Assembly: GCF_001984155.1 (NCBI RefSeq)
Contig: NZ_MTQO01000044.1
Span: 248,001-312,000, forward strand
Source: Actinosynnema sp. ALI-1.44
Lineage (GTDB): Bacteria > Actinomycetota > Actinomycetes > Mycobacteriales > Pseudonocardiaceae
Length of the DNA stretch: 64,000 nt
Reading direction: 5' to 3'
Part shown: one piece after another, positions 1 to 64,000 of the stretch
Layout of the letters: each line of letters starts with the position of its first letter
How positions within the stretch are numbered: position 1 is the first letter of the stretch
The notes under the pieces: generated by a model
The model's input: the letters and a program-made list of their open reading frames with translations, nothing else
The model's database searches: none
Told to the model about the DNA's origin: nothing
Made by a program: the position numbers and the translations under genes

Positions 1-21
1 TTGCTGGTCATGACACAATTA

Positions 22-35
22 TGAGCAATTGTTCA
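22..35. promoter_or_regulatory. Candidate TetR operator upstream of the first gene
   Basis: The sequence TGAGCAATTGTTCA is a 14-bp inverted repeat with one mismatched pair, centred on CAATTG, about 44 bp before the TetR start codon. A partly overlapping repeat with arms ACAATT and AATTGT lies at 15-32. The position and AT-rich palindromic form fit an autoregulatory TetR operator. Binding is inferred. Confidence 0.5.
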
Positions 36-78
36 GTTCGTCCGCTACTCGCTTTCGCACCGGCTCGCAGGAGGGTTC

Positions 79-702
79 ATGACGTCGGAACAGCGTCGCA
101 TCCAGCCACGTAAACAGCCGCGCCAGATCCGCGCCGAGCTGACCAGACAGCGCATCCTCACCGCGGCTGCTCACATTTTCGCCGAGTACGGCTACGCCGC
201 GGGCACCACGAACCGGATCGCCGAGCGGGCGCGAGTCTCGATCGGCTCGCTGTACCAGTACTACCCGAACAAGGACGCGATCCTGGCCGAACTGCTGACC
301 CGCCACCTCGACGGCGACAGGGCCACCGAGACGCTCCGCGCGCACAAGGACAGACCGGACCCGCTCGAGGACATCATCCGGGTGTTCGTGCACACGGTGA
401 TCGAGAACCACCTCGACGACCCCGCACTGCTGCGGATCATGCTCGAGCAGGCACCCCGCTCCAGCGAGCTGATCGAGCGGATCACCCAGCAGGAATGGGA
501 GATGATCGGCGACCTGCGGGAGCTGCTGGACCGCCACCCCGAGGCCAGGGTCAACGACAAGGACACGGCTGCCCGGCTCGTCGCATACACAGTGGAGCTG
601 ACCGTGCACTCGCTCGTCGCCGCGCCCAATTCCATCGACGTCACCCGGCTGGAGAACGAACTCGTCGCGATGATCACCAGTTACCTGCGCACGGAGCGGT
701 GA
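79..702 (+). CDS. TetR/AcrR family transcriptional regulator
   Basis: A one-component repressor of 207 residues. Residues about 25-70 form the TetR helix-turn-helix, with the typical run FAEYGY..GTTNRIAERARVSIGSLYQYYPNKDAIL; the rest is the helical ligand-binding and dimer domain. The ATG is preceded by GGAGGG at a good distance. The gene is convergent with the ABC transporter operon to its right and ends about 50 bp from it. A palindrome lies between the left window edge and the start, so the gene probably represses itself and perhaps a divergent gene outside the window. The ligand is unknown. Confidence 0.9.
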   Translation: MTSEQRRIQPRKQPRQIRAELTRQRILTAAAHIFAEYGYAAGTTNRIAERARVSIGSLYQYYPNKDAILAELLTRHLDGDRATETLRAHKDRPDPLEDIIRVFVHTVIENHLDDPALLRIMLEQAPRSSELIERITQQEWEMIGDLRELLDRHPEARVNDKDTAARLVAYTVELTVHSLVAAPNSIDVTRLENELVAMITSYLRTER

Positions 703-753
703 GCGGCTTCACCGGACAGATGTGGCCGAGGCACGCTGCCGCCCACCGACGAG

Positions 754-2073
754 CTAACGCACCCCGACGACGTCCGTGTCGGCGTCGGCGTCGGCGTCGG
801 CGGTGATGTGGTCGGTGTCCGTGTCGTAGTCGAACAGTTCGGCGTATCGGCCCCAGTCGATCGCGGTGTCCAGCTGCTGCCGGGCGTCCGCGGGTGAGAA
901 GCCACGGCGGAGCAGGTCGAGGAAGAAACTCGCGCGGAGGCTGCCGCCCGCGCTGCTGGCCAGCGCCGTGCAGATGGTTCGGACCAGCGGCGCCCGGTGC
1001 CGGACCTGTTCGGCGAAGATCTTCTTGCTGTCCTGGATGTCCGCCGTCGTGAACCGGGTGCCCAGGTCGGTCAGCGTCAGGTCCGCGCCTGCCACGTGCA
1101 CGAAGTCCAGCATCGTCGCCGCGTCCACCAACGGCAGCAGGTCGTCGATCTCGAAGTTCAGGTCCGCGGCGATCTCCGGCAGGTCGACGTGCCCGCCCTT
1201 GGCGTTGACGATCTCCACGAGACCCGCCAGGCCGCCGACCGACGCGGTCGGCAGCGGGCGGGCGGTCGGCGTCGCGTCCGTGGGCTCCGGGACGTGCACG
1301 TCCGGCTCGCGGCCGGTGAGCAGGTCGTAGAGCTGGTCGACCAGCTCTACGAACCCGGGAGCCCGGCGGTCGCGTGGCCGGTCGATGTCGATCTGGACCT
1401 CGGCGCGGATGTGGCCGGGGTTGGCGCCGAGCACGATCACGCGGTCGGCGAGCAGCACCGCCTCCTCGATGTTGTGCGTGACGATGCAGATGCCCTTCGT
1501 CGGGAACGTCCCGCTGGTCCACAACGACATCAGCTCGGTGCGCAGGTTCTCCGCGGTGAGCACGTCGAGCGCGGAGAACGGCTCGTCCATCAGCAGCAGG
1601 TCCGGTTCCAGCACGAGCGCACGGGCGAAGCCGACGCGTTGCCGCATGCCGCCGGACAGCTCCTTGGGGTAGGCCGACTCGAACCCGTCGAGTCCGATCA
1701 GGTCGATCGCTTTCAACGCCTGGTCACGGCGTTGCGCCCGCGGCACCGCACGCGCGGCGAGACCGAGTTCCACATTGTCCTGCACAGTCAGCCACGGCAT
1801 CAGCGCGAACGACTGGAACACCATGGCGGTGCCCGGATTGGCGCCGTTGATCACCTGGCCTCTGTACCGGACCGTGCCGCTGCTGGGCGCGATCAGCCCG
1901 GCGATGGTGCGCAACAGCGTGGACTTGCCGGACCCGGACCGGCCGAGCAGGGCGACGATCTCCCCGGCGCGCAGGTCGAGGTCGACGGCGTCCAGGACGC
2001 GCAACTCGTCCCCGGCGATCCCGGTGAAGCTCTTGCTCACCGACTCGACGTTGACGATCGTTTCAAGTGACAT
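754..2073 (-). CDS. ABC transporter ATPase, nitrate/sulfonate type, with C-terminal AAA-associated domain
   Basis: The 439-residue ATPase of an importer of the nitrate/sulfonate/bicarbonate class. Walker A (GRSGSGKST) is at about 44-52, the LSGGMRQR signature near 139-146 and Walker B (LLLMDEP) near 159-165. After the ATPase domain come about 150 extra residues with the FTTADIQDSKKIFAEQ pattern, the AAA-associated domain found on some members. The tail is acidic (repeats of DT and DA) and is encoded by short GGCGTC repeats. The start has the ribosome site GGAGGTCCC. It lies 16 bp after the fused permease gene and is the last gene of the mgt operon. The substrate cannot be told from sequence; the neighbours suggest a metal ion or a related anion. 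Confidence 0.88.
   Translation of the reverse strand: MSLETIVNVESVSKSFTGIAGDELRVLDAVDLDLRAGEIVALLGRSGSGKSTLLRTIAGLIAPSSGTVRYRGQVINGANPGTAMVFQSFALMPWLTVQDNVELGLAARAVPRAQRRDQALKAIDLIGLDGFESAYPKELSGGMRQRVGFARALVLEPDLLLMDEPFSALDVLTAENLRTELMSLWTSGTFPTKGICIVTHNIEEAVLLADRVIVLGANPGHIRAEVQIDIDRPRDRRAPGFVELVDQLYDLLTGREPDVHVPEPTDATPTARPLPTASVGGLAGLVEIVNAKGGHVDLPEIAADLNFEIDDLLPLVDAATMLDFVHVAGADLTLTDLGTRFTTADIQDSKKIFAEQVRHRAPLVRTICTALASSAGGSLRASFFLDLLRRGFSPADARQQLDTAIDWGRYAELFDYDTDTDHITADADADADTDVVGVR
779..804. repeat. GGCGTC hexamer tandem repeat inside the ATPase tail
   Basis: About three and a half copies of GGCGTC encode an alternating acidic tail (D-A and D-T) at the C-terminus of the ABC ATPase. 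Such a repeat can change length by slippage without shifting frame, because the unit is six bases. Confidence 0.6.
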
Positions 2074-2089
2074 CGGGACCTCCGGCGGC

Positions 2090-3841
2090 TCAGAGCGTGA
2101 ATCGACGTTCGGACAAGGCGTACAGGCGACGCCAGAACAAGCGGTTGAGCCCGACGACGTACAGGCTCATGACGGTGACACCGATGAGGATGCGCGGGCC
2201 GTCACCGACGCTGGTGGCCTGCGCGATGTACGCGCCGAGGCCGGTCGCGGTCAACGTGGTGCCGCCGTAGCTGACGACCTCGGCCACGATCGAGGCGTTC
2301 CAGGCGCCGCCCGCGGCGGTGATGCCCCCGGTGACGTAACTGGGGAAGATCGCGGGCAGCACCAGCCTGCGCCACCACAGCGCACGCGGCAGCCTCAGGT
2401 TGGCGGCGGCTTCCCGCAGGTCGTTCGGGATCGCCGACGCCCCGGCGATCACGTTGAACAGGATGTACCACTGCGCGCCCAGCGACATCAGCAGGATGCC
2501 GCCCCAGTCCAGGCTGATCCCGGTGGCCACGAGCACCGCCGTGATGATCGGGAACAGGAAGTTCGCCGGGAAGCTGGCCAGCACCTGCACCACCGGCTGC
2601 GCCAGCCGGGACACCTTCGGGTTCAGCCCGATCCACACCCCGATCGGCACCCAGATCAGGCTGGCCACCGCGACCAGCAGGATCACCCGGCCGAACGTGA
2701 CCAGGCCCAGCAGCAGCGCGTGGCCGACCTCGCCGAACCCCGCGGTGTCCGTGATGTAGGTGACCATGCGGACGGTGCCGTAGGCGAGGACCGCGAGCAC
2801 CACGACCGCGAAGACGATGTCGCCGATCCGGCGGCGTACAGGAGAGGTCCGCAGCGGGTGTTCCGCCAGGCCGAACACCCCCATGATCCGGTCGAGCGGC
2901 ATGACCAGCCAGCCGAGCGCCTTGCCGAGCAGCGCCGGGATCCGCGAACGGCGCAACACGGTGAGCACGATGCTGCGGGGCGCGTCCGCGGCCTCGGAGT
3001 CCTCGACGCGGAACCGTTCCGCCCACGCCGTGAGCGGCCGCCAGAACAGCACGTTCACCGCGATCACCATGACGATCATCACGCCGATCGCCAACAGGAC
3101 CTTGCCCAGGTCGGCCTCGGCGGTGGCCGTGGCGACGAACGAGCCGATGCCGGGCAGCGCGTACTCGCGGTTGTTCACGCTCAACGCCTCCGAGGCGACC
3201 AGGAAGAACCAGCCACCGCCGAAGCTCATCATCCCGTTCCAGACCAACGGGATCATCCCGCTGGGCACGTCCACCCGCCAGAACCGCTGCCAGCGCGACA
3301 GCCTCAGGTCGCGCGCGGCCTCGTCGAGCTCACGCGGCTGGGAGACCAGCGAGTGGTGGAACGCGAACGTCATGTTCCACGCCTGCGAGGTGAAGATCGC
3401 GAACACCGACGCGCACTCCAGGCCGAGCTGCGAACCGGGGAACAACGCGATGAACCCGGTGATCGTCACCGACAGGAACCCCAGGATCGGCACGGACTGC
3501 AGGATGTCCAGCACCGGAAGCATGACCTTCTCCGCCCGGCGCAACCTGGCCGCCGCCGTGGCGTACACGAACGTGAACACAATGGACAAGGCGAGCGCCG
3601 CGAACATGCGCAGCAGCGACCGGGCCGCGTAGTAGGGCAGTTCGGCCGGGTCAGTGGACACTGTGGATGGTGCGGTGGTCTCGTCGAACGGCACGTCGAC
3701 GCCCTGGGACAGGCGCACGACGGCCCACAGCAGCACAGCCGCGCCGAGAAAGACCACCACGTCGGCGGCGCGCCGGATCGGCCGGTCACCGCGCAGACTC
3801 CCCTGGGCGTCCCGCGACGGGTAGGACCGGAGTAACGTCAT
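2090..3841 (-). CDS. Fused two-domain ABC transporter permease
   Basis: A 583-residue membrane protein holding two complete binding-protein-dependent permease domains. Each carries an EAA loop: ELDEAARDLRLSRWQRFWRVD in the first half and DLREAAANLRLPRALWWRR in the second. The usual arrangement in this family is a homodimer of one-domain permeases, so this is a tandem fusion. The ATG at 3841 shares an ATGA overlap with the mgtC stop, which argues for this start and for translational coupling. The ATPase follows 16 bp later. No solute-binding protein gene is in the operon, so the binding protein is missing, encoded elsewhere, or not needed. Confidence 0.85.
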   Translation of the reverse strand: MTLLRSYPSRDAQGSLRGDRPIRRAADVVVFLGAAVLLWAVVRLSQGVDVPFDETTAPSTVSTDPAELPYYAARSLLRMFAALALSIVFTFVYATAAARLRRAEKVMLPVLDILQSVPILGFLSVTITGFIALFPGSQLGLECASVFAIFTSQAWNMTFAFHHSLVSQPRELDEAARDLRLSRWQRFWRVDVPSGMIPLVWNGMMSFGGGWFFLVASEALSVNNREYALPGIGSFVATATAEADLGKVLLAIGVMIVMVIAVNVLFWRPLTAWAERFRVEDSEAADAPRSIVLTVLRRSRIPALLGKALGWLVMPLDRIMGVFGLAEHPLRTSPVRRRIGDIVFAVVVLAVLAYGTVRMVTYITDTAGFGEVGHALLLGLVTFGRVILLVAVASLIWVPIGVWIGLNPKVSRLAQPVVQVLASFPANFLFPIITAVLVATGISLDWGGILLMSLGAQWYILFNVIAGASAIPNDLREAAANLRLPRALWWRRLVLPAIFPSYVTGGITAAGGAWNASIVAEVVSYGGTTLTATGLGAYIAQATSVGDGPRILIGVTVMSLYVVGLNRLFWRRLYALSERRFTL

Positions 3842-4554
3842 TCCTCGTCTCCGTTCACGCTTGTCACCTGCCACCGGACGCTGGTGACGGACGGCTCAAG
3901 ACTCAGCCGGCTCACCGCCGACTCCATTTGTTTGTCGTCGCGTCGGTCCCCGGCCAGTTCGGCCCGGACCTCCACGTATCCCTCGTTGGCGCTGTTGGTG
4001 CTGGACACCGACAGCAGCCGGAAGTCGGTGCGTGTCAACGACTGCACGAGCAACGCGCGCACATGCGCCTCGGCGTCGTCCTTGGTGACGGCCATGAACG
4101 CGTAGAAGGTGGGCTCCTCGTCGCCGGTGTCCGGGCGGCGGTCGACCGCGCGGCCGACCACCCGCAGCGCCACGTTCACCACGATCACCACGACCGTGCC
4201 GACCGCCGCGGTCTGGTAGAGCCCGGCTCCGGCCAGCGAGCCGACCGCGGCGGAGCACCACAGCGTCGCCGCCGTGTTCAGGCCGCGCACGCTCAGGCCG
4301 TCGCGCAGGATCACCCCGGCGCCGAGGAACCCGATGCCGGACACGACCTGCGCCGCGACACGCGTGGGGTCCGCGTTGCCGGGGGCGCTGCCGAAGCCGT
4401 AGGCGGACAACACCACGAACAGCGTGGCCCCGACCGCGACGAGCGCGTTGGTGCGCAACCCGGCCATCCGCGCCCGGTACTGGCGTTCGAAGCCGATCAA
4501 AGCGCCCAGCCCCACACCGGTACCCACGCGCATCAGCATTTCGACAGTCGTCAT
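3838..4554 (-). CDS. mgtC: MgtC/SapB family membrane protein
   Basis: A 238-residue protein with an N-terminal membrane domain typical of MgtC: GALIGFERQYRARMAGLRTN, then IGFLGAGVILRDG and GLNTAATLW, followed by a soluble C-terminal regulatory domain of about 90 residues. In pathogens MgtC adjusts growth in low magnesium and interacts with the F-ATPase; in soil actinomycetes its role is not settled. An upstream in-frame ATG exists at 4605, but the ATG at 4554 has the better ribosome site (GGAGCG). It sits between the Mg P-ATPase and the fused ABC permease, with an ATGA overlap to the latter. Confidence 0.88.
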   Translation of the reverse strand: MTTVEMLMRVGTGVGLGALIGFERQYRARMAGLRTNALVAVGATLFVVLSAYGFGSAPGNADPTRVAAQVVSGIGFLGAGVILRDGLSVRGLNTAATLWCSAAVGSLAGAGLYQTAAVGTVVVIVVNVALRVVGRAVDRRPDTGDEEPTFYAFMAVTKDDAEAHVRALLVQSLTRTDFRLLSVSSTNSANEGYVEVRAELAGDRRDDKQMESAVSRLSLEPSVTSVRWQVTSVNGDEE

Positions 4555-4624
4555 CGCCCGCTCCAGTCTCTTGTCCACTTCAGACTCTGACGGTCCGGCG
4601 CGCACGCCGCCACCGCAGCGGATG

Positions 4625-7201
4625 TCACAACCAAGGTCCCCGGTGACGCAGGTGGCGCGCCTTGACGGCCTGCGCGGCCAGCGCGTATCCGACCAGGACC
4701 ACCGGCAGCCATGCGTAGAAACCCAGCGGCAGCGCGGTCATCCGCAGCGCGTCCGCGACCGGTGTCCACGGCAGCACCAGGCCGACGAACGCCACCGCCA
4801 CCGCGGCGGCCAGCACCGGCCGGGCCGGGATTCCCACCCGGTGGCGTGAGCGCAGCACCAGCACGATCAGCACCTGCGACAGCAGGCCTTCGGTGAACCA
4901 GCCCGCCTGGAACATCGCCTGTTCGGCGGGCGTGTCCGTGCCGACCAGCCACCACAGGCCCGCGAACGTGATCACGTCGAACAGCGAGCTGAGCGGGCCG
5001 AAGGTGAGCATGAACCGGGTCAGCCCACCGGTGCCCCACCGCCGCGGTTCACGCAGGTAGTCCTCGTCGACCTTGTCCCACGGCAGGGTCAGCTGCGCGG
5101 CGTCGTACAGCAGGTTCTGCACCATCAGTTGGATCGGCAGCATCGGCAGGAACGGCAGGGTCGCGGCGGCCACCAGGACGCTGACCACGTTGCCGAGGTT
5201 CGAGCTGGCGGTGATCTTGACGTACTTCATGGTGTTGCCCAGCGTGCGGCGCCCTTCCAGCACCGCGCCCGCGATCACCGTCAGGTCCTTGGCCAGCAGG
5301 ATCAGGTCGGCGGCGTCCTTGGCGACGTCGGTGGCGGTGTCCGCCGCGATCCCCACGTCGGCGGTCCGCAGCGCCACCGTGTCGTTGACGCCGTCGCCGA
5401 TGAACCCGACGGCGTGCCCGACGTCCCGCAACGCGGTCACGATCCGAGCCTTGTGCACCGGGTTGATCTGCGCGAACACCGTCGTGTGCTGCACAAGGCG
5501 GCGCAGTTGGGCGTCGTTCGCCTTCTCCACCTGGTGACCGACCACGATGTCACCGACAGGCACGCCGACCTGCTCGGCCACCCGTGCGGCGACGTGCCGG
5601 TTGTCGCCGGTGAGGATCTTGACCGCGACACCGTGCCGGTCGAGCATGCGGACCGCTTCGGCGGCGCTGTCCCGCACCGGATCGACGAACCCGACGAACC
5701 CGACCAGCACGAGGTTCGCCTCGTCGGTCTCGTCGTAGCCGTCGAGCCGAGCCGGGAGCTGGCGGGCGGCGACAGCCAGGACCCGCATGCCGTGGTCGGA
5801 GTAGGCGCGGACGACGTCCTGTGCCTGGTCACGTCGTGGCCCGGTCAGTTCGACCACGTCGCCCTCCTGCCACGCGTGGGTGCAGCGCGGCAGGATCTCG
5901 TCGGGGTCGCCCTTGGTGATCAGCAGGTGTTCGCCGGGCTGCTGGCGCACGACGACCGTGGTGCGCCGCCGGGTGTGGTCGAACCCGATCTCGTCGACCA
6001 GCGCGAACATCGCGTCGGTGAGCAGGGGCTCGTCGTCGCCCGCGAGCTGGTCGACGATCGCCTCGTCGAGCCGGTTGCGCGGCCCGGTCTGGAAGTGGGC
6101 CGCGAGGTAGGCGTGCTCGGCGGCCTCGCCGTCCGGCCTGCCCGCCAGGTCGACGCTGTGCGCGTAGGTCACCCGGTCCTCGGTGAGGGTGCCGGTCTTG
6201 TCCACGCACAGCACGTCCATGCCCGCCAGGTCCTGGATGGCGTTGAGCCGGGTGATGACGACCTTCTTGCGTGACAGCTGAACGGCGCCGCGGGCGAGGT
6301 TCGCGGTGACGATCACGGGCAGCATCTCGGGGGTGAGGCCGACCGCGACCGCCACGGCGAACAGCGCGGCCTGTGCCCAGTCGCCGGTGACGAACCCGTT
6401 GACCGCGAGCACGATCGGCGCCATCACGAGCATGAACCGCACCAGCGTCCAGCCGACCGAACGCACACCACGGTCGAAGCTGGACTCCGGACGGGCGTAC
6501 CGGGCCTGTTCACCCATCACACCGAGGTACGTCCGTGCGCCGACGGCGACCACCACGGCCGTCGCGGTGCCGCTGACCACCGACGTACCCGCGAAGCACA
6601 CCGCGGCCATGTCGTCCTCGGCGTGGCCGGACGGCGGTTGTTTGCGCACGGGCAGGGCTTCGCCGGACAACGCCGATTGGTCGACCGTCAACGCGGTGGC
6701 CGAGACCAGCCGGACATCCGCGGGCACGACGTCCCCGGCCATGAGCAGGACGACATCACCGGGGACCAGGTCGTCCGGCGGGATCTCCCGGTCGGCAGGA
6801 GCGATCCCGGCTTCCGGCCGCCTGCGGACCGTGGTCGTCGTGGTGACCAACGCCCGCAGACCGCGAACGGCTTGATCCGAACGCACCTGCTGCCATACGC
6901 GCAACGCGATGCTGAGCACCACCATCGCGCCGACGGTCACAGCGGCGCGCCCGTCACCGAGCACGACGAACACCACGGCCAAAACGGTCAACAGGGCCGC
7001 GAACGGACTAGCCACTGTGGATCGGAACCACCGTGCCCGATCCCGCTCGCGACGCTCGGCCGTGTGCGGGACCGACCGGCTTGCGGCCTCGTGCTCGGTC
7101 AGCCCCTTCGGCGAGCTGGACAGCCGCCGGTACAGCGTGACCGGGGCCGCCGTCGCCAGCTCGCGGATTTCGGGGTCCACAACGGACACCGTACGGCTCA
7201 C
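4625..7201 (-). CDS. mgtA: Magnesium-importing P-type ATPase (MgtA/MgtB type)
   Basis: An 858-residue P3B-type ATPase. Visible landmarks are SGEALPV near 179-185, the membrane motif PEMLP near 291-295, the phosphorylation site DKTGTLT at about 334-340, and the C-terminal MgtA hallmark MVQNLLYDAAQLTLPWDKVDEDYLREPRRW. These match bacterial Mg2+ importers closely. The GTG start at 7201 overlaps the stop of a 52-codon ORF in a GTGA junction, so translation is probably coupled to that leader. mgtC follows 70 bp downstream. Expression is likely controlled by Mg2+ through the leader, and perhaps by the divergent ArsR protein. Confidence 0.93.
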   Translation of the reverse strand: MSRTVSVVDPEIRELATAAPVTLYRRLSSSPKGLTEHEAASRSVPHTAERRERDRARWFRSTVASPFAALLTVLAVVFVVLGDGRAAVTVGAMVVLSIALRVWQQVRSDQAVRGLRALVTTTTTVRRRPEAGIAPADREIPPDDLVPGDVVLLMAGDVVPADVRLVSATALTVDQSALSGEALPVRKQPPSGHAEDDMAAVCFAGTSVVSGTATAVVVAVGARTYLGVMGEQARYARPESSFDRGVRSVGWTLVRFMLVMAPIVLAVNGFVTGDWAQAALFAVAVAVGLTPEMLPVIVTANLARGAVQLSRKKVVITRLNAIQDLAGMDVLCVDKTGTLTEDRVTYAHSVDLAGRPDGEAAEHAYLAAHFQTGPRNRLDEAIVDQLAGDDEPLLTDAMFALVDEIGFDHTRRRTTVVVRQQPGEHLLITKGDPDEILPRCTHAWQEGDVVELTGPRRDQAQDVVRAYSDHGMRVLAVAARQLPARLDGYDETDEANLVLVGFVGFVDPVRDSAAEAVRMLDRHGVAVKILTGDNRHVAARVAEQVGVPVGDIVVGHQVEKANDAQLRRLVQHTTVFAQINPVHKARIVTALRDVGHAVGFIGDGVNDTVALRTADVGIAADTATDVAKDAADLILLAKDLTVIAGAVLEGRRTLGNTMKYVKITASSNLGNVVSVLVAAATLPFLPMLPIQLMVQNLLYDAAQLTLPWDKVDEDYLREPRRWGTGGLTRFMLTFGPLSSLFDVITFAGLWWLVGTDTPAEQAMFQAGWFTEGLLSQVLIVLVLRSRHRVGIPARPVLAAAVAVAFVGLVLPWTPVADALRMTALPLGFYAWLPVVLVGYALAAQAVKARHLRHRGPWL

Positions 7202-7356
7202 CGCACGGCTCCCACCAGTGGGAGTTCTTCCTTGTGGGATACAACGAATTCACGCGCCCAGACGGCGATCATGCGACGGCCGGCCGGATCGGTGGGGTCC
7301 ACGATCCAGCGTGCGCGCAGCGGTGTCGCGGTCGGACGGAAAACGCGCGTGGTCAT
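7198..7356 (-). CDS. 52-aa leader ORF translationally coupled to mgtA
   Basis: A small ORF read from the sequence, starting MTTRVFRPTATPLRARWIV and ending LPLVGAVR, with a strong ribosome site (GGGGAG, 8 bp upstream of ATG). Its TGA stop overlaps the GTG start of mgtA by four bases. It has five prolines, at 8, 12, 21, 24 and 46, and no membrane segment. Proline-containing leaders such as mgtL control mgtA in Salmonella by ribosome stalling in low Mg2+, so a leader role is attractive. A small subunit of the transporter is the alternative. I do not recognise a named family. Confidence 0.65.
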   Translation of the reverse strand: MTTRVFRPTATPLRARWIVDPTDPAGRRMIAVWAREFVVSHKEELPLVGAVR

Positions 7357-7431
7357 GCCAGCCACTCCCCTTCACTCAGAAAAGGGGCGCCACAAACCAG
7401 ACATAGCGACAACGACCGGAAAAACCCGGAC

Positions 7432-7449
7432 GGCTGACGGAGGTCAGCC
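7432..7449. promoter_or_regulatory. Stem-loop in the mgtA leader region
   Basis: GGCTGAC, a GGAG loop and GTCAGCC form a perfect 7-bp stem about 75 bp upstream of the mgtA leader ORF, inside the probable 5' untranslated region. A CCGG-AAAAAC-CCGG repeat lies next to it at about 7417-7430. This could be part of an RNA switch or an operator. I do not see the conserved core of the M-box. Confidence 0.35.
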
Positions 7450-7616
7450 CGGGGGGACCGCCGTGGAAGCGGCGGCGCAAGGGGTTTGCCCGGTCAGGTC
7501 GGGACTGTCGTCCGGCATGTGCCGCTCACCTCGCTTCCATGGTCTCGAACAGGACGCGATGAGCCCAGCGCTCATCGCCGACATCCACACTCTACCCACC
7601 ATCCACCCGCGACAGT

Positions 7617-7632
7617 CAAGCGCTTGCACAAG
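7617..7632. promoter_or_regulatory. Overlapping palindromes before the ArsR gene
   Basis: CAAGCGCTTG (7617-7626) is a perfect 10-bp palindrome and overlaps CTTGCACAAG (7623-7632), whose arms are inverted. They end 10 bp before the ArsR start in the divergent region shared with the mgtA operon, which suits an ArsR operator. Binding is inferred. Confidence 0.4.
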
Positions 7633-7641
7633 TGTTGTCGT

Positions 7642-8013
7642 GTGAGTCACGCTGTAGAGGTGTCAGTCCCGCCGCCACCCGAGCTCGTCAACCGCCCGCT
7701 GCCGCCGGAGTTGCTCCAGGACGCCGCGGCCACGTTCGGGATGCTGTCCGCGACCGTGCGCCTGCAGATCGTCTGGCTGCTGGCAGGCGAGGAGCGTGAC
7801 GTCGGCACGCTCGCCGAGGAGACAGACCAGACGGTGCAGGCGGTCAGCCACCACCTGGCCAAGCTGAAGCTCGCCGGGCTCGTGCAGGCACGCCGGGACG
7901 GCCGCCGTCAGATCTACTACGTGGACAGTCCGATCGTCGTGGCAGTGGTCCACCTCCTCGTCGGTGAACGGCACGAACTGCGACGCCCCGCCAGACGCGC
8001 ACGCCGCGCGTGA
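7642..8013 (+). CDS. ArsR-family winged-helix regulator
   Basis: A 123-residue ArsR/SmtB-fold protein. The winged helix spans about 35-95 (FGMLSATVRLQIVWLLAGEERDVGTLAEETDQTVQAVSHHLAKLKLAGLV) and the wing is RRDGRRQIYYV. There is no CVC motif in the recognition region, so the classical arsenic/cadmium site is absent. Two histidines (104 and 111) lie in the C-terminal helix, where zinc or nickel sensors bind metal. The tail is very basic. The GTG at 7642 has no clear ribosome site and may be leaderless; a GTG at 7660 is the alternative. It is divergent from the mgtA operon and may control it. Confidence 0.8.
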   Translation: MSHAVEVSVPPPPELVNRPLPPELLQDAAATFGMLSATVRLQIVWLLAGEERDVGTLAEETDQTVQAVSHHLAKLKLAGLVQARRDGRRQIYYVDSPIVVAVVHLLVGERHELRRPARRARRA

Positions 8014-8169
8014 TGGCCGCGTGCGACCCCCGCCGAAATGACCGCAAGAATTCCGCAAGACCGCAGGTGGCGCACGCCCGATCCCCTCCGATAAAGTACC
8101 CGTCACCGCCAGCCGTGAAAGCATTCGCCACTGCGGTTTCGATGCTTCGGCCTTGCCAGAAGGGGAACC

Positions 8170-8859
8170 ATGAGGTCGGGAAAACTGGTTCTGTGCGCAG
8201 GACTCGTCGCACTGCTGACGGCGTGTTCCGGCGGTGACGACAACGCTGACAAAAGCAATTCCGGCGGCGACAAGAAGACCGACAGTCCGGCTGCGGATTC
8301 GTCATCAGGGTCGTCGGGAGCGAAGAATTTCGACGATTTCCCCGGCGAGAGCCTGGTGTACACCGAAGGCGGCTTCAAGATCGGCGTGAAGGTCAAGGCG
8401 ATCGACTCGACGTGGAAGGCCGAGGTGCTGGACAAGCCCGCCGACCCCGGCAAGCACTTCCTGGCGGTGTGGATCGTGGTCACCCCGGAGCTGCCCGACC
8501 GCGGCACCGACAAGGTGAGCATCTCCAAGCGGTTCCACGTCCGCTACAAGGCAACCGACGGCAAGTGCGACCCGAAGACGCCCGCGAAGCAGTCGGGTTA
8601 CTGCTACGAGTGGGGCTGGCCGGGCAGTTCGCTCGTCCCGAGGGTGGATTCCAACTGGCGTGAGGGCTCGTGGATCCAGAGCGAGTACACGCGCGACGAC
8701 GTCAAGAAGGGCCAGACCCTCTACGGACTTGTAGGTTTCCAGATCGACGACTCCGTCAAGACGACCGAGTTCGAATTCTGCGCCCCGTCGAAGGAACAAT
8801 CCAGCAACGAGGAGAAGTTCCCCTGCATGCCGGTCAAGACCCCGGACGGCTCGCGCTAG
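8170..8859 (+). CDS. Secreted lipoprotein with Ig-like (DUF4352-like) domain
   Basis: A 229-residue protein with a short lipoprotein signal ending in the lipobox LLTAC, then a Gly/Ser/Asp/Lys linker to about residue 55, then a beta-rich domain (EGGFKIGVKVKAI..GKHFLAVWIVV) resembling actinobacterial DUF4352-type domains. Cysteines near the end could form disulphides. It is anchored outside the cell; its function is unknown. The ATG follows AGGGGAACC. The TAG stop lies inside the CTAG that begins the neighbouring inverted-repeat element, so the element sits exactly at the end of this gene. Confidence 0.75.
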   Translation: MRSGKLVLCAGLVALLTACSGGDDNADKSNSGGDKKTDSPAADSSSGSSGAKNFDDFPGESLVYTEGGFKIGVKVKAIDSTWKAEVLDKPADPGKHFLAVWIVVTPELPDRGTDKVSISKRFHVRYKATDGKCDPKTPAKQSGYCYEWGWPGSSLVPRVDSNWREGSWIQSEYTRDDVKKGQTLYGLVGFQIDDSVKTTEFEFCAPSKEQSSNEEKFPCMPVKTPDGSR

Positions 8860-9112
8860 TGCTGTGACCGGATAGGTTCGCCGGGGATGTCAGGCCGCGT
8901 GGGTGATGGGGCGGCCTCCCCGTCGATGCCTTTCTCGCTGCGGATGCGAGCTCGTTCGGGTCGTTGGGCGGCCAGCACTTCGGGGCGGCGGGCGTTGGCG
9001 TTGCGCCATCGCAGGTAGGCGTGCAGCGCGCGTGTCGGCCCCACCATCGAACCGGTCGGGCTGCGTCACCGCACAGCGGCACCCCGGTGAACCGCTCCGG
9101 TCACGGCACTGG
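8856..9112. mobile_element. Internally deleted IS630-like element (257 bp) with imperfect terminal repeats
   Basis: The left end reads CTAGTGCTGTGACCGGATAG and the right end is its imperfect inverse (..CTCCGGTCACGGCACTGG); about 26 of 31 terminal bases match. Inside, on the minus strand, is a scrap of an IS630-type transposase C-terminus. The same ends occur at 57047-57201. It is a non-autonomous derivative that probably targets TA within CTAG; here the CTAG is the end of the lipoprotein gene. Confidence 0.6.
8880..9045 (-). pseudogene. IS630-family transposase C-terminal fragment
   Basis: The minus strand encodes RALHAYLRWRNANA followed by RRPEVLAAQRPERARIRSEK, the usual end of actinobacterial IS630 transposases, and then shifts frame, with GGRPITHAA continuing in another frame. 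The whole catalytic DDE part is missing. It cannot encode an active enzyme. Confidence 0.6.
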
Positions 9113-9157
9113 CGACGCGTAGTTCCACCCTTCCGAAGTCGGACCACTCGATTTTCG

Positions 9158-10330
9158 TCATGAACGACGTTCCTCACCTTCCATGGTGTGAGGACCTCGT
9201 GACAGGAGGACGAGACACAACCCGGCACCACACATGATGACGAGGAAGAATGACACGCCCGCCGCTGCGAGACCCACTTGGTCGCTCAGCCATCCGATGC
9301 AGATGACCGGCAAGGAGCTGGCGAGATAGCCGCACAGGTAATATCGAGTGGTGACTGCCGCCGACCGACTCGGGAGAACCACCGCATTCAGTGCGGACAA
9401 CCCGCTAGATGTCGTCATTCCGTGTCCGACACCGAGCACAGCGGTGGATAACAGGAAACCCGACCCGCTGGCGGCCAGCACCGTGACAACCGCGCAGAGA
9501 CTTCCGCCTGCCATAATGATCAGCCCGACTCGCTCCACCATATGCCGAGAAAGGTTCCGGGCGAATGCCTGCCCCGCAGCGGCGGTGGCCAGTAGAACTG
9601 TCACTGCCAGTGCGCCCAGCAGGCGCGCCGCAGCGAGATCACGCTGCAGAAGGCTTGGGACAAGCGACAGGTAATACCCATTCAATGCGTAGGCGCAGCA
9701 CAAGGTCGCCGTTGACAGCACAATTCGACGGCGACCGCCGAATGTGCGGTGGCTGCGCGCCTTCCATGTCGGAGCCGCCTGCCGGGGAGCCGCCGGAACC
9801 GTCGCGAGCAGCACCAGGCTGATGACCGGGAACGGCAGGTAGATCCAGTAGACCTGATGCGTGGGATCGGGCAGCCAGTGCACCCCGGCCCCTGCGAGCA
9901 GTGGGCCGCACCCGAGACCGGCCGCGATGCCCGCCGAAGCACGCAGCGCGGCCGCCCGTGCCGGGAGGCAGTCGCGCAGCATCGTCGTCAGGGTTGCGGT
10001 ACACAGTCCCACGCTGATGCCGGAAACGACCCTGGCCGCACTGACGGTCGCCGCCGTGTCGGCCAACAGGAATACCGCAGTTGCCGCGACGGACAGTGCG
10101 GCGGCCGTCAACGCGACGGCCTTACCGCCCCAACGTCGCGTCGCTGTTCCCGAGATCAGCAGCGAGACGATCACCCCGAGCACATAGGCGGCGAATATGC
10201 CTGTCACGTACTGGTCGGTGAGGTGATACCGCTGACGGTAAAGCTCGAAAATCGGAGTCGTCAGCGTGCTGCCCGCAGTGAGACTGACCAGGCTCACCAC
10301 CAAGGCCGTCCGCGTTAGCCGCGATGCCAC
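9158..10330 (-). CDS. MFS transporter, 12-helix exporter type
   Basis: About 390 residues with twelve predicted hydrophobic helices. The usual major-facilitator loop appears as SGTATRRWGGKAVAL after helix 2. I use the GTG at 10330, which gives an N-terminus MASRLTRTALVVSLVSL that enters helix 1 directly. The frame stays open upstream to a TTG at 10642, but that stretch is hydrophilic and overlaps an intron-RT scrap. No good ribosome site is seen. The gene is divergent from a 2-oxoglutarate dioxygenase that probably hydroxylates an amino acid, so export of that product or of an analogue is a reasonable guess. Confidence 0.78.
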   Translation of the reverse strand: MASRLTRTALVVSLVSLTAGSTLTTPIFELYRQRYHLTDQYVTGIFAAYVLGVIVSLLISGTATRRWGGKAVALTAAALSVAATAVFLLADTAATVSAARVVSGISVGLCTATLTTMLRDCLPARAAALRASAGIAAGLGCGPLLAGAGVHWLPDPTHQVYWIYLPFPVISLVLLATVPAAPRQAAPTWKARSHRTFGGRRRIVLSTATLCCAYALNGYYLSLVPSLLQRDLAAARLLGALAVTVLLATAAAGQAFARNLSRHMVERVGLIIMAGGSLCAVVTVLAASGSGFLLSTAVLGVGHGMTTSSGLSALNAVVLPSRSAAVTTRYYLCGYLASSLPVICIGWLSDQVGLAAAGVSFFLVIMCGAGLCLVLLSRGPHTMEGEERRS

Positions 10331-10493
10331 CGGGGCGTTGGTGACGTTGGTGGATGGAACAGCCTGACGAGCGATTGCCCACCCCCAAAGAGGATACAAG
10401 CTAATGGCACGCCATTTTAGCAGAGTCCTTGTTGGGGTCGCAGTGACGTTCCCAGGACTCGGCCAGTTACGTGGAAGTGCATCGCCGATTTGT

Positions 10494-10634
10494 CCAGTAT
10501 TTGGCCAGGGCAGGGTCGTCGGGCGAGTACCTGCCGGTGGCCGGTGCGGGCCGGACGATCTTTGTCCAAGCGTATTGGTGGAGGTAGGCGCCGCTGTCGC
10601 AGTCACCGAAGCCCCCTGCCGGTTGCGTAACCAT
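10494..10634 (-). pseudogene. Fragment of a group II intron reverse transcriptase/maturase
   Basis: The minus strand from an ATG at 10634 reads MVTQPAGGFGDCDSG, AYLHQYAWTKIVRPAPATG and RYSPDDPALAKYWTNRR. This resembles the segment between the maturase domain and the HNH domain of actinobacterial group II intron proteins (FAWTKIVRH..SPDDPAL..YW..RRR). The reverse transcriptase core before it and the HNH domain after it are absent. Identification is from memory of the family. Confidence 0.5.
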
Positions 10635-10672
10635 CGACCCAATCCTACCGAGAATATACCGTTTTGCTCTCA

Positions 10673-10701
10673 TTGCTAAACATCGAGCAAGGCGCTATCG
10701 T
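10673..10701 (+). promoter_or_regulatory. Putative promoter of the dioxygenase gene
   Basis: TTGCTA (10673-10678) and TATCGT (10696-10701) are separated by exactly 17 bp in an AT-rich patch about 50 bp upstream of the GTG start. They fit a housekeeping sigma promoter moderately well. No second copy or experiment supports it. Confidence 0.35.
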
Positions 10702-10749
10702 CGGCATGGCTGATGTTGGTTCATCCCACTGAAGCGGGGGAAAGATTAC

Positions 10750-11640
10750 GTGAATGTTTTTACGTTCAACAACGTAATGTCGGAAATCCTGAGCATTCGG
10801 TCCAGGTATGTTAGAGATCGGGCGGTTTTCGTTCCCGGTGACCAAATGACCCGCCTGCTGGCCGCACTGGGTGCGACGGAAGAAGACCTACAGAAGATCA
10901 AACTGGTCAGTGACAACCTCTCGAAGGACCCCACGCTACCGTTCAGGGAATCCCGGAATGGCAGGTTCTGCATCGACTTCGACACGGCACAAGCATACCG
11001 CCTCGAGTTTCAGCCCTTCGTGCTTTCGGCCGAGGAAGACTTTGTCAGGCATGACTCCAATATGGTGCGCAGATTCGACGAAATCGGAAACGACTTGCAA
11101 CTGAACTCGACCCTCCAGGCGCTTCTGAAATTCAAGTCGTTGGTCATCAAGGACGTGCCGATCAAGCACCGGCCTGACCTGGATTACACGTCCAACAAAT
11201 GGGTGTGCACCTTGTTCAATCTCAGGACGATCACCACGCCCGACTTGACGGGAGAGCCCGCGCTGGAGGGAGTTCACAGCGACGGTGTCGATCACACGAT
11301 GACGACATTTCTCGGCAGCCGGAACATGACGGCTGACAGTGCCGTAACCCAAGTCCACGACATGAGAGAGACGAACGCCATCCGGTGGGATGAGACGGAT
11401 CCGGCGTTGATCCTCGGCAGTTGGCAGCACCAGGACTTCCTCGACACGTTGCTGATCGTCGACCACGAGCGGAAGCACAGCCTGTCGCCGGTTCTGGCTG
11501 TGGGGGAAGAGAAGACCGCCACCAGGGACATGCTGATCTTTTTCACCAGGAAGCCTGTGCAAGAGGGCCACATCTCCTATCCGTATGACTCGCTTAACCT
11601 GCATGAGGCCCTTCCGATGTCGGTCGACCTGCTGCGGTAG
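10750..11640 (+). CDS. 2-oxoglutarate/Fe(II)-dependent dioxygenase, isoleucine-hydroxylase (IDO) type
   Basis: A 296-residue protein of the 2OG-Fe_Oxy_2 family, which includes the free L-isoleucine 4-hydroxylase of Bacillus thuringiensis. The iron motif is seen as EGVHSDGVDH (His176, Asp178), with a likely distal His243 in DHERKHSLSPV. Members oxidise free aliphatic amino acids with 2-oxoglutarate as co-substrate; the substrate here is unknown. The GTG start follows GGGGGAAAG. Base composition is lower in GC than the neighbours, and the gene is flanked by remnants (intron RT on one side, broken methyltransferase on the other), which suggests transfer. A divergent MFS exporter may move the product. 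Confidence 0.82.
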   Translation: MNVFTFNNVMSEILSIRSRYVRDRAVFVPGDQMTRLLAALGATEEDLQKIKLVSDNLSKDPTLPFRESRNGRFCIDFDTAQAYRLEFQPFVLSAEEDFVRHDSNMVRRFDEIGNDLQLNSTLQALLKFKSLVIKDVPIKHRPDLDYTSNKWVCTLFNLRTITTPDLTGEPALEGVHSDGVDHTMTTFLGSRNMTADSAVTQVHDMRETNAIRWDETDPALILGSWQHQDFLDTLLIVDHERKHSLSPVLAVGEEKTATRDMLIFFTRKPVQEGHISYPYDSLNLHEALPMSVDLLR

Positions 11641-11689
11641 TCGACAGGGCCTGCACACAAGGCTCCGGTGGACGTTTTCCTCGTGCCGA

Positions 11690-12198
11690 ACAAGCGATGC
11701 GGCCAGGGTCGAACCCCGCCTCACGCAGTGGAGATTCCCATCGATCACGCGACTCGGCAGGAATCAGCCGATGCACGCACTGCGACGGTGCGGGGGCGAG
11801 AACCTGTCGCTTGAATTCGAGCACCGCCGGTTGATCGATCTCGAAAACGGTCGTACCCGTCGGCCACGGAAGCCGATGGGCACGGGAATCGAGCCCGGCC
11901 GCCAGGACCCCGACCTGCCGCACGCCGTCGTTCACCGCCTGGCGCAGAGCATCGTCGATGAACTTGCCGCGAATTCCGAGGAGGTCGGACAAGGGACGCC
12001 AGCTGCCTTCCGACCCGTCCGCGCCTGGTCGGGTCGGCAGGCTGCCACCCGGATCCGCCGCGCTACCAGGCGCTCGGCATACGGGTCGCTGATCAGCGCG
12101 TCGTCCCGGTGCGTCTCGACAGCGCGGCCCGCTGTCGCAACCATGGCAGTGGCCCCCACATCGGTCGTCACGTCCCATCCGTTCGGTCGAAGATTCAT
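11690..12198 (-). pseudogene. Frameshifted and truncated SAM methyltransferase (TIGR00027/LCM-like)
   Basis: The minus strand begins MNLRPNGWDVTTDVGATAMV and continues to DDALISDPYAERLVA, the classic N-terminus of this actinobacterial family. The coding then moves to another frame near 12070, giving LLGIRGKFIDDALRQAVNDG, the motif I region VGVLAAGLDSRAHRL and VFEIDQPAVLEFKRQVL. Homology fades after LREAGFDPGR near 11700, so the C-terminal third is missing. At least one frameshift and a truncation make it non-functional. Confidence 0.75.
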
Positions 12199-12843
12199 CC
12201 AGCTTCATCGTTTTCATCGGGCCACGTCCGCATGCGGTATGTCGAATCGGCTCTGCTGTCCCGTTCGCGGGCTGCTCCGTCGGGCGCGATCACGAAGGGT
12301 TCCAGGCGAGTCGCACCGCCGACGGTTCTGGTCCTGGTGGTGGTGCGCACGGTGGATCCACGAAATGCTGAAGCTGACTTCCGCGTATGACAGACATTGT
12401 TCCAGCAGAAACACCGCCGGCCAACTCGGTGTCCACTGCCCGGGGTGAACCTCAGTCACCTGTCGCCAGGGGGCAAGTTGGTGGTACCAGCTGTAGAAAA
12501 CCCTTCACCAGCAGGACAGACGTCGCCACAAGAGCGAGCCACCTCACGCATGCACGCGCACTGTCGCGAGCGTTTCTGCCGACGTGCGTTGGTGAGCGTG
12601 CATCGTGTGGCAGGTTTCGCCAACCCGTGATGACCGCGGCGCCTCACCTCTGACGACTCCTCGCGCTGTTTCCGGCCATTGTGGTCACTCTCATACGAAT
12701 ACCAGATTCCAATGTGGATTGATGTCGACGGTCAGGCACCGCGGCCCGTGTTCGGGCAAGGACCATGCTCATTGCGGCTGCTGCCTTCCTGCTCAGACAG
12801 CCTGCGCACTTTCACCGGTTCAGCCACCCACAGCACGACCTGG
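12199..12843. other. Stretch without a recognisable gene
   Basis: About 640 bp between the broken methyltransferase and the next methyltransferase. Short open frames occur on both strands but none has a credible family, ribosome site and length together. It is probably residue of past insertions. Confidence 0.5.
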
Positions 12844-13539
12844 TCAGCACCGCGCGGCGACGAGGAACATCGGGACCGCGACGAAGACCCGGTTCGCCCG
12901 GCCGCGTTCGGCCTGCTCGGCCAACCAGCTTTCGTGCTGGGTTATCCGGCCCAGCAGGGCGAGCGCGGTCTCGTCGGTGAACACGCCGGTGTGCACTTCG
13001 ACGATCGGGTCGGTGAATCCGGCGTCGAGCAGCAGATTGCGGTATTTCCGCGCGACGCGAGGTGACGGGAACGTGTCCGCTTTGGCGTGGATCAGCCTGC
13101 GGGTCGTCTCCGGGTCGTCGGAGTCGACGACGATCGTGTCCCAGTCGGGCCCCAGCAGCACGATCCGCCCACCCGGCGCCAGCACCCGTCGGGCCTCGGC
13201 CACGGCCCGAGCCGGGTCGTCGAGCGTGTGCAGCACCTTGTCCGCGCGGTAGCCTGTGACCGATCCGGTTTCGAGTCGAAGGTCGTGGGCGTCGCCGACC
13301 TGAAACTCGTTGCCCGGCCACCGTTCCCGCGCCACGGCGATCATCTCGGCATCACGGTCGATGCCGATCGCGGTGGCTCCGCGACCGGCCAGTTCGGCGA
13401 CGGCGCGGCCACCGCCGCAGCCGACGTCGACCACGGTTCGACCGGTGAGGTCGCCGAGCAACTCGTAGGAACGTGCGCGCAGTGCGATGGAGTCGGGTCG
13501 CGCGTCACCGGCATCGAGGGCAGCCAACAAACTGGACAT
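12844..13539 (-). CDS. Class I SAM-dependent methyltransferase
   Basis: A 231-residue Rossmann methyltransferase. Motif I is VVDVGCGGG at about 36-44, followed by the acidic GIDRDAEM turn, then GDAHDL and RRVLAPGGRIVLLGPDWD. It belongs to the Methyltransf_11 group; the substrate is unknown. In-frame ATGs exist at 13569, 13548 and 13539. I prefer 13539 because a MerR-type promoter (TTGACT, 19-bp spacer, GAGCAT) ends seven bases before it, which would give a leaderless message. The gene is divergent from a MerR regulator that probably controls it. Confidence 0.82.
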   Translation of the reverse strand: MSSLLAALDAGDARPDSIALRARSYELLGDLTGRTVVDVGCGGGRAVAELAGRGATAIGIDRDAEMIAVARERWPGNEFQVGDAHDLRLETGSVTGYRADKVLHTLDDPARAVAEARRVLAPGGRIVLLGPDWDTIVVDSDDPETTRRLIHAKADTFPSPRVARKYRNLLLDAGFTDPIVEVHTGVFTDETALALLGRITQHESWLAEQAERGRANRVFVAVPMFLVAARC

Positions 13540-13546
13540 GCCCGCC

Positions 13547-13577
13547 ATGCTCGGACTTAATGTCGACATGAAGTCAA
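13547..13577 (-). promoter_or_regulatory. MerR-type promoter/operator between merR and methyltransferase
   Basis: On the minus strand TTGACT and GAGCAT are spaced by 19 bp, the stretched spacing MerR activators need. The spacer is filled by ACTTAATGTCGACATGAAGT (13555-13574), a 20-bp inverted repeat with one mismatched pair. Transcription would begin at or next to the methyltransferase ATG at 13539. Confidence 0.6.
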
Positions 13578-13972
13578 GCCCGATGACGATCGGCCAGGTC
13601 GCCGACCACTTCGGCCTGCCGACGCACGTGCTGCGGCACTGGGAGTCGGTCGGCCTGCTCTCCCCCGCCCGCGTCGAGGGCAGCCACCGCCGCTACACCC
13701 ACGAAGACGTGGTCCGGGTAGCGTCGATCGTGCGCGCGAAACAGGCCGGGCTGTCACTACCGGACATCCGTGCGTTCCTCGCGGCAGGCGACCCGGCCGC
13801 CCGCAAGGACGTGCTCCGCCGCAACCACCGCGAGCTGCACGCCAGGATGACGGCGCTGCGAGCGGCGTTGGACCTCCTGGAAGCCGGGCTGAACTGCACG
13901 CACGAGGACATCGTGACCTGCCCGAACTACCAGGCCACCCTCACGGAACTGCTCGGACGAACGCGCATGTGA
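13568..13972 (+). CDS. MerR-family transcriptional regulator
   Basis: 134 residues. The MerR winged helix is at about 6-75 (MTIGQVADHFGLPTHVLRHWESVGLLSPARVEGSHRRYTHEDVVRV), then a helical dimer segment, then a tail with C110-T-H112 and C118-P. That Cys/His group could bind a metal or sense redox. The start is uncertain: ATG 13568 lies inside the operator, while ATG 13583 (MTIGQVAD) matches usual MerR N-termini. Neither has a ribosome site. Its regulator-target arrangement with the divergent methyltransferase is visible in the promoter. Inducer unknown. Confidence 0.85.
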   Translation: MKSSPMTIGQVADHFGLPTHVLRHWESVGLLSPARVEGSHRRYTHEDVVRVASIVRAKQAGLSLPDIRAFLAAGDPAARKDVLRRNHRELHARMTALRAALDLLEAGLNCTHEDIVTCPNYQATLTELLGRTRM

Positions 13973-14025
13973 TCCGGATTCCCGCCCATGTGCCGGGTCC
14001 GACCGGGTCGTGTTCAATGAGGATC

Positions 14026-14445
14026 ATGAGTACCGACGCGCTGACCGCCGAGGACCTCGAATTCCTCGCACGCCCCCTGCACGGGTTCCTGACCGTGGCC
14101 GCGGGGCCGACCCCGCCCCAGCCCCGGCCGGTGTGGTTCGAGGCCACTGCCGAAGGAAAGGTGCAGCTGTTCACGGAGGCGGGTTCGCTCAAAGTGCGGC
14201 GGCTGAACCGCGATCCGCGCGCCTCGATCGTCGTCGCCGCCCCGGTGGGCGAACCGGAGCACTGGGTTTCGGTCGCCGGGCGCGTCACGGTGGAGCCCGA
14301 TGGAGCACAGGAGCTCTGTGCGCGCTTGGGCGCCCGGTACTGGGATCTCGACAACCCGACTCTCGCCGACCAGATCGCCCAGATGCAGGCCGCCGAGCTG
14401 CTTCGTCTCGTCATCCACCCGGAGACTGTGCGTCGCTACGCCTAA
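14026..14445 (+). CDS. PPOX-class F420/FMN-binding split-barrel protein
   Basis: A 139-residue split beta-barrel protein of the pyridoxamine-phosphate-oxidase fold, similar to the Rv1155-type F420-dependent reductases. Visible features are FLARPLHGFLTVAAG, PRPVWFEATAEGKVQLFTEAGSLKVRRLNRDPRASIVV and the WVSVAGRVTVE strand. The start at 14026 has GAGG at the right distance. It probably reduces a small molecule with F420H2 or binds flavin as a dimer; the substrate is not predictable. It is followed by a large palindrome and a convergent hydrolase gene. Confidence 0.8.
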   Translation: MSTDALTAEDLEFLARPLHGFLTVAAGPTPPQPRPVWFEATAEGKVQLFTEAGSLKVRRLNRDPRASIVVAAPVGEPEHWVSVAGRVTVEPDGAQELCARLGARYWDLDNPTLADQIAQMQAAELLRLVIHPETVRRYA

Positions 14446-14475
14446 GCACCCCGCGGCTACCCCCGCGGCTCCCCC

Positions 14476-14528
14476 GCAACGAATGTGGCCTTCGTTGCGT
14501 TTTTGGCAACGAAGGCCACATTGGTTGC
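14476..14528. repeat. Dispersed palindrome (AATGTGGCC family), 23-bp arms
   Basis: Two 23-base arms (GCAACGAATGTGGCC.. and its inverse) pair at 22 of 23 positions around a 7-base GTTTTTG loop. The element sits between convergent genes and may act as a two-way terminator. A close relative is at 57103-57155. Repeats like this are scattered in Pseudonocardiaceae genomes as far as I recall. Confidence 0.75.
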
Positions 14529-14565
14529 ACAGGCCAGCGGAGCGGAACCGTGGGAAGGGCTGCCG

Positions 14566-15792
14566 TCAGCCGACGCAGGACTGGACTGCCTTGGCCAGGC
14601 TTGCCGCCCGGGGGTCGTCCGGCCGGAACGACCAGTGGTTCGTCACGTACGCGAACCCGACACCGGCATCCGGGTCCGCGAACCCGATCGACCCGCCGGA
14701 TCCCGGGTGACCGAAGGAACCCGGCCCCAGCATCGGCATCGGCGGACACGCCCGCCAGAAACCGAGCGACATGTTGAAGGACCGGTCAGCCGGGATGTCC
14801 AAGCCCGGCGGCAACCCGTGCATCCGTGTCCTGTCCGTCTGGATTTCCGTCGCACGGGAGACAGTCGCCGGGTCGAGCAGCCGCACTCCGTCGACGTCAC
14901 TCACCGTCGCTGCATACATCCGGGCCACCGAGTGAGCGTCCGCGAGCATGTTCGCGGCTGGGAACTCCGCCGCACGCCAGGCCCGGGTGGTGTGGTACTC
15001 GGTCGTGTGGTCCAGCGCCCCGCCGAGTTCCCCTGCGCGGGCCTGGACCGAGTCCGCGCCCCACACGGCGTTGATCCATGCCTTGACTGTCTCCGGGTCC
15101 AGTCCCGCAGTCGCGGTTATCCCCGCGATGAGCTCGTCCAGGGTGAACGGGGCCGCGTACTCGATCCGGGCCACATGCTGTTCCTGCTCGGCGGGCAGGC
15201 CGATCCAGGCGCGCAGCCCCAACGGCTGGGCCACCTCGTCGGCGAAGAAGGTGCCGAGGGACTTCCCGGTGATCCGCCGGACGACCTCGCCGACCAGGAA
15301 TCCATAGGTCATGCTGTGATACACGTGCTCAGTGCCCGGCTCCCACAATGGTTTCTGGGCTTCCAGCGCGCGGATCACCGGGTGCCAGGCGCATGCCTCT
15401 TCGAACGTCAGCGGTCCGTCCACAATCGGCAGACCCGCCTGGTGCGACAGCAGCCAGCGGACCGGGATGTCCGCCTTGCCCGCCGCGGCGAACTCCGGCC
15501 AGTACCGGGCCACGGGGGCGTCCAGGTCCAACTCTCCTCGTTGGGCCAGGAGGTGGGCGCAGATCGCGGTGGCGCCTTTCGTCGTCGACGCGACCTGGAC
15601 GATGGTGTCCGAGGTCCATGGCTGGTTCGCCTCGCGGTCGGCCTGGCCGCCGCGCAGGTCGGCGACGAGACGACCGTCCGCGTACACGCTGCACGCCGCG
15701 CCGACCTCACCGGGGTTTCCGTCGAAGTTCGCACGGAACGCGTCGGCGACCTTGCCCCAGCCGTCCTCGACGTGGCTCGTGGTGTCCATCAT
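14566..15792 (-). CDS. Serine hydrolase, class C beta-lactamase fold (family VIII esterase type)
   Basis: 408 residues. The nucleophile motif is STTK at 69-72, and the second motif is Y158-H-S160 in EHVYHSMTYG. No signal peptide is seen from the ATG at 15792, which has AAAGGAACG upstream, so the enzyme is probably cytoplasmic like EstB-type esterases. The C-terminal part carries GHPGSGGSIGFADPDAGVGFAYV, the position of the KTG-like motif. It likely cleaves short-chain esters or lactams. It is the third gene of a minus-strand set, 28 bp after the DD-peptidase-like gene. Confidence 0.85.
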   Translation of the reverse strand: MMDTTSHVEDGWGKVADAFRANFDGNPGEVGAACSVYADGRLVADLRGGQADREANQPWTSDTIVQVASTTKGATAICAHLLAQRGELDLDAPVARYWPEFAAAGKADIPVRWLLSHQAGLPIVDGPLTFEEACAWHPVIRALEAQKPLWEPGTEHVYHSMTYGFLVGEVVRRITGKSLGTFFADEVAQPLGLRAWIGLPAEQEQHVARIEYAAPFTLDELIAGITATAGLDPETVKAWINAVWGADSVQARAGELGGALDHTTEYHTTRAWRAAEFPAANMLADAHSVARMYAATVSDVDGVRLLDPATVSRATEIQTDRTRMHGLPPGLDIPADRSFNMSLGFWRACPPMPMLGPGSFGHPGSGGSIGFADPDAGVGFAYVTNHWSFRPDDPRAASLAKAVQSCVG

Positions 15793-15820
15793 GCTCTCGT
15801 TCCTTTCCGATCCGGGGGTT

Positions 15821-16999
15821 TCAGCCGCAGAACACCTTGGTGACGAGCGCCTTGCTCGCCTGCCGCAGTCCGGCCGCCTTGGACATCGCGGCATCGTCCA
15901 CATAGGTCGCCGATGCCTCCAGGGTCCTGCTGCCGTCCGGCGTGCTGTACATCAGCGACGCGGCGCCCTGGACGCCGCCGTTGTGGGTGAGCACCGTGAC
16001 GCCGCAACCCGCGTCCTGCACGAACATGCCGAGGCCGTAGCCCAGTGCGGCCGGTTTCGGGTGTGGCTTGCGCATCTCGGCCATCAGTGCGGGCGGGAGG
16101 AGCTTTCCGCCGACCAACGCGGCGAAGAACGTGTGGAGATCCGCGGTGGTCGAGATCATGTCACCGGCACTGGAGATCCAGGACGGGTTGTTCCGCGTGA
16201 TGTCGACCGTCTTCGACCGACCGTTCTCCGAGTACTGGTAGTAGCTGTGCGCGTGCGGGCCGGGGATCTCCGGGAACGTCTCCGGTGCCAGGGTGTCGCG
16301 CAGTCCGAGTGGTCGCAGGATCCGCCGCCGCAGCTCGTCGGGGAACGCGTGGCCGGTGACCTTCTCGATCAGGAGCCTGGCCAGGACGTAGTTGGTGTTG
16401 GAGTAGTTCCAGTCCGTTCCCGGCTCGAACCGCGCGGGCTTGGACAACGCGAACCGCACCAGTTCCTCCGGCCGGTACGTGCGGAACCGGCTGTCCACCC
16501 ATTCCTTGCCTGACCACGTGATCCCTGGCACGACCGTGCCGTCGTCGTAGTACTCGCCGGTGAAGTTGAAGACCCCGCTGGTGTGCTGCAACAACATCCG
16601 CACGGTGATCCGCCGGTCCAACCCGAACCCCGGCAGGTAGTCGGCCGCCGGGGCGTCCAGCCCGACCTTGCCCTCGGCCACCAGTTGCAGCACGACAGTC
16701 GCGACGAAGGTCTTGGTGTTGCTGCCGACGCGGAACCGACCGTTCGTCGGTGGTTTCGCGGCCTTGCCCAGTTCGCGTGCCCCGGCGCTGCCGACCCACT
16801 CCCCTCGCTGGTCGTGGACACGCACCTGCACCCCGACGGCGCCGGAGTCCACGAACGCCCGCATGGCCTCCCGCAGCTCCGGACGGTCCTGCGCAGCGGG
16901 CGCCGACGTGGCCGCTCCCGCCAGCAGTGTGACCGCAAGCGCCACGACCCCGGCTCGCCGGACGAACCGGATCTTGTTGTTCTCGGTGCCCCTGTTCAT
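15821..16999 (-). CDS. Secreted serine hydrolase, D-Ala-D-Ala carboxypeptidase (R61) type
   Basis: About 392 residues with an N-terminal signal peptide (ALAVTLLAGAATSAPA). The penicillin-binding motifs are SNTK at 93-96, YSN at 199-201 and HNGG in place of KTG near the C-terminus, as in Streptomyces R61. It should act outside the cell on peptidoglycan stem peptides or related substrates. A GTG five codons upstream (17014) is an alternative start; neither has a clear ribosome site. It lies between the DUF2306 gene (22-37 bp upstream) and the esterase-like gene, most likely as one operon. Confidence 0.85.
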   Translation of the reverse strand: MNRGTENNKIRFVRRAGVVALAVTLLAGAATSAPAAQDRPELREAMRAFVDSGAVGVQVRVHDQRGEWVGSAGARELGKAAKPPTNGRFRVGSNTKTFVATVVLQLVAEGKVGLDAPAADYLPGFGLDRRITVRMLLQHTSGVFNFTGEYYDDGTVVPGITWSGKEWVDSRFRTYRPEELVRFALSKPARFEPGTDWNYSNTNYVLARLLIEKVTGHAFPDELRRRILRPLGLRDTLAPETFPEIPGPHAHSYYQYSENGRSKTVDITRNNPSWISSAGDMISTTADLHTFFAALVGGKLLPPALMAEMRKPHPKPAALGYGLGMFVQDAGCGVTVLTHNGGVQGAASLMYSTPDGSRTLEASATYVDDAAMSKAAGLRQASKALVTKVFCG

Positions 17000-17036
17000 G
17001 TCGACCACGATCACGAGCCGCGCTGACGCCGATCAG

Positions 17037-17696
17037 TCACCGCCCTGACACGGCCCCTGACACCGATGCCATGGCATTCCGGCGTGCACGCCGGATGATG
17101 ATCTCGACCACGAACAGGTTGACGATCCACCCCAGAGTCTGGCCGATCGGGATCATCGACGTCGCCTCCTCCCCGATCGACCCGAGGTCCGCACCCCCGA
17201 ACGGCACCTGGGCCAGCAGGAGCAGCGGAACGAGGATGCGTGACGTGACAGCGAGGAACGTCAGCGCGTAATTGCGCATCATCCACTCCCGGTGGTGCAC
17301 GAAATCACGCCGACGAGCCGCCCGGTAGGCCTGAAACCCGGTGATCAGCCACAGGACGGCGGCGACGGTGAGGCCGACCTGCGTAACGGGCCGACCGGAC
17401 CAGATGGCCACGGGGATCGTGGCCACCGCCGACGGCACGACCCCGGCCAGGAGGTAGATCCGGCCGATCGTTCGGTGGACTCGCCTGCGTGCCCGTACCT
17501 TCGGAATGAACTGCAGCGGACCGAGAACAAGCGCCACCGCGGCCGTGAAGATGTGCCCGACCAGGACCGAGTACTGGAGGCTGTCACGCACGTCGAGGCG
17601 GCTGTCGCCGATGTCGAGGCTGAGGTATGGCTGCGCGAGCACCCCGCTGAAGATCAGCGCGACGACGAACAGCAACCAAGCTCGCTTCTTCCGCAT
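17037..17696 (-). CDS. DUF2306 multi-pass membrane protein
   Basis: 219 residues with about six hydrophobic helices. The segment YSVLVGHIFTAAVALVLGPLQF..RVHRTIGRIYL and the HHREWMMRNYALTFLAVTSRI block are typical of DUF2306 proteins, which are of unknown function and are sometimes thought to be heme- or redox-linked because of their conserved histidines. The ATG has GGGAGGG upstream. It is the first gene of the operon with the two serine hydrolases; a small palindrome lies in its upstream region. Confidence 0.8.
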   Translation of the reverse strand: MRKKRAWLLFVVALIFSGVLAQPYLSLDIGDSRLDVRDSLQYSVLVGHIFTAAVALVLGPLQFIPKVRARRRVHRTIGRIYLLAGVVPSAVATIPVAIWSGRPVTQVGLTVAAVLWLITGFQAYRAARRRDFVHHREWMMRNYALTFLAVTSRILVPLLLLAQVPFGGADLGSIGEEATSMIPIGQTLGWIVNLFVVEIIIRRARRNAMASVSGAVSGR

Positions 17697-17777
17697 GACC
17701 CAAGCCCTCCCACTCGCTCAGCGCCATGCTCCCTTCCCTGCTGCCCCACGGTCATACGTCGCCAAGCGGCAGTGTCC

Positions 17778-17793
17778 TACGCAAAGCTGCGTA
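17778..17793. promoter_or_regulatory. TACGCA/TGCGTA inverted repeat upstream of the DUF2306 operon
   Basis: TACGCAAAGCTGCGTA has perfect 6-bp arms around a 4-bp centre, about 80 bp upstream of the DUF2306 start and 110 bp upstream of the small plus-strand ORF. It is a candidate operator; the protein is unknown. Confidence 0.3.
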
Positions 17794-17903
17794 CACACGG
17801 GCGGTGCACCCATTCACCGATCGCCATTTATCGATCACGGCGCTGAGTCGTAGCTCCAGGAAGTGTTGGACAAAACAGGGCACGCCGGGCGGATACTCAG
17901 CGC

Positions 17904-18083
17904 ATGAGCTCTGACGCCACTCGGGTACTCCGGAAGGTCGCGGTACGCGTGTTCGTACTCGCGTTCCTCTGCGGGATCCTGGAGCAGCCGCTGGCGGCCA
18001 TGGCGCTCGCCCTCGCCGGTTTCGGGCTGCTTTTCGCGCCGGTCAACCCGGCTGAGCCACGCCGTCAGGGCCCCGTTCGATGA
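17904..18083 (+). CDS. Possible 59-aa membrane protein, tail overlapping LysR gene
   Basis: A short ORF beginning MSSDATRVLRKVAVRVFVLA with one long hydrophobic stretch (about 12-46) and a polar tail. It ends 41 bp inside the 3' end of the convergent LysR gene. The ribosome site (GGCGGA) is weak and distant. It could be a real small membrane protein or chance. I do not recognise a family. Confidence 0.4.
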   Translation: MSSDATRVLRKVAVRVFVLAFLCGILEQPLAAMALALAGFGLLFAPVNPAEPRRQGPVR

Positions 18084-18936
18084 GGTGCCGCAGCAACGCC
18101 CGCGCCGCCGGGTTGACCGGTTCCGGCTGGCGCCCGGCCAGGTAGATCACCCGGTTGAAGTCGGCGTCGTCGATCTCGGCGAACGGCATCCCGGCGCGCT
18201 CGGCCACCGACCGGGGCACGATGGTGACGCCGAGACCGGCCGCCACCAGGTCGACCAGCAGCGGCACGTGGGTGGCCGCGCACACCGGGTTGTGCCGCAG
18301 ACCGGCGTCGGCGAACCGGCGGCGGACCATCGTCTGCATGACGCTGCCGGTGTAGTCGACGAACGGTTCGTCGTCGATCTCCGCGAACGGCACGCTGCGC
18401 CGCTTTTCCAGCCGGTGTCCCGGGTAGGTGACCAGGACCAGGAGTTGGCTCCACTGCGCGAAACAGGTCAGGCCACCCGGCAGCGGCCCGTCCGCGGCCA
18501 GGTAGGCCAGGTCGAGTTCGCCGCTGGTGACGGCCGCGCTGAGGTCGGCGACGCGGCCGTCCCGGACGTGGATCCGGATGCCCGGGTACCGCGACCGGAA
18601 CACGCCGAGCTCGCGGGGCAGGTCCACGACCGTCAACGTCTGGATCGTGCCGACGGACACCGCACCCCGCGACAGGCCGATGACGTCGGACACCGCGCCC
18701 CGTGCCACGTCGATGTCGGCCACGAGCCGACGCGCGACCGGCAGCAGCGCGCGACCGGCCTCGGTCAGGATGACGCGACGGGTGGTCCGTTCGAACAGCT
18801 GCGCGCCCAGTTCGTGCTCGAGCTTGCGGATCGAGGAGCTCAACGCCGACTGCACGATGTGGGCCCGCTGTGCCGCCACGGTGAAGCTGCCCTCACCTGC
18901 GACCGCGAGGAAGTGCTCCAGCTGCCTCAGTTCCAT
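18043..18936 (-). CDS. LysR-family transcriptional regulator
   Basis: 297 residues. The LysR helix-turn-helix is at about 1-60 (MELRQLEHFLAVAGEGSFTVAAQRAHIVQSALSSSIRKLEHELGAQLFERTTRRVILTEAG), followed by the two-lobed effector domain. The ATG at 18936 overlaps the stop of the preceding PLP-enzyme gene in a TGATG junction, which fixes the start and couples translation. It is therefore likely the regulator of that dehydratase. Inducer unknown, perhaps an amino acid. Confidence 0.9.
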   Translation of the reverse strand: MELRQLEHFLAVAGEGSFTVAAQRAHIVQSALSSSIRKLEHELGAQLFERTTRRVILTEAGRALLPVARRLVADIDVARGAVSDVIGLSRGAVSVGTIQTLTVVDLPRELGVFRSRYPGIRIHVRDGRVADLSAAVTSGELDLAYLAADGPLPGGLTCFAQWSQLLVLVTYPGHRLEKRRSVPFAEIDDEPFVDYTGSVMQTMVRRRFADAGLRHNPVCAATHVPLLVDLVAAGLGVTIVPRSVAERAGMPFAEIDDADFNRVIYLAGRQPEPVNPAARALLRHLIERGPDGVAQPG

Positions 18937-19901
18937 CAGCGAAGGCCGACCCAGCGGTGATACGCGGCCATGTCGACGTTGCTGCCGCACACGATCGTAG
19001 CCACGTGCCGCCCGGCGAAACGGTCGCGGTTCTCGAGTACCGCCGCGATGCCCAGCGCCGCCGACGGCTCGACGACGAGACCGGCGTGTTCAAGCAGCAT
19101 CCGCATCCCGGTCACGATCGACGACTCCTCGACCAGGACGGCGTCGTCCGCGACCAGCAGCAGGTCCGCCAGGACCTCGGGAATGGGACACCGGCCCGCC
19201 ACGCCGTCGGCGATGGTGGCGATCGAGTCGGTGGTGACCACGCGTCGTTCGTGCCAGGAGCGGGTCATCGCCGGAGCGCCCAGCGGCTGGACGCAGATCA
19301 CCTCGACACCGGGCGCCAGTGCCTTCATCACGTGCCCCACACCGGTGGCCATCGCGCCGCCGCCGAGGGCGATCAGCACGGTGTCGACGTACGGTGCCGC
19401 GTCGGCGAGTTCCAGGCCGATGGTGGCCGCGCCTTCGCAGGTTTCGATGTCCAGGCTGTCCTCCACCAGCCTGATGCCGTCGGCGCGGGCGATGTCCGCC
19501 GCCCGTTCGCGTGCCAGTTCGTGGTCGCCGTCCACCAGTTCCAGCTTGGCTTCCAGCGCACGGATCCGGTCGAGCTTCGCCACTGTCGCGTGCCGTGATG
19601 CCACGACGGTGACGTCGAGCCCCCGGCCGCGACCGGACCAAGCGAGGGCTTGGCCAAGGTTTCCCGCACTGGCGCACACCACGGCGCGCGGGCCGCGCTC
19701 GGCGAGTTCGCTCGCGACCAACTCGGTGCCTCGGCCCTTGAAGCTGCGGACCGGGTTCGCCGTTTCGAGTTTGACGCTCACCGCGCACCCGAGGTACGGC
19801 TCCAGCGCCTCGCAGCGGTACAGCGGCGTGTCGAGAAAGACCGGGTCGATCACCTGGCGGGCCGCCCGGATCCGAGCGGTGTCAAGGCGCGTCTCCTGCA
19901 C
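18936..19901 (-). CDS. PLP-dependent threonine/serine dehydratase-like enzyme
   Basis: 321 residues of the fold-type II PLP family. The PLP lysine is in NPVRSFKGRG (about 49-58), with SAGNLGQALAW and the glycine loop LIALGGGAMATGVG binding the phosphate. Layout and length match catabolic threonine/serine dehydratases or ectoine-utilisation-type eutB proteins. It has no regulatory ACT domain, so it is not the biosynthetic IlvA form. The reaction would be deamination of a hydroxy-amino acid to a 2-oxo acid. LysR follows with overlapping stop and start. Confidence 0.82.
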   Translation of the reverse strand: MQETRLDTARIRAARQVIDPVFLDTPLYRCEALEPYLGCAVSVKLETANPVRSFKGRGTELVASELAERGPRAVVCASAGNLGQALAWSGRGRGLDVTVVASRHATVAKLDRIRALEAKLELVDGDHELARERAADIARADGIRLVEDSLDIETCEGAATIGLELADAAPYVDTVLIALGGGAMATGVGHVMKALAPGVEVICVQPLGAPAMTRSWHERRVVTTDSIATIADGVAGRCPIPEVLADLLLVADDAVLVEESSIVTGMRMLLEHAGLVVEPSAALGIAAVLENRDRFAGRHVATIVCGSNVDMAAYHRWVGLR

Positions 19902-19972
19902 GAGTCAGCAGTGTAGTGCCGTGCAGGGACATGCGCCCCGATCGACCGTCGGAGCGCATGTCCTCTGTGGTG

Positions 19973-21631
19973 TCAGAACTTGCGGTCGAGCTTCAGGGTC
20001 TTGACCATCTCGTTGGCTCGTTCCTCGAACGAGCGGTCGGATCGCGGCGCCGGGCGGCCCGCGTCACCGTCGGCCGGGACGTCCGGCCTCGGCGCACCGG
20101 CACACGTGGTCCGCGAACCGGGCAGGACGCCGTTGATCAGGTAGTCGTTGATCTTCTCCGTGGCGCAGGGGTTGTTGCCGTACTGGCCGTGCGAGCCCTC
20201 GTCGGCGATCGAGACGAGGTTGTCGTTGAGCTTCGACGCCATCGCCGGGCCGCCGTCGTACTGGGTGGCCGGGTCGAACTCGGCCTGGATCACGAGACCG
20301 GTCGGGTATCCCTTGCGCTTGAGGTCGACGAGCCGCTCCGGCGGGGTGAACGACCGGAAGGTGCATTCGGTCGGTTCGGCCGCGTTCGCGCCCCGGCCGT
20401 ACGGGTAGCGCTCGCGGAACAGCCGCATCTGCTCGTAGTAGACGTTCAGGTCCGCGGGCCAGTCGGCTTCACAGGTCACCGTGGGGAAGATCTCGTTGAA
20501 CGTCTCGGGGTTCAGGGCCTTGTTGAGCGCGTGGAGCCCCTTGCCGGTGTCCGGCGGCAGGGTCCCGCCGACGGATTCCTTGATCTTGCCGACGAGTTCG
20601 GCCAGCAGCGCCCAGTTGGGCCGAGGAGTGGCCCAGAATCCCACCACCTGGTCGAACACGTTGCGGTCGATCTGCGGGAAATCGGGGGTGTCCGGCCACG
20701 GGATCGGTTTGGCGGCCAGTTGTTTGCCGATCGCGTCGAGTGCGGCGCTCACCTGCGCGACCGAACTGCCGAGGTGGTACGTCTTGTCCCGCGCGGCCAC
20801 CCATTTCACCCAGGCGTCGACGCTCTGGTTCACGGCGACGGCCTGTTGCTTGGACGCCTCGTAGTAGAACCACTCCGGGTGCATCGACGAGTCGAGCACG
20901 CTGCGGTTGAGCTTGCTGGGGAACAAGCTGCCGTACACCGCGCCCAGGTACGTGCCGTAGGAGAAGCCGAGGTAGTTGATTTTCTTCTCACCCAGCGCCT
21001 CCCGGATCACGTCCATGTCCCGTGCGGTGTTGGCCGTGCTCACGAACGGCCGCAGCCCACCGCCCGCACGCTGGCAGGCGGCTTCCCTGGCGCGTGCGGC
21101 CGCGGCGATCGCGGGGAACTGGTCGTCCGTCGGTCTGGTCCTCGGCGGCTCCCAATAGGCGACCTCGCACATGAGCTGGGTCGAGCGGCCGACACCCCGC
21201 GGGTCGAAGCCGATCAGGTCGTAGCTGGTGCCGATCGCCTCGGATTCCAGGAAGGACGGCATCAACAGCCCACTCCCGCCTGGCCCGCCGGGGTTGAGCA
21301 GCAGCACGCCCTGCCGTTTGGCCGGGTCCTTGGCCTTGCGGCGGCTGATCGCGACGTTGAGCTTGCCGTCACCGGGCTTGCGGTAGTTCATCGGCACGGT
21401 CAGCGTCGCGCAGTCCATGCCCGCCCAAAGCTTGTCCCACTCCTCCTGCGGCCATCCGGGCGGCGGCTGCCCGGCGACGCACTGCGCCCACGAAACGCCC
21501 TGCTTCGCGACCGAAGTCAGGTCGGCATCTCCTGCCGCAGCAGGAAAAGTGCACAGTCCTAAAGCGACAGTCGCACCGGCGGCGACAGCGGTGGCGCGCA
21601 GCGGCCCCGCTGCCCCTAGTCGAATCCTCAC
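19973..21631 (-). CDS. Secreted alpha/beta hydrolase, TAP-like tripeptidyl aminopeptidase
   Basis: 552 residues from the GTG at 21631, chosen because GGAGG stands at ideal distance; an ATG five codons upstream is part of that site. A signal peptide covers about 1-33. The catalytic serine is S224 in GFSYGTYLG, preceded by LLLNPGGPGGSG (oxyanion) and GFDPRGVGRS. The acid and base are visible in the C-terminal TAP domain as AEFDPATQYDGG and DEGSHGQYG. It should release short peptides from the N-terminus of secreted proteins, like Streptomyces Tap/SlpD/SlpE. Transcribed alone on the minus strand, divergent from the NlpC/P60 gene. Confidence 0.9.
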   Translation of the reverse strand: MRIRLGAAGPLRATAVAAGATVALGLCTFPAAAGDADLTSVAKQGVSWAQCVAGQPPPGWPQEEWDKLWAGMDCATLTVPMNYRKPGDGKLNVAISRRKAKDPAKRQGVLLLNPGGPGGSGLLMPSFLESEAIGTSYDLIGFDPRGVGRSTQLMCEVAYWEPPRTRPTDDQFPAIAAAARAREAACQRAGGGLRPFVSTANTARDMDVIREALGEKKINYLGFSYGTYLGAVYGSLFPSKLNRSVLDSSMHPEWFYYEASKQQAVAVNQSVDAWVKWVAARDKTYHLGSSVAQVSAALDAIGKQLAAKPIPWPDTPDFPQIDRNVFDQVVGFWATPRPNWALLAELVGKIKESVGGTLPPDTGKGLHALNKALNPETFNEIFPTVTCEADWPADLNVYYEQMRLFRERYPYGRGANAAEPTECTFRSFTPPERLVDLKRKGYPTGLVIQAEFDPATQYDGGPAMASKLNDNLVSIADEGSHGQYGNNPCATEKINDYLINGVLPGSRTTCAGAPRPDVPADGDAGRPAPRSDRSFEERANEMVKTLKLDRKF

Positions 21632-21817
21632 GAAATCACCCTCCATCCAGGTGCGCGTTCGACAAGATCGCACGGAGCGAGAAAGTAGTGACGCAGCGTT
21701 AAGCGCCGGATAAGCGAAGTGGCGAGAATATGCACGCGATGCCCCCTGGTGGACTTGACCAAGAACCGTTCGTAACCTGTTCGTGATCCTGTGTTCGATC
21801 AAGGAGCGCTCGGAAAC

Positions 21818-22918
21818 ATGCACTTACGGCGGTTCACACGGTTGTTCGCGGCCTCCGCGCTTGTCCTGGCGCTGCCCGCCCTGCCTGCGACAGCACAGCC
21901 CACGACCCAGGCCGACGCGGTCGAGCGGTACCGCGAGCTCAACGTCGAAGCCGAGCAGGTGCACCAGGACTTCCTGCAGGCCACGGAGGACAAGGTCGCC
22001 AAGCAGGCGGAACTCGACAAGGCGACCGCCGACCTCGCGGCCGCACAGCGCGCCGAGGCCGCGGCGAAGGACAGCCAGGCCCGGTTCCGTGGCCAGGTCG
22101 ACGACCTGAGCAGTGCCCGGTTCCGCGGCGCCCGCTTCGACAAGATGATGGCGTTGCTCACCGGCAAGTCCGAGCGTGACTTCCTGGACAGAGCCACCGC
22201 GTTGGGTGTGCTGGCCGAGCAGAGCAATCAAACCCTGCGGGACATGGCGGACGCGGTCGCCGCGACGGAGAAGGCGCAAAGCCAGGCGTCACAGGCCCAG
22301 CACACGGCGACAACAGCCCGGGACGCCGCGGTCAAGCTGACCAACGAGATCGCCGCGCGACAAGCGGCCCTCGACACGAAGATCGCGAAAGTCAAGGCGG
22401 ACCTGGACAAGCTCACCGCGGCGCAGAAAGCCGAACTGGCAGGACCGCCGGACCCTGTTCCCCCAACCCCGCCGCCCGCACGCACCACTCAGCCCAAGCC
22501 GCCCGCGCCGACCAAGGCGCCTGCGCCGCCGCCCTCCACGGGCGCACCCGCCGACGCCGCGGCACGAGCGGTGGCCGCCGCTCTGAGCAGGCGCGGTGAC
22601 GCTTACGTCTGGGGCGGCACCAAACCCGGCGGTTTCGACTGCTCCGGCCTGACACTGTGGTCCTACGCCCAGGCGGGAATCTCACTCCCCCGCACCAGCC
22701 GTGCCCAGTTCGGCGCGGGCATATCCGTGCCCAAGGATCAGCTGCGCCCCGGCGATCTGCTGTTCTACGGCTCCAGCGCGGGCTCGATCCACCACGTGGC
22801 GATGTACGTCGGTGGCGGCAACATCGTGCACGCGTCGACGTACGGGGTGCCGGTCAAGTCCGGGCCGATGTCCATCGGCGGTCGGGATTACTTCGGTGCG
22901 CGACGAATCGTCGGCTGA
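21818..22918 (+). CDS. Secreted NlpC/P60 peptidoglycan endopeptidase (RipA-like)
   Basis: 366 residues: signal peptide (1-26), a long coiled-coil region (about 35-205) rich in Ala, Glu, Lys and Gln, a Pro/Thr/Ala linker (about 208-245) and a C-terminal NlpC/P60 domain. The catalytic pair is C275 in FDCSGL and H326 in IHHVAMYV. It cuts the D-Glu to meso-diaminopimelate bond of stem peptides during cell separation; the coiled coil probably holds it inactive or docks it to FtsEX-like partners. The ATG at 21818 has AAGGAG upstream. Confidence 0.92.
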   Translation: MHLRRFTRLFAASALVLALPALPATAQPTTQADAVERYRELNVEAEQVHQDFLQATEDKVAKQAELDKATADLAAAQRAEAAAKDSQARFRGQVDDLSSARFRGARFDKMMALLTGKSERDFLDRATALGVLAEQSNQTLRDMADAVAATEKAQSQASQAQHTATTARDAAVKLTNEIAARQAALDTKIAKVKADLDKLTAAQKAELAGPPDPVPPTPPPARTTQPKPPAPTKAPAPPPSTGAPADAAARAVAAALSRRGDAYVWGGTKPGGFDCSGLTLWSYAQAGISLPRTSRAQFGAGISVPKDQLRPGDLLFYGSSAGSIHHVAMYVGGGNIVHASTYGVPVKSGPMSIGGRDYFGARRIVG

Positions 22919-22931
22919 GCCGCACGACAAC

Positions 22932-22968
22932 GCACGGGCGCCCCGTGCCGCCGCAGGGACGCCCGTGC
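22932..22968. terminator. GC-rich hairpin between convergent genes
   Basis: GCACGGG-CGC-CCCGTGC forms a 7-bp stem, and GCACGGGCG can also pair with CGCCCGTGC 20 bases further on for a 9-bp stem. The element lies between the NlpC/P60 stop and the stop of the convergent protease, so it can serve both. Confidence 0.5.
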
Positions 22969-22978
22969 CGGGAAACGG

Positions 22979-23758
22979 TTAGAGCGTCGCTTCCCACGCG
23001 GTCACCGCGCCACCGGTCACCTGGTCGATCCAGGCCCGGTAGCCGGGGACGCTGTTGTACAGGCCGGGGCCGTTGAGGCAGTTGGCGCTGTTGTTGCCGG
23101 AACGGCTGGTGGCACCGGTCAGTTCACCGTTGAGGATGGACGGTCCACCCGAGTCGCCGTAGCACGCGCTGGTCCCGGGCGCGCCCTGGAAGCAGATCTC
23201 CTTGCCCGGCTTGAAACTGGCCGTGCACCGCGAGTCGGCGACCCTGGTGCTCTCCACTTCGCGCAACTGCGGTGACGAACCACCGCAGCCCGGGTTGCCA
23301 CAGGTCTGGCCGTGGCCGATCAGCGTGTTGACGCTGCCGACCGGCGGGTGGTTCGCCGCAATCCTGATCGGCTTCGACGTGGCCGCCCTCGACAGCCGCA
23401 CGACGGCGATGTCGTTCTGGCCGAGGGTGGCGCTGGCCGCGGTGATGACCTCGCCACCGGATCCGGTGTTGACCGAACCGATCCGTGCCGTGAACCCACC
23501 ACCGGTGGAGCCCTGGACACAGTGCTTGGCGGTGACGAGCCACTGCGGCGCGATCAGCGAAGCACCGCAGAAATGACGGCCACTTCGTTGCAGTGAAGCG
23601 AAGAAGGAGTACGGCGTGGTGACGACCCGGCCGCCGATGATGAACGGTTGGGCCTGCGGTTCAGCCTGCTGGACGGCCTGGGCCGGAGCACCCAGCCCCA
23701 GGCCGACCGTCGAGACGACGGCGGCTGCCGCGAGCATGGTCAGACGACGAATCCACAT
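22979..23758 (-). CDS. Secreted trypsin-like serine protease
   Basis: 259 residues with a signal peptide and short propeptide, then the mature start IIGG at about 40-43. The triad is H79 (TAKHCV), D116 (NDIAVV) and S203 (GDSGGP). Cysteines pair as in chymotrypsin-fold enzymes. The S1 region cannot be assigned with certainty. The ATG at 23758 is preceded by GTAGGAGG. It is an extracellular digestive protease of the S1 family, common in actinomycetes. Confidence 0.92.
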   Translation of the reverse strand: MWIRRLTMLAAAAVVSTVGLGLGAPAQAVQQAEPQAQPFIIGGRVVTTPYSFFASLQRSGRHFCGASLIAPQWLVTAKHCVQGSTGGGFTARIGSVNTGSGGEVITAASATLGQNDIAVVRLSRAATSKPIRIAANHPPVGSVNTLIGHGQTCGNPGCGGSSPQLREVESTRVADSRCTASFKPGKEICFQGAPGTSACYGDSGGPSILNGELTGATSRSGNNSANCLNGPGLYNSVPGYRAWIDQVTGGAVTAWEATL

Positions 23759-24258
23759 TGTTGCTTCGAACCTCCTACAGAGCAGGGGTGTCCGGCAGGT
23801 CGGACATCTGTAGTGCGGTAACAATCGACACCTGACCGTAGTGGGCTGTAATGTGTCGTGGTACCCCCCGTTAGTACCAACCTCGTTGCAGTGGAAAATT
23901 TCCGGTACACAGCGTTTTCCGAGTAGGATTTGCGTAACGGCACTGCGACCGCCTGATACGTTTCCGTCACCGCATGCCGCTAACACCTGACGCCGTTCGT
24001 CGACTTTTTCCGTGTGACCTCGAAGCGAGCGATCGGCGACGATCTGATCGAGAGGAAGATCGACGCTGCCTTGGTGGGACGACGCCGTGTCGCAGGCAGC
24101 GGGCGAGGTCAGGCGCTGAGTCAGGGAGGACGGCCTGGGGTCCGGAACACGCGAGCAGTGGCTGCGGGAACCGGCGCGGTTTCAAGCCGTCCTTCGACGC
24201 GGCCACCGCCGTCGCCGACTACGTAAAATGGCGTACCGAGAATCCACGGTAGGACAGA
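23759..24258. other. Intergenic stretch with a possible epimerase tail
   Basis: About 500 bp upstream of the protease. The first 150 bp is AT-rich for this genome and likely holds the protease promoter. Near 24180-24252 the plus strand reads GFKPSFDAATAVADYVKW followed by RTENPR and a stop, which resembles the C-terminus of an NAD-dependent epimerase. No further homologous part is seen, so it is at most a scrap. Confidence 0.35.
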
Positions 24259-25494
24259 TCAGGTGACGCGGCCGGGCGCGTCACCCCACTGTTCGTAGGC
24301 GCGGCTCGCGAGCAGGTCACGCAACCGGTCCATGGCGTCCCAGACGTCGACAAAACGGGTGTACAACGGGGAAGGGCCGATACGCAGCCGGTTGGGCTCC
24401 CGGTAGTCGCAGATCACCCCGACGTGCCCGAGCGCCTGGCAGATCCGCCACGCGTCGGGGTGTTCCAGCGTCACATGCCCACCACGCCGGTCGGAGTCGA
24501 GCGGCGAAGCAACCCGCATCCCGGTCGGAGCGAGGTCGATCACGAACTCGCCGAGCCGCTTGCCCTTGTCCCGGATCCGCGCCACCCCGGCCTCCTCGAC
24601 GACCGCCAACGCCGGATCCACCGCGGCCAGGGACAGCACGGGCGGGGTGCCGACGAGGAACCGCTCGATCCCGTCGACCGGGTGGTAGTCCGTGCCCATC
24701 CGGAACTGGTCGCGTTGCCCGAACCACCCCCAGATCGGCTGCCGCAGCGTCGACCGCAGTTCCTTGCGGACGTAGAGGAACGCTGGTGCCCCCGGGCCGC
24801 CGTTGAGGTACTTGTACGTGCACCCGACGGCCAGATCAGCGCCGGAAGCGTGCAACTGGACGGGAAACACACCCGCGCTGTGCGAAAGATCCCACAGCAC
24901 CACCGCTCCAGCCCGTCGAGCCAACGCGTTCACCGCGGCCATGTCGTTCAACGCTCCCGAACGATACGACGCGTGGGACAGCACGACGAGCGCCACGTCG
25001 TCGTCGAGCGCGGCCGACAGCTCGTCGAGATCAAGTCCGGCATCCACATCAGACGGCAAAGCCCGCACCGACAGGCCGCGTTCGGCGGCGAGCCCCTGCA
25101 CGATGTAGCGGTCGGTCGGGAAATCCTCGGCGTCGAGCACGATCGTGCGCCGCTCCGGACTGCCCGCCAGCACAGCGGCCGCCAGCTTGTACAGGTTGAC
25201 CGACGTCGAGTCCGACAGCACGACTTCGCCAGGCCGGGCACCGAGAACGTGCTCAGCGAGCCGATCACCGAGCCGGCTCGCCCAGTCGATCCACGTGTGC
25301 CACGTCCGGACAAGCCCCGTGCCCCACTGGTCGCGCACCACCGCGTCGAGGAAATCCGCGGTGGCGGCGGGCAGCCGTCCGAGTGAGTTCCCGTCCAGGT
25401 AGACCAGGCCCGGGTCATCGATCACGAACCGGTCCCGCAGCCGCGCAAGGGGGTCGGCCGCGTCCAGTTCCTCCGCCATCCGACGCGTGATCAT
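24259..25494 (-). CDS. kynU: Kynureninase
   Basis: 411 residues of the aspartate-aminotransferase fold. The PLP lysine is K228 in VGCTYKYLNGGPG; other family marks are YLDGNSLGRLP near 32-42, DSTSVNLYK near 95-103, WDLSHSAG near 201-208 and IWGWFGQRDQF. It would cleave kynurenine or 3-hydroxykynurenine to anthranilate or 3-hydroxyanthranilate and alanine. The start is uncertain among ATGs at 25506, 25494 and 25479. It follows lpxC by 73 bp on the same strand. No kynA or kynB gene is nearby, so its link to tryptophan breakdown is not shown here. Confidence 0.9.
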   Translation of the reverse strand: MITRRMAEELDAADPLARLRDRFVIDDPGLVYLDGNSLGRLPAATADFLDAVVRDQWGTGLVRTWHTWIDWASRLGDRLAEHVLGARPGEVVLSDSTSVNLYKLAAAVLAGSPERRTIVLDAEDFPTDRYIVQGLAAERGLSVRALPSDVDAGLDLDELSAALDDDVALVVLSHASYRSGALNDMAAVNALARRAGAVVLWDLSHSAGVFPVQLHASGADLAVGCTYKYLNGGPGAPAFLYVRKELRSTLRQPIWGWFGQRDQFRMGTDYHPVDGIERFLVGTPPVLSLAAVDPALAVVEEAGVARIRDKGKRLGEFVIDLAPTGMRVASPLDSDRRGGHVTLEHPDAWRICQALGHVGVICDYREPNRLRIGPSPLYTRFVDVWDAMDRLRDLLASRAYEQWGDAPGRVT

Positions 25495-25567
25495 GCCGAC
25501 CAGCATGGCTGATCCGTCCCGGCAGTACCAGTCGGATGCGCCGAGAGCTCGAGTGTTCAGCCGGGTT

Positions 25568-26350
25568 CTAACCCGCGTAAACACTCACGAGCAGACCGGC
25601 CATCCGGACACCGGCTGTGTGCCCGCTTCGATGTGCCGTCACGTCAAGGCAGTGCGCGGGTATTCCGGACAGGTAGAGGTCCCCGACCAGGTCGAGCAGT
25701 TTGTGCCTGGCCGGTTCGTCCGGGTACCGGGGTTCGTTGCCGTATCCGTCGGGACCGATCAGCACGACGGACTCGATGTCGAGGCCCTGTCCCAGACCGC
25801 TCGCGAGCAGAGCCGTCACTTCGTGTGCGTGTGCGATGGTCCGTGCACGGGATATGCCGCTGATGTACTCATCCGACATCACGCACTGCACTGTTTGTGG
25901 GACACCGAAACATTCGTACGTGTAAGTCCAATGACCCGTGCCAGGCCGGACGCGGATCCAAGCGTCGCCGTCCTCGACGAAGAGCTCCCTGTCCGGCAGT
26001 ACCACGTCCTGGGGCGGGAGTTCGTCGACGTCTCCCAGTACCCCGACGAAGTCCGCCGCGCTGCCGTCCAGCGCGGGCAGTTCCGGGTAGGACAGTTCGA
26101 CCTCGGCATCGGTGATCTCCATGCCGGAGAACGCGCTCATGATGTGCTCGACCGTTGCCACGTCGCCGAGCGTGGTGTGCCTTGTGGTATCGGTGACCGC
26201 CTCCGGTGCCGCCGGTATCCGCGCTTCGCCGTGCCGGAAGGCGATACCGTTGTCCCCGGGGTGGACGGTCACTCGTACCGGGCGCCCCGAGTGCAGCCCC
26301 CTTCCGGTCAGTCGAACCGGTTTCGCCACTGTCCTGCGGGGCACCCTCAC
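25568..26350 (-). CDS. lpxC: UDP-3-O-acyl-N-acetylglucosamine deacetylase (LpxC)
   Basis: 260 residues, somewhat shorter than the usual 300. The N-terminal landmark TGRGLHSG is at 15-22. The active-site set is complete: E68-H69 in ATVEHIMSAF, ALDGSA at 94-99, SGISRART at 164-171, then H216-K217 and D220 in ARHKLLDLVGDL, and H244 in HRSGHT. In Gram-negatives it removes acetate from UDP-3-O-acyl-GlcNAc, the committed step of lipid A synthesis, with zinc. The GTG start overlaps the lpxD stop as GTGA. Finding an intact lpxC in an actinomycete is unexpected. Confidence 0.9.
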   Translation of the reverse strand: MRVPRRTVAKPVRLTGRGLHSGRPVRVTVHPGDNGIAFRHGEARIPAAPEAVTDTTRHTTLGDVATVEHIMSAFSGMEITDAEVELSYPELPALDGSAADFVGVLGDVDELPPQDVVLPDRELFVEDGDAWIRVRPGTGHWTYTYECFGVPQTVQCVMSDEYISGISRARTIAHAHEVTALLASGLGQGLDIESVVLIGPDGYGNEPRYPDEPARHKLLDLVGDLYLSGIPAHCLDVTAHRSGHTAGVRMAGLLVSVYAG

Positions 26351-27339
26351 TCGCCGCGCTCCAGCTTCTCGATCCGTTCGTGCAGGTGCGGCAGCCGGGC
26401 CACGATCCGCAGCCCCTCGGCCAGCGGGCGCGCGGGGACACCGTAGTACGCGCCGGGTTCCCGGATGTCCTTCGTCGTCAGCGTCCGCACCGCCAAGGAC
26501 ACGTCGTCCGCCACTGTCACGTGGTCCGCGACACCGGTCTGCCCCGCCATCGTCACCCTGTTGCCCAGCACGGCGCTCCCGGCGACGGCCGACTGACCGC
26601 AGATCACCGTGTGGTCGCCGATTCGCGTGTTGTGTCCGATCTGGACCAGGTTGTCGAGCTTCACCCCGTTGCCGAGTTCCGTCGCGCCCGCGGTGGCCCG
26701 ATCGACCGCGCTGCCCGCCCCGATCTCCACGTCGTCGCCGATCACGACACCCCCGACGTGGTCGACCTTCTGGTGCGCGTCGCCGTCCCACCGAAACCCG
26801 AATCCGTCGGCACCCAGCGTCACGTGGGCGTGCACGATGCATCGAACGCCGATCTCCACGTCCTGGTAGAGAACAACATGGGGATACAGCACGGTGTACT
26901 CACCGACGGTGCACCCCTCGCCCACGTAGCAGAACGGGAAAACCTGCGCGCCCGCGCCGATCCGCGCACCTCGCTCGACCACGACGTACGGCCCGACCGA
27001 CGCGGTGTCGTCCACTTCGGCCGACGCATCCACGACCGCGGTCGGGTGGACACCCGGCCGCGACGGCAGTGGTCGCCGGTACATCGTCAGGAACTTCTCA
27101 AACGCCACACGGGGTTCGTCCGCGACGAGGTGCGGCCGGTCGACCGCCACCCCGGGCGGCACGATCACCGCACCGGCCGTGTGCGCGGTCAACTGCCGCA
27201 GATACTTCTTGCCCTGGCAGAAAGTCAGGCCTTCCCGGTCGTCCGAATCGACGGGAACCGGCCTCGTCACCCGGAAATCCGGGCCGCTGCCGACCTCGGT
27301 ACCCAACAACCCGGCCAGCTCGGCCAACGACCAGCTCAT
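26347..27339 (-). CDS. lpxD: UDP-3-O-acylglucosamine N-acyltransferase (LpxD)
   Basis: 330 residues, normal length. The N-terminal uridine-binding domain is visible (GLTFCQGKKYLRQL then AGAVIVPPG at about 37-63), followed from about 97 by hexapeptide repeats of a left-handed beta-helix. The catalytic histidine is H236 in LVQIGHNTRIG, equivalent to E. coli H239, with the LGADGFGF motif near 175-182. It transfers an acyl chain from ACP to the 2-amino group after LpxC action. Its ATG overlaps the lpxA stop (ATGA) and its stop overlaps the lpxC start, so the three are coupled. Confidence 0.92.
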   Translation of the reverse strand: MSWSLAELAGLLGTEVGSGPDFRVTRPVPVDSDDREGLTFCQGKKYLRQLTAHTAGAVIVPPGVAVDRPHLVADEPRVAFEKFLTMYRRPLPSRPGVHPTAVVDASAEVDDTASVGPYVVVERGARIGAGAQVFPFCYVGEGCTVGEYTVLYPHVVLYQDVEIGVRCIVHAHVTLGADGFGFRWDGDAHQKVDHVGGVVIGDDVEIGAGSAVDRATAGATELGNGVKLDNLVQIGHNTRIGDHTVICGQSAVAGSAVLGNRVTMAGQTGVADHVTVADDVSLAVRTLTTKDIREPGAYYGVPARPLAEGLRIVARLPHLHERIEKLERGE

Positions 27340-28055
27340 GCACGCACCTCCCGGTAGAACGACGAGATCCCCCGCAACGACCGCTCGGCAACGAACTTCT
27401 TCAGCGTGCCGACCAGTTCCGTGCTGTCGTCGGGCTCCTCGCCCGCCCGTAATCGGTGGAACGCGGCCCGCAGCGCCGCGTACTCGTCACCGCGGATCCC
27501 GGCTCGGCGCAGGCCGATCACGTTGAGCGCGCGATGCGTGGCCGGATTGCCGTCCACAGCGCAGAACGGCAGCACGTCACGGGTCACCTTGGCCATCGCG
27601 CCAACCATTGCCCTGCTGCCGATCCGGACGTGCTGGTGCACTCCCGTCATACCTCCGATCACCGCATGATCGGCCACCGTCACGTGCCCGGCGAGCGCGG
27701 ACTGTTGGCAGACAACGACACTGTCGCCCACCCAGCAGTCGTGGCTGATGTGGGTCTGGCCCATGATGAGGCAGTCGGCGCCGATCCGGGTCGGCCGGGC
27801 CGGTGTGGTCGAACGGTGGATGATCGCACCTTCCCTGACCGCGGTGTTCCGGCCGATCTCCAGACATGTTCCACCAAGGGAGAACGACAGGACTTGCGGA
27901 TCGCCGCCGATCACCGCGTGCGCGTCGACCCGCACACCGGACGCCAGCCGAACCCCGGCGTGGATCACCGCATACGGTCCGACCTGGACGTCGTCGGCGA
28001 CATCAGCCTCATCGGACACAACAGCGGTTGGATGAATTCTCGGTGACTGGGTCAC
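27336..28055 (-). CDS. lpxA: UDP-N-acetylglucosamine acyltransferase (LpxA)
   Basis: 239 residues, slightly shorter than the usual 260. Hexapeptide repeats run from RIHPTAVV onwards; the family block IGGDPQVLSF..LEIGRNTAVREGAIIHRST is at about 49-82, and the catalytic histidine is H105 in THISHDCWVG (E. coli H125). The C-terminal helical domain (ALNVIGLRRAGI..) is present. It adds an acyl chain from ACP to the 3-OH of UDP-GlcNAc. The GTG start at 28055 stands 22 bp after the ICL/PEP-mutase gene. Acyl-chain length preference cannot be read safely from the sequence. Confidence 0.92.
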   Translation of the reverse strand: MTQSPRIHPTAVVSDEADVADDVQVGPYAVIHAGVRLASGVRVDAHAVIGGDPQVLSFSLGGTCLEIGRNTAVREGAIIHRSTTPARPTRIGADCLIMGQTHISHDCWVGDSVVVCQQSALAGHVTVADHAVIGGMTGVHQHVRIGSRAMVGAMAKVTRDVLPFCAVDGNPATHRALNVIGLRRAGIRGDEYAALRAAFHRLRAGEEPDDSTELVGTLKKFVAERSLRGISSFYREVRA

Positions 28056-28077
28056 TCGCCGAATTCTCGCACAGCTT

Positions 28078-28857
28078 TCAGTTGAGTTTGCGGGTATCGG
28101 CGGGCAAACCGCCACCCGCGTACACATCTTCGGCCAATTTGGCCAACGCGGTGAGCGCGACGTTCTGGCTCCACGGACCGTAGGAAACCCGGGACACGCC
28201 GAGCCGCCGCGCCTCGGCCAGCGGGATCGAGCCCGGAATGCCGATCAGGTTGACCTTGCGTTCCCCCAACGCCTCCACCAGCCGCTCGACCTGACCGACA
28301 TCGAGCTTGCCCGGTACGAAGACGTTCGACGCTCCCGCGTCAAGGTAGGCGCGACCACGCGCAATCGCTTCGGTGAGCACGTCTTCGGGGTCCCGGCCCG
28401 GCGACCTGATGAACGCGTCCGTGCGCGCGTTGAGCACGAAGTCGACACCGGCGGACTGTGCGGCGGCGACCGCCGCCTCGACCGCCCGCACCGACTCGTC
28501 GAGCGGCTTCATCTGGTCCTCGAGGTTGCACCCCACGGCGCCGACGTCGATGGCCCTGGCGACGGTGCCGCCCGGGTCGCCGTAACCGGCCTCGAGGTCC
28601 GCCGTCACCGGCAGGTCCCCGGCCACCCGCACGATCAGGGCGACCTCGGCGATCATCTCGTCACGGGGGATCTTCTCGCCGTCCGGGTAGCCGCGGGAGG
28701 CCGCGATGCCGTGGCTCGGGGTGGCCAAGGCGTGTGTGCCGGGTGTCTCGGCGACGACCTTGGCGGTGATGGCGTCCCAGACGTTCACCACGAGCAGCAG
28801 TTCCGGCGCGGCGTGCAACTCCTGCAAGCGCGTCGCCTTGTCAGCAGTGGAGATCAT
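28078..28857 (-). CDS. Isocitrate lyase/PEP mutase superfamily enzyme
   Basis: 259 residues of the ICL/PEPM TIM barrel: VNVWDAITAKVVAE, ALATPSHGIAASRGYPDG, VTADLEAGYGD and VGCNLEDQ are the usual metal- and substrate-binding loops. The KKCGH loop of true isocitrate lyases is not present, so a C-C or P-C lyase acting on another 2-oxo or malate-type acid is likely. It may start the transcript that continues into lpxA, but a biochemical link is not evident. The ATG at 28857 is preferred over a TTG at 28866. Confidence 0.82.
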   Translation of the reverse strand: MISTADKATRLQELHAAPELLLVVNVWDAITAKVVAETPGTHALATPSHGIAASRGYPDGEKIPRDEMIAEVALIVRVAGDLPVTADLEAGYGDPGGTVARAIDVGAVGCNLEDQMKPLDESVRAVEAAVAAAQSAGVDFVLNARTDAFIRSPGRDPEDVLTEAIARGRAYLDAGASNVFVPGKLDVGQVERLVEALGERKVNLIGIPGSIPLAEARRLGVSRVSYGPWSQNVALTALAKLAEDVYAGGGLPADTRKLN

Positions 28858-28903
28858 GTCCGCCAATGTACGAGAGGTTCCCGGCTGCCGCGCGCCCGGA
28901 CCA

Positions 28904-28937
28904 CGTGGCGGCCCTCACCCCGTGTGGGGCCGCCACG
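28904..28937 (-). terminator. Strong hairpin after the M14 peptidase gene
   Basis: CGTGGCGGCCC pairs perfectly with GGGCCGCCACG over 11 bp around a 12-base loop. On the minus strand it lies directly after the carboxypeptidase stop and before the ICL/PEPM-lpx transcription unit, so it isolates the two. There is no long T-run, which is usual in actinomycetes. Confidence 0.6.
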
Positions 28938-28941
28938 GGCG

Positions 28942-30234
28942 TCATGACCCGGCGATGACCGGCACAGGGGCGCGGTCGAGGAAGTCCTCGTCCGCACCGG
29001 CGCCACCGCGGTCGGTCAACGGGATGCGGTCGTACACGGCGGGATCGAGGTTGTGCACCTGCCCGCTGGTCACGGCCGTCAGGATTCCGTCGAGGCCGAT
29101 GCCGACCGCTCTGGTCAGCATCTCCCGGTGGCGTTGCCCCAGGGTCTGGGTCTGGCCGCGGACCTCGAACAGCACCGCGCCGGAGCCGTTCAACGTGAAC
29201 GTGCCGAGCCCGGTGCCGGGGAGGTTGATGTCCTGCGGGTAGAGGGTGATGTTGCCAAAGGCTGGCCGCTCATTGGCGGCACCCTGCAACGCGTTGTACG
29301 CGGCGACGTTGAGCTGCTTGTTGTACTTGAGGTTGTAGGAGTCACGGAACTGCGCCCATTCCGCGCCTTCGGGTGTGTTCGGGTCGGCGACGAACTTGCC
29401 GGACAGGCTCAGCGTGACGAACCTGCTGGTGCCGGGAACCTTGTAGCACGCGCCTTGGTGGTGCAGGTCGATGTAGGTGTCGACCTTGCCGAACTCCTGC
29501 TTCAGTCCGAGGTAGACGTCCCGCACGGTCTGCGACTCCGGCGTGACGAACCAGCCGGGCTTCGCCGACGTGCCGGGGAAGTCCTGCGGCCGCGGCCGGT
29601 AGGTCAGGTCGGGGTGGTAGTCGCGGTTGACGTCGAAGCCCGGCTTGGTGCGGTAGTCGTCGCCCTGCTGCTGCCCGGTGATGTAGTTCCACGCGGGCGG
29701 TGCGCCCCGCAGTTGCGGGAACCGGGCCTGCACCTCCTGCCACGTCATGTCGTTGCCACGGCGGTCGAGCTCGGCCGCGTCCGGGTTCATCTTGGGGATC
29801 GCGACGATGGTGAGTTCCCGGCGGATCGACTGGGCCTTGCGGGACTCGGACGTGCCGAGGTGGTCGAGCAGGCGGAGGATCGCGTCGGTGCCGGTCTTCT
29901 CGTTGCCGTGGATCTCGCTGGTGATCAGGATGACTTTGCGGCCCGTGCCGACCCGGGCGCTCTGCACCAGGCGACCTCGGTTGGACCTGCCGACCTGGGT
30001 GACCTGGACCTTGCCCGCGCTCACGCGTTCGATGCGCGCCAACTCGTTGAGCGTCTCCTGGTAGTCGGTGAACTCGGAGATCGGGTTCTCACGAGGTGTC
30101 TCGCTACACGCCTCGGCGGCGCTGGCCGAGCTGATCGGTGCGACCACGGTCGGAATCGCGAGCGCGCTGCCCAACATGATCGCGCTCACCCATAGCGCCG
30201 GTCGACGCTGACTGGTGACATGCATGCGATCCAT
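28942..30234 (-). CDS. Secreted M14 zinc carboxypeptidase
   Basis: 430 residues with a signal peptide ending near residue 40 (ISSASAAEA). The zinc ligands are in SEIHGNEKTG (HxxE) and DLHHQGACY, and the catalytic glutamate is in AVLFEVRGQT. The substrate-binding segment FDVNRDYHPDL follows M14 practice. It should remove C-terminal residues or cut gamma-D-Glu-type bonds outside the cell. An in-frame ATG at 30225 is an equally good start. Confidence 0.88.
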   Translation of the reverse strand: MDRMHVTSQRRPALWVSAIMLGSALAIPTVVAPISSASAAEACSETPRENPISEFTDYQETLNELARIERVSAGKVQVTQVGRSNRGRLVQSARVGTGRKVILITSEIHGNEKTGTDAILRLLDHLGTSESRKAQSIRRELTIVAIPKMNPDAAELDRRGNDMTWQEVQARFPQLRGAPPAWNYITGQQQGDDYRTKPGFDVNRDYHPDLTYRPRPQDFPGTSAKPGWFVTPESQTVRDVYLGLKQEFGKVDTYIDLHHQGACYKVPGTSRFVTLSLSGKFVADPNTPEGAEWAQFRDSYNLKYNKQLNVAAYNALQGAANERPAFGNITLYPQDINLPGTGLGTFTLNGSGAVLFEVRGQTQTLGQRHREMLTRAVGIGLDGILTAVTSGQVHNLDPAVYDRIPLTDRGGAGADEDFLDRAPVPVIAGS

Positions 30235-30280
30235 TCAACCGGCGCGGCTGTCAGCGCGACAGCGCAGAAGGAATGGTTTC

Positions 30281-30982
30281 GTGGAGCAGATCAGGGCCCG
30301 CTTCACCGTCGGCGCCGACGGCGCGCGCTCGACGGTCGCCCGCCGCCTGGGCCTCGACGTCAACCGGCGGCTGATCATCGGTGTCGAGGAGGTGTTCCCG
30401 GTGTCGGCTTCGGCTGTTCCCGCGTTCCACTGCGTCATCGATCCGCGCCTGGCCCCCGGATATCTCGCTTGGCTCGTCGACGACGGGCGGAACGCCCACG
30501 TCGGCCTGGCCGGTCGGCCCGCGGGCCTGACCGCGCCACTCCCCCGCCTGCTGCGGACATTCCTGGAGCGGTTCCCGGGGGTGCCAACGCCGATCGGGCC
30601 GGCACACCGCCGTGGTGGACCGATTCCTGTCGGCGGGGTGTTGCGCCGGATCGTGAACGCCGACGGCTTGCTCGTCGGTGACGCGGCAGGGGCGGTGTCA
30701 CCGTTGACGGCCGGAGGCCTCGATCCTTGCTTGCGTATGGCGCAACTTGCTGCTGGCGTCACCTACGACTACTTACGCACCGGCGATGCGGGTGTGTTGC
30801 GGCACTACGACGGCTCTGCTTTTCGCGCTCGGTTCCGTCTTCGGCTGCTGTTGAGGGATGTCTTCTCCCAGTTGCGAACCCCGGCCACGGCGGAGGCCGC
30901 CTTCTGGTTGCTGCGCACGCCGTTGGGGCGTGCGGCCGCTGCGCGTGTTCTCTTCGGCAGCGGGTCGTTTCCGCCTCAGTGA
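30281..30982 (+). pseudogene. N-terminally truncated geranylgeranyl-reductase-family flavoprotein
   Basis: The reading frame starts in mid-domain: FTVGADGARSTVARRLG is the second FAD motif, followed by DGLLVGDAAGAVSPLTAGGLDPCLRMAQLAA, the third FAD motif and its helix. The N-terminal GxGxxG nucleotide-binding part, about 130 residues in relatives, is missing. A GTG at 30281 with AAGGAATGG upstream could give a 233-residue product, but it could not bind FAD normally. It faces away from the M14 gene. Confidence 0.7.
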
Positions 30983-31111
30983 GACGGCCTGTTATGACGA
31001 GTTGGGATTGCCCCATACGCCCACGCGCTGGACAACCTCACACGTGTAGGACAGGAACCCCTGCCGCCGGTGCTCCATGCCGGTGTCCCGTCCAACACGA
31101 AGGAGTCTGTG

Positions 31112-32299
31112 GTGCCCATTCGACGAGGGCTCGGGTTGCTGGCTGCCGCTGGTCTGCTGGTGGCCGGGATCGCCGCGGCCAATCCGCCGTCCGCCGAAGC
31201 GGACGTGGCCGCGGTGCCACCCGCCGAGCTCAATTCCGGCGTGACCAGGGCCGGGACAGCTGTTCCCATCGACATGGCGTTGACCTATGGCGGTTCACGG
31301 CGAGCGGAGATCCGGGCGCCCGGGTCTACGTACATCAAGGTGCATTTCGGTTCGTTCAAGCTCGCCCACGGCGACTACGTCACCGTGGCCAGCCCCGATC
31401 GACGTGAAGTGCACACCTACTTCGGTGAGGACGCCCGCGGCTCCGCCTTCACCAAACACGGCGGGTCCGGCTTCGCGGCGATGTCCGTCGACGGTGACAC
31501 CGCGATCGTGACTCTGCACGCCACCGGCTCACGAAACCCCGCTCGGCTCGGCGTCCGGATCAACCAGTACTTCCGCGGCTACGACACGGCCGAAACCGCC
31601 GCGCACAACCCCGGCACCCTCAGCGTGTGCGGGACCGATGCGCGTCGGGACGTCGCCTGCTACCAGACCAGCCATCCGACCGAGTACACCCGTGCCAACG
31701 CCGTCGCACGGCAGTTGCTCAACGGCATCGGCCACTGCACCGCGTGGCGTGTCGGGAACACCAACAGGATGCTGACCAACCAGCACTGCATGGAGAACGC
31801 GTCCGACCTGCGGGCCAGCGAGTTCCAGTTCGACTACCAGTGCGCCACCTGCGGCGGCAACAACCCGCGCACGGGCACGAAGGTCAGCGGCCTCGAACTG
31901 ATCAAGATCAGTGGGCTCAACCAACTCGACTACGCGCTGTTCAGCGTGAACAACTTCGACCGCGTCCAGTCGTTCGGCACGCTGTACCTCGAGACCAGGG
32001 AGTCCATCGCGGGCGAACGCATCTACATTCCCGGCCACGGGGACGTCAAGCCGAAACGGTTGTCCCTCTTCGAGGACAGCCAGGGCGGCGCCACGTGCAA
32101 GATCGACACGGTCTCCGCGGGCGTCAACACCGGCTACCGGTGCGACACGTCCGGCGGCAACTCGGGTTCGCCTGTTCTCGCCGCGTCCTCGCACAAGGTG
32201 ATCGCGTTGCACCACCTCGGCGGCTGCCCGAACTGGGGAACCCGGATCAAACTCGTGTACGACCAGATCAGGACCGACATCGACAACACCCCTCGATGA
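31112..32299 (+). CDS. Secreted chymotrypsin-fold serine protease
   Basis: 395 residues. A signal peptide covers about 1-30, then about 150 residues of beta-rich N-terminal domain (IRAPGSTYIKVHFGSFKLAHGDYVTV), then the protease domain. The triad is H225 (MLTNQHC), an aspartate in NQLDYALFSV and S351 (GNSGSP). The Cys-rich layout and the Ser motif resemble lysyl-endopeptidase-like actinobacterial proteases. The GTG at 31112 has AAGGAG upstream. It is followed by a LysR gene whose operator lies just after this stop. Confidence 0.87.
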   Translation: MPIRRGLGLLAAAGLLVAGIAAANPPSAEADVAAVPPAELNSGVTRAGTAVPIDMALTYGGSRRAEIRAPGSTYIKVHFGSFKLAHGDYVTVASPDRREVHTYFGEDARGSAFTKHGGSGFAAMSVDGDTAIVTLHATGSRNPARLGVRINQYFRGYDTAETAAHNPGTLSVCGTDARRDVACYQTSHPTEYTRANAVARQLLNGIGHCTAWRVGNTNRMLTNQHCMENASDLRASEFQFDYQCATCGGNNPRTGTKVSGLELIKISGLNQLDYALFSVNNFDRVQSFGTLYLETRESIAGERIYIPGHGDVKPKRLSLFEDSQGGATCKIDTVSAGVNTGYRCDTSGGNSGSPVLAASSHKVIALHHLGGCPNWGTRIKLVYDQIRTDIDNTPR

Positions 32300-32325
32300 C
32301 GGACCCATCGGCCGTTGTTCGGGTT

Positions 32326-32340
32326 ATGCCGAATCGGCAT
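32326..32340. promoter_or_regulatory. LysR-type T-N11-A box
   Basis: ATGCCGAATCGGCAT has perfect 7-bp arms around one base and contains the T-N11-A LysR consensus. It lies about 65 bp upstream of the LysR start, where an autoregulatory recognition site is expected. Confidence 0.55.
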
Positions 32341-32403
32341 GGACCGATGCCCGCGCCGCGCGCTACTTTCTCGGAAGTGGGCGTGCCGGCGTGGGAGGTG
32401 CCC

Positions 32404-33375
32404 TTGGATGTGGAGATCCGGCACCTGCGGATGCTCGTGACGATCGCCGACGCGGGAAGCGTGACCGCGGCGTCGAAAAGGCTGGGGCTGTCCCAGCCCG
32501 CACTGACCGCGCAGTTGCAACGGATCGAACGCAACCTCGGCGGCAGCCTGTTCGTCCGCCGCACCGACGGCTCGGTCCCGACACCGCTGGGCCAGGATGT
32601 GCTCAACCACGCCCGCGCGGTGTTGTGCGGCGTGCAGAGCATCCGGCAACGAGTCGCGCAACACCGGCAACCGCCGACGAACGCCCCGGTCCGGATCGGC
32701 GGCTACTGCGGTTTCCTGCACGTCCACGTCGCACGATGGGTCGCCCAGGCATCCTGGGCGACCGGCGTGCGGGTGTGGGAGGAGTTGATCCCGCAGTCCA
32801 CAGTCGACATGGTGGCCCGCGGCGACCTGGACATGGCGCTGTTCTACGAATGGCCGGGCGGCGAGGTCACCCTGCCACCAGGACTGCGCGGCCAGGCGAT
32901 CTACCCGGACGAACCGGTCTTCGTGATCATGGCGCACGACCACCCACTGGCGAAGCACCGAAGCGTGACCCTGGCGGACATAGCCGACCACCCGTGGGCG
33001 GACGAACCACCCGGGCTGACACCGTGGTCGGTGTATCGGCAACAGGTGTGCCACCGGGCCGGAGTGATCCTCGACCAGCAACACCACTCGGTCTTCGTCC
33101 CCACCGTGCACCAACTGGTCCTGGCCAGGCTGGCGGTGGCCCCCGCGATCGCCACGGCACGGGACCTGCCCGGCCGGATGGTGGTCCGCAGCCTGGACGA
33201 CAACCCCATGCGCCAGACGCTGAAACTGGTGTACCGGACGGATGGGGCGGTCGCGGCTCACATAGAGGAGTTGACGCATCAGATCGTGCAGGCTTACACG
33301 GCACGGTCGCAGTGCAGCACGGCTTTCGGTCACTGGTGGGCCGACCAGGGGCGGCATCTCGCGCCGTCGTTCTGA
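32404..33375 (+). CDS. LysR-family transcriptional regulator
   Basis: About 323 residues. The helix-turn-helix is at the N-terminus (LDVEIRHLRMLVTIADAGSVTAASKRLGLSQPALTAQLQRIERNLGGSLFVRR), followed by an effector domain. I use the TTG at 32404, five bases after GGGAGG; GTG 32410 is the alternative. No obvious divergent target exists; the preceding gene is a secreted protease on the same strand. The tail is unusually long and ends in a Cys/Trp-rich segment. Target genes unknown. Confidence 0.85.
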   Translation: MDVEIRHLRMLVTIADAGSVTAASKRLGLSQPALTAQLQRIERNLGGSLFVRRTDGSVPTPLGQDVLNHARAVLCGVQSIRQRVAQHRQPPTNAPVRIGGYCGFLHVHVARWVAQASWATGVRVWEELIPQSTVDMVARGDLDMALFYEWPGGEVTLPPGLRGQAIYPDEPVFVIMAHDHPLAKHRSVTLADIADHPWADEPPGLTPWSVYRQQVCHRAGVILDQQHHSVFVPTVHQLVLARLAVAPAIATARDLPGRMVVRSLDDNPMRQTLKLVYRTDGAVAAHIEELTHQIVQAYTARSQCSTAFGHWWADQGRHLAPSF

Positions 33376-33446
33376 GTACGGTTCGGCGATCGTGGCGAAG
33401 GAATGCGAAACGGTGTTCTGGTTGATGAAGTGCCTGGTGAAAGAGT

Positions 33447-33475
33447 GTGGTCCCCGCGTACGCGGGAATGTGCTC
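33447..33475. repeat. Solitary type I-E-like CRISPR repeat
   Basis: A 29-base segment starting GTGG and containing TCCCCGCGTACGCGGGAATG looks like the repeats of actinobacterial type I-E CRISPR arrays (GTG-TCCCCGCG-nACGCGGGgATG). No second copy follows at 61 bases, and no cas gene is in the window, so it is not an array. Confidence 0.5.
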
Positions 33476-33494
33476 TCCGAAGCAGTGATCAGGG

Positions 33495-33722
33495 TCAGTC
33501 AGGTCCACGCAGGGTGAAGATCACCCGCAACACGTGCTCGACGGCCGCCGGGAACACCGCGCCACGCAATTCGTCGCGTGTGCCGAGGTTGTGGGCGGCG
33601 AACTCGAGCATCCGGTCCTTACCCATTCGGCGGACCACGAGTCCCGCGATCTCCTCCAGGTCCAGGTCAGGGTGGTCCAGACGGATGAGGGCGAACTCGA
33701 CAACGAGTTCCTCGTCCGTCAT
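33495..33722 (-). CDS. Small hypothetical protein (75 aa)
   Basis: An acidic, helical protein starting MTDEELVVEFALIRLDH. The ribosome site GGAAGGAGGG is excellent, which supports this start and the gene itself. No domain is recognised. It is the next gene after the flavoprotein on the same strand, 41 bp downstream, so co-transcription is possible. Confidence 0.6.
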   Translation of the reverse strand: MTDEELVVEFALIRLDHPDLDLEEIAGLVVRRMGKDRMLEFAAHNLGTRDELRGAVFPAAVEHVLRVIFTLRGPD

Positions 33723-33763
33723 GGACCCTCCTTCCCTATGCCGACTGAGCATAGTTCATTTGT

Positions 33764-35377
33764 CTATCGCGGCGGCTTGATCGACATCACGTGGTGGAAG
33801 ACGTCCCGCGGGTCCCAGCGGGCCTTCACTTGCTGGAGCCTCCGGTAGTTGTCCTTGTAGTACAACGCGTGCCATGGAACGCCGGATGTGTTCCACTTCG
33901 GATCGGTGGTGTCGCTGTCCGGGTAGTTGATGTACGAGCCGTCGTTCACGCCGTTCGGAGCGGGAACGCCACCGGTTTCCTCGTACATCGCGCGGTACCA
34001 GCGGCGGATCCAGTCGAGGTTCGCCTGTTCTGCTTTCGGGTCTGTCCAGGAGACCGTGTAGATCACCTTCATGATGCTGTCGCGTTGGGGCAACACGGTC
34101 GCGTCCGGCGCCACGGTGTTGACTTTCCCGCCGTACGACAGCAGCCAGAGCAGGGCACTCTCGTTGTTGTGGTCCGTGCTGGTCAGGTACTCGTACGCCG
34201 TCTCGATCTGCGCGTCGGTGAAGCGCTTGCGCAGGTAGGCGGCTTTTCCTTTGTACATCCCGGATTCGTCGTTCTGGCTGAGCGATCCGAGCTTCACCGC
34301 CGCCAGCCACGGCCGCCGCGTGACCGGCAGTATCGTCGTCGTCCCCGGCACTGCCCTGGTGACGTCCGCGATGTAGGCGCTCAGCAGTTCGTCCGCGTCG
34401 GGCAGGGTTCCGTCCATCGACACCACCATGCCGAACCCGCCGGGCTCGGTGCCTTTCATCTTCCTGGTGATCAGCAGCGGACTGAACAGACTGGCGTACC
34501 GGGACCCTGGTGCGCTGTTGCGCTCGTGCCATTCGCCGTAGTTGCGCAGCAGCCTGGTGAACGACTCCTTGGTGATGTCACGCCAGTTCCACCCGACGCC
34601 GGTGCTGATCGTGACAGCGGGCGGCTTCGGCAGCAGCCGGGACGGGTCGCTTCCGGTCGCGCCGGGTGTTCGCATCCAGTACCGGGTGACCACGCCGAAG
34701 TTGCCGCCACCGCCTCCGGTGTGCGCCCACCACAGGTCGTGGTTCTCGTCATCGGGTTCACGAGTCGCGACCACGGCACGCGCCCGTCCCGAGCGGTCCA
34801 CCACGACGACCTCGACCGCGTACAGGTAGTCCACGACCGAGCCGAGCGACCGCGACAACGGACCATATCCGCCGCCTTGGATGTGCCCGCCCGCCGCGAC
34901 GCCGCCGCATTGGCCGCCCGGGATCGTGACGCCCCAGGTCAGGTACAGCCGCTGGTACACCTCCCACAGCGACGCACCTGGTTCGATCATGAACGCGTTG
35001 CGGCGCTGGTCGAACGTGATCTGCCGCATCGCCGACAGGTCGACGACCACCTCGGTGCCGTCACCGACGAAGTTCTCGTAGCAGTGCCCGCCGCTGCGGA
35101 CCGTCACACGCTTGCCCGCCCGCATCGCGTCGTTCACCGCCCGTACGACCTGCTCGGTCGTGGTGGGCAGCCGGAAGTACTGCGGACGCGGGAAGAACCG
35201 CTCGTTCGTGCGACGCAGCACAAGGTCCTCGTAACGGGCGTCGCTCGCCGGGATCGTGGCGGCCGTCTCCGGCTCCGCAGCCGCCGCCTCACCGCCGACC
35301 AGGGCCGTACCACCCAGCACCGTGCCACCCAGTGCGGCTGTACCGGCGAGGAATCGCCGTCGTGTGGGACCAGACAT
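33764..35377 (-). CDS. Exported BBE-type FAD-linked oxidase with two covalent FAD sites
   Basis: 537 residues. A twin-arginine signal (TRRRFLAGTAALGG) starts at about residue 5. The FAD_binding_4 domain contains H98 in VRSGGHCYENF and C157 in PGGQCGGVAAGGH, the two positions that bind FAD in bicovalent berberine-bridge-like enzymes. A BBE domain ends the protein (YINYPD.., WHALYYKDNYRRLQQVKARWDPRDVFHH). It likely oxidises a secreted sugar, alcohol or natural product and passes electrons to oxygen. The ATG at 35377 follows GGGGGAAAAC. Confidence 0.9.
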   Translation of the reverse strand: MSGPTRRRFLAGTAALGGTVLGGTALVGGEAAAAEPETAATIPASDARYEDLVLRRTNERFFPRPQYFRLPTTTEQVVRAVNDAMRAGKRVTVRSGGHCYENFVGDGTEVVVDLSAMRQITFDQRRNAFMIEPGASLWEVYQRLYLTWGVTIPGGQCGGVAAGGHIQGGGYGPLSRSLGSVVDYLYAVEVVVVDRSGRARAVVATREPDDENHDLWWAHTGGGGGNFGVVTRYWMRTPGATGSDPSRLLPKPPAVTISTGVGWNWRDITKESFTRLLRNYGEWHERNSAPGSRYASLFSPLLITRKMKGTEPGGFGMVVSMDGTLPDADELLSAYIADVTRAVPGTTTILPVTRRPWLAAVKLGSLSQNDESGMYKGKAAYLRKRFTDAQIETAYEYLTSTDHNNESALLWLLSYGGKVNTVAPDATVLPQRDSIMKVIYTVSWTDPKAEQANLDWIRRWYRAMYEETGGVPAPNGVNDGSYINYPDSDTTDPKWNTSGVPWHALYYKDNYRRLQQVKARWDPRDVFHHVMSIKPPR

Positions 35378-35464
35378 GTTTTCCCCCAACACTTTCGTGG
35401 TTGTATCTGCTCACGGGTGACGCTAGCGGCCCCGCTGCGGCGACGACATCCGTCTGGACGCACT

Positions 35465-35492
35465 CCGGAGGTGGGCCTAGGCCCACCTCCGG
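35465..35492. repeat. Perfect 28-bp palindrome
   Basis: CCGGAGGTGGGCCT is followed directly by its exact inverse, with CCTAGG at the centre and no loop. It lies in the 200-bp divergent region between the flavoprotein gene and the decayed phosphatase gene. It may be an operator, a cruciform or the scar of an element inserting at CTAG. Confidence 0.7.
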
Positions 35493-35576
35493 GTAGCGAT
35501 TCCTGGTTTGGAGTTTCCGCTGTCCTGGGAACCCTCCGGCGTCGATGGACGCGGTGCATGACACAGCGGGGGACGA

Positions 35577-37170
35577 GTGGCCAAGGACAGCGAGGTCCCA
35601 CCTGGTCTGGCGGCGGCAGTCGCGCTCGGCGGGGAGACGGGTGCGCAGTTCGCTGCCTACGACTGGGCGGCGCACCCGGCGACCGGGCCAAGACGGCGTT
35701 CCTGACCAACGTCAGCCACGAGTTCCGCACGCCGCTGACGGTGCTGCTCGGCCCGCTCGACGACGCCATCGCCGACAGCGGTGGCGACCCGGAGCAGGTC
35801 GAACGCCTGGACACCGCCCGCCGCAACGCCCACAGGCTGCTGCGGCGCGCGCGTCAGCGGGGCCGAACGCGAACGCGCCGAACGCGAACGAAACCAGGTG
35901 CACACCAGCAAAGCGCAGTTCTCCGCGCGACCCGGCACCGCGGAGTCCATTGAGGACATCCTGGCCGCGCTCGTGTCGTCACCGGGCACGTCGCTGGACG
36001 CCGACACGGTCGCGATCGCCACGACCGACGTCGGCTCCGACCAGATCCGCATCCACTACGCCGGTACGCTGCCGACAGAACTGCGGGACCGCTACCACGC
36101 GGTCGCCCCCGACGCGCCGCTGCCCTGGACCGACGTGATCGCCATCGGGCAGCCTCTCGTCATCGCCGACACAGCCGACGCCGACCCGCGGTACGAGGCC
36201 GTCGTCCGCGACTGGTCCGGCAGCGTCCGCGCCGCGGCCGTCTACCCGTTGAAGGGCTCCGCCGGAGCGGTCCACGGTTCGCTCGCGCTGCTCTGGTCCA
36301 CCCCACACCTTGGGACCCGGCGAGCTGAACGCCCTCACCACACTGTCCGCGCGGACCTACCACGCGCTCGACCGTGTGCGCGCCATCCAGCGCGAACACC
36401 AGATCGCCACCGACTTCCATGACCACCTGCTCGACCTCGACCGGCGGCCGTCGTGGCCGCACGCTACGAGCCGACCGCGGAGGCCATGCGGGTCGGCGGC
36501 GACTGGTACCTCGTCGCCCCGTTGGACCATCCGGCACGCGTCGGCGTGTCCGTCGGTGACGTGGTCGGGCACGGCCTTCCGGCCGCCACCGTGATGAGCA
36601 AGCTGCGCAGTGCGCTCACCGCAGCGGCGTTGACCGTGAGCGACCCGCGAGCGCGCCGCCGCTGCGCCACCAGTTCCGCGCGTGGCTGACCGGGCTGGAT
36701 CTGGGCGACGTGCTCGTGCACGACATCCTGCTGGCGGTCGGCGAAGCGGTCAGCAACGCCATCGAGCACGGCAGCGGATCGAATCCGCACGCGACCGTGT
36801 TCGTCGAGGCGTTCGCGGACGAGAACACGATCACCACCACGGTGTCCGACACCGGGCGCTGGACCAGCGACTCGTCGGCCAGCCACCGCGAGGCCCAGCG
36901 CGCACGTGGCCCAACTGGACGGCCACGTCACCACCGCCACGATCACGGGCGAGATCGACGTGACCAACGCCGACGACCTGGCCGGATCACTTGGCGAAAT
37001 CCCCGGCGAGCAGGCGCTCGTGCTCGACCTGAGCACCCTGAGCTACCTCGACAGCGCCGGGTTCGCGGTGCTCGACCGGATCCTGTCCGAGCGTCCCGTC
37101 GTGGTCGTCCTGGCACCGGGGAGCAAACTCCGCAGGGCGGCCACCCTCATGGGCTGCACTACCACGATGA
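35577..37170 (+). pseudogene. Decayed multi-domain sensor with SpoIIE-type phosphatase, RsbW-like and STAS domains
   Basis: Homology can be followed through several frames: an N-terminus (GLAAAVALGGETGAQFAAYDWAA) typical of PAS-type phosphatases; a histidine-kinase dimer motif (AKTAFLTNVSHEFRTPLTVLLG); a GAF domain (EDILAALVSSPGTSLDADTVA to AAVYPLKGSAGAVHGSLALLWS); the SpoIIE start (ARYEPTAEAMRVGGDWYLV then SVGDVVGHGLPAATVMSKLR); an ATPase box (LAVGEAVSNAIEHG); and a STAS domain (LVLDLSTLSYLDSAGFAVL). Each part is short and lies in a different frame, so several deletions and at least four frameshifts have occurred. The intact gene would have controlled a stress sigma factor network. Confidence 0.75.
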
Positions 37171-37223
37171 CGTCGCCACGGCCCAAGCCGCCGCGCGAGC
37201 GCAGACCATGCCATGATCGCGGG

Positions 37224-38012
37224 ATGGCCACGATCGTCGCCTTCCACGCCCACCCCGACGACGAGGTGCTGCTGACCGGCGGAACGCTGGCGCGGTTCGC
37301 CGCCGAAGGCCACCGGGTGGTGATCGTCGTGGCCTGCGACGGGATCGTGCGCCCCGAAGCCACCGGCCCGGCGCTGCGGGCCCGCCTCGACGAACTGCAC
37401 GCCAGCGCCGCCGCGCTCGGCGTCGCCAGGGTCGAGCACCTCGGTTACGCCGACACGGGGCACGGCTCCAGGCTGTCGGCGGACCCGCCGGGGCGGACCA
37501 GGTTCGGCAACGCCCCTGTCGACGAGTCCGCGGGCAAGCTCGCGGACCTGCTCCGCGCCGAAGACGCCGACCTGCTGCTCAGCTACGACCCGAGCGGCGG
37601 CTACGGGCACCGCGACCACGTCCGCGTCCACCAGGTCGGGGCGCGCGCGGCCGAGCTGACCGGAGTCCGGGTCCTGGAGGCCACGCTGCCCCGCGAGCCC
37701 GTCGTCCGGCTCTTCCACGCGTTGCGCGTGCTCAGGCTGGTTCGCCGCTATGACCCGCAGGTCATCGCCACCAGCTACAGCCCACGCTCGGCGATCACCC
37801 ACCGGATCGATGTCCGGCGGTACGCCACCCACAAGCGCGCCGCGCTGGCCGCCCACCGCTCCCAGACCCACGGCACCGGCCGGGCCGCGCCGTTGTTCCG
37901 TGCACTGGCGGCCCTGCCCGCCCCGATCTTCGGGCTGCTGCTCGGCCGCGAGTGGTTCGTCGACCCCGCCTCTGGCTCCACCCGCACCACCAGCGACAAT
38001 CTTTCCCACTAG
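37224..38012 (+). CDS. PIG-L/LmbE-family deacetylase
   Basis: 262 residues. The zinc motif HAHPDDE is at residues 8-14 and the later GHRDHVRVH carries the third ligand. The family removes acetyl groups from GlcNAc-type substrates (MshB, teicoplanin deacetylase, PIG-L). The specific substrate is not evident. The ATG at 37224 lies 50 bp after the decayed STAS segment and stays in the same frame as it, which is chance. The C-terminus has a hydrophobic stretch (FRALAALPAPIFGLLLG), so membrane association is possible. Confidence 0.85.
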   Translation: MATIVAFHAHPDDEVLLTGGTLARFAAEGHRVVIVVACDGIVRPEATGPALRARLDELHASAAALGVARVEHLGYADTGHGSRLSADPPGRTRFGNAPVDESAGKLADLLRAEDADLLLSYDPSGGYGHRDHVRVHQVGARAAELTGVRVLEATLPREPVVRLFHALRVLRLVRRYDPQVIATSYSPRSAITHRIDVRRYATHKRAALAAHRSQTHGTGRAAPLFRALAALPAPIFGLLLGREWFVDPASGSTRTTSDNLSH

Positions 38013-38186
38013 AGCTGTCCGCCGTGCACGGCGTGGTCCGGGGTGCGGTACCTTCTCGAACGGCATTCCCAGTCGTTGGCGTCGGTCCACGCATAACCGT
38101 CGCCAACGCGGTTACGGCGAACTGGCGGTGGGTACCTCAGGCACGGGCCCGACCAGCCCGCCCGTGTATGAGGAGCTGCGCACCGC

Positions 38187-38705
38187 ATGCTTGATGACAC
38201 CGGCCCGGATCCGTCCCGGCCCGCCGTGACCATGTCCGCCGATTCCGTGCGTGCGTGGGCGCGCGCCCTGCCAGCGCCGGCATGCGAGGTCGTACTGGGC
38301 GCGGACCTCGACCAGCCCTATCTGTTCCACGTGTTCGCCGGAGTCGGCACAGCGCTGTCCGCCCAGCGACGGGCGGTAGGCCAGTGGGCACGCGGCCTCG
38401 GCCTCGGCGGTTACGGCGCCGACGACATCGTGCTCGCCGTGGACGAGGCAGTCACCAACGCGATCGAGCACGGCTACCGCGGCCGCACCGAGGGCGAACC
38501 CGGCACGGTGGGGCTGTTCTGTGGCAACAACCCCGACCAGCGGATGGCGTGCGTCATCGTGGCCGACAAGGGCTCCTGGCTGGCCCCGAGTGCTCCCGGG
38601 GTTCGCGGACGTGGCCTGTTGTTGATGGGAAAGCTCGCCGACAGGTTCGACCTCTACCCCGCCGACGGGGGCACGGTCGCGTTGCTCGGCTGGTTCACAC
38701 ACTGA
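38187..38705 (+). CDS. RsbW-like ATP-binding anti-sigma kinase
   Basis: 172 residues with a GHKL ATPase domain: the N-box DIVLAVDEAVTNAIEHGY at about 80-97, then VIVADKGSW and the G-rich lid VRGRGLLLMGKLAD. Single-domain HATPase_c_2 proteins of this kind bind sigma factors or anti-anti-sigma factors and phosphorylate the latter. It lies near the decayed phosphatase gene, and may be left over from the same control module. The partner is not in the window. Confidence 0.82.
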   Translation: MLDDTGPDPSRPAVTMSADSVRAWARALPAPACEVVLGADLDQPYLFHVFAGVGTALSAQRRAVGQWARGLGLGGYGADDIVLAVDEAVTNAIEHGYRGRTEGEPGTVGLFCGNNPDQRMACVIVADKGSWLAPSAPGVRGRGLLLMGKLADRFDLYPADGGTVALLGWFTH

Positions 38706-38713
38706 GTACCGGG

Positions 38714-39364
38714 TCAAGCCACAGTGCACAGTGCACAGGCGTGTGACTCGCTGTCCGCACACGGCTCCTCAACGGGCTTTCGGTAGATCAGGCGCAGGTT
38801 CTGCGGTCCGGCGGCGGTCCGGTGGCGTTCGAACAGGGTCTCCAGCAGGTCGACCACCGGGCGTCGGCGATGGCGGTTCATCACCGGACGCCACAGGAAC
38901 AGCACGAGGTCCCCGCCTGGTTTCAGGACCCGGTGCGCCTCGCGAACCGCGCCGACCGGGTCGGGCATCTCCTCCAGGCTGTAGCCGTAGAACAGCGTGT
39001 CGGCCGTGTCGTCGGCCATGGGGAGTTTGCAGCCGTCGCCGGTGACGCACACCGTGTCCGCGCCCGGCAGGCCGTCGAGGTCCTGCTGGAGGGATCGCGT
39101 GCCACGGGCGGAAGGGTCCAGTGCGATCAGGGTGCTGCCCGCACCGAGGTGGGCTTTCAGTGCCCGCGTGTAGAAACCGCCGCCGCTGCCGACCTCGAGG
39201 CACACCCCGCCGGGCTTGCGGGCGATCACGCGGACGTCGTAGCGGGGCAGGTCCCAACCCAGTACCGCACGCAGCGCCGGGCTGCTGATCAGCTTGTACA
39301 GCGCGGCCGGCGTGCGCCATCCCCCGCGGACAACGGGGTCGGACGTGCGCTCAATCGTGGTCAT
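38714..39364 (-). CDS. Class I SAM-dependent methyltransferase
   Basis: 216 residues. Motif I is CLEVGSGGGFYTRAL, followed by the acidic ALDPSARG turn and RVLKPGGDLVLFLWRPV. The C-terminus has three cysteines (PCADSESHACALCTVA). The ATG at 39364 overlaps the MFS stop as ATGA, so the exporter and this enzyme are translated together, a common arrangement for resistance by drug modification and efflux. Substrate unknown. Confidence 0.85.
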   Translation of the reverse strand: MTTIERTSDPVVRGGWRTPAALYKLISSPALRAVLGWDLPRYDVRVIARKPGGVCLEVGSGGGFYTRALKAHLGAGSTLIALDPSARGTRSLQQDLDGLPGADTVCVTGDGCKLPMADDTADTLFYGYSLEEMPDPVGAVREAHRVLKPGGDLVLFLWRPVMNRHRRRPVVDLLETLFERHRTAAGPQNLRLIYRKPVEEPCADSESHACALCTVA

Positions 39365-40839
39365 GCTGTGGTTTCCTTCGTTTTCGGGAGGGCACGCGCC
39401 GCTGCGATCGCGGCGACGACGAACAGGACGGCACCGGTGACCATGGCCAGGCGCAGGCCGTCGACGAACGCGGACTTGGCCAGTTCCACCAAGTTCGCAC
39501 CGGCGTCCGCGGGCAGGCCCGAGGCGATGGTGATCGCCTCGGTGAGACCGTCGCGGGCAGGAGTGGCGGGCATGCCCGCGGCGTACGCGGCAGTGGCGAG
39601 GCTGCCGAGGACAGCGACACCCAGTCCCGCGCCGAGTTCGTAGGCGGTTTCCTCCACGGCCGCTGCCGCGCCTGCTTGGTGCGCCGGCGCGGCGGCGAGC
39701 AAGGCGTCGGACGCCGCCGTGAGGGACACCGAGACGCCGAAGCCGATGGCCCCGAGGACGGGCCCCAGCAGCCAGAGGTTCTCGGTCTCGGTCATCCCGG
39801 CCGCGGCGCACAGCAGGGCCAGCGCGCCGATCGCGAAACCGGCGAGGGTCATCATGCGGTTGCCGAACCACTGCAGCAACGGACCCGCCACGACACTGCC
39901 GACCACGGCCGCGCCCATCACGAACAGCAGTCGCAGCGCGGCCTGCATCGGCTCCAGCGCCAGCACCAGTTGGAGGTACTGGGCGAACAACAGGCCAAGG
40001 CCGACAACGGACATCAGCACGAGCAACACACTGCCGACCGCGACCCGGAACGCGGGCTGGCGGAACAGCGACACGTCGAGCAGCGGCGCGGTCAGGTGGC
40101 GTTGCCGGTTGACGAAGACCGCCAGCAGCACGAGCCCGATCAGCCCGGCGAGCGGGCCGAGCACGTACATCGCCCCGCCGTGCGGGGTCTGCTTGACCGC
40201 GAAGGCGACTCCGACGACGCCGAGGGCGGCCAGCACCGCGCTGCGCACGTCCCACGGGCCGTCCGGCGGGTCGGCGGATTCGGGGATCAGCCAGTAGGTC
40301 AACGGAATCGCCAGTACCATCACCGGCACGTTGATCAGGAACGCGGCGTGCCACGAGAACGTCTCGACCAGGAAACCGCCGAGCAGCGGCCCGAGCACCG
40401 CGCCGGAACCGGCGATGCCGCTCCAGATCCCGATCGCCATCCGGCGCTCGGCCCGGTCGGGAAACGCCTGGCGCAACAGGGACAGCGTGGCAGGCATGAT
40501 CATCGCGCCACCGACGCCGAGCAACGCCCGCGCCGCGATCAGCACCGCCACGTTTCCAGCCAGCGCGCAGGCCAGCGACGCCAGCCCGAACACGACGTAG
40601 CCCAGCACGAGGACCTTGCGTCTGCCGTAGCGATCGCCCAGCGTGCCGAACGCGAGCAACAGAGGCGCGGCTACCAGCGAGTAGGCCGCGATGATCCACA
40701 ACTGGCCAGTGGCGGACGGACGCAGGTCCGCGGCGAGGGCGGGCAAGGCCATGTGCAGCACTGTGGCGTCCACGGAGACCAGCAGAAGACTGGCGCAGAG
40801 GACAGCCAGCACGACCCAACGCCGACGGATCACAGGCAT
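39361..40839 (-). CDS. MFS drug exporter, 14-helix EmrB/QacA type
   Basis: 492 residues with 14 predicted helices. The DHA2 marks are SVDATVLHMALPAL in helix 1 and GTLGDRYGRRKVLVLG after helix 2, plus the motif GIAGSGAVLGPLLGGF in helix 5. It should export toxic hydrophobic compounds by proton antiport. The ATG at 40839 is preferred; a GTG at 40875 is possible. A methyltransferase follows with overlapping codons. Confidence 0.87.
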   Translation of the reverse strand: MPVIRRRWVVLAVLCASLLLVSVDATVLHMALPALAADLRPSATGQLWIIAAYSLVAAPLLLAFGTLGDRYGRRKVLVLGYVVFGLASLACALAGNVAVLIAARALLGVGGAMIMPATLSLLRQAFPDRAERRMAIGIWSGIAGSGAVLGPLLGGFLVETFSWHAAFLINVPVMVLAIPLTYWLIPESADPPDGPWDVRSAVLAALGVVGVAFAVKQTPHGGAMYVLGPLAGLIGLVLLAVFVNRQRHLTAPLLDVSLFRQPAFRVAVGSVLLVLMSVVGLGLLFAQYLQLVLALEPMQAALRLLFVMGAAVVGSVVAGPLLQWFGNRMMTLAGFAIGALALLCAAAGMTETENLWLLGPVLGAIGFGVSVSLTAASDALLAAAPAHQAGAAAAVEETAYELGAGLGVAVLGSLATAAYAAGMPATPARDGLTEAITIASGLPADAGANLVELAKSAFVDGLRLAMVTGAVLFVVAAIAAARALPKTKETTA

Positions 40840-40992
40840 GGGCCCCGGCTCGTCATCAGTGGTAACGGGATGCACGTCTCCACTGTGACCAAGACCTGTC
40901 GTGCCCACCTCATCCCTGAGGATTCTCTCAGGTCATCCTTTGGTCGAACCTCGACCCCGACCCGAGTGGCCGTGTTTCGTGTGGTAGAGACG

Positions 40993-41307
40993 TCAGCGCA
41001 CCGTTGCGGCGGGCAGAACCACCGTGTGGTACGACTCGATCCGCGAAACAACGGACTCCCGAGGCCCCTGCCGCCAGATGTCGCTGCCGTAGAAGGCGCC
41101 CTCGAGCTCTTCGCGCTGTTCCACGGAGTCGAACGCCCGGATCAGGTACGCCTCCTCGTCGCCGTCTTCGCTGACCATCGACGCGCCGCTGGCGACGACG
41201 TGGATGCCCGCTGCCGCAAGGAGGGGAGTGACTTCGTCCCGCATGATGGAGACGAAGTCGTCGATCGTCCCCGGCTTGAGCCGGTACGTTCGGATCTCCA
41301 GGATCAT
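40993..41307 (-). CDS. NIPSNAP-like small protein
   Basis: 104 residues of the dimeric ferredoxin-like fold: MILEIRTYRLKPGTIDDF at the start is typical of NIPSNAP-family proteins, with ESYHTVVLPA near the end. Function is unknown; relatives are often next to oxidoreductases, as here. The ATG at 41307 follows GGGGGAGG. It lies downstream of the quinone oxidoreductase on the same strand. Confidence 0.75.
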   Translation of the reverse strand: MILEIRTYRLKPGTIDDFVSIMRDEVTPLLAAAGIHVVASGASMVSEDGDEEAYLIRAFDSVEQREELEGAFYGSDIWRQGPRESVVSRIESYHTVVLPAATVR

Positions 41308-41355
41308 CGTGTCCTCCCCCATGGTCGACAGGCCCCAGGGTAGTGCCGGACGCGA

Positions 41356-42378
41356 TCACGCGGGGTCGGGAACGAGGACGACCTTGCCCGCCGCGGTACC
41401 GGACTCCGCGAACCGCATCGCGTCGGCGACGTCCAACAGCGGGAAGGCGCGGGCGATGCGTGCGGTGATCGCACCGGCGGCGACCTGCCCGAACACGGCT
41501 TCCATATCCGCGCGCAGTGCGGCCTGGTGGCGCTGCGGGTTCAGCTTGCGGCCCGCCCAGATGTTGAAGAACGTCGCGGAGCGGCCGTTGGGCAGCGCGT
41601 TCCACAGCAGGAGCTGGCCGATCAGGGCCAGTACCGGCAGTTTGGCGTTGCCCTGCTGGTCACGGGTGGCGGCGGTGCCGTACGACACGAGCACTCCGCC
41701 GCGGCCGAGCATCGACCACGAGGTGCGGATGCCTTCGCCGCCGACGTGGTCGAACACGGCTTGCACGCCGTTCGGGGCGATGGCACGGACCGCGGCGGCG
41801 GTGTCGGTCTCCCGGTCGACCGCGATCGCGCCGAGCTGCTCGACGTACGGCATGTGCCGCTTGGACACGATCCCCACGACCTGGGCGCCCATGTGCTGGG
41901 CGAGCTCCACCAGCAGCGAGCCGACCCCGCCGTTGGCGCCGAGCACGACCACGGTGTCACCACGGCCGACCTTGCCGATCGTGAGCATGCGCCGTGCCGT
42001 GACGCCGTTGACGATCACCGCTTCCGCGGCCTCGGCGGTCACGCCGTCCGGCACGGGAACGAGGTCGCTGGTGGGCAGCACCAGCCGGTTCGCCCAGCCG
42101 CCGACCTTGGTCAACGACGCCACCCGCTGCCCGACGACGAACCCGGAGTTCCGGTCGCCGAGCGCCTCGATCACGCCGACGACGTCGTAGCCGGGCACGA
42201 AGGGGAACGGTGGCTGGTCGTAGTACTTGCCGCGGCGCATCTGCTGCTCGGCGAACGACACCCCGGTCGCCTCCATCCGCACCAGCGCCTCCCCGCCCGC
42301 CAGCCGCGGCACATTCCTGGTGCGCACCTGCAGGCCCTCCGGCTCGACCACACCGGGCAACTGGATCTCCGTGATCAT
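41356..42378 (-). CDS. Zinc-type alcohol dehydrogenase-like quinone oxidoreductase
   Basis: 340 residues of the MDR superfamily. The GroES-like half has ATGVSFAEQQMRRGKYYDQPPFPFVPGYDVVGVI; the Rossmann half has the NADPH motif VVVLGANGGVGSLLVELAQ and FDHVGGEG. No catalytic zinc cysteine is present, so it reduces quinones or enones rather than oxidising alcohols. The ATG at 42378 follows GGAGGAGAC. It probably shares a transcript with the NIPSNAP-like gene. Confidence 0.86.
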   Translation of the reverse strand: MITEIQLPGVVEPEGLQVRTRNVPRLAGGEALVRMEATGVSFAEQQMRRGKYYDQPPFPFVPGYDVVGVIEALGDRNSGFVVGQRVASLTKVGGWANRLVLPTSDLVPVPDGVTAEAAEAVIVNGVTARRMLTIGKVGRGDTVVVLGANGGVGSLLVELAQHMGAQVVGIVSKRHMPYVEQLGAIAVDRETDTAAAVRAIAPNGVQAVFDHVGGEGIRTSWSMLGRGGVLVSYGTAATRDQQGNAKLPVLALIGQLLLWNALPNGRSATFFNIWAGRKLNPQRHQAALRADMEAVFGQVAAGAITARIARAFPLLDVADAMRFAESGTAAGKVVLVPDPA

Positions 42379-42506
42379 GATGTCTCCTCCGTCTGGCGTC
42401 CTGCCTGATGGGGACAACGATGCCGGGGCGGTGGCCGCGGTCGCGTCGGTGACGATTACGTAGATCACCGCCGAGTACGCAGTCACAGGTCAGAGCGAGT
42501 TCGCGG

Positions 42507-42672
42507 CTAGGTCGTGTTTCACATGTCCGGTCGATGAGAGGCGGGATCGGGGCGGTTCCTGGCGTCGCCGCGCGGACGCCGGAATACTGGTTGTCTTTTG
42601 GTGTTCGCGCGGTGGCGTCAGGGACCGCATCCGGCCCGGCTATCGCGATCGGACATGTGAAACACGGCCTAG
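42507..42672. mobile_element. 166-bp MITE with 23-bp terminal inverted repeats
   Basis: The left end starts CTAGGTCGTGTTTCACATGT and the right end is its inverse with one mismatch in 23 bases. No ORF of note lies inside. CTAG at both edges fits the YTAR target duplication of IS5-group elements, which may have mobilised it. Confidence 0.75.
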
Positions 42673-42757
42673 GTAGTCGTCACCGACGCGAGCGGGACCG
42701 CGCCAGGGGAAAGGTTGTTGTCAGCACACAGCGACTCGAACTCTCTCGGAGGAAACA

Positions 42758-43096
42758 ATGACCACCCAGCGCCCCACTCTGCTCGTCCTCATCTCGGCCT
42801 GGGCCGTCGCCGTCATGGTCGCGGGCCAGTTCGCGATGATCGCGATCGTCCCGGTCGCGCTCGTGCTCTACGGCAGCCTGCGCGGCCCCAGCGTACCGCT
42901 GCTTCGCTGGTCAGGCGTCGCGCTGGCCGCCGTCTACGCGACCCCGCTGGCCATGTGGGCGATCGGCCCCGACCGCGCGCCGAGCCTGTCCAAGGACATG
43001 CACCCCGCCCTCGCGGGTCTCGTCGTCGCCACGGCCGTCGTGGTCGCCGTCGTCAACCACCTCGCGCGGCGCAGGTCCGTGGCGAAGGCGGGGTGA
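42758..43096 (+). CDS. Small membrane protein (112 aa), unknown function
   Basis: Three hydrophobic segments (about 8-40, 47-68 and 82-100) and a basic tail. The ATG has an excellent ribosome site, GGAGGAAAC. It ends two bases before the convergent ABC permease stop. No family recognised. Confidence 0.65.
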   Translation: MTTQRPTLLVLISAWAVAVMVAGQFAMIAIVPVALVLYGSLRGPSVPLLRWSGVALAAVYATPLAMWAIGPDRAPSLSKDMHPALAGLVVATAVVVAVVNHLARRRSVAKAG

Positions 43097-43098
43097 GA

Positions 43099-43956
43099 TC
43101 AACCCTTGAGCGCCCCGGTGGTGAGACCTTTGGTGATCTGGTTGTGCATGATCGCCGCCACCAGCAGCACGGGGACGACCGTGATCAGCATCCCGGCGAA
43201 CAGCGTGACCCAGTTGGTGCCGTAGTTCGCCGCCTGGCCGAGCTGGAACAGCCCCAAGGGCAGCGTCATGTTCTCGTCGGACTGGATCAGCACCAGCGCG
43301 TAGAAGAACTCGTTCCAGTTCTGCAGGAAGCTGATGATCGTCACGGAGGCCAGCCCCGGCCCGAGCAGCGGGGCGATCACCGAGAGGAAGGTCCTGGTCG
43401 GGCCGGCGCCGTCGACGGCGGCGGCCTCCTCCAGTTCCCCCGGCAGCGTCCGCATGAACCCCACCAGCACGAACACGTTGAACGGCAGGTTGTAGGTCGC
43501 GTAGACCAGGATCAGCCCGAGCTTGGTGTCCAGCAGACCGAGGTCCAGCAGGGTCAGGTACAGCGGGATGAAGGTCACCATCCACGGCACCATCAACCCG
43601 AGCAGGAACACAGTCAGCACCACACCGTTGCCCCTGAACGGGATCCGCGCGAGCGGGTAGGCGGCGAACGCGGCGACCACCACGCCGAGCACGGTCGCCG
43701 ACACGCTGACGATCACACTGTTGCCGAAGTACGACCCGACGTGCGCGTCGGCCCAAGCGTTCGCGTAGTTCTCCCAGTGCGATGACGTCGCCCAACTCCA
43801 CGGCGAGGTCTGCAGGAACTCGGTGTTCGTCTTCATCGACGAGTTGAACACCCAGGCGAACGCGCTCACGCTGGACAGCGCCACGGCGCCGAGGCACAGG
43901 TAGATCACCAGGTGGTTGCGGCGCCACGGCGCACGGTCAGTATTCGAGCGGATCAC
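43099..43956 (-). CDS. Sugar ABC transporter permease (MalG/CebG type)
   Basis: 285 residues with six helices. The EAA loop reads ELEEAAAVDGAGPTRTFLSVIAP and the protein ends in TKGLTTGALKG, the hallmark of the carbohydrate CUT1 family. It overlaps the upstream permease gene by 20 bp. Partner of the next permease and the binding protein; the ATPase (MsiK-like in actinomycetes) is usually encoded elsewhere, and none is found here. Confidence 0.9.
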   Translation of the reverse strand: MIRSNTDRAPWRRNHLVIYLCLGAVALSSVSAFAWVFNSSMKTNTEFLQTSPWSWATSSHWENYANAWADAHVGSYFGNSVIVSVSATVLGVVVAAFAAYPLARIPFRGNGVVLTVFLLGLMVPWMVTFIPLYLTLLDLGLLDTKLGLILVYATYNLPFNVFVLVGFMRTLPGELEEAAAVDGAGPTRTFLSVIAPLLGPGLASVTIISFLQNWNEFFYALVLIQSDENMTLPLGLFQLGQAANYGTNWVTLFAGMLITVVPVLLVAAIMHNQITKGLTTGALKG

Positions 43957-44815
43957 GCTTCAGCACCTTGTTCAGGATGACAGCCACCACCAGGATGATC
44001 ACGACGAGCACGACGCCCATCGTCGCCGCGTAGCCGAACTGGCCGAACTCGAAAGCGATGCGGTACGACAGCGTCCCCACCAGCTCCGTCGACATGAACG
44101 GGCCGCCGCGGGTCATGATGTACACGTACGCGAACGCCTGCATGCTCTGCACGAACCAGAGCACGATCAACACCCGAAACAGGTCGCGCATCATCGGCAG
44201 CATGACGCTGCGGAACACGCGCCACTCCCCCGCCCCGTCGATCCGGGCCGCCTCCAGCACTTCCTTCGGCAGCCGCTCGAACCCGGCCGACAGCAGCACG
44301 ACCCAGATCCCGATGCCGTGCCACACCGTGACGAACGCGACCGACGCCAGCGCGGTGGCCGGGTCGCCGAGCCAGGTCTTGGCCAGCGCGCCGAGCCCGA
44401 CGTTCGCCAACGCCGGGTTGATCAGCCCCAGTGTGGGGTGCAGCAGGAACTTCCACAGCAGCGACACGATCGCGACCGACAGCACGACCGGCGCGAAGAC
44501 CACGAACCGGAAGAACCGTTCGCCGCGGAGGCGCTGGTTCAACGCCCACGCGATGGCCACCGCGGGCGGGAACAGCATGCAGCCGCCGATCAGCGTGATC
44601 AGGAACGTGTTCGCCAGCGCACCGCCGTAGTCCGGATCGCCGAACAACCGCTGGTACTGCTCGAGCCCCACGAACCGGGACATCCCGGTCCGCGAGAACT
44701 CGTTGAACGACAACACGACCGTACTTCCCAGCGGGTACAGGAAGAACACCCCGAGCAGTGCGACCGCCGGCAGCAGGAACGGGATGACGATCCGCCGCTG
44801 GGCGACCCGGTACAC
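43937..44815 (-). CDS. Sugar ABC transporter permease (MalF/CebF type)
   Basis: 292 residues, six helices. The EAA loop is EVLEAARIDGAGEWRVFRSVMLP. The GTG start lies 11 bp after the binding-protein stop, so the importer genes are one operon. It forms the membrane pore together with the MalG-type partner. Confidence 0.9.
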   Translation of the reverse strand: MYRVAQRRIVIPFLLPAVALLGVFFLYPLGSTVVLSFNEFSRTGMSRFVGLEQYQRLFGDPDYGGALANTFLITLIGGCMLFPPAVAIAWALNQRLRGERFFRFVVFAPVVLSVAIVSLLWKFLLHPTLGLINPALANVGLGALAKTWLGDPATALASVAFVTVWHGIGIWVVLLSAGFERLPKEVLEAARIDGAGEWRVFRSVMLPMMRDLFRVLIVLWFVQSMQAFAYVYIMTRGGPFMSTELVGTLSYRIAFEFGQFGYAATMGVVLVVIILVVAVILNKVLKRDPLEY

Positions 44816-44826
44816 AGCGAAGCCCC

Positions 44827-46170
44827 TCAGTTGCCGTGGACCCGGCGCAGGCCCTTGTCGAGCTCGTCCAGTGTCTGCTTGGCGTCCTGCTTGCCGAACA
44901 TCAGCTTCGCGATCTGCGGGTACACGACGTCCTTCGCCTTGCTCTGGGTCAGCGCGTACTCACGCGGGTTGAACGCGTCCGCCCCGGCCATCACCTTGTC
45001 GATCCCCGGGATGCCGGGCGGGCTCGGCACGCCGGTCACCGCGGACACCTCGCCGATCTCGTCGGCTCGCTTGGTCTGCACGTCGACACTGGTCAACCTG
45101 CGGGCCCATTCCAGTGCCAGCGGGATGTTCCGGCTCTTGGCGGCGACGGCGACGTTCTGCAGCGCGGCCATCATCGCCTTCTGGTCACCCGCGCCACCCG
45201 GCACGGACGGGAACGCGACCACGCCGATCTCGAAGTCCCGGGGGATGACGTTGGCCATCTCGCTGACCAGCCAGGTGCCCATCAAGATCATGCCCGCCTT
45301 GCCCTGGAAGAACTGCGCCTGCGCGGCGGTGAAGTCCGTCCCCTCGAACCCCTTGAGGAACGAGCCCTTGTCACGCAACTGCTGCAGCATCTGCAGGCCC
45401 TGCAGGAACCCGGGGTTCTCGGTGATGTGGCCCTTGCCCTCGGTCAGCACCGCCCTGGTCTTGTCGTAGCCGACCGTGCGCATCCAGAGGTGGTCGCTCC
45501 ACATTCCCATGTACGGCTCGAACAGGCCGGTGATCGCGATCGGGTCGACGCCACCCGCCTTGAGCTTGTCGGCCACCGCGAGCAGTTCGTCCCAGGTCGT
45601 CGGCGGCTGGATGCCCTGCTGGCGGAAGATCTTGGCGTTGTAGAACAGCACGTGCAGCGACAGCTCGGACGGGACGCCGTAGATCTTGCCGTCCTTGGGG
45701 TGCTGCATGAACTTGCGCAGTGTGGGGTTGAACCGCTCCAGCCACGGCTTGCCGGTCTGCGGGTCGACCTGTTCCAGGTACGGCTTGAGGTCGAGCAGCG
45801 CACCGCTGTCGGCCCATTCGACCTTCGCCGGGTTGGTGCCGTCGAACATCTCGTAGTCGACGTCGAGCGGCTTGCCCGCGCGCCAGCGCTGTTCGATCGC
45901 CGGACGGGCCAGGGTGTTGGCGAACGTCAGCTTGATGTCCGTGCCGCTGTAGTCGGCCTTGACGCCGTCCGCGATCCCTTGCAGCAGCTTGAGACCGGGC
46001 GTGCCCTCGGCCGACAGCACACCGACCTCCAGCGCCCTGCCCTTGATCGAGTCACGCCAGTTCGCCGGGTCGGGCCCGGCGGTCGGCGTACCGCCGCCAC
46101 CACTGCAGCCGGTCACCACGAGGCTGAGCGCCACGGCCCCCAGGGCGGCCAGCCTGCGCATCGGTGTCAT
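44827..46170 (-). CDS. Sugar ABC transporter substrate-binding lipoprotein
   Basis: 447 residues. A lipoprotein signal ends in SLVVTGC, so it is anchored to the outer face of the membrane. The rest is a family 1 extracellular solute-binding protein (SBP_bac_8 type). The ATG has GGAG upstream. A palindrome matching the CebR box lies about 190 bp before the start, suggesting cello-oligosaccharide or another beta-glucoside as ligand; the sequence alone does not prove it. Confidence 0.88.
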   Translation of the reverse strand: MTPMRRLAALGAVALSLVVTGCSGGGGTPTAGPDPANWRDSIKGRALEVGVLSAEGTPGLKLLQGIADGVKADYSGTDIKLTFANTLARPAIEQRWRAGKPLDVDYEMFDGTNPAKVEWADSGALLDLKPYLEQVDPQTGKPWLERFNPTLRKFMQHPKDGKIYGVPSELSLHVLFYNAKIFRQQGIQPPTTWDELLAVADKLKAGGVDPIAITGLFEPYMGMWSDHLWMRTVGYDKTRAVLTEGKGHITENPGFLQGLQMLQQLRDKGSFLKGFEGTDFTAAQAQFFQGKAGMILMGTWLVSEMANVIPRDFEIGVVAFPSVPGGAGDQKAMMAALQNVAVAAKSRNIPLALEWARRLTSVDVQTKRADEIGEVSAVTGVPSPPGIPGIDKVMAGADAFNPREYALTQSKAKDVVYPQIAKLMFGKQDAKQTLDELDKGLRRVHGN

Positions 46171-46358
46171 CGAGGAACTCCTTCTTCGGCGCAGCCTGAC
46201 GTGCGCGCGTTCCAACTCATCCGTTCAGGGAAACTGATGCCCACAATGGACAGAGGAGGAGCCCGCACCCATCCCCCCAGTGGATCGGCGTGTTCTTCTC
46301 GGCGCAGAACATACTCGGCCCGGGCACGGATTGGCCAGCCGGTTGCCGCGATCATTTC

Positions 46359-46372
46359 CGGGAGCGCTCCCA
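46359..46372. promoter_or_regulatory. LacI-family (CebR-like) operator upstream of the sugar importer
   Basis: CGGGAGCGCTCCCA matches the 14-bp Streptomyces CebR site TGGGAGCGCTCCCA at 13 positions, and GGGAGCGCTCCC is a perfect palindrome. It stands in the 328-bp region between the importer operon and the CU044_5270 gene. No lacI-type gene is in the window. Other LacI members also use similar sequences. Confidence 0.6.
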
Positions 46373-46498
46373 GAGCCGCCCGAACAAAGCTCCACAGTGG
46401 AACAGACGCGCGGAAACCGCAGGTGCCCGGCGCACACGGCGAACGCTGCGGAAAACGGCAGATTCGCCGTGTGCGAAACGGCACAGTGGGCAACCCGG

Positions 46499-47542
46499 TC
46501 AGGACGGGCGGGTCCCCATCCCGTCCACGACCGCTGTCCTGGACGACCAGGTGCTGTGCAGCCTGCCGTTGGTCCATTCCCGCGTCCCGATGAACCGGCC
46601 CGTCTTCGGGTCGACGACGATCTCCATCTTGGCCACACCGCCGTCGACGCCGATCGCGACACCGACCTGCCCATCCAAATTGGAAGACTGGTCGGTGATG
46701 CGCAATGACGGCATCAGCGCGAGCGCCCGGTAGTAGGCCGCCCGGATCCGGGCCGGTGCCGCCGGGGAGCCGATCACGTAGCCGGTCTGCACCAGCATCT
46801 GCACGTCGGGGTGCTGGCCCCGGTCGGCCGTTTCCCTGCGCAGCTGGTCGTACAGCTCCTGCTGGCCGGTCGGTATCTTGTCGTAGGCCTCCGGTGGCGT
46901 ACCGCCGAACCAGCCGTTGCGGCCGTCGCACGGCTTGCGGCCCGCCTCCGCGGCGCCCCAGTCGCCGCAGGGCGCCCGGACCACTTCGGCGGCGTTGCGC
47001 TTCGGCAGGTCGAGGTCGATCCCCTCGGCCTTGACCTCTTGCTCACTGCCGACGATCCACTTGCGCTGTCCCTTCGGGTACCGGCCCATCCACTCCTGCC
47101 TGGGGTCGGCCGGGATCCACAGCTCGGGCGTGGACTCGTTCACGAATTCGTAGACCTTGTTCTTCCCGCCGACGTAGGCCAGGTGCCAACCGTGCGACCT
47201 CGAGTACAGGTACTGGCCGGGTTTGAGCACGGGATCCACGTTCTTGATCTCGTCGGCGGCCTTGATGAGCACCTCGGCGGCGGAGGCGTAACGCGGGGAG
47301 TCGGTGAGCGTCGGCGCGACCAGCGCCCCGGGCACGATCGCGGCGACGACCGCGGACGCGGCAACCCACCTCCCCCAGTGCCGCCGCCGCTTCGGCCTCG
47401 GCGCCTCGGTCGTTTCCGCCTTGGCAACCGCTTGCATCAGGTTCTCGCGTGTCTTGCGCAGCACTTGTTCGTCGGGCTCGACAGCATGCAGGTCGGCGAG
47501 CGCACGGGTGAGTACCGGCGGCAAGAAGTCCTCGTCAGTCAT
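46499..47542 (-). CDS. CU044_5270-family protein, likely sigma-factor partner
   Basis: 347 residues: a soluble N-terminal part of about 55 residues, a single membrane segment (WVAASAVVAAIVPGALVAP) and a long extracytoplasmic domain with the conserved GQYLYSRSHGW and AAYYRALALMPSL. Proteins of this family are regularly coded right after an ECF sigma factor and may act as anti-sigma factor or sensor. The ATG at 47542 has GGAG upstream; GTG 47545 is directly before it. Sigma gene is 8 bp upstream. Confidence 0.8.
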   Translation of the reverse strand: MTDEDFLPPVLTRALADLHAVEPDEQVLRKTRENLMQAVAKAETTEAPRPKRRRHWGRWVAASAVVAAIVPGALVAPTLTDSPRYASAAEVLIKAADEIKNVDPVLKPGQYLYSRSHGWHLAYVGGKNKVYEFVNESTPELWIPADPRQEWMGRYPKGQRKWIVGSEQEVKAEGIDLDLPKRNAAEVVRAPCGDWGAAEAGRKPCDGRNGWFGGTPPEAYDKIPTGQQELYDQLRRETADRGQHPDVQMLVQTGYVIGSPAAPARIRAAYYRALALMPSLRITDQSSNLDGQVGVAIGVDGGVAKMEIVVDPKTGRFIGTREWTNGRLHSTWSSRTAVVDGMGTRPS

Positions 47543-47550
47543 CACAACTC

Positions 47551-48096
47551 CTAAGCCGTCAGGCTGAGTATCTCGGAGCGAAGCAGCTTGCGGACCCGGT
47601 GCATCCGGGACCGCACGGTGCCCACCGGAATGTCCAGTGCGGCAGCCACCTCGGCGAACGACAACTGGGCCCAGGACGACAGCAACAACACGTCACGGTC
47701 GCCCGCGGGCATCTCGGCCAGGACACCGGCGAGCCGTCGGGTGGTTTCCTGCGCGTCCACCCGATCGGCGACTGTGCTGTCCGGCGCGGCCACGTGCGTC
47801 CCCGCCGAGCCCGCCGCCCGCGCGGTCAGCCTGAGCACGTGCACCTCCTGCGCGGTATGCCTGCGCAGGAGGTTCGTCGCGATGCCGAACAGCCACGCAC
47901 GCACGACCGATCGCGTCGGGTCATAGGTGTGCCGCCGTTCCAGCGCGACCAGGAAGGTCTCGCTGAGCAGGTCGTCGGCCGCCGTCCCGACCCTCCGGGC
48001 CAGATACCGGTACAGGTCGCTGCCGTGCCGGTCGTACAGGCTGCCGAACACCGCCGGATCGGTCACGTCTGGCCGATCGCACTCGGTTGTCGTCAT
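47551..48096 (-). CDS. ECF RNA polymerase sigma factor
   Basis: 181 residues. Region 2 is visible at about 15-85 (VFGSLYDRHGSDLYRYLARRVG..DLLSETFLVALERR..WLFGIATNLLRRH) and region 4 at about 128-178 (LAEMPAGDRDVLLLSSWAQLSFAEVAAALDIPVGTVRSRMHRVRKLL). It redirects RNA polymerase to a small regulon, likely held by the partner downstream. The target promoter is not identified. Confidence 0.92.
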   Translation of the reverse strand: MTTTECDRPDVTDPAVFGSLYDRHGSDLYRYLARRVGTAADDLLSETFLVALERRHTYDPTRSVVRAWLFGIATNLLRRHTAQEVHVLRLTARAAGSAGTHVAAPDSTVADRVDAQETTRRLAGVLAEMPAGDRDVLLLSSWAQLSFAEVAAALDIPVGTVRSRMHRVRKLLRSEILSLTA

Positions 48097-48144
48097 GTCC
48101 TTACTTCCGAGAACCTCGTCGAAGCGTTCACGGCCTGGCCGCCG

Positions 48145-48915
48145 TCAGCCATGCGGCACGATCTCGTACACGACCGGCGGCGACCCCGTTGCCCACTTCA
48201 GCCTGATCGTGTCGGTGGTCAGACCGCGCACCGGCAGCGGGGTGTAGCCGCCGATGAGCCTGCCGATCGGTACCCCCCGGTCCCCTGCCCTGACCTGCAC
48301 TTCGGCGCGTGCGTCCGCGAGGACGACGATCTTGTCGAGTTCGCGGGCGGTGGGCAGGGTGAAGGTCAGCGCCTCGCCGTCGGCGGGCGGGCGAGTGGCG
48401 CGGCCGGGGTTGGCGGCGACGAACTCGCGCTGCACGCGGTTGATCACGTGCGCCTGTGCGCTGGCCGCCGCGGCCAGGCCGGTGCCGAACGCCGCACGGT
48501 CCTCGTCGCAGTTCCACCGTTGGTGGTCGATGTCGTCGAGAGCGACGACGAACATGCGCACACCAAGCCGGTACAACGAGGTGAACTTGGCGATCAGCGC
48601 GTCGGTCTCCGACGGCCCCGAGTAGCAGATGGACAGACCCGGCGACAGGACATAGCCGAACTCGACGTGGTTGTCCTTGGCGCGCTTGACCAACTCGTCG
48701 AGCCGCGCGAGGTGGTCCGCCGGGTAGGGCTGACGCCACTCGGCCCGCAGATAGGGGTCGTCCTTCGGCGTGTAGAAGTACAGGTTCATCTTGTGACGGC
48801 CGAAGTAGCCGAAGCTGTCCAGCCGCGCCTCATGCGTCCACGGCGGGCCGTAGAACCCTTCGACCACACCGCGCCAACGCAGCGACGGCCAGTCCCTCAC
48901 TTCCACGCCGCGCAC
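48145..48915 (-). pseudogene. Internally deleted GH84 beta-N-acetylglucosaminidase
   Basis: The frame begins RGVVEGFYGPPWTHEARLD, the start of a GH84 catalytic domain, and keeps the catalytic aspartate pair in VALDDIDHQRWNC. After QREFVAANPGRA, where relatives continue for another 150 or more catalytic residues, it jumps in frame to a beta-sandwich C-terminus (ALTFTLPTARELDKIVVLAD). Signal peptide and N-terminal domain are missing too. The remaining 256 residues are open, but an intact barrel is impossible. Confidence 0.72.
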
Positions 48916-49108
48916 AGTCGAGCCCCGTGTACACGCTCAGCGCAGATCAACGCCGCCTCCTCGTGATGGTTGCCGCATTTCCGTCTCGCCACACATCTGG
49001 TCGCTTCCCGGCGGAAACATCGGACCACAAGGAGCGGCGGATCAGTAGCCCCAGGAGGTGTGACGACCCAATTCGCGGCCCGCGAAAACAACGCACCACA
49101 CTGACCGG

Positions 49109-49936
49109 ATGAACCTGCGCTATGGGGTCTACCTCCCCCCGTTCGGCCCGTTCGGTGATCCGAGAGTCCTGGTCGACCTGGCCGTACGAGCGGAGGCAGC
49201 CGGGTGGGACGGGGTGTTCCTGTGGGACCACGTGATCGGAGCCGTCGCGCCGATCGCCGACCCGTGGACCACGCTGGCCGCCATCGCACACGCGACCGAG
49301 AAGCTGATGCTCGGCCCGACCGTCACCCCATTGCCCCGGCGGCGGCCCTGGGTGGTCGCCCGCCACGCGTCCACCGTCAGCAGGCTCTCGGGCGGCAGAC
49401 TGATCGTGGGCACCGGCCTGGGCTCGGACGAGTCCGGTGATTTCAGCGGATTCGGGGAAACCACGGACCTGGCGACCCGATCGGCGATGCTCAGCGAAGG
49501 ACTGGCGGTGATGCGGGCGATGTGGACCGGCGAAGCCGTCGACCACACCGGCACGCACTACCGAGCGCGCATCCCGGCGACAGAAGCGGAACCACACCAC
49601 ATCCCGGTCTGGATGGCCGCCTCCACGGTGAATCGCGGTGTGTTGACCCGCGCCATCGGCTGCGACGGGATCTTCCCCAACCCGGAAGACCACGAACTGA
49701 CCCCGAACGAGATCACCGCGCTCCGCCGCGACCTGGACGACGCCGGTCTGGCGACCGACCGGCCTTTCGACATCGTGGTACGCGGCAACGTCAGCCCCGC
49801 ATGGCAGGAAGACATGGACGCGGACCTTCCAGAACTCGCCAAGGCGGGCATGACGTGGTGGCTGGAGTCGTTGATCCACTTCGACCCGCTGGACCTGTCG
49901 ATGGCCGTGGTCGACGCGGGCCCGCCCCGCCTGTGA
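49109..49936 (+). CDS. LLM-class (luciferase-like) F420-dependent oxidoreductase
   Basis: 275 residues of the luciferase-like barrel: LVDLAVRAEAAGWDGVFLWDHV, LMLGPTVTPLPRRRPWVVARHASTVSRLSGGRLIVGTGLG and ITALRRDLDDAG. In actinomycetes these enzymes usually use F420H2 rather than FMNH2. The substrate is unknown. No ribosome site is seen before the ATG, so the message may be leaderless. Confidence 0.85.
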   Translation: MNLRYGVYLPPFGPFGDPRVLVDLAVRAEAAGWDGVFLWDHVIGAVAPIADPWTTLAAIAHATEKLMLGPTVTPLPRRRPWVVARHASTVSRLSGGRLIVGTGLGSDESGDFSGFGETTDLATRSAMLSEGLAVMRAMWTGEAVDHTGTHYRARIPATEAEPHHIPVWMAASTVNRGVLTRAIGCDGIFPNPEDHELTPNEITALRRDLDDAGLATDRPFDIVVRGNVSPAWQEDMDADLPELAKAGMTWWLESLIHFDPLDLSMAVVDAGPPRL

Positions 49937-50036
49937 ACCGGAGTGCACAGCGCATTTCGGTTTTTGGTGTGGATAGGATGCGAAATTCCGGGCCACGGGA
50001 GCATTGATACACCATCTGACGCAGGGGCGACGGATC

Positions 50037-50978
50037 ATGACCAGCACGTTCGCGCGACGAATACTTCCGATCATCGCCATCGGCGTAGTGGGAGCACTTG
50101 TCGCGCTCAACTGGAGTTTCAACGTATTCGGCCTGCGCGCTGAAACCGGTGAACGACAGTGGCACATCAAGCTCAAAAGCCGCGAGCAGCAGGCAGAACC
50201 CAACTGCACCGTGTACAACATGAGCCCAGGGCCCCAGTCCATCGCCATCACCGCCTCGTGCATCGAGTTCACCACGTTCGTCGAACTCGTCGCGGAGATC
50301 GCCGCCGATGGCAAGATCACCCGGACACGAACCGTCTCGGCGAAAGACGCACAGGTCGGCGATATCGGGTCAATCAAGATGATATCCGGCTTCCCGGTCG
50401 TTCTGTACGTGCACCCGAAGGACACCAACGACAAGGTCCCGAGCGTCGTCAGCCTCGACCAGGCGTGGAACATCCAAGGAGTGATTCGCGAGGAACGAAC
50501 CACCGGAATGACCTCCGACGAAGCCCTGACGTTCGCCTCAGCCGGATTCAACGTCATGCCCGCGGGAGCGTACCCCCAACCCTCCCGCGCCTTGGTGAAG
50601 GACACGATGATGTACGCATTCACCAAGCCCAACACAGGAAAGCCGAACAAGGCGGTGGCCGTCGACCTGAAGACAGGAAAGCCCCGGTGGGAGTCCCAGA
50701 ACGACGGCAACCTCTACCTGCAGATCTTGGCCGTCCAGGACGACAAAGTATTCGTCCTGGAATCAGGCCTGAACGAGAACAAAGATCACAACCAGTCAAT
50801 AGTCACGCTCGACACGACCACCGGAAAGGTGGTGGACAAGGTGACCACGAAGATCGAAAACCCCAAGGGCGAATCAGTCGTCGCGATATCGTACGCCTTC
50901 GTGTACGCGGATCAGAGGGCGTACGCGGTGAACACGGCCAACGACGACAGGACGTGGCTCGCGTACAGCGTGGGCTAA
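50037..50978 (+). CDS. Membrane-anchored beta-propeller-like protein (PQQ-like)
   Basis: 313 residues. One N-terminal membrane segment (ILPIIAIGVVGALVALNWSF) anchors an extracytoplasmic domain with repeats that resemble PQQ-like propeller blades (KAVAVDLKTGKPRWESQNDG and SIVTLDTTTGKVVDKV). It probably binds a ligand or partner outside the membrane. No enzymatic residue is evident. The start at 50037 is preferred over 50004. Confidence 0.65.
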   Translation: MTSTFARRILPIIAIGVVGALVALNWSFNVFGLRAETGERQWHIKLKSREQQAEPNCTVYNMSPGPQSIAITASCIEFTTFVELVAEIAADGKITRTRTVSAKDAQVGDIGSIKMISGFPVVLYVHPKDTNDKVPSVVSLDQAWNIQGVIREERTTGMTSDEALTFASAGFNVMPAGAYPQPSRALVKDTMMYAFTKPNTGKPNKAVAVDLKTGKPRWESQNDGNLYLQILAVQDDKVFVLESGLNENKDHNQSIVTLDTTTGKVVDKVTTKIENPKGESVVAISYAFVYADQRAYAVNTANDDRTWLAYSVG

Positions 50979-51241
50979 CACCGATCACCTCATGCTCGGT
51001 ACATGCTCCCGGCGAGATTCGTTCGTACAGCAACACCACGCACCGGGTCGAACTCGGCACGATTCACGACACTGACTGGAACGCCAGGCGCTGCCTGCAC
51101 AGCGGCGAATCCGCCGATTCACCAGGGCATTGGGCAGCCGCCGATGTCGCGGCAGAACGATGGTGACTCTGTTCCACGGGTGGTGCGTGATGCAGGGCCC
51201 CGGCAAAGTCGCTCAATGACGCCCGGCGTTGATCACTGTCA

Positions 51242-51673
51242 CTACCCACTGCCGTTCCGCTCAACGCGAGTGTGCGGCTCGAGCGCGAGGTGCGTCGCGT
51301 ACGTGTCCGTCGGATCGATGTCGGCAACCGTCTGGCGCGCCGCTTTCTGATCGCCCCGATCTCGCAGCAGACACACAAGCTTGTAGAACGCGGTCTTGTC
51401 GCCGCAGTCGGCGCGATGCCGTAGTTCACTGTCGCGCCCCTGCTCGTACAACAGGCGGTCCAGCCGTCGTCGAGCACACCGATCGCGCTCTCCCCACCTG
51501 GCGAGTTCGTCGAGCCGCCCCGCCTTCGCGAGCAGGTCCATGTGCCACAGGTGTGCGTCGTGAAGGTAGGGGTCGGGGCTGGAACACTCCGCAACGGAGC
51601 CGACAACCGTGATTGCCTTATCCCAGTCACCGCGCTTCTCCGAAGCCCGCACCACCGCACCCCAGTCGTCCAT
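51242..51673 (-). CDS. TPR/Sel1-like repeat protein (143 aa)
   Basis: An alpha-helical repeat protein: VRASEKRGDWDKAITVVGSV, MDLLAKAGRLDELARW, ELRHRADCGDKTAFYKLVCL and LRDRGDQKAARQTVADIDP fit TPR-like units common in actinomycetes. The ATG has a poor ribosome site. It lies between inverted copies of an IS end (51193 and 51719), so it may have been carried or trapped. Function unknown. Confidence 0.55.
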   Translation of the reverse strand: MDDWGAVVRASEKRGDWDKAITVVGSVAECSSPDPYLHDAHLWHMDLLAKAGRLDELARWGERDRCARRRLDRLLYEQGRDSELRHRADCGDKTAFYKLVCLLRDRGDQKAARQTVADIDPTDTYATHLALEPHTRVERNGSG

Positions 51674-51805
51674 GGCGCTCAGTATGCTGCCGGGAGCACC
51701 CAGCAGGCTAATGTGAGGGCCGGGGCCCTGGCGGCTGTACGGGCTGTGCCCGCATTGCCATCATCGCTGATCTCGTCGTTGTCCACGGCACGGGCTGGTG
51801 CCACT

Positions 51806-52539
51806 ATGCAGGCCTCGGTCGCTGGACTGCCTGCCGCCCTTGCTCTCGTGCCCGATCCTCGTGCCCGCCGGAGCCTGCTGCTCCAAGCCCTCGATCCCGA
51901 CCTGCTTGCCGCCGCGATCGGGATCCGGCTCGCCGCAGGGATTCCCGCGCCACGACCCGGCGCGAAGCGTGCCATCGCCGTGGATGGCAAGACCCTGCGA
52001 GGCTCACGTAGCCGCAACTCCGTCGCCCGGCACATCCCTGGCGGCCGCCGAACCAGCTCGCCACTCTGCCCTGGCGGGTCGTCCCCGACGCTGACCGCGA
52101 CACCGCACGCGGTCACGGACGCCGCGAGATCCGCACCCTGAAGATCCTGTCCGTCTCTACCGGCATTGACTTCCCCAACGCCGCCCAAGCCATCCAGATC
52201 CGACGCCGACGCTGTCCCCTCGACCAGCCAAACGCTTCACCACCGAAACCGTCTACGCGATCACCGACGTCCTCGCGCACCAAGCCAAGCCGCCACAACT
52301 CGCCGACTTGATCCGCAGCCCCTGGTCCATCGAGAACACCGTGCACTGAATCCGCGACGTTACCTACGACGAAGACCGCTCCCAAATCCGCACAGGCGCT
52401 GGCCCTCAAGTCATGGCCACACTCCGCAACGCCGCCATCAGCGCCCTTCGCCTGGCCGGATTCACGAACATCGCCGCCGCCAACCGCCACCGCGCCCGCA
52501 ACGCCGACCGACCACTGGCCTTGCTTGGCATCACATAAG
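51806..52539 (+). pseudogene. Broken ISAs1-family transposase
   Basis: Homology to ISAs1 transposases can be followed as LPAALALVPDPRARR, then AIAVDGKTLRGSR, then LPWRVVPDADRDTARGHGRR, FTTETVYAITDVLAHQAKP and DVTYDEDRSQIRTGAGPQV, ending RPLALLGIT. The parts lie in different frames, one stop (TGA) interrupts IENTVH, and pieces are missing near the N-terminus. It is inactive. Confidence 0.75.
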
Positions 52540-52599
52540 GACTTTGCCGGGGCCCTGGGGCATGATGGCTCCCCGAGTCAGCCGAGTGGCCGTGTGAGA

Positions 52600-52672
52600 G
52601 CTCCCGGCGGGGCTTGAACCCGCGACCTCGACGTTATAAGCGTCTTGCTCTGACCGGCTGAGCTACGGGAGC
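52600..52672 (-). tRNA. tRNA-Ile with anticodon TAT
   Basis: The minus strand folds into a cloverleaf: acceptor GCTCCCG with CGGGAGC (7 perfect pairs), D-stem GCTC/GAGC, anticodon loop CTTATAA giving anticodon TAT, T-stem GCGGG/CCCGC with loop TTCAAGC. The outer anticodon-stem pair is A-G, and the base after the acceptor is T rather than the A expected for isoleucine; no CCA is encoded. It reads AUA, a rare codon in this DNA. It is either an unusual accessory tRNA or a slightly decayed one. Confidence 0.75.
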
Positions 52673-52803
52673 GTGCAAGTACCTGATCCCCGGGTGGCTG
52701 CCCCGGGGCCGGGTATGCACTGGCTCAGCGCGTTCGGCATGGAACAAGTGTGGCACGGCGAGCGGCGCTGCGGTTGCTTGGTCGTCCGAGCAAACGGCGG
52801 ATT

Positions 52804-55365
52804 CTATGCCGGTAGGGCTGCTGCCAGGCGTTTTGCCTCCGTGATGGTTCGGCTGGTGCCGCGGCGGTTGGCGACGGCGGTCAGTGCGGGGATCGGGCTG
52901 GTGGGGCGGACTTGTTCGACGAGTTCGACCGCGAGGGCGAGGAGATCCGCGAGGCGCTGCGGTGGGCGGTCGAGATCTTCGGCGAGCATGGGCGGTAGGG
53001 CGGCGGCGATGGTGTTCCATACGTGTGTTGCCGCACCGGATTGGGACAGGTCGCGCAGGCAGGGCACGACCCGGTTGAGGCTCAACTCCACCTCGGCGGC
53101 GAGTGTCCCTATCTGGTGCCCGAAGGCTTCCGGGTTCCAGCGGTCGCGGGCCGCGAGCGTGAGGAGTGCGTCCACGGCTTCGGCGCGGTCGTTCTTGTCA
53201 TGGGCGTCCAGGCCGTGGGCGAAGGCCCGCGCGCAGTGCTCTCCCATCTCGCCGACCGTACGGCTGAGCGCTGTAAGCATGGCGCTGCCGCCGCGTCCGC
53301 GTAGAATCTTCTCGTACAGCATCGGCACCATGTGCTTGGCGATCAGTTCGGTGTGGGCGGGCAGCAGAGTCGGCCACGTGGTGGCGAAGTAGTTCCAGTG
53401 GTACCACTCACGTGGTTTCAGCTCAGCCGACAGGATTTCGCCGAGGGTTCCGGCTTCGGCCACCGTGCAGTCGTGACTCAGCCAGTGCGCCAAGCGTTTG
53501 CCCGCGACTGTGCCCAGGGCGTCCGCTCGGACGGCCAGGGTGGTGTCGCGCTGGTTCGGCAGGCGCAGCAAGGCTTGGGTGAGGTCGTGCTCCCATGGTT
53601 CCCAGCCCTCGGCCGCCGCCTGGGACAGGCGCTCCAGCAACACCTCCGGGTCGATCAGGCCGCTGAGGTGCGTCGGTGTGGCGACCAGCATCGGCCGGGG
53701 CGCATAGGTCAGGCCCAGCGAGATCTCATGCAGCCGGTGGGCGAGGACGCGTTCCGGCGCGAGCAGATCGTACTTGGCCATGTGTCGACGCCACTGTGTC
53801 TCGCCGACCACCGCCTCGGCCGGTGGGTACGGCGTCGTGACGGTGGCGTCGCACGGCCCGGCCGCGGCACTGATCAGCGACGCGAACTCCTCCGACTCAT
53901 GGATGCGGTGCCATTGCTCGATCGAACTCCAATCCTTGTGTCCTCGCGGCAGGTACGAGCTCAGCAGCGTGGTAGACGCCTCCAGCGCGGCGGTCAGGCC
54001 TGCCCTGTCGCGGTGGGCGAACGCCACCAGGCCCGCGACGAGCCGCTCCACCTCCACACCGTCCACGCCGTCGCCGGTTCCGTAGTGGTGGGCCTCCAAC
54101 GCTTCCACGAGTTCAGGCACCGACTCGACCGGCGCCGGAAACGCCGATTCCTCCGGCGCGGGCAACAGCGTCGTCACCGGCGCCTGCGGCGCATCGACCG
54201 CACCGAACGCCGTGGCCGCCTTGGCCCGGAGATCCGCCGGTAACACGCTCGCAGCAGCGGCCAACTCGTCCCGTGTCGCCTGCGACGCGGCAGGGGCGTG
54301 GGCGACCGCTATGTCCAGCGCTTTCGCCTGGATGTCCGCGGCATCATGCTCGAACAACGCCGCGAGCACACCTAACGCGTCGTCGACGCGGCCCGGCTGA
54401 TCGGTGATCGCCACCCTGAGCCGATCGATCTGCGACCGGACCAGCTTCTTCTCCGACCGGAAGAACACTGCCCTGCTGCTGTCAACCAGAAGCTCGAATT
54501 CCAGTTCCCCGGCGGCGTCGGCACGGAACAGCTCGCGCTGCGCGACACCCGCGACCGTCGAGTGCGCGTCGGCCAGCAGGGGCACGTAGTCCCGGAGCCG
54601 TGCGACGATTTCGGCCAGGTCCGGTTCGACCGCCTCATAGACCCGCAGATAGCCGCGGACGTCACCGAGGCGGCCACCCCGTTGCAGTGCGGCGATCGCG
54701 CCGTCGATCACCATGGCGCGATCGACCTCGCCCTGCGCCACCCAGGCGGCGATCCGCCCCGGCCAGCGCTCGCGGGAGTACGCGGACCCGTCGACGATCT
54801 GACCGACCCCGGCGACCTCGAACAACCGCGGGACCACCGCCAGCCAGCGTGGATCGACGACTTCCTTGTCCGCCCACTCGTCGCGTAAGGCCAGCGCGTA
54901 CACCATCCCGTCCGTCATCGGCGGGTCGATGCCGGTCAGCGCCAGCAGGTTGGTGACCAGCCGGAACTGGTGGTCGTCGAACCGCCGGGCCGGCAGGCGG
55001 GCGGCCAGCCGTTGCGCCAGGTCCGGCAACCACGGCACGTCCCGGGCCTGCAGGACCTCCAGCACGATACCGACCAGGTCGGTCTCCTTGCGCCACGCGT
55101 GCGCGTCCAGACTGTTCCAGAAACCGTTGCGCACCAGCCACGGCGCCAGTGCCGACGCGCTCGGCAGGATGCCAGCGCCGACGATGGACAGACCGCCGCG
55201 CAGCTGCCATGTTCCCGCCTCGCCGGAGCGGGCGGTGTGTTCCAGCTCCTTGGCCGGGCCGACCAACGCCTTGCGCTCGGCTGGGCCGAGATCGCACACC
55301 GCCGCCGCCAGGTCCTTGTACTTCCGGCTTCGACACAGCTGCTCGATCCGGTCCCAGGCGCTCAT
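52804..55365 (-). CDS. Large helical-repeat protein (DUF6493-like), partner of SWIM protein
   Basis: 853 residues, mostly alpha-helical with HEAT-like spacing (for example AWDRIEQLCRSRKYKDLAAAVCDLGPAERKAL at the start). I associate this layout with the DUF6493 proteins that follow SWIM-domain genes in Streptomyces. No catalytic motif is visible. Its ATG overlaps the stop of the SWIM gene as ATGA, so the two are made together and likely form a complex. Function unknown. Confidence 0.75.
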   Translation of the reverse strand: MSAWDRIEQLCRSRKYKDLAAAVCDLGPAERKALVGPAKELEHTARSGEAGTWQLRGGLSIVGAGILPSASALAPWLVRNGFWNSLDAHAWRKETDLVGIVLEVLQARDVPWLPDLAQRLAARLPARRFDDHQFRLVTNLLALTGIDPPMTDGMVYALALRDEWADKEVVDPRWLAVVPRLFEVAGVGQIVDGSAYSRERWPGRIAAWVAQGEVDRAMVIDGAIAALQRGGRLGDVRGYLRVYEAVEPDLAEIVARLRDYVPLLADAHSTVAGVAQRELFRADAAGELEFELLVDSSRAVFFRSEKKLVRSQIDRLRVAITDQPGRVDDALGVLAALFEHDAADIQAKALDIAVAHAPAASQATRDELAAAASVLPADLRAKAATAFGAVDAPQAPVTTLLPAPEESAFPAPVESVPELVEALEAHHYGTGDGVDGVEVERLVAGLVAFAHRDRAGLTAALEASTTLLSSYLPRGHKDWSSIEQWHRIHESEEFASLISAAAGPCDATVTTPYPPAEAVVGETQWRRHMAKYDLLAPERVLAHRLHEISLGLTYAPRPMLVATPTHLSGLIDPEVLLERLSQAAAEGWEPWEHDLTQALLRLPNQRDTTLAVRADALGTVAGKRLAHWLSHDCTVAEAGTLGEILSAELKPREWYHWNYFATTWPTLLPAHTELIAKHMVPMLYEKILRGRGGSAMLTALSRTVGEMGEHCARAFAHGLDAHDKNDRAEAVDALLTLAARDRWNPEAFGHQIGTLAAEVELSLNRVVPCLRDLSQSGAATHVWNTIAAALPPMLAEDLDRPPQRLADLLALAVELVEQVRPTSPIPALTAVANRRGTSRTITEAKRLAAALPA

Positions 55366-56693
55366 CGCCCACTCCCCCGCACGATCTCGGCCGCCAGAAC
55401 GTGTTTGCATTTACCGCGCGTGCCGCGGTAGTCCAACCACCACGCACAAGTGCACGACGCGTCGGCGCCCTGGAACCTCACCTGATACCCCTTCACGGAC
55501 AGCACATCCCCATCCCCTGTCACAGCCCCCGCCTCGACCAACGCTCGCGCGTTGCGCAGCCGTGGGTTGAACTGTTCGACCGACTCGGCGGCGTACGGCA
55601 ACTCCCGGTGGAAGTACGACGCCTCGGCCAGGTCATAGCCCACTCGTCCGCTCACGCCGAGCTGCACAAGAGCGGCTCGCACACGGTCACGCGACAGCCC
55701 CGACCGTTCGGCCAGTTCGCCCGGCTCCACCCGGGGCTCGAACTCCAGCAGCGCCCCGATCAGCTCGGCGTCCTGCCCGACCTCTTCTCCGGCAAGGAAG
55801 CCCAGCACCGCGCCCTCGCCGGAGAACCCGCGGTTGACCTCCGGCGACAGCACGAGGACGAACGTCATCCCCGGTAGCGCCAGCTCCCACGCGCTGGCAC
55901 AGGGCAGACTGCGCGCGTCCACGACCGGACCGTACACACGCAACGACTTCGCGTGACGCAGCAGCGGCAGTAACGCCTCAAGCCGTTGCGGCCCGGCCAG
56001 ACACACAGCGCCCGGCATCGGGCGCGCCGCGAGTCGCAAGGACCGGCCCGCCGGGACGGCCCACGACGCGCCACGGGACCGAGACGACGAGGACAGCGAC
56101 CGGAGGAACCGGGCGGCCTCGGCCACCGGCAATTCCGCCCGCGGCTCGAACCCGGCCGTGATCACCGGCAACTCCGCGAAACCGCGCAGCCACCGCTGCG
56201 GCAGTTCGACCTTCTTCTCGACGGCCACGCCGTCCATTGTGGTCACTGTGACCTCGTCGGGGCCGACCGCGAGCCGCAACGGATCCCCGCTGCCCACCCG
56301 GGCGAGCATCCGCCGCAGCGGCTCGTTGACATCGACATTCGTGGTACCGCGGTCGAGGACCTCACCGTCCAGCCCGGCGGAGAGCACATCGAGCCGGGCG
56401 TAGACGCCGCAGCAACTCGCGAACGACTCGAACCGCAACCGGTCGCCGTTGCACGTGACCACCGGATCGCGCAGGCGCACCTGGGTCGGCTGGAAGTACC
56501 GGCTGGCCGCGACCTTCGCCACCGAGTGCAGGCACGCGGCCGCGGCCGCCGGCTCGGTGAGGAACCCCTTGAAGAACAACGGGTTCTCCACCGGGCGGCG
56601 CAGCGCCGTGCCACCCGATGTCTGCAGCCCCAGCAGCCCGCCGGTCAGTTCCGACGACCGCAGGTAGCGGTATTCCTGTGCCACTCCTGTCAT
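55362..56693 (-). CDS. SWIM zinc-finger protein
   Basis: 443 residues. Near the C-terminus the SWIM motif CxCxnCxH is seen as SCTCAWWLDYRGTRGKCKHVLAA; the long N-terminal part (RYLRSSELTGGLLGLQ..ASRYFQPTQVRLRDPVV) has no recognised enzyme signature. SWIM fingers bind DNA or protein. It is coupled to the 853-residue helical protein. A regulated DNA- or protein-binding complex is plausible but unproven. Confidence 0.8.
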   Translation of the reverse strand: MTGVAQEYRYLRSSELTGGLLGLQTSGGTALRRPVENPLFFKGFLTEPAAAAACLHSVAKVAASRYFQPTQVRLRDPVVTCNGDRLRFESFASCCGVYARLDVLSAGLDGEVLDRGTTNVDVNEPLRRMLARVGSGDPLRLAVGPDEVTVTTMDGVAVEKKVELPQRWLRGFAELPVITAGFEPRAELPVAEAARFLRSLSSSSRSRGASWAVPAGRSLRLAARPMPGAVCLAGPQRLEALLPLLRHAKSLRVYGPVVDARSLPCASAWELALPGMTFVLVLSPEVNRGFSGEGAVLGFLAGEEVGQDAELIGALLEFEPRVEPGELAERSGLSRDRVRAALVQLGVSGRVGYDLAEASYFHRELPYAAESVEQFNPRLRNARALVEAGAVTGDGDVLSVKGYQVRFQGADASCTCAWWLDYRGTRGKCKHVLAAEIVRGSGR

Positions 56694-56782
56694 GATCGCG
56701 ACTTTACGGGCAGGGTCTGACAATTCCGGGATCACCGGTAAAGCCGCTGGTCAGCAGCGAGCGGTGCGGGGAAGGGGACGAG

Positions 56783-57050
56783 ATGACGCGGGAGCCGACC
56801 AGCCACGAGCGGATGACAGGGCAGCCGTGGAACGCGTCCTATCAGGACGAGCCTGCGCCATGGGACGTCGGCGGACCACAGCGGGCGGTCGTACGCCGGA
56901 CCGCACCCCATCAGCCAGAACGACCAGCGAGCGGCGTTCGGCAGCCAAGCCGGGTGAACCGTCGCCGCCATCGAACCCGACCGGGTCCAGACGAGGTTCC
57001 ACGGCGACAACGGCGCACCGGCCTGGCTGGCGACCATCACCCGCTCCTAG
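56783..57050 (+). pseudogene. Internally deleted SAM methyltransferase
   Basis: The start MTGQPWNASYQDEPAPWDVG followed by GPQRAVVR is the N-terminus of a TPMT-like methyltransferase. The motif I region and most of the domain are gone, and a second frame then gives IEPDRVQTRFHGDNGAPAW and LATITRS with a TAG stop, the usual C-terminus. So only the two ends remain. The TAG lies in the CTAG where the next element begins. Confidence 0.6.
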
Positions 57051-57201
57051 TGCTGTGACCGGATATGTCCACCGGGGCGCATCCCATGCACCTGCATGAA
57101 ACGCAACCAATGTGGCCTTGGTTGCGCCTGGCGCACCGAAGGCCACATTGGTTGCACGCCACGCGAGCGGAACCGGTGAACCATTCCGGTCACGGCACTA
57201 G
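57047..57201. mobile_element. 155-bp CTAG-bounded MITE, sister of 8856-9112
   Basis: The ends CTAGTGCTGTGACCGGA and TCCGGTCACGGCACTAG form the same inverted repeats as at 8856-9112, here flanked by CTAG on both sides. No transposase remains. It carries a nested AATGTGGCC palindrome (57103-57155). Confidence 0.65.
57103..57155. repeat. AATGTGGCC-family palindrome inside the MITE
   Basis: Arms GCAACCAATGTGGCCTTGG.. and their inverse pair at 21 of 23 positions around a GCCTGGC-type loop. It is a relative of 14476-14528, with a similar loop size, and can fold into a long RNA hairpin. Confidence 0.7.
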
Positions 57202-57202
57202 C

Positions 57203-58360
57203 TCACCAAGTCACGGGCAGCTCGGACGGTCCGCGGAACCGGCGCTGCGTGTGCCAGCGGATGGTGTCCGGGTCGACCGCCAGGCGCAACCCGGGGAAGC
57301 GGGTGACCAGGCCGGTCATCGCGACCTCCAGTTCGACGCGGGCCAGCGCGGCGCCGAGGCAGAAGTGCAGTCCGTGCCCGAACGCCAGGTGCGGGTTGTT
57401 GCCACGCCTGAGGTCCATCTCCTGCGCACGCGCGAAGATCTCGGGATCACGGCTGGCCAGCGCGTCGGACACGATGACGAGGCTGCCTGCCGGGATGTCC
57501 ACCTCGCCGACGGTCACATCCGCCGTGGGCACCCGGAACCCCGGCGTCAGCACCGACGGGTACAACCGCATCAGCTCTTCCGACGCGGCGGGCACACCGT
57601 CCGGGTTGGCGGCCAGTGCGGTGTATTCCTCCGGCCGAAGCAGCAACGCGTGGATGCTCTTGCACATCTGGTTGGCGGTCGTCTCGTATCCGGCGGGCAA
57701 CAGCAACACACCGAGGTTGATCAGCTCTTCCTCGGTCATCCGCTCGTCGGCCCGCGCCGACACGAGTTCGCTGAGCAGATCCTCCTTGGGGGACTTGCGT
57801 TTGTCGGCGATGATCGTCGACAGGTAGGAGCGCAGCTCGTTCACCGCGGTCAGCTTGGTCTCCGCGGTGTCGGCCGTGGACGCCAGGATCATCGACCGCT
57901 CCTGGAACCAGCCGCGGTCGTCGTAGGACACGCCAAGCAGTTGGCAGACAACGGTGATCGGCAACGGCAGGCACAAGGCGTCGACCAGGTCCGCCGGTGG
58001 GCCCTGCTCGGCCAGGTCGTCGAGCAGTCCGTCCACCATCTGCCGCACGCCCGGCCGCATGCTTTCGACGCGGCGGCGGGAGAACGCCTTGGCCACCAGG
58101 CCACGGATGCGCGTGTGCTGCGGCGGGTCCATGTCGAGCAGCATGTCGCCGGTGCTGCTGGCGCCGGGGCCGGTGTAGTTGGTTCCCCTGGTGCGGAACA
58201 CTTCCTGGCGGCTGAAGACCGGATCGGACAGGACGTGCACCGCGTCGCGGTAGCGCGTGACCAGATAGGCCGTCTGTCCGGTGGGGATGGTGACCAGGGT
58301 CGCCGGGCCGACGTCCTGGATGTCCCCTGCCGGTGGCGGAGTTGCTTCGGTGGTTGTCAT
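57203..58360 (-). CDS. Cytochrome P450 monooxygenase
   Basis: 385 residues, a typical bacterial class I P450. The heme cysteine is C334 in FGHGLHFCLGAALAR; ExxR is in SEELMRL; the I-helix oxygen site is LLLPAGYETTA, and the first part has DMDPPQHTRIRGLVAKAFSRRRV. It needs a ferredoxin and reductase encoded elsewhere. The ATG at 58360 follows AAGGGGAAAG. Divergent from an aromatic hydroxylase, so it likely tailors the same natural product. Confidence 0.92.
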   Translation of the reverse strand: MTTTEATPPPAGDIQDVGPATLVTIPTGQTAYLVTRYRDAVHVLSDPVFSRQEVFRTRGTNYTGPGASSTGDMLLDMDPPQHTRIRGLVAKAFSRRRVESMRPGVRQMVDGLLDDLAEQGPPADLVDALCLPLPITVVCQLLGVSYDDRGWFQERSMILASTADTAETKLTAVNELRSYLSTIIADKRKSPKEDLLSELVSARADERMTEEELINLGVLLLPAGYETTANQMCKSIHALLLRPEEYTALAANPDGVPAASEELMRLYPSVLTPGFRVPTADVTVGEVDIPAGSLVIVSDALASRDPEIFARAQEMDLRRGNNPHLAFGHGLHFCLGAALARVELEVAMTGLVTRFPGLRLAVDPDTIRWHTQRRFRGPSELPVTW

Positions 58361-58492
58361 CGGCTTTCCCCTTACGCACACGGCGGAAATTACGCGGCGA
58401 CAACCAGCTTCTTCGACACGTCGAGCGGAGTCAACGGAACACCGGACAGGGCAGGCGCAAGTCTGTGTCAACGCTTTCCCAAGTCACCAAAG

Positions 58493-58505
58493 GAGTTGTC
58501 AACTC
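58493..58505. promoter_or_regulatory. GAGTTG/CAACTC palindrome between P450 and hydroxylase genes
   Basis: GAGTTGTCAACTC has perfect 6-bp arms around one base, in the 271-bp divergent region of the two oxygenase genes. It is a candidate operator for coordinate control. The regulator is unknown. Confidence 0.4.
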
Positions 58506-58631
58506 TGCCGGTCGGAGCACAAGAATCCACGGATCCCTTTCCCTTGCCCGCGTGCGGACTTACGTTCGCACAAGCGGAATTTTCAGCCCCCGTCGATTTC
58601 CGCGTGCCACCACTTGCCAAGGGAGAAGGAC

Positions 58632-60101
58632 ATGGACACTGCCGTTGTCGTCGTCGGCGCGGGCCCCGCGGGCCTGATGCTGGCCGGCGAGCTTCGGCTC
58701 GCCGGTGTCGACGTCATCGTCGTCGAGAAGCTCGACCGGCCGTCGGGCGAGTCGCGAGGGCTCGGCTTCACCGTGCGCACCATGGAGGTGCTCGACCAGC
58801 GGGGCCTGCTGCCGCGGTTCGGTGAGCTGACGACCACCGCGAACCACCACTTCGGTGGCCTGCCGCTGAACCTCAGCGGGCTCGACGGCGCGCACCTGGC
58901 GAACAAATCGGTGTTGCAGTCACAGACCGAGGAGGTCCTCGAGAAGTGGGTGATCGACCTGGGCGCGGAGATCCGCCGCGGCCACGAACTGCTTTCCCTC
59001 ACCCAGGACGGCGACGCGGTCGAGATCGAGGTGCGCGGACCGGCCGGTGACTACCGGCTGCGGTGCGCCTACCTCGTGGGATGCGACGGCGGGCGCAGCA
59101 AGGTCCGCAAGAGCGCCGGTTTCGACTTCCCCGGCACGGCGGCCACCATGGAGATGTTCCTCGCCGACGTGCGAGGCGTGCGGGTGCAGGAGCGCAAGTT
59201 CGGCGAGACCGTGGCCGGTGGCCTGGTCATGGCGGGTTACCTGGACGACGACTTGGTGCGGCTGATCATCTGCGAGCACGGCAGCGCGCCGAAGCAACGC
59301 ACCGGGCCCGCGCCGTTCGAGGAGATCGCGGCCGCGTGGACGCGGCTGACCGGGGAGGACATCTCGGCCGGCACGCCCGTGTGGACCAGTGCGTACGGGG
59401 ACTCGGTCCGGCAGGTCACCAGCTACCGGATGGGCCGGGTGCTGCTGGCCGGGGACTCGGCGCACATCCACCTCCCGGCCGGTGGCCAGGGCATGAACGT
59501 CAGCATCCAGGACTCGGTCAACCTCGGCTGGAAACTGGCCGCGGTGGTCCGGGGCAGCGCGCCGGACAGCCTGCTGGACACCTACCACACCGAGCGGCAC
59601 CCGGTGGGCCAGGCGCTGCTGAAGAACACCCGGGCGCAGGGCATCCTGTTCCTCGGTGGGTTCGAGGTCCAGCCGATCCGCGACGTGCTGGTCGAGCTGA
59701 TCGAGTTCGACAGCGTGCGCCTGCACCTGTCCCGCATGGTCAGCGGCCTGGACATCCGGTACGACATGGGCGAGGACGGTCACCCGCTGCTGGGTCGCCG
59801 GATGCCGCACGTGGACCTCGTCGAGCACGACCGCAAGACCAGCACCACCGAGTTGTTACACCCCGGCCGTGGAGTGCTGTTGGACTGCGCCGACGACGCG
59901 GGGATGCGGGCGGATGCCGATCCGTGGGCGGACCGGGTGGACACCGTGACGGTGACACCGCTCAACGAGAGCGTGAACGCGCCGTTCTACGGCGCGAGCT
60001 CGTTCCTGATCCGACCAGACGGCCACGTCGCGTGGGCGTCCGGCGGCAGAACGAGCGTCGCGGCGGCACTCGAACGATGGTTCGGTCCCGCTTCGCGCTG
60101 A
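58632..60101 (+). CDS. FAD-dependent aromatic hydroxylase (PgaE/RdmE-like)
   Basis: 489 residues of the p-hydroxybenzoate-hydroxylase class. The FAD motif VVVGAGPAGLMLAGEL is at about 7-22, the second motif is YLVGCDGGRSKVRKSAG, and the third is GRVLLAGDSAHIHLPAGGQGMNVSIQDSVNLGWKLA. The thioredoxin-like C-terminal domain (LLHPGRGVLL..) is present, as in polyketide hydroxylases PgaE and RdmE and rifampicin monooxygenases. It should hydroxylate a polycyclic aromatic or related compound. The ATG follows GGGAGAAGGAC. Confidence 0.9.
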   Translation: MDTAVVVVGAGPAGLMLAGELRLAGVDVIVVEKLDRPSGESRGLGFTVRTMEVLDQRGLLPRFGELTTTANHHFGGLPLNLSGLDGAHLANKSVLQSQTEEVLEKWVIDLGAEIRRGHELLSLTQDGDAVEIEVRGPAGDYRLRCAYLVGCDGGRSKVRKSAGFDFPGTAATMEMFLADVRGVRVQERKFGETVAGGLVMAGYLDDDLVRLIICEHGSAPKQRTGPAPFEEIAAAWTRLTGEDISAGTPVWTSAYGDSVRQVTSYRMGRVLLAGDSAHIHLPAGGQGMNVSIQDSVNLGWKLAAVVRGSAPDSLLDTYHTERHPVGQALLKNTRAQGILFLGGFEVQPIRDVLVELIEFDSVRLHLSRMVSGLDIRYDMGEDGHPLLGRRMPHVDLVEHDRKTSTTELLHPGRGVLLDCADDAGMRADADPWADRVDTVTVTPLNESVNAPFYGASSFLIRPDGHVAWASGGRTSVAAALERWFGPASR

Positions 60102-60173
60102 TCTCCTCCGACCTGCCGGACGTCGACGCCGCCGAGATACGGGTATCTCGGCGGCGTTCACCTTTGTCGACAG

Positions 60174-61502
60174 TTACGAACCGACTTCCTGCCTGGCACG
60201 GGTGCGTGCCACGACGAACCCGGCCAGCACCATGGACGCGGCCGCGAGCGCCGCGCCCCACCGCAACGCCGACGAGCCGGTCACCGCCCACAGCGCTGCT
60301 CCGGCCGCCGACCCGAACGCGTTTCCCAACTGGCGCACCAGGCTTGAGGTGGCCGCGGTCAGCCCGAGCCGCTCACGCGGCGCGTTGCCCATCAGGAAGA
60401 CCTGCAACTGCCCGTTGAACATGCCGAATCCGGCACCGACCACGGCCAGGCGCCAGAACAGGTCCGCCGGTCCCCCGGTGGCGAGCAACAGCAGGACGAA
60501 CCCCACGGTGATCACCGCGGCACCCGCCACGGCGACCGGTTTGGTACCGACGCGGTCGGCGACCATGCCGGCGGCATAGCTGGTGGCCAGCGCGGCAACG
60601 GGGTACGCCAGCAGCACGAGACCAGCGGTGCCCGGCGTGGTGCCGAGCCCGTGCTGCAGGACGAACGGGAACACCAGAACGAGCACGTGAATTCCCACGT
60701 ACACCAGGGCAAGCGCGACGTGCGGCCCGAGCACTCCGGGCGTGCGCAGCAGTTCACGCACCGGGACAGCGTCCGCGCCGCGATACCACGTCACGACAAG
60801 CGGTACCGCCAGCACCGACACGATCAGCCACACCGGGCTCTCGGTGACGGCGAAAGAGAGTCCGAAGAGGACGGCTATCGCGCCGCCGCCGAACGTGGCC
60901 GCCTCGACCAGCCAACGGCGTTGTGGCCACGTCAACCGGTCACCGAGCGGCAGTTGCCCAGCGGCCAGCAACGCGACGACAGCCAGCGGCGGGATGGACA
61001 GGTAGAAAACCCACGGCCAGCCAAGCGATTCGACGATCTGCCCGCCGACGACCGGCCCGGTCACCCCACCGGTGGTGCCGAACAGCATGATCACACCGAA
61101 CGCCCGCGCCCGTGCGTCCGGCCGAACCGACACGGTGGCGAGTACCGACGACAGCGCCAGCAGAACGGCGCCGAACGTGCCCTGCACCACCCGCGCCGCC
61201 ACCAGCCACCCGATGCCGGGCGCGAGCCCGGCCGCCGCCGTCGACAGGGCGAATCCCGTGCACGTCAGCGCCAGCGCCCGGCGCGGGTCGACCGCGTCGA
61301 CCCATCGCCCCGCGCACAGGCCCAGCCCGATGATCGGCGTCAGGTACCCGAGCACGACCCATTGCACGGCCGCCGTGGACGTGGCGAGGTCGTCCTGGAT
61401 GGACGGCAGCGCGATGTTCACGATCGTGGCGTCCAACTGGGCGACGAACACCGCCAGTCCGGCGGCGACGACCAGGCTCCATCGGCTGCGTTCCACGGTC
61501 AT
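60174..61502 (-). CDS. MFS drug exporter (DHA2-like)
   Basis: 442 residues with 12-14 helices. QLDATIVNIALPSIQDDL in helix 1 and GLGLCAGRWVDAVDPRRALAL after helix 2 fit the EmrB/DHA2 group, though one helix pair is short. The ATG at 61502 overlaps the stop of the PPOX gene as ATGA. It likely exports the product of the neighbouring tailoring genes or confers self-resistance. Confidence 0.87.
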   Translation of the reverse strand: MTVERSRWSLVVAAGLAVFVAQLDATIVNIALPSIQDDLATSTAAVQWVVLGYLTPIIGLGLCAGRWVDAVDPRRALALTCTGFALSTAAAGLAPGIGWLVAARVVQGTFGAVLLALSSVLATVSVRPDARARAFGVIMLFGTTGGVTGPVVGGQIVESLGWPWVFYLSIPPLAVVALLAAGQLPLGDRLTWPQRRWLVEAATFGGGAIAVLFGLSFAVTESPVWLIVSVLAVPLVVTWYRGADAVPVRELLRTPGVLGPHVALALVYVGIHVLVLVFPFVLQHGLGTTPGTAGLVLLAYPVAALATSYAAGMVADRVGTKPVAVAGAAVITVGFVLLLLATGGPADLFWRLAVVGAGFGMFNGQLQVFLMGNAPRERLGLTAATSSLVRQLGNAFGSAAGAALWAVTGSSALRWGAALAAASMVLAGFVVARTRARQEVGS

Positions 61503-61909
61503 CGCTTCCCGGCGGCGGCGGGGTTGACGTTCTCGATGCCGAAGCTGATCACGCGCCGGGGGTGGACGCGGATGATCGCGCCGTCGTAGCCGACGTCCGC
61601 GCCCTCCCACGCCGAGTCGACCGGTTCGGTGATGGCCTCCGCGTGGCCGCGGATCTCGACGCACCGCACCTGCCAGGTCTCGGGCGACACCACGTCGTCG
61701 ACCACGAATCCGACGCGGCCGTTGGCGGTCACGTTGCGGAACTTCTGGCTGGCGGCCATCCGGCGGCCGCCGATGTCGATCGTGCCGGTGCGGGTGTTGT
61801 ACCGGTAGACGACCGGCTTGACCTGCAACGAACCGGTGGGGTGCGCGGTGGCCAGCCGGCCGAGCGGCTGGCTGGCGAGGTAGTCGAGTTCGATCTCGGT
61901 GAAAGGCAT
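61499..61909 (-). CDS. PPOX-class F420-dependent enzyme
   Basis: 136 residues of the split-barrel fold: MPFTEIELDYLASQPLGRLATAH, VKPVVYRYNTRTGTIDIGG, ASQKFRNVTANGRVGFVVDDV and the C-terminal RRVISFGIEN are typical of the F420-binding type. It may reduce a double bond or quinone in the pathway. It sits between the SnoaL-like gene (73 bp) and the MFS gene with overlap. Confidence 0.85.
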   Translation of the reverse strand: MPFTEIELDYLASQPLGRLATAHPTGSLQVKPVVYRYNTRTGTIDIGGRRMAASQKFRNVTANGRVGFVVDDVVSPETWQVRCVEIRGHAEAITEPVDSAWEGADVGYDGAIIRVHPRRVISFGIENVNPAAAGKR

Positions 61910-61982
61910 GGCAGTCCTCGTGATCCGGGGTCGGTGGTCGTGCGGGCCGGTGCGGGCCGTACCCGCACCGGCCGGGGTGTGG

Positions 61983-62432
61983 TCAGCCGACCGGGTAGCG
62001 GTATCGCGGCGTCAGTTCGATGCTGTTCATCCGCCAGCCGCGCTCGGTGCGCACGCAGCCCACGTGGGCGCCGGTGACGTTCACGCTGACCGGGGGCGCC
62101 TCGTTCTCGCGGCCGATCAGCACCCCGATCACGTTGGCGGTCACCGTCGCGCGGTCGCCGTCCAGTTCGATGCCGAGGCTGGACCCGTTGTGCTGTGTGG
62201 CCTGGTAGTGGACGTTGAGCTCACGGGTGATCCGGACGACCTCGGCGCGACCCGCGATCGGTTCCCCACCGCCGACGACCAGGGTGATGTCGTCGGTGTA
62301 CATCTCGTCGGCGTCGTCGAACTCCTGTGCGTCCAGTGCGCGCCAGTTCCGCGTGAGCAGTTCGGAGATCTCGGCTCGGTCCGACAGCCTGCGCAGCAGA
62401 GTGTCCTGTTCGGTCGTGAATGTGTTCGTCAT
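61983..62432 (-). CDS. SnoaL-like/NTF2-fold protein
   Basis: 149 residues of the cystatin-like NTF2 fold: LSDRAEISELLTRNWRALDAQEFDDADEMYTDD at the start and GAHVGCVRTERGWRMNSIEL at the end. In polyketide clusters such proteins act as cyclases or hydroxylases (SnoaL, SnoaW type). No catalytic residue can be fixed. The ATG at 62432 has GTGGAG upstream. First gene of the SnoaL-PPOX-MFS operon. Confidence 0.82.
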   Translation of the reverse strand: MTNTFTTEQDTLLRRLSDRAEISELLTRNWRALDAQEFDDADEMYTDDITLVVGGGEPIAGRAEVVRITRELNVHYQATQHNGSSLGIELDGDRATVTANVIGVLIGRENEAPPVSVNVTGAHVGCVRTERGWRMNSIELTPRYRYPVG

Positions 62433-63282
62433 GTTCGCTCCACATCGGAACTCGGTGGCATGCGGAAAGCAGCTTCTCTTGGGTCGACCCGACCACAAAC
62501 GCTGAAATGCCCGACTCCAGCGGGCTCACGCTCGATCCTGGCTTATCCGCCGACCGGTGGCAACCCGCGTCCGGATACACATGGCGCCGTTGAAAATCCG
62601 CGTCAAGTGAACTCAACGGCATCGCCAGAAAACATCCAGGTCCTCGTCAGCGGTCACTGGTGGCACATCTCGTGCGTACCGGATGGATGCCCCTCGCCAC
62701 AAGCAGGACCCGACTACCGCCGCGAGTCAGACACGCCCGAGGCAGGTCGACAACGGCGAAATCAGACAAAAGGATCGAGTGAATCATCCTCAGCGGACGG
62801 TTGAAACCCACACCACTTTTACGCAGCTCTAGCCATTCACCTACATTCAGGGGCGAGAATCACATCGGCGACCGCGCAAAAAGATACCACCCAACGGGGT
62901 ACCAGTAAGCCCAGCCTAATATCACCCCACGTGTGCCCACCCGGCGAAACACCGGTTCGTCAACAGTACGAACAGGTGAAAAAATCTACACCGGCAGCGT
63001 CCCCGGCGACTCTCCGTGAAACCTGTCAGGGTTTGACCCGCTTGACAGCCCTGCGGTCATCTATTACCCAGGTTCACAGGGACCACTCGTTCCGCTGGGA
63101 AACCTGGGGAGATCGTTGAACGTCGCTGGAAAACCTCTGCGCCCGCACACACCGCCTGGGCGAAGGAGGCGTATTCCACTCACGTAACAGCCCGGAAACA
63201 CACGAGGGCGCAGCACGCCCAAAACCGGGCCGGGTGTTCGCAATAACCGGCAGGCACCGTACCGCACCAAGCACTGGGGATT
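62433..63282. other. Long intergenic region, 850 bp
   Basis: AT-richer than the coding DNA around it, with TTGACA-like hexamers (63033, 63042) and an 8-bp inverted repeat CCCAGGTT/AACCTGGG at 63067-63108. The SnoaL operon promoter and that of the response regulator must lie here. A frame at 62931-63119 has no supporting features and is not called a gene. Confidence 0.5.
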
Positions 63283-63288
63283 ATGATC

Positions 63289-63978
63289 ATGCACTCGCTT
63301 CGCATCCTGCTCGTCGAGGACCGGGAGAAGTCCAGCTCGCTGCCACACACCCTGTCGCGCCACGGCTACGACATCGCCACGGTCGGCACCGGCGGCGAGG
63401 CGCTGACCGCCAACGACGACGCCGACCTGATCCTGCTCGACCTCGAACTGCCCGACATGGACGGTCTCGAGGTGTGCAGGCAGATCCGACAGCTCAGCGA
63501 CACCCCGATGATCGCCTTCACCGACGGCGGCGCGCAGCTGGAGCGCGTCCTGGTCCTGCAGGCCGGCTCGGACGACTGCATGGACAAGCCGTACGAGTTC
63601 CGCGAGCTGCTCGCCAGGATCGAGGCGCTGATGCGGCGGCTGCGGCCGCGTCAGCGGCCCCGCGCGGTCGAGCTCAGCCTGTCCATCGGCGCGCTGGAGA
63701 TCGACGCGACCGCCCGCGAGGCACGGCTGGACGGCAGGCACGTCGAGCTGACCCGCAAGGAGTTCGAGCTGCTGCACTACCTGGCGCGCAACGCGGGCAC
63801 CGTCGTCACGCGCCAGCGGCTGATGGCCGAGGTCTGGGGCGACCAGACCCCGCACGCGGCCAGCGTGCGCGCCAGCCGGACGATCGACACCCACGTCGGC
63901 TCGCTGCGCAGCAAACTCGGCGGCAGCGGCTGGATTCGCACCGTGCGCGGGGTCGGCTTCCGCTTCGCCTGCCGTTAA
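63289..63978 (+). CDS. OmpR-type response regulator
   Basis: 229 residues. Receiver domain at about 1-115 with acidic residues E10-D11, the phospho-acceptor D51 in LILLDLELPD and the conserved lysine in DCMDKPYE; the winged-helix output domain follows (ELTRKEFELLHYLARNAGTVVTRQRLMAEVWGD and HVGSLRSKLGG..IRTVRGVGFRF). The ATG at 63289 has GGGGA at 8 bp; ATG 63283 is too close to it. Probably a pathway or two-component regulator; the partner kinase, if any, lies beyond the window. Confidence 0.88.
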   Translation: MHSLRILLVEDREKSSSLPHTLSRHGYDIATVGTGGEALTANDDADLILLDLELPDMDGLEVCRQIRQLSDTPMIAFTDGGAQLERVLVLQAGSDDCMDKPYEFRELLARIEALMRRLRPRQRPRAVELSLSIGALEIDATAREARLDGRHVELTRKEFELLHYLARNAGTVVTRQRLMAEVWGDQTPHAASVRASRTIDTHVGSLRSKLGGSGWIRTVRGVGFRFACR

Positions 63979-64000
63979 TCGCGCTCGAATCGCATTTTCC

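What the first reader, a model, noticed from the sequence alone, without database searches (positions are those of the whole stretch)
25568..28055. Complete lpxA-lpxD-lpxC operon in an actinomycete
Three consecutive, overlapping genes encode the first three enzymes of lipid A synthesis with all key residues intact (LpxA H105; LpxD H236; LpxC E68, H69, H216, D220, H244). This organism is by every other sign a Gram-positive without an outer membrane, and lpxB, lpxH, lpxK and kdtA are not in the window. The product would be UDP-2,3-diacylglucosamine, perhaps a precursor of an unknown glycolipid, an N-acylglucosamine natural product or a signal molecule.
Basis: partly seen in the sequence, partly recalled or inferred. 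Interest (0 to 1): 0.92.

Follow-up and report, generated by a model that had tools for sequence, protein, structure and literature searches.

The report
Orphan lipid A cassette in actinomycetes
A few soil actinomycetes, bacteria with no outer membrane, carry an intact three-gene set for the first steps of endotoxin (lipid A) synthesis but none of the later-step genes we looked for, so they probably make a sugar-lipid building block for some other, unknown purpose.

Summary
The host is a Kibdelosporangium (11.7 Mb). LpxC searches find the cassette in 5 of 390 Pseudonocardiaceae genomes (own included), decayed in a sixth, and in 1 of 38 Kribbella; a 394-genome class draw had only the window's own. 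Against 2-3 Gram-negative references the actinomycete proteins form one clade in each of three trees. Sites differ and no called neighbour is shared, except that the window and G005 share a site; there dS is like the flanks' and dN/dS is 0.20-0.28, so the cassette is resident and selected. LpxB, LpxI, LpxH and KdtA have no match over cut-off in 7 of 7 carrier genomes; LpxK, LpxG and outer-membrane genes were not tested. Best reading: an accessory, probably horizontally spread "front end" of the Raetz pathway making UDP-2,3-diacylglucosamine for a non-LPS product; the consuming enzyme is unknown. Cautions: LpxC scores below its equivalog cut-off, and this strain's LpxA has Val at E. coli Asp74. 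New variant of a known kind.

The parts
27336..28055 (-). lpxA: acyl-ACP--UDP-GlcNAc O-acyltransferase (239 aa, GTG start); one 18-residue hexapeptide coil and about 11 residues of the C-terminal domain fewer than E. coli LpxA; Val at E. coli D74
26347..27339 (-). lpxD: UDP-3-O-acyl-GlcN N-acyltransferase (330 aa, ATG start, ATGA overlap with lpxA stop); N-terminal LpxD domain plus hexapeptide repeat
25568..26350 (-). lpxC: Zn-dependent UDP-3-O-acyl-GlcNAc deacetylase (260 aa, GTG start, GTGA overlap with lpxD stop); complete zinc and acid/base set; below the NCBI equivalog cut-off
28078..28866 (-). upstream neighbour, PEP mutase/isocitrate lyase-like protein, 22 bases from lpxA; same neighbour in G005 only; not judged part of the cassette
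24259..25584 (-). downstream neighbour, kynureninase; longest reading frame overlaps the lpxC end by 17 bases, likely real start near 25506 or 25494; same neighbour in G005 only; not judged part of the cassette

Best explanation
The three genes are a compact accessory cassette, probably spread horizontally, encoding the first three steps of the Raetz (lipid A) pathway. LpxA puts an acyl chain from acyl-ACP on the 3-OH of UDP-GlcNAc; LpxC removes the N-acetyl group with its zinc site; LpxD puts a second acyl chain on the freed amine, giving UDP-2,3-diacyl-glucosamine. Shown: the genes, their order, intact catalytic residues, purifying selection, and no LpxB, LpxI, LpxH or KdtA over cut-off in the carriers. 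Inferred: the reactions themselves and the product. The product then cannot become lipid A by the known route. Because UDP-2,3-diacyl-GlcN is detergent-like and its pile-up is reported as toxic in A. baumannii (PMC4985137, passages), the actinomycete presumably consumes it by a glycosyltransferase or phosphatase encoded elsewhere, making a diacylated-glucosamine glycolipid or secreted natural product. That last step is a guess.
For: Near-full-length matches to curated LpxA, LpxD and LpxC models and to solved enzymes. Catalytic residues invariant: LpxC H19, E78, H79, T191, H238, K239, D242, D246, H265 in 6 of 6 intact copies; LpxA H122, H125, D126, H144, Q161 and R204 in 7 of 7; LpxD N233, H239 and H276 in 6 of 6 (E. 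coli numbering). Same A-D-C order in all 7 loci; no shared flanking gene among those called except between window and G005. dN/dS window vs G005 0.28, 0.20, 0.20 against 0.08-0.18 for three flanking genes; cassette dS 0.45-0.71 against flank dS 0.34-0.63; a neutral simulation leaves few frames open. No match over cut-off for LpxB, LpxI (48), KdtA (49), LpxH (55), 7 of 7 genomes each. Patchy distribution of LpxC: 6 of 390 Pseudonocardiaceae (one decayed), 1 of 38 Kribbella, 1 of 394 class (own), 3 of 396 phylum (own plus two genomes 79% and 85% complete).
Against: LpxC misses its equivalog cut-off (132 vs 187 bits) and LpxA one of two. LpxA K76 is S, G or A in 7 of 7, R205 is A or S in 7 of 7, and the window's D74 is V, so substrate or acyl donor could differ. 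One LpxB-family match exists in the window's genome just under the cut-off (20 of 22.6 bits, partial). No partner gene is known, so the end use is speculative. Constraint is moderate: dN/dS is 2.6-3.7 times that of the most constrained flank, and up to 0.55 in more distant pairs (range 0.19-0.55). Horizontal spread is inferred from patchiness and differing sites: the concatenated tree does not resolve it (AU p 0.365 for Pseudonocardiaceae as one clade), and GC3 is far from the neighbours only in G016.
Confidence: 0.68

Rival explanations
1. Repurposed enzymes: the three proteins keep Lpx chemistry (O-acylation, N-deacetylation, N-acylation) but act on another UDP-amino-sugar or another acyl donor, for example to make an N-acyl-sugar of a secondary metabolite.
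For: LpxC below its equivalog cut-off; substitutions at LpxA K76 and R205 in all 7 copies and D74 in the window; one hexapeptide coil lost in 6 of 7 LpxA and part of the C-terminal domain lost; long branch separating the clade.
Against: A complete A-D-C set makes most sense for a 2-N-acetyl sugar that is 3-acylated, deacetylated and N-acylated; the S. meliloti LpxA also lacks D74, K76 and R205; no polyketide or peptide synthetase was among the 36 neighbour proteins scanned with Pfam from the six intact loci (G144 neighbours not scanned).
Confidence: 0.18
2. A non-functional relic of gene transfer that happens still to be open.
For: Sparse distribution; a decayed copy exists in G144, where lpxD and lpxC are broken; window LpxA D74V; somewhat higher dN/dS than flanks.
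Against: Six of seven cassettes have all three frames open although dS between them is 0.4-1.8; under neutrality at 0.5 substitutions per site 5.2%, 0.2% and 4.3% of simulated A, D and C frames stay open; dN/dS 0.20-0.28 in the closest pair.
Confidence: 0.09
3. The organism makes lipid A or LPS by an unrecognised route.
For: First three enzymes present; one sub-threshold LpxB-family match (20 of 22.6 bits) in the window's genome.
Against: LpxB, LpxI, LpxH and KdtA have no match over cut-off in 7 of 7 carrier genomes. The same searches pass the cut-off in 4, 1, 1 and 3 of 14 control genomes. LpxC is in only 3 of 8 Kibdelosporangium, so it is not part of an envelope essential to the genus.
Confidence: 0.03
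4. Contaminating Gram-negative DNA in the assembly.
For: One LpxC in the genome, in a lineage where the gene is not expected.
Against: The cassette lies inside a 407 kb contig among genes of similar GC3, recurs in G002 and G005, which are single-contig genomes, and shares its site and dS with G005 flanks.
Confidence: 0.01

Closest known systems
Raetz pathway front end lpxA-lpxC-lpxD of Gram-negative bacteria
   Same: Same three enzyme families with the catalytic residues kept; presumably the same three reactions.
   Different: No fabZ in the cassette and no LpxB over cut-off in the genome; strict A-D-C three-gene order; host lineage has no outer membrane (recalled); LpxC and LpxA only 31-39% identical to the listed relatives in plasmid records (30 of 66 and 30 of 54 records listed; LpxD not searched).
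lpxABCD of diderm Firmicutes (Negativicutes, Halanaerobiales)
   Same: Lpx genes in a nominally Gram-positive phylum, clustered.
   Different: There the set lpxACDIBK/waaM/waaA/kdsABCD is present and an outer membrane exists (PMC5007114, passages read); here the later genes tested are missing. [quoted passage not shown]
Bacteria with only LpxA, LpxC, LpxD and LpxB (Cyanobacteria, Dictyoglomi)
   Same: Truncated lipid A pathway (PMC3087551, passages read).
   Different: Those keep lpxB and so could make the disaccharide; the actinomycetes stop one enzyme earlier.
Plant lpx genes (Arabidopsis; recalled, not read)
   Same: Lpx enzymes in cells that make no LPS.
   Different: Plants are recalled to keep later steps such as lpxB, lpxK and kdtA; here LpxB and KdtA were searched for and not found over cut-off.

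Membership tests
LpxA (UDP-GlcNAc O-acyltransferase) | Curated equivalog score | tested here: inconclusive
   235.3 bits vs cut-off 226 (NF003657) met; 220.3 vs 231.05 (TIGR01852) not met
LpxA (UDP-GlcNAc O-acyltransferase) | Catalytic His125 with Asp126, His144, Gln161 | tested here: met
   present in 7 of 7 actinomycete LpxA
LpxA (UDP-GlcNAc O-acyltransferase) | GlcNAc-pocket Asp74 and Lys76 (listed for E. coli in PMC7072397, passages read) | tested here: not met
   D74 is V in the window and D in 6 others; K76 is S, G or A in 7 of 7; the S. meliloti LpxA also differs at both (S, H), so this is not strictly defining
LpxD (UDP-3-O-acyl-GlcN N-acyltransferase) | Equivalog score and N-terminal LpxD domain | tested here: met
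   307.5 vs 242.5 (TIGR01853); PF04613 35.4 vs 30.8
LpxD (UDP-3-O-acyl-GlcN N-acyltransferase) | His239 and His276 | tested here: met
   6 of 6
LpxC (Zn deacetylase) | Pfam LpxC family and zinc/acid-base residues | tested here: met
   196.8 vs 27 (PF03331); H79, H238, D242, E78, H265 in 6 of 6
LpxC (Zn deacetylase) | Equivalog score TIGR00325 | tested here: not met
   132.2 vs 187.25; hence filed as a diverged LpxC-family member, not as an equivalog
Lipid A (Raetz) pathway | LpxB present | tested here: not met
   0 of 7 genomes over cut-off; one partial match of 20 bits (cut-off 22.6) in the window's genome, in a 435-aa frame beside P450-like and carbamoyltransferase-like frames, labels by eye
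Lipid A (Raetz) pathway | LpxH or LpxI present | tested here: not met
   0 of 7 for TIGR01854 and PF06230; LpxG not tested; the LpxH model passed its cut-off in 1 of the 3 controls in which it rang
Lipid A (Raetz) pathway | KdtA/WaaA present | tested here: not met
   0 of 7 for PF04413
Lipid A (Raetz) pathway | LpxK, Lpt/Bam, outer membrane | not tested
Lipid A (Raetz) pathway | Enzyme activity and acyl-chain identity | not testable with these tools
   needs enzymology or lipid mass spectrometry

The most novel reading that the evidence does not exclude
Some actinomycetes have taken the first three lipid A enzymes as a self-contained, transferable cassette and use UDP-2,3-diacylglucosamine as the activated donor for a non-LPS glycolipid or secreted natural product, made with an unidentified transferase encoded elsewhere: a use of the lipid A building block outside outer-membrane biology.
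Probability: 0.5. Interest if true: 0.85.

Novelty: new variant of a known kind. Interest (0 to 1): 0.72.

Why it matters
[quoted passage not shown] A conserved lpxA-D-C cassette under selection in monoderm actinomycetes would be the first sign, as far as my searches show, that the lipid A front end is used there for something else. [quoted passage not shown] banguiense DSM 46670, Kribbella sandramycini ATCC 39419) with mass-spectrometry methods for Raetz-pathway intermediates. It also warns against using lpx genes alone as a marker of an outer membrane.

Tried and rejected
Neighbour-gene route to function: all-against-all comparison of called neighbours in 7 loci (stretches of 16.7-27 kb) found no conserved partner. 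The gene calls came from a script that keeps frames with GC3 over 0.75, so the list is incomplete; it even missed some cassette genes (for example lpxC of the window). Trypsin-like proteases near the cassette in the window, G134 and G144 (37-43% identity) lie at different distances and orientations and are taken as coincidence. A GT4-type glycosyltransferase transcribed away from lpxA in G016 alone fits no equivalog; kept only as a lead.

Empty-site test: the best kynureninase matches in the five Kibdelosporangium without the cassette, and in G002, are only 49-54% identical and so look like other loci; no empty site could be shown.

LPS hypothesis: rejected. Contamination: rejected. The glucosamine phospholipids of actinomycete chemotaxonomy (recalled) were considered as the product, but LpxC in 3 of 8 Kibdelosporangium and 1 of 394 class genomes (own only) is too sparse for that.

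Phylum hits other than the cassette: G1045 carries what looks (by eye) like an LpxC-FabZ fusion followed by LpxA on a short contig of a 79% complete genome, so ordinary or foreign; G843 has an LpxC tail fused in frame to what looks like a sensor kinase, which looks like an assembly join.

Structure prediction was uninformative: LpxC mean pLDDT 43.9, LpxA 57.4, alignments of three rows; the LpxA model found nothing at E <= 0.001 in the PDB, not even solved LpxA, so these models count neither way. The LpxC model was not searched.

Donor of the cassette: plasmid records gave only distant relatives of LpxC and LpxA; viral contigs gave none for LpxC. The donor stays unknown; chromosomal Gram-negative collections were not searched beyond one scan of genome contigs with LpxC, which by its design finds close relatives only and gave two loci.
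Full report
What is there. On the minus strand of the window, lpxA (28055-27336), lpxD (27339-26347) and lpxC (26350-25568) follow one another with 4-base stop/start overlaps. The curated matches cover most of each model: LpxA 6e-70 to NF003657, LpxD 9e-92 to TIGR01853, LpxC 6e-58 to PF03331. LpxC falls below the equivalog cut-off TIGR00325 (132.2 of 187.25 bits) and LpxA below one of its two (220.3 of 231.05), so they are diverged members. Solved Gram-negative enzymes are the best matches in the PDB by sequence.

Active sites. Aligned with E. coli plus Paracoccus and/or S. meliloti enzymes (3 references for LpxA, 2 each for LpxD and LpxC), the nine functional LpxC positions (H19, E78, H79, T191, H238, K239, D242, D246, H265) are identical in 6 of 6 intact actinomycete LpxC; LpxA H122, H125, D126, H144, Q161, N198 and R204 in 7 of 7; LpxD D232, N233, H239, N240 and H276 in 6 of 6. 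Which positions matter is recalled except where a paper is cited. Differences: LpxC F192 is Ile in 5 of 6 and G210 is Leu in 6 of 6; LpxA K76 is Ser, Gly or Ala in 7 of 7, R205 is Ala or Ser in 7 of 7, and E. coli D74 is Val in the window alone. D74 lies in the GlcNAc pocket (PMC7072397, passages read), but the S. meliloti LpxA has Ser there. The acyl-ruler position G173 (role recalled) is Ala in 6 of 7 and Gly in G016. LpxA has one 18-residue coil fewer than E. coli in 6 of 7.

Who has it. LpxC by PF03331, own genome counted: 3 of 8 Kibdelosporangium; 6 of 390 Pseudonocardiaceae, of which 5 intact and one (G144) with lpxD and lpxC broken; 1 of 38 Kribbella; 1 of 394 genomes drawn from the class, the window's own; 3 of 396 drawn from the phylum, the window's own plus two fragmentary genomes (79% and 85% complete) whose LpxC looks like an LpxC-FabZ fusion and a join artefact. 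LpxA and LpxD were not searched genome-wide; they were found beside LpxC in all seven cassette loci.

One cassette, many sites. All seven loci have the order A-D-C. Apart from the window and G005, which share M14 peptidase and PEP mutase genes upstream and kynureninase downstream, no called neighbour is conserved; the calling script favours high-GC3 frames and is incomplete. Contexts named by Pfam for 36 neighbours are unrelated: for example a PaaX regulator in K. banguiense, a trypsin and an M15 peptidase in G134, DUF885 and a MarR regulator in Kribbella, a GT4 glycosyltransferase in G016. In each of the three protein trees the actinomycete sequences form a clade with 100% bootstrap against the 2-3 Gram-negative references. 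Inside, branching is unresolved and inconsistent: G016 is outermost in the LpxA and LpxD trees but joins G134 in the concatenated tree. AU tests reject neither Pseudonocardiaceae as one clade (p 0.365), nor Kibdelosporangium as one clade (0.337), nor all but G016 as one clade (0.161). Horizontal spread therefore rests on patchiness and differing sites, not on the tree. GC3 is near that of the neighbours in most hosts, with neighbours pre-filtered for high GC3; it is clearly low in G016 (lpxC 0.735, lpxA 0.784, lpxD 0.845 against 0.912, sd 0.061, n 10) and about 2 sd low for lpxC in G005 and the window.

Maintained by selection. For the window against G005, dN/dS is 0.28 (A), 0.20 (D) and 0.20 (C), against 0.16, 0.08 and 0.18 for M14, PEP mutase and kynureninase; cassette dS (0.45-0.71) is like flank dS (0.34-0.63), so the cassette was most likely at this site before these two species split. 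Over all pairs dN/dS runs from 0.19 to 0.55, a simple counting method that ignores codon bias. With 0.5 random substitutions per site, 5.2%, 0.2% and 4.3% of simulated A, D and C frames stay open. G144 shows that the cassette can decay when not kept.

What is missing. LpxB, LpxI, KdtA and LpxH have no match over cut-off in any of the 7 genomes, G144 included. The searches pass cut-off in 4, 1, 3 and 1 of 14 control genomes. The one near miss is a partial 20-bit LpxB match (cut-off 22.6) in the window's genome, in a glycosyltransferase-like frame. LpxK, LpxG, Bam and Lpt were not tested. The known pathway therefore stops at UDP-2,3-diacyl-GlcN, as far as tested.

How it probably works. The three enzymes should convert UDP-GlcNAc and two acyl-ACPs into UDP-2,3-diacyl-GlcN. 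This product is called detergent-like, and its accumulation accompanies growth arrest and inner-membrane defects, in LpxH-depleted A. baumannii (PMC4985137, passages read). A cell keeping the genes should therefore consume or export it. I propose an unknown transferase or phosphatase acting in trans, giving a diacyl-glucosamine lipid. This step is inferred only.

What is known. Antunes et al. [quoted passage not shown] Opiyo et al. 2010 (PMC3087551, passages read) found none of the enzymes in seven Gram-positive genomes. Literature searches with lpx and actinomycete terms showed no report of these genes in actinomycetes by title and abstract start, but the lists were capped: 20 of 57, 1 of 1 (46, not opened), 5 of 5 (54), 15 of 460 (60), 15 of 27 (61), 5 of 445 (81), 12 of 20 (82). 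The library lacks most subscription papers.

Verdict. It is a known set of enzymes in a truncated, displaced setting: a new variant of a known kind, with an unknown product.

Noticed in passing
G144:C1 about 4866900-4868700 (L013 8887-10705): A decayed copy of the cassette: lpxA open, lpxD broken and partly lost, lpxC with an internal stretch of about 90 residues missing.
   Followed up: partly
L011 11700-13097: In G016 a GT4-type glycosyltransferase of no named equivalog starts right beside lpxA on the other strand; the only glycosyltransferase among the 36 neighbours scanned.
   Followed up: partly
L018 766-1713: In-frame joining of what looks like a sensor histidine kinase to an LpxC tail in a fragmentary actinobacterial genome (G843); looks like an assembly join.
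   Followed up: no
L019, L020 (NZ_AP023206.1): A 404 kb record labelled an E. coli plasmid carries ftsZ, lpxC, bamA, lpxD, lpxA, lpxB and dnaE, normally chromosomal genes.
   Followed up: no
window 22979-23986, 31070-32299: Two trypsin-like protease genes within about 3 kb of the cassette; relatives of the first (37-43% identity among the three) also lie near the cassettes of G134 and G144, at different distances and orientations.
   Followed up: partly
L015 1288-2595: The only sub-threshold LpxB-family match in the window's genome is in a 435-aa glycosyltransferase-like frame next to P450-like and carbamoyltransferase-like frames (labels by eye), perhaps a secondary-metabolite cluster.
   Followed up: no
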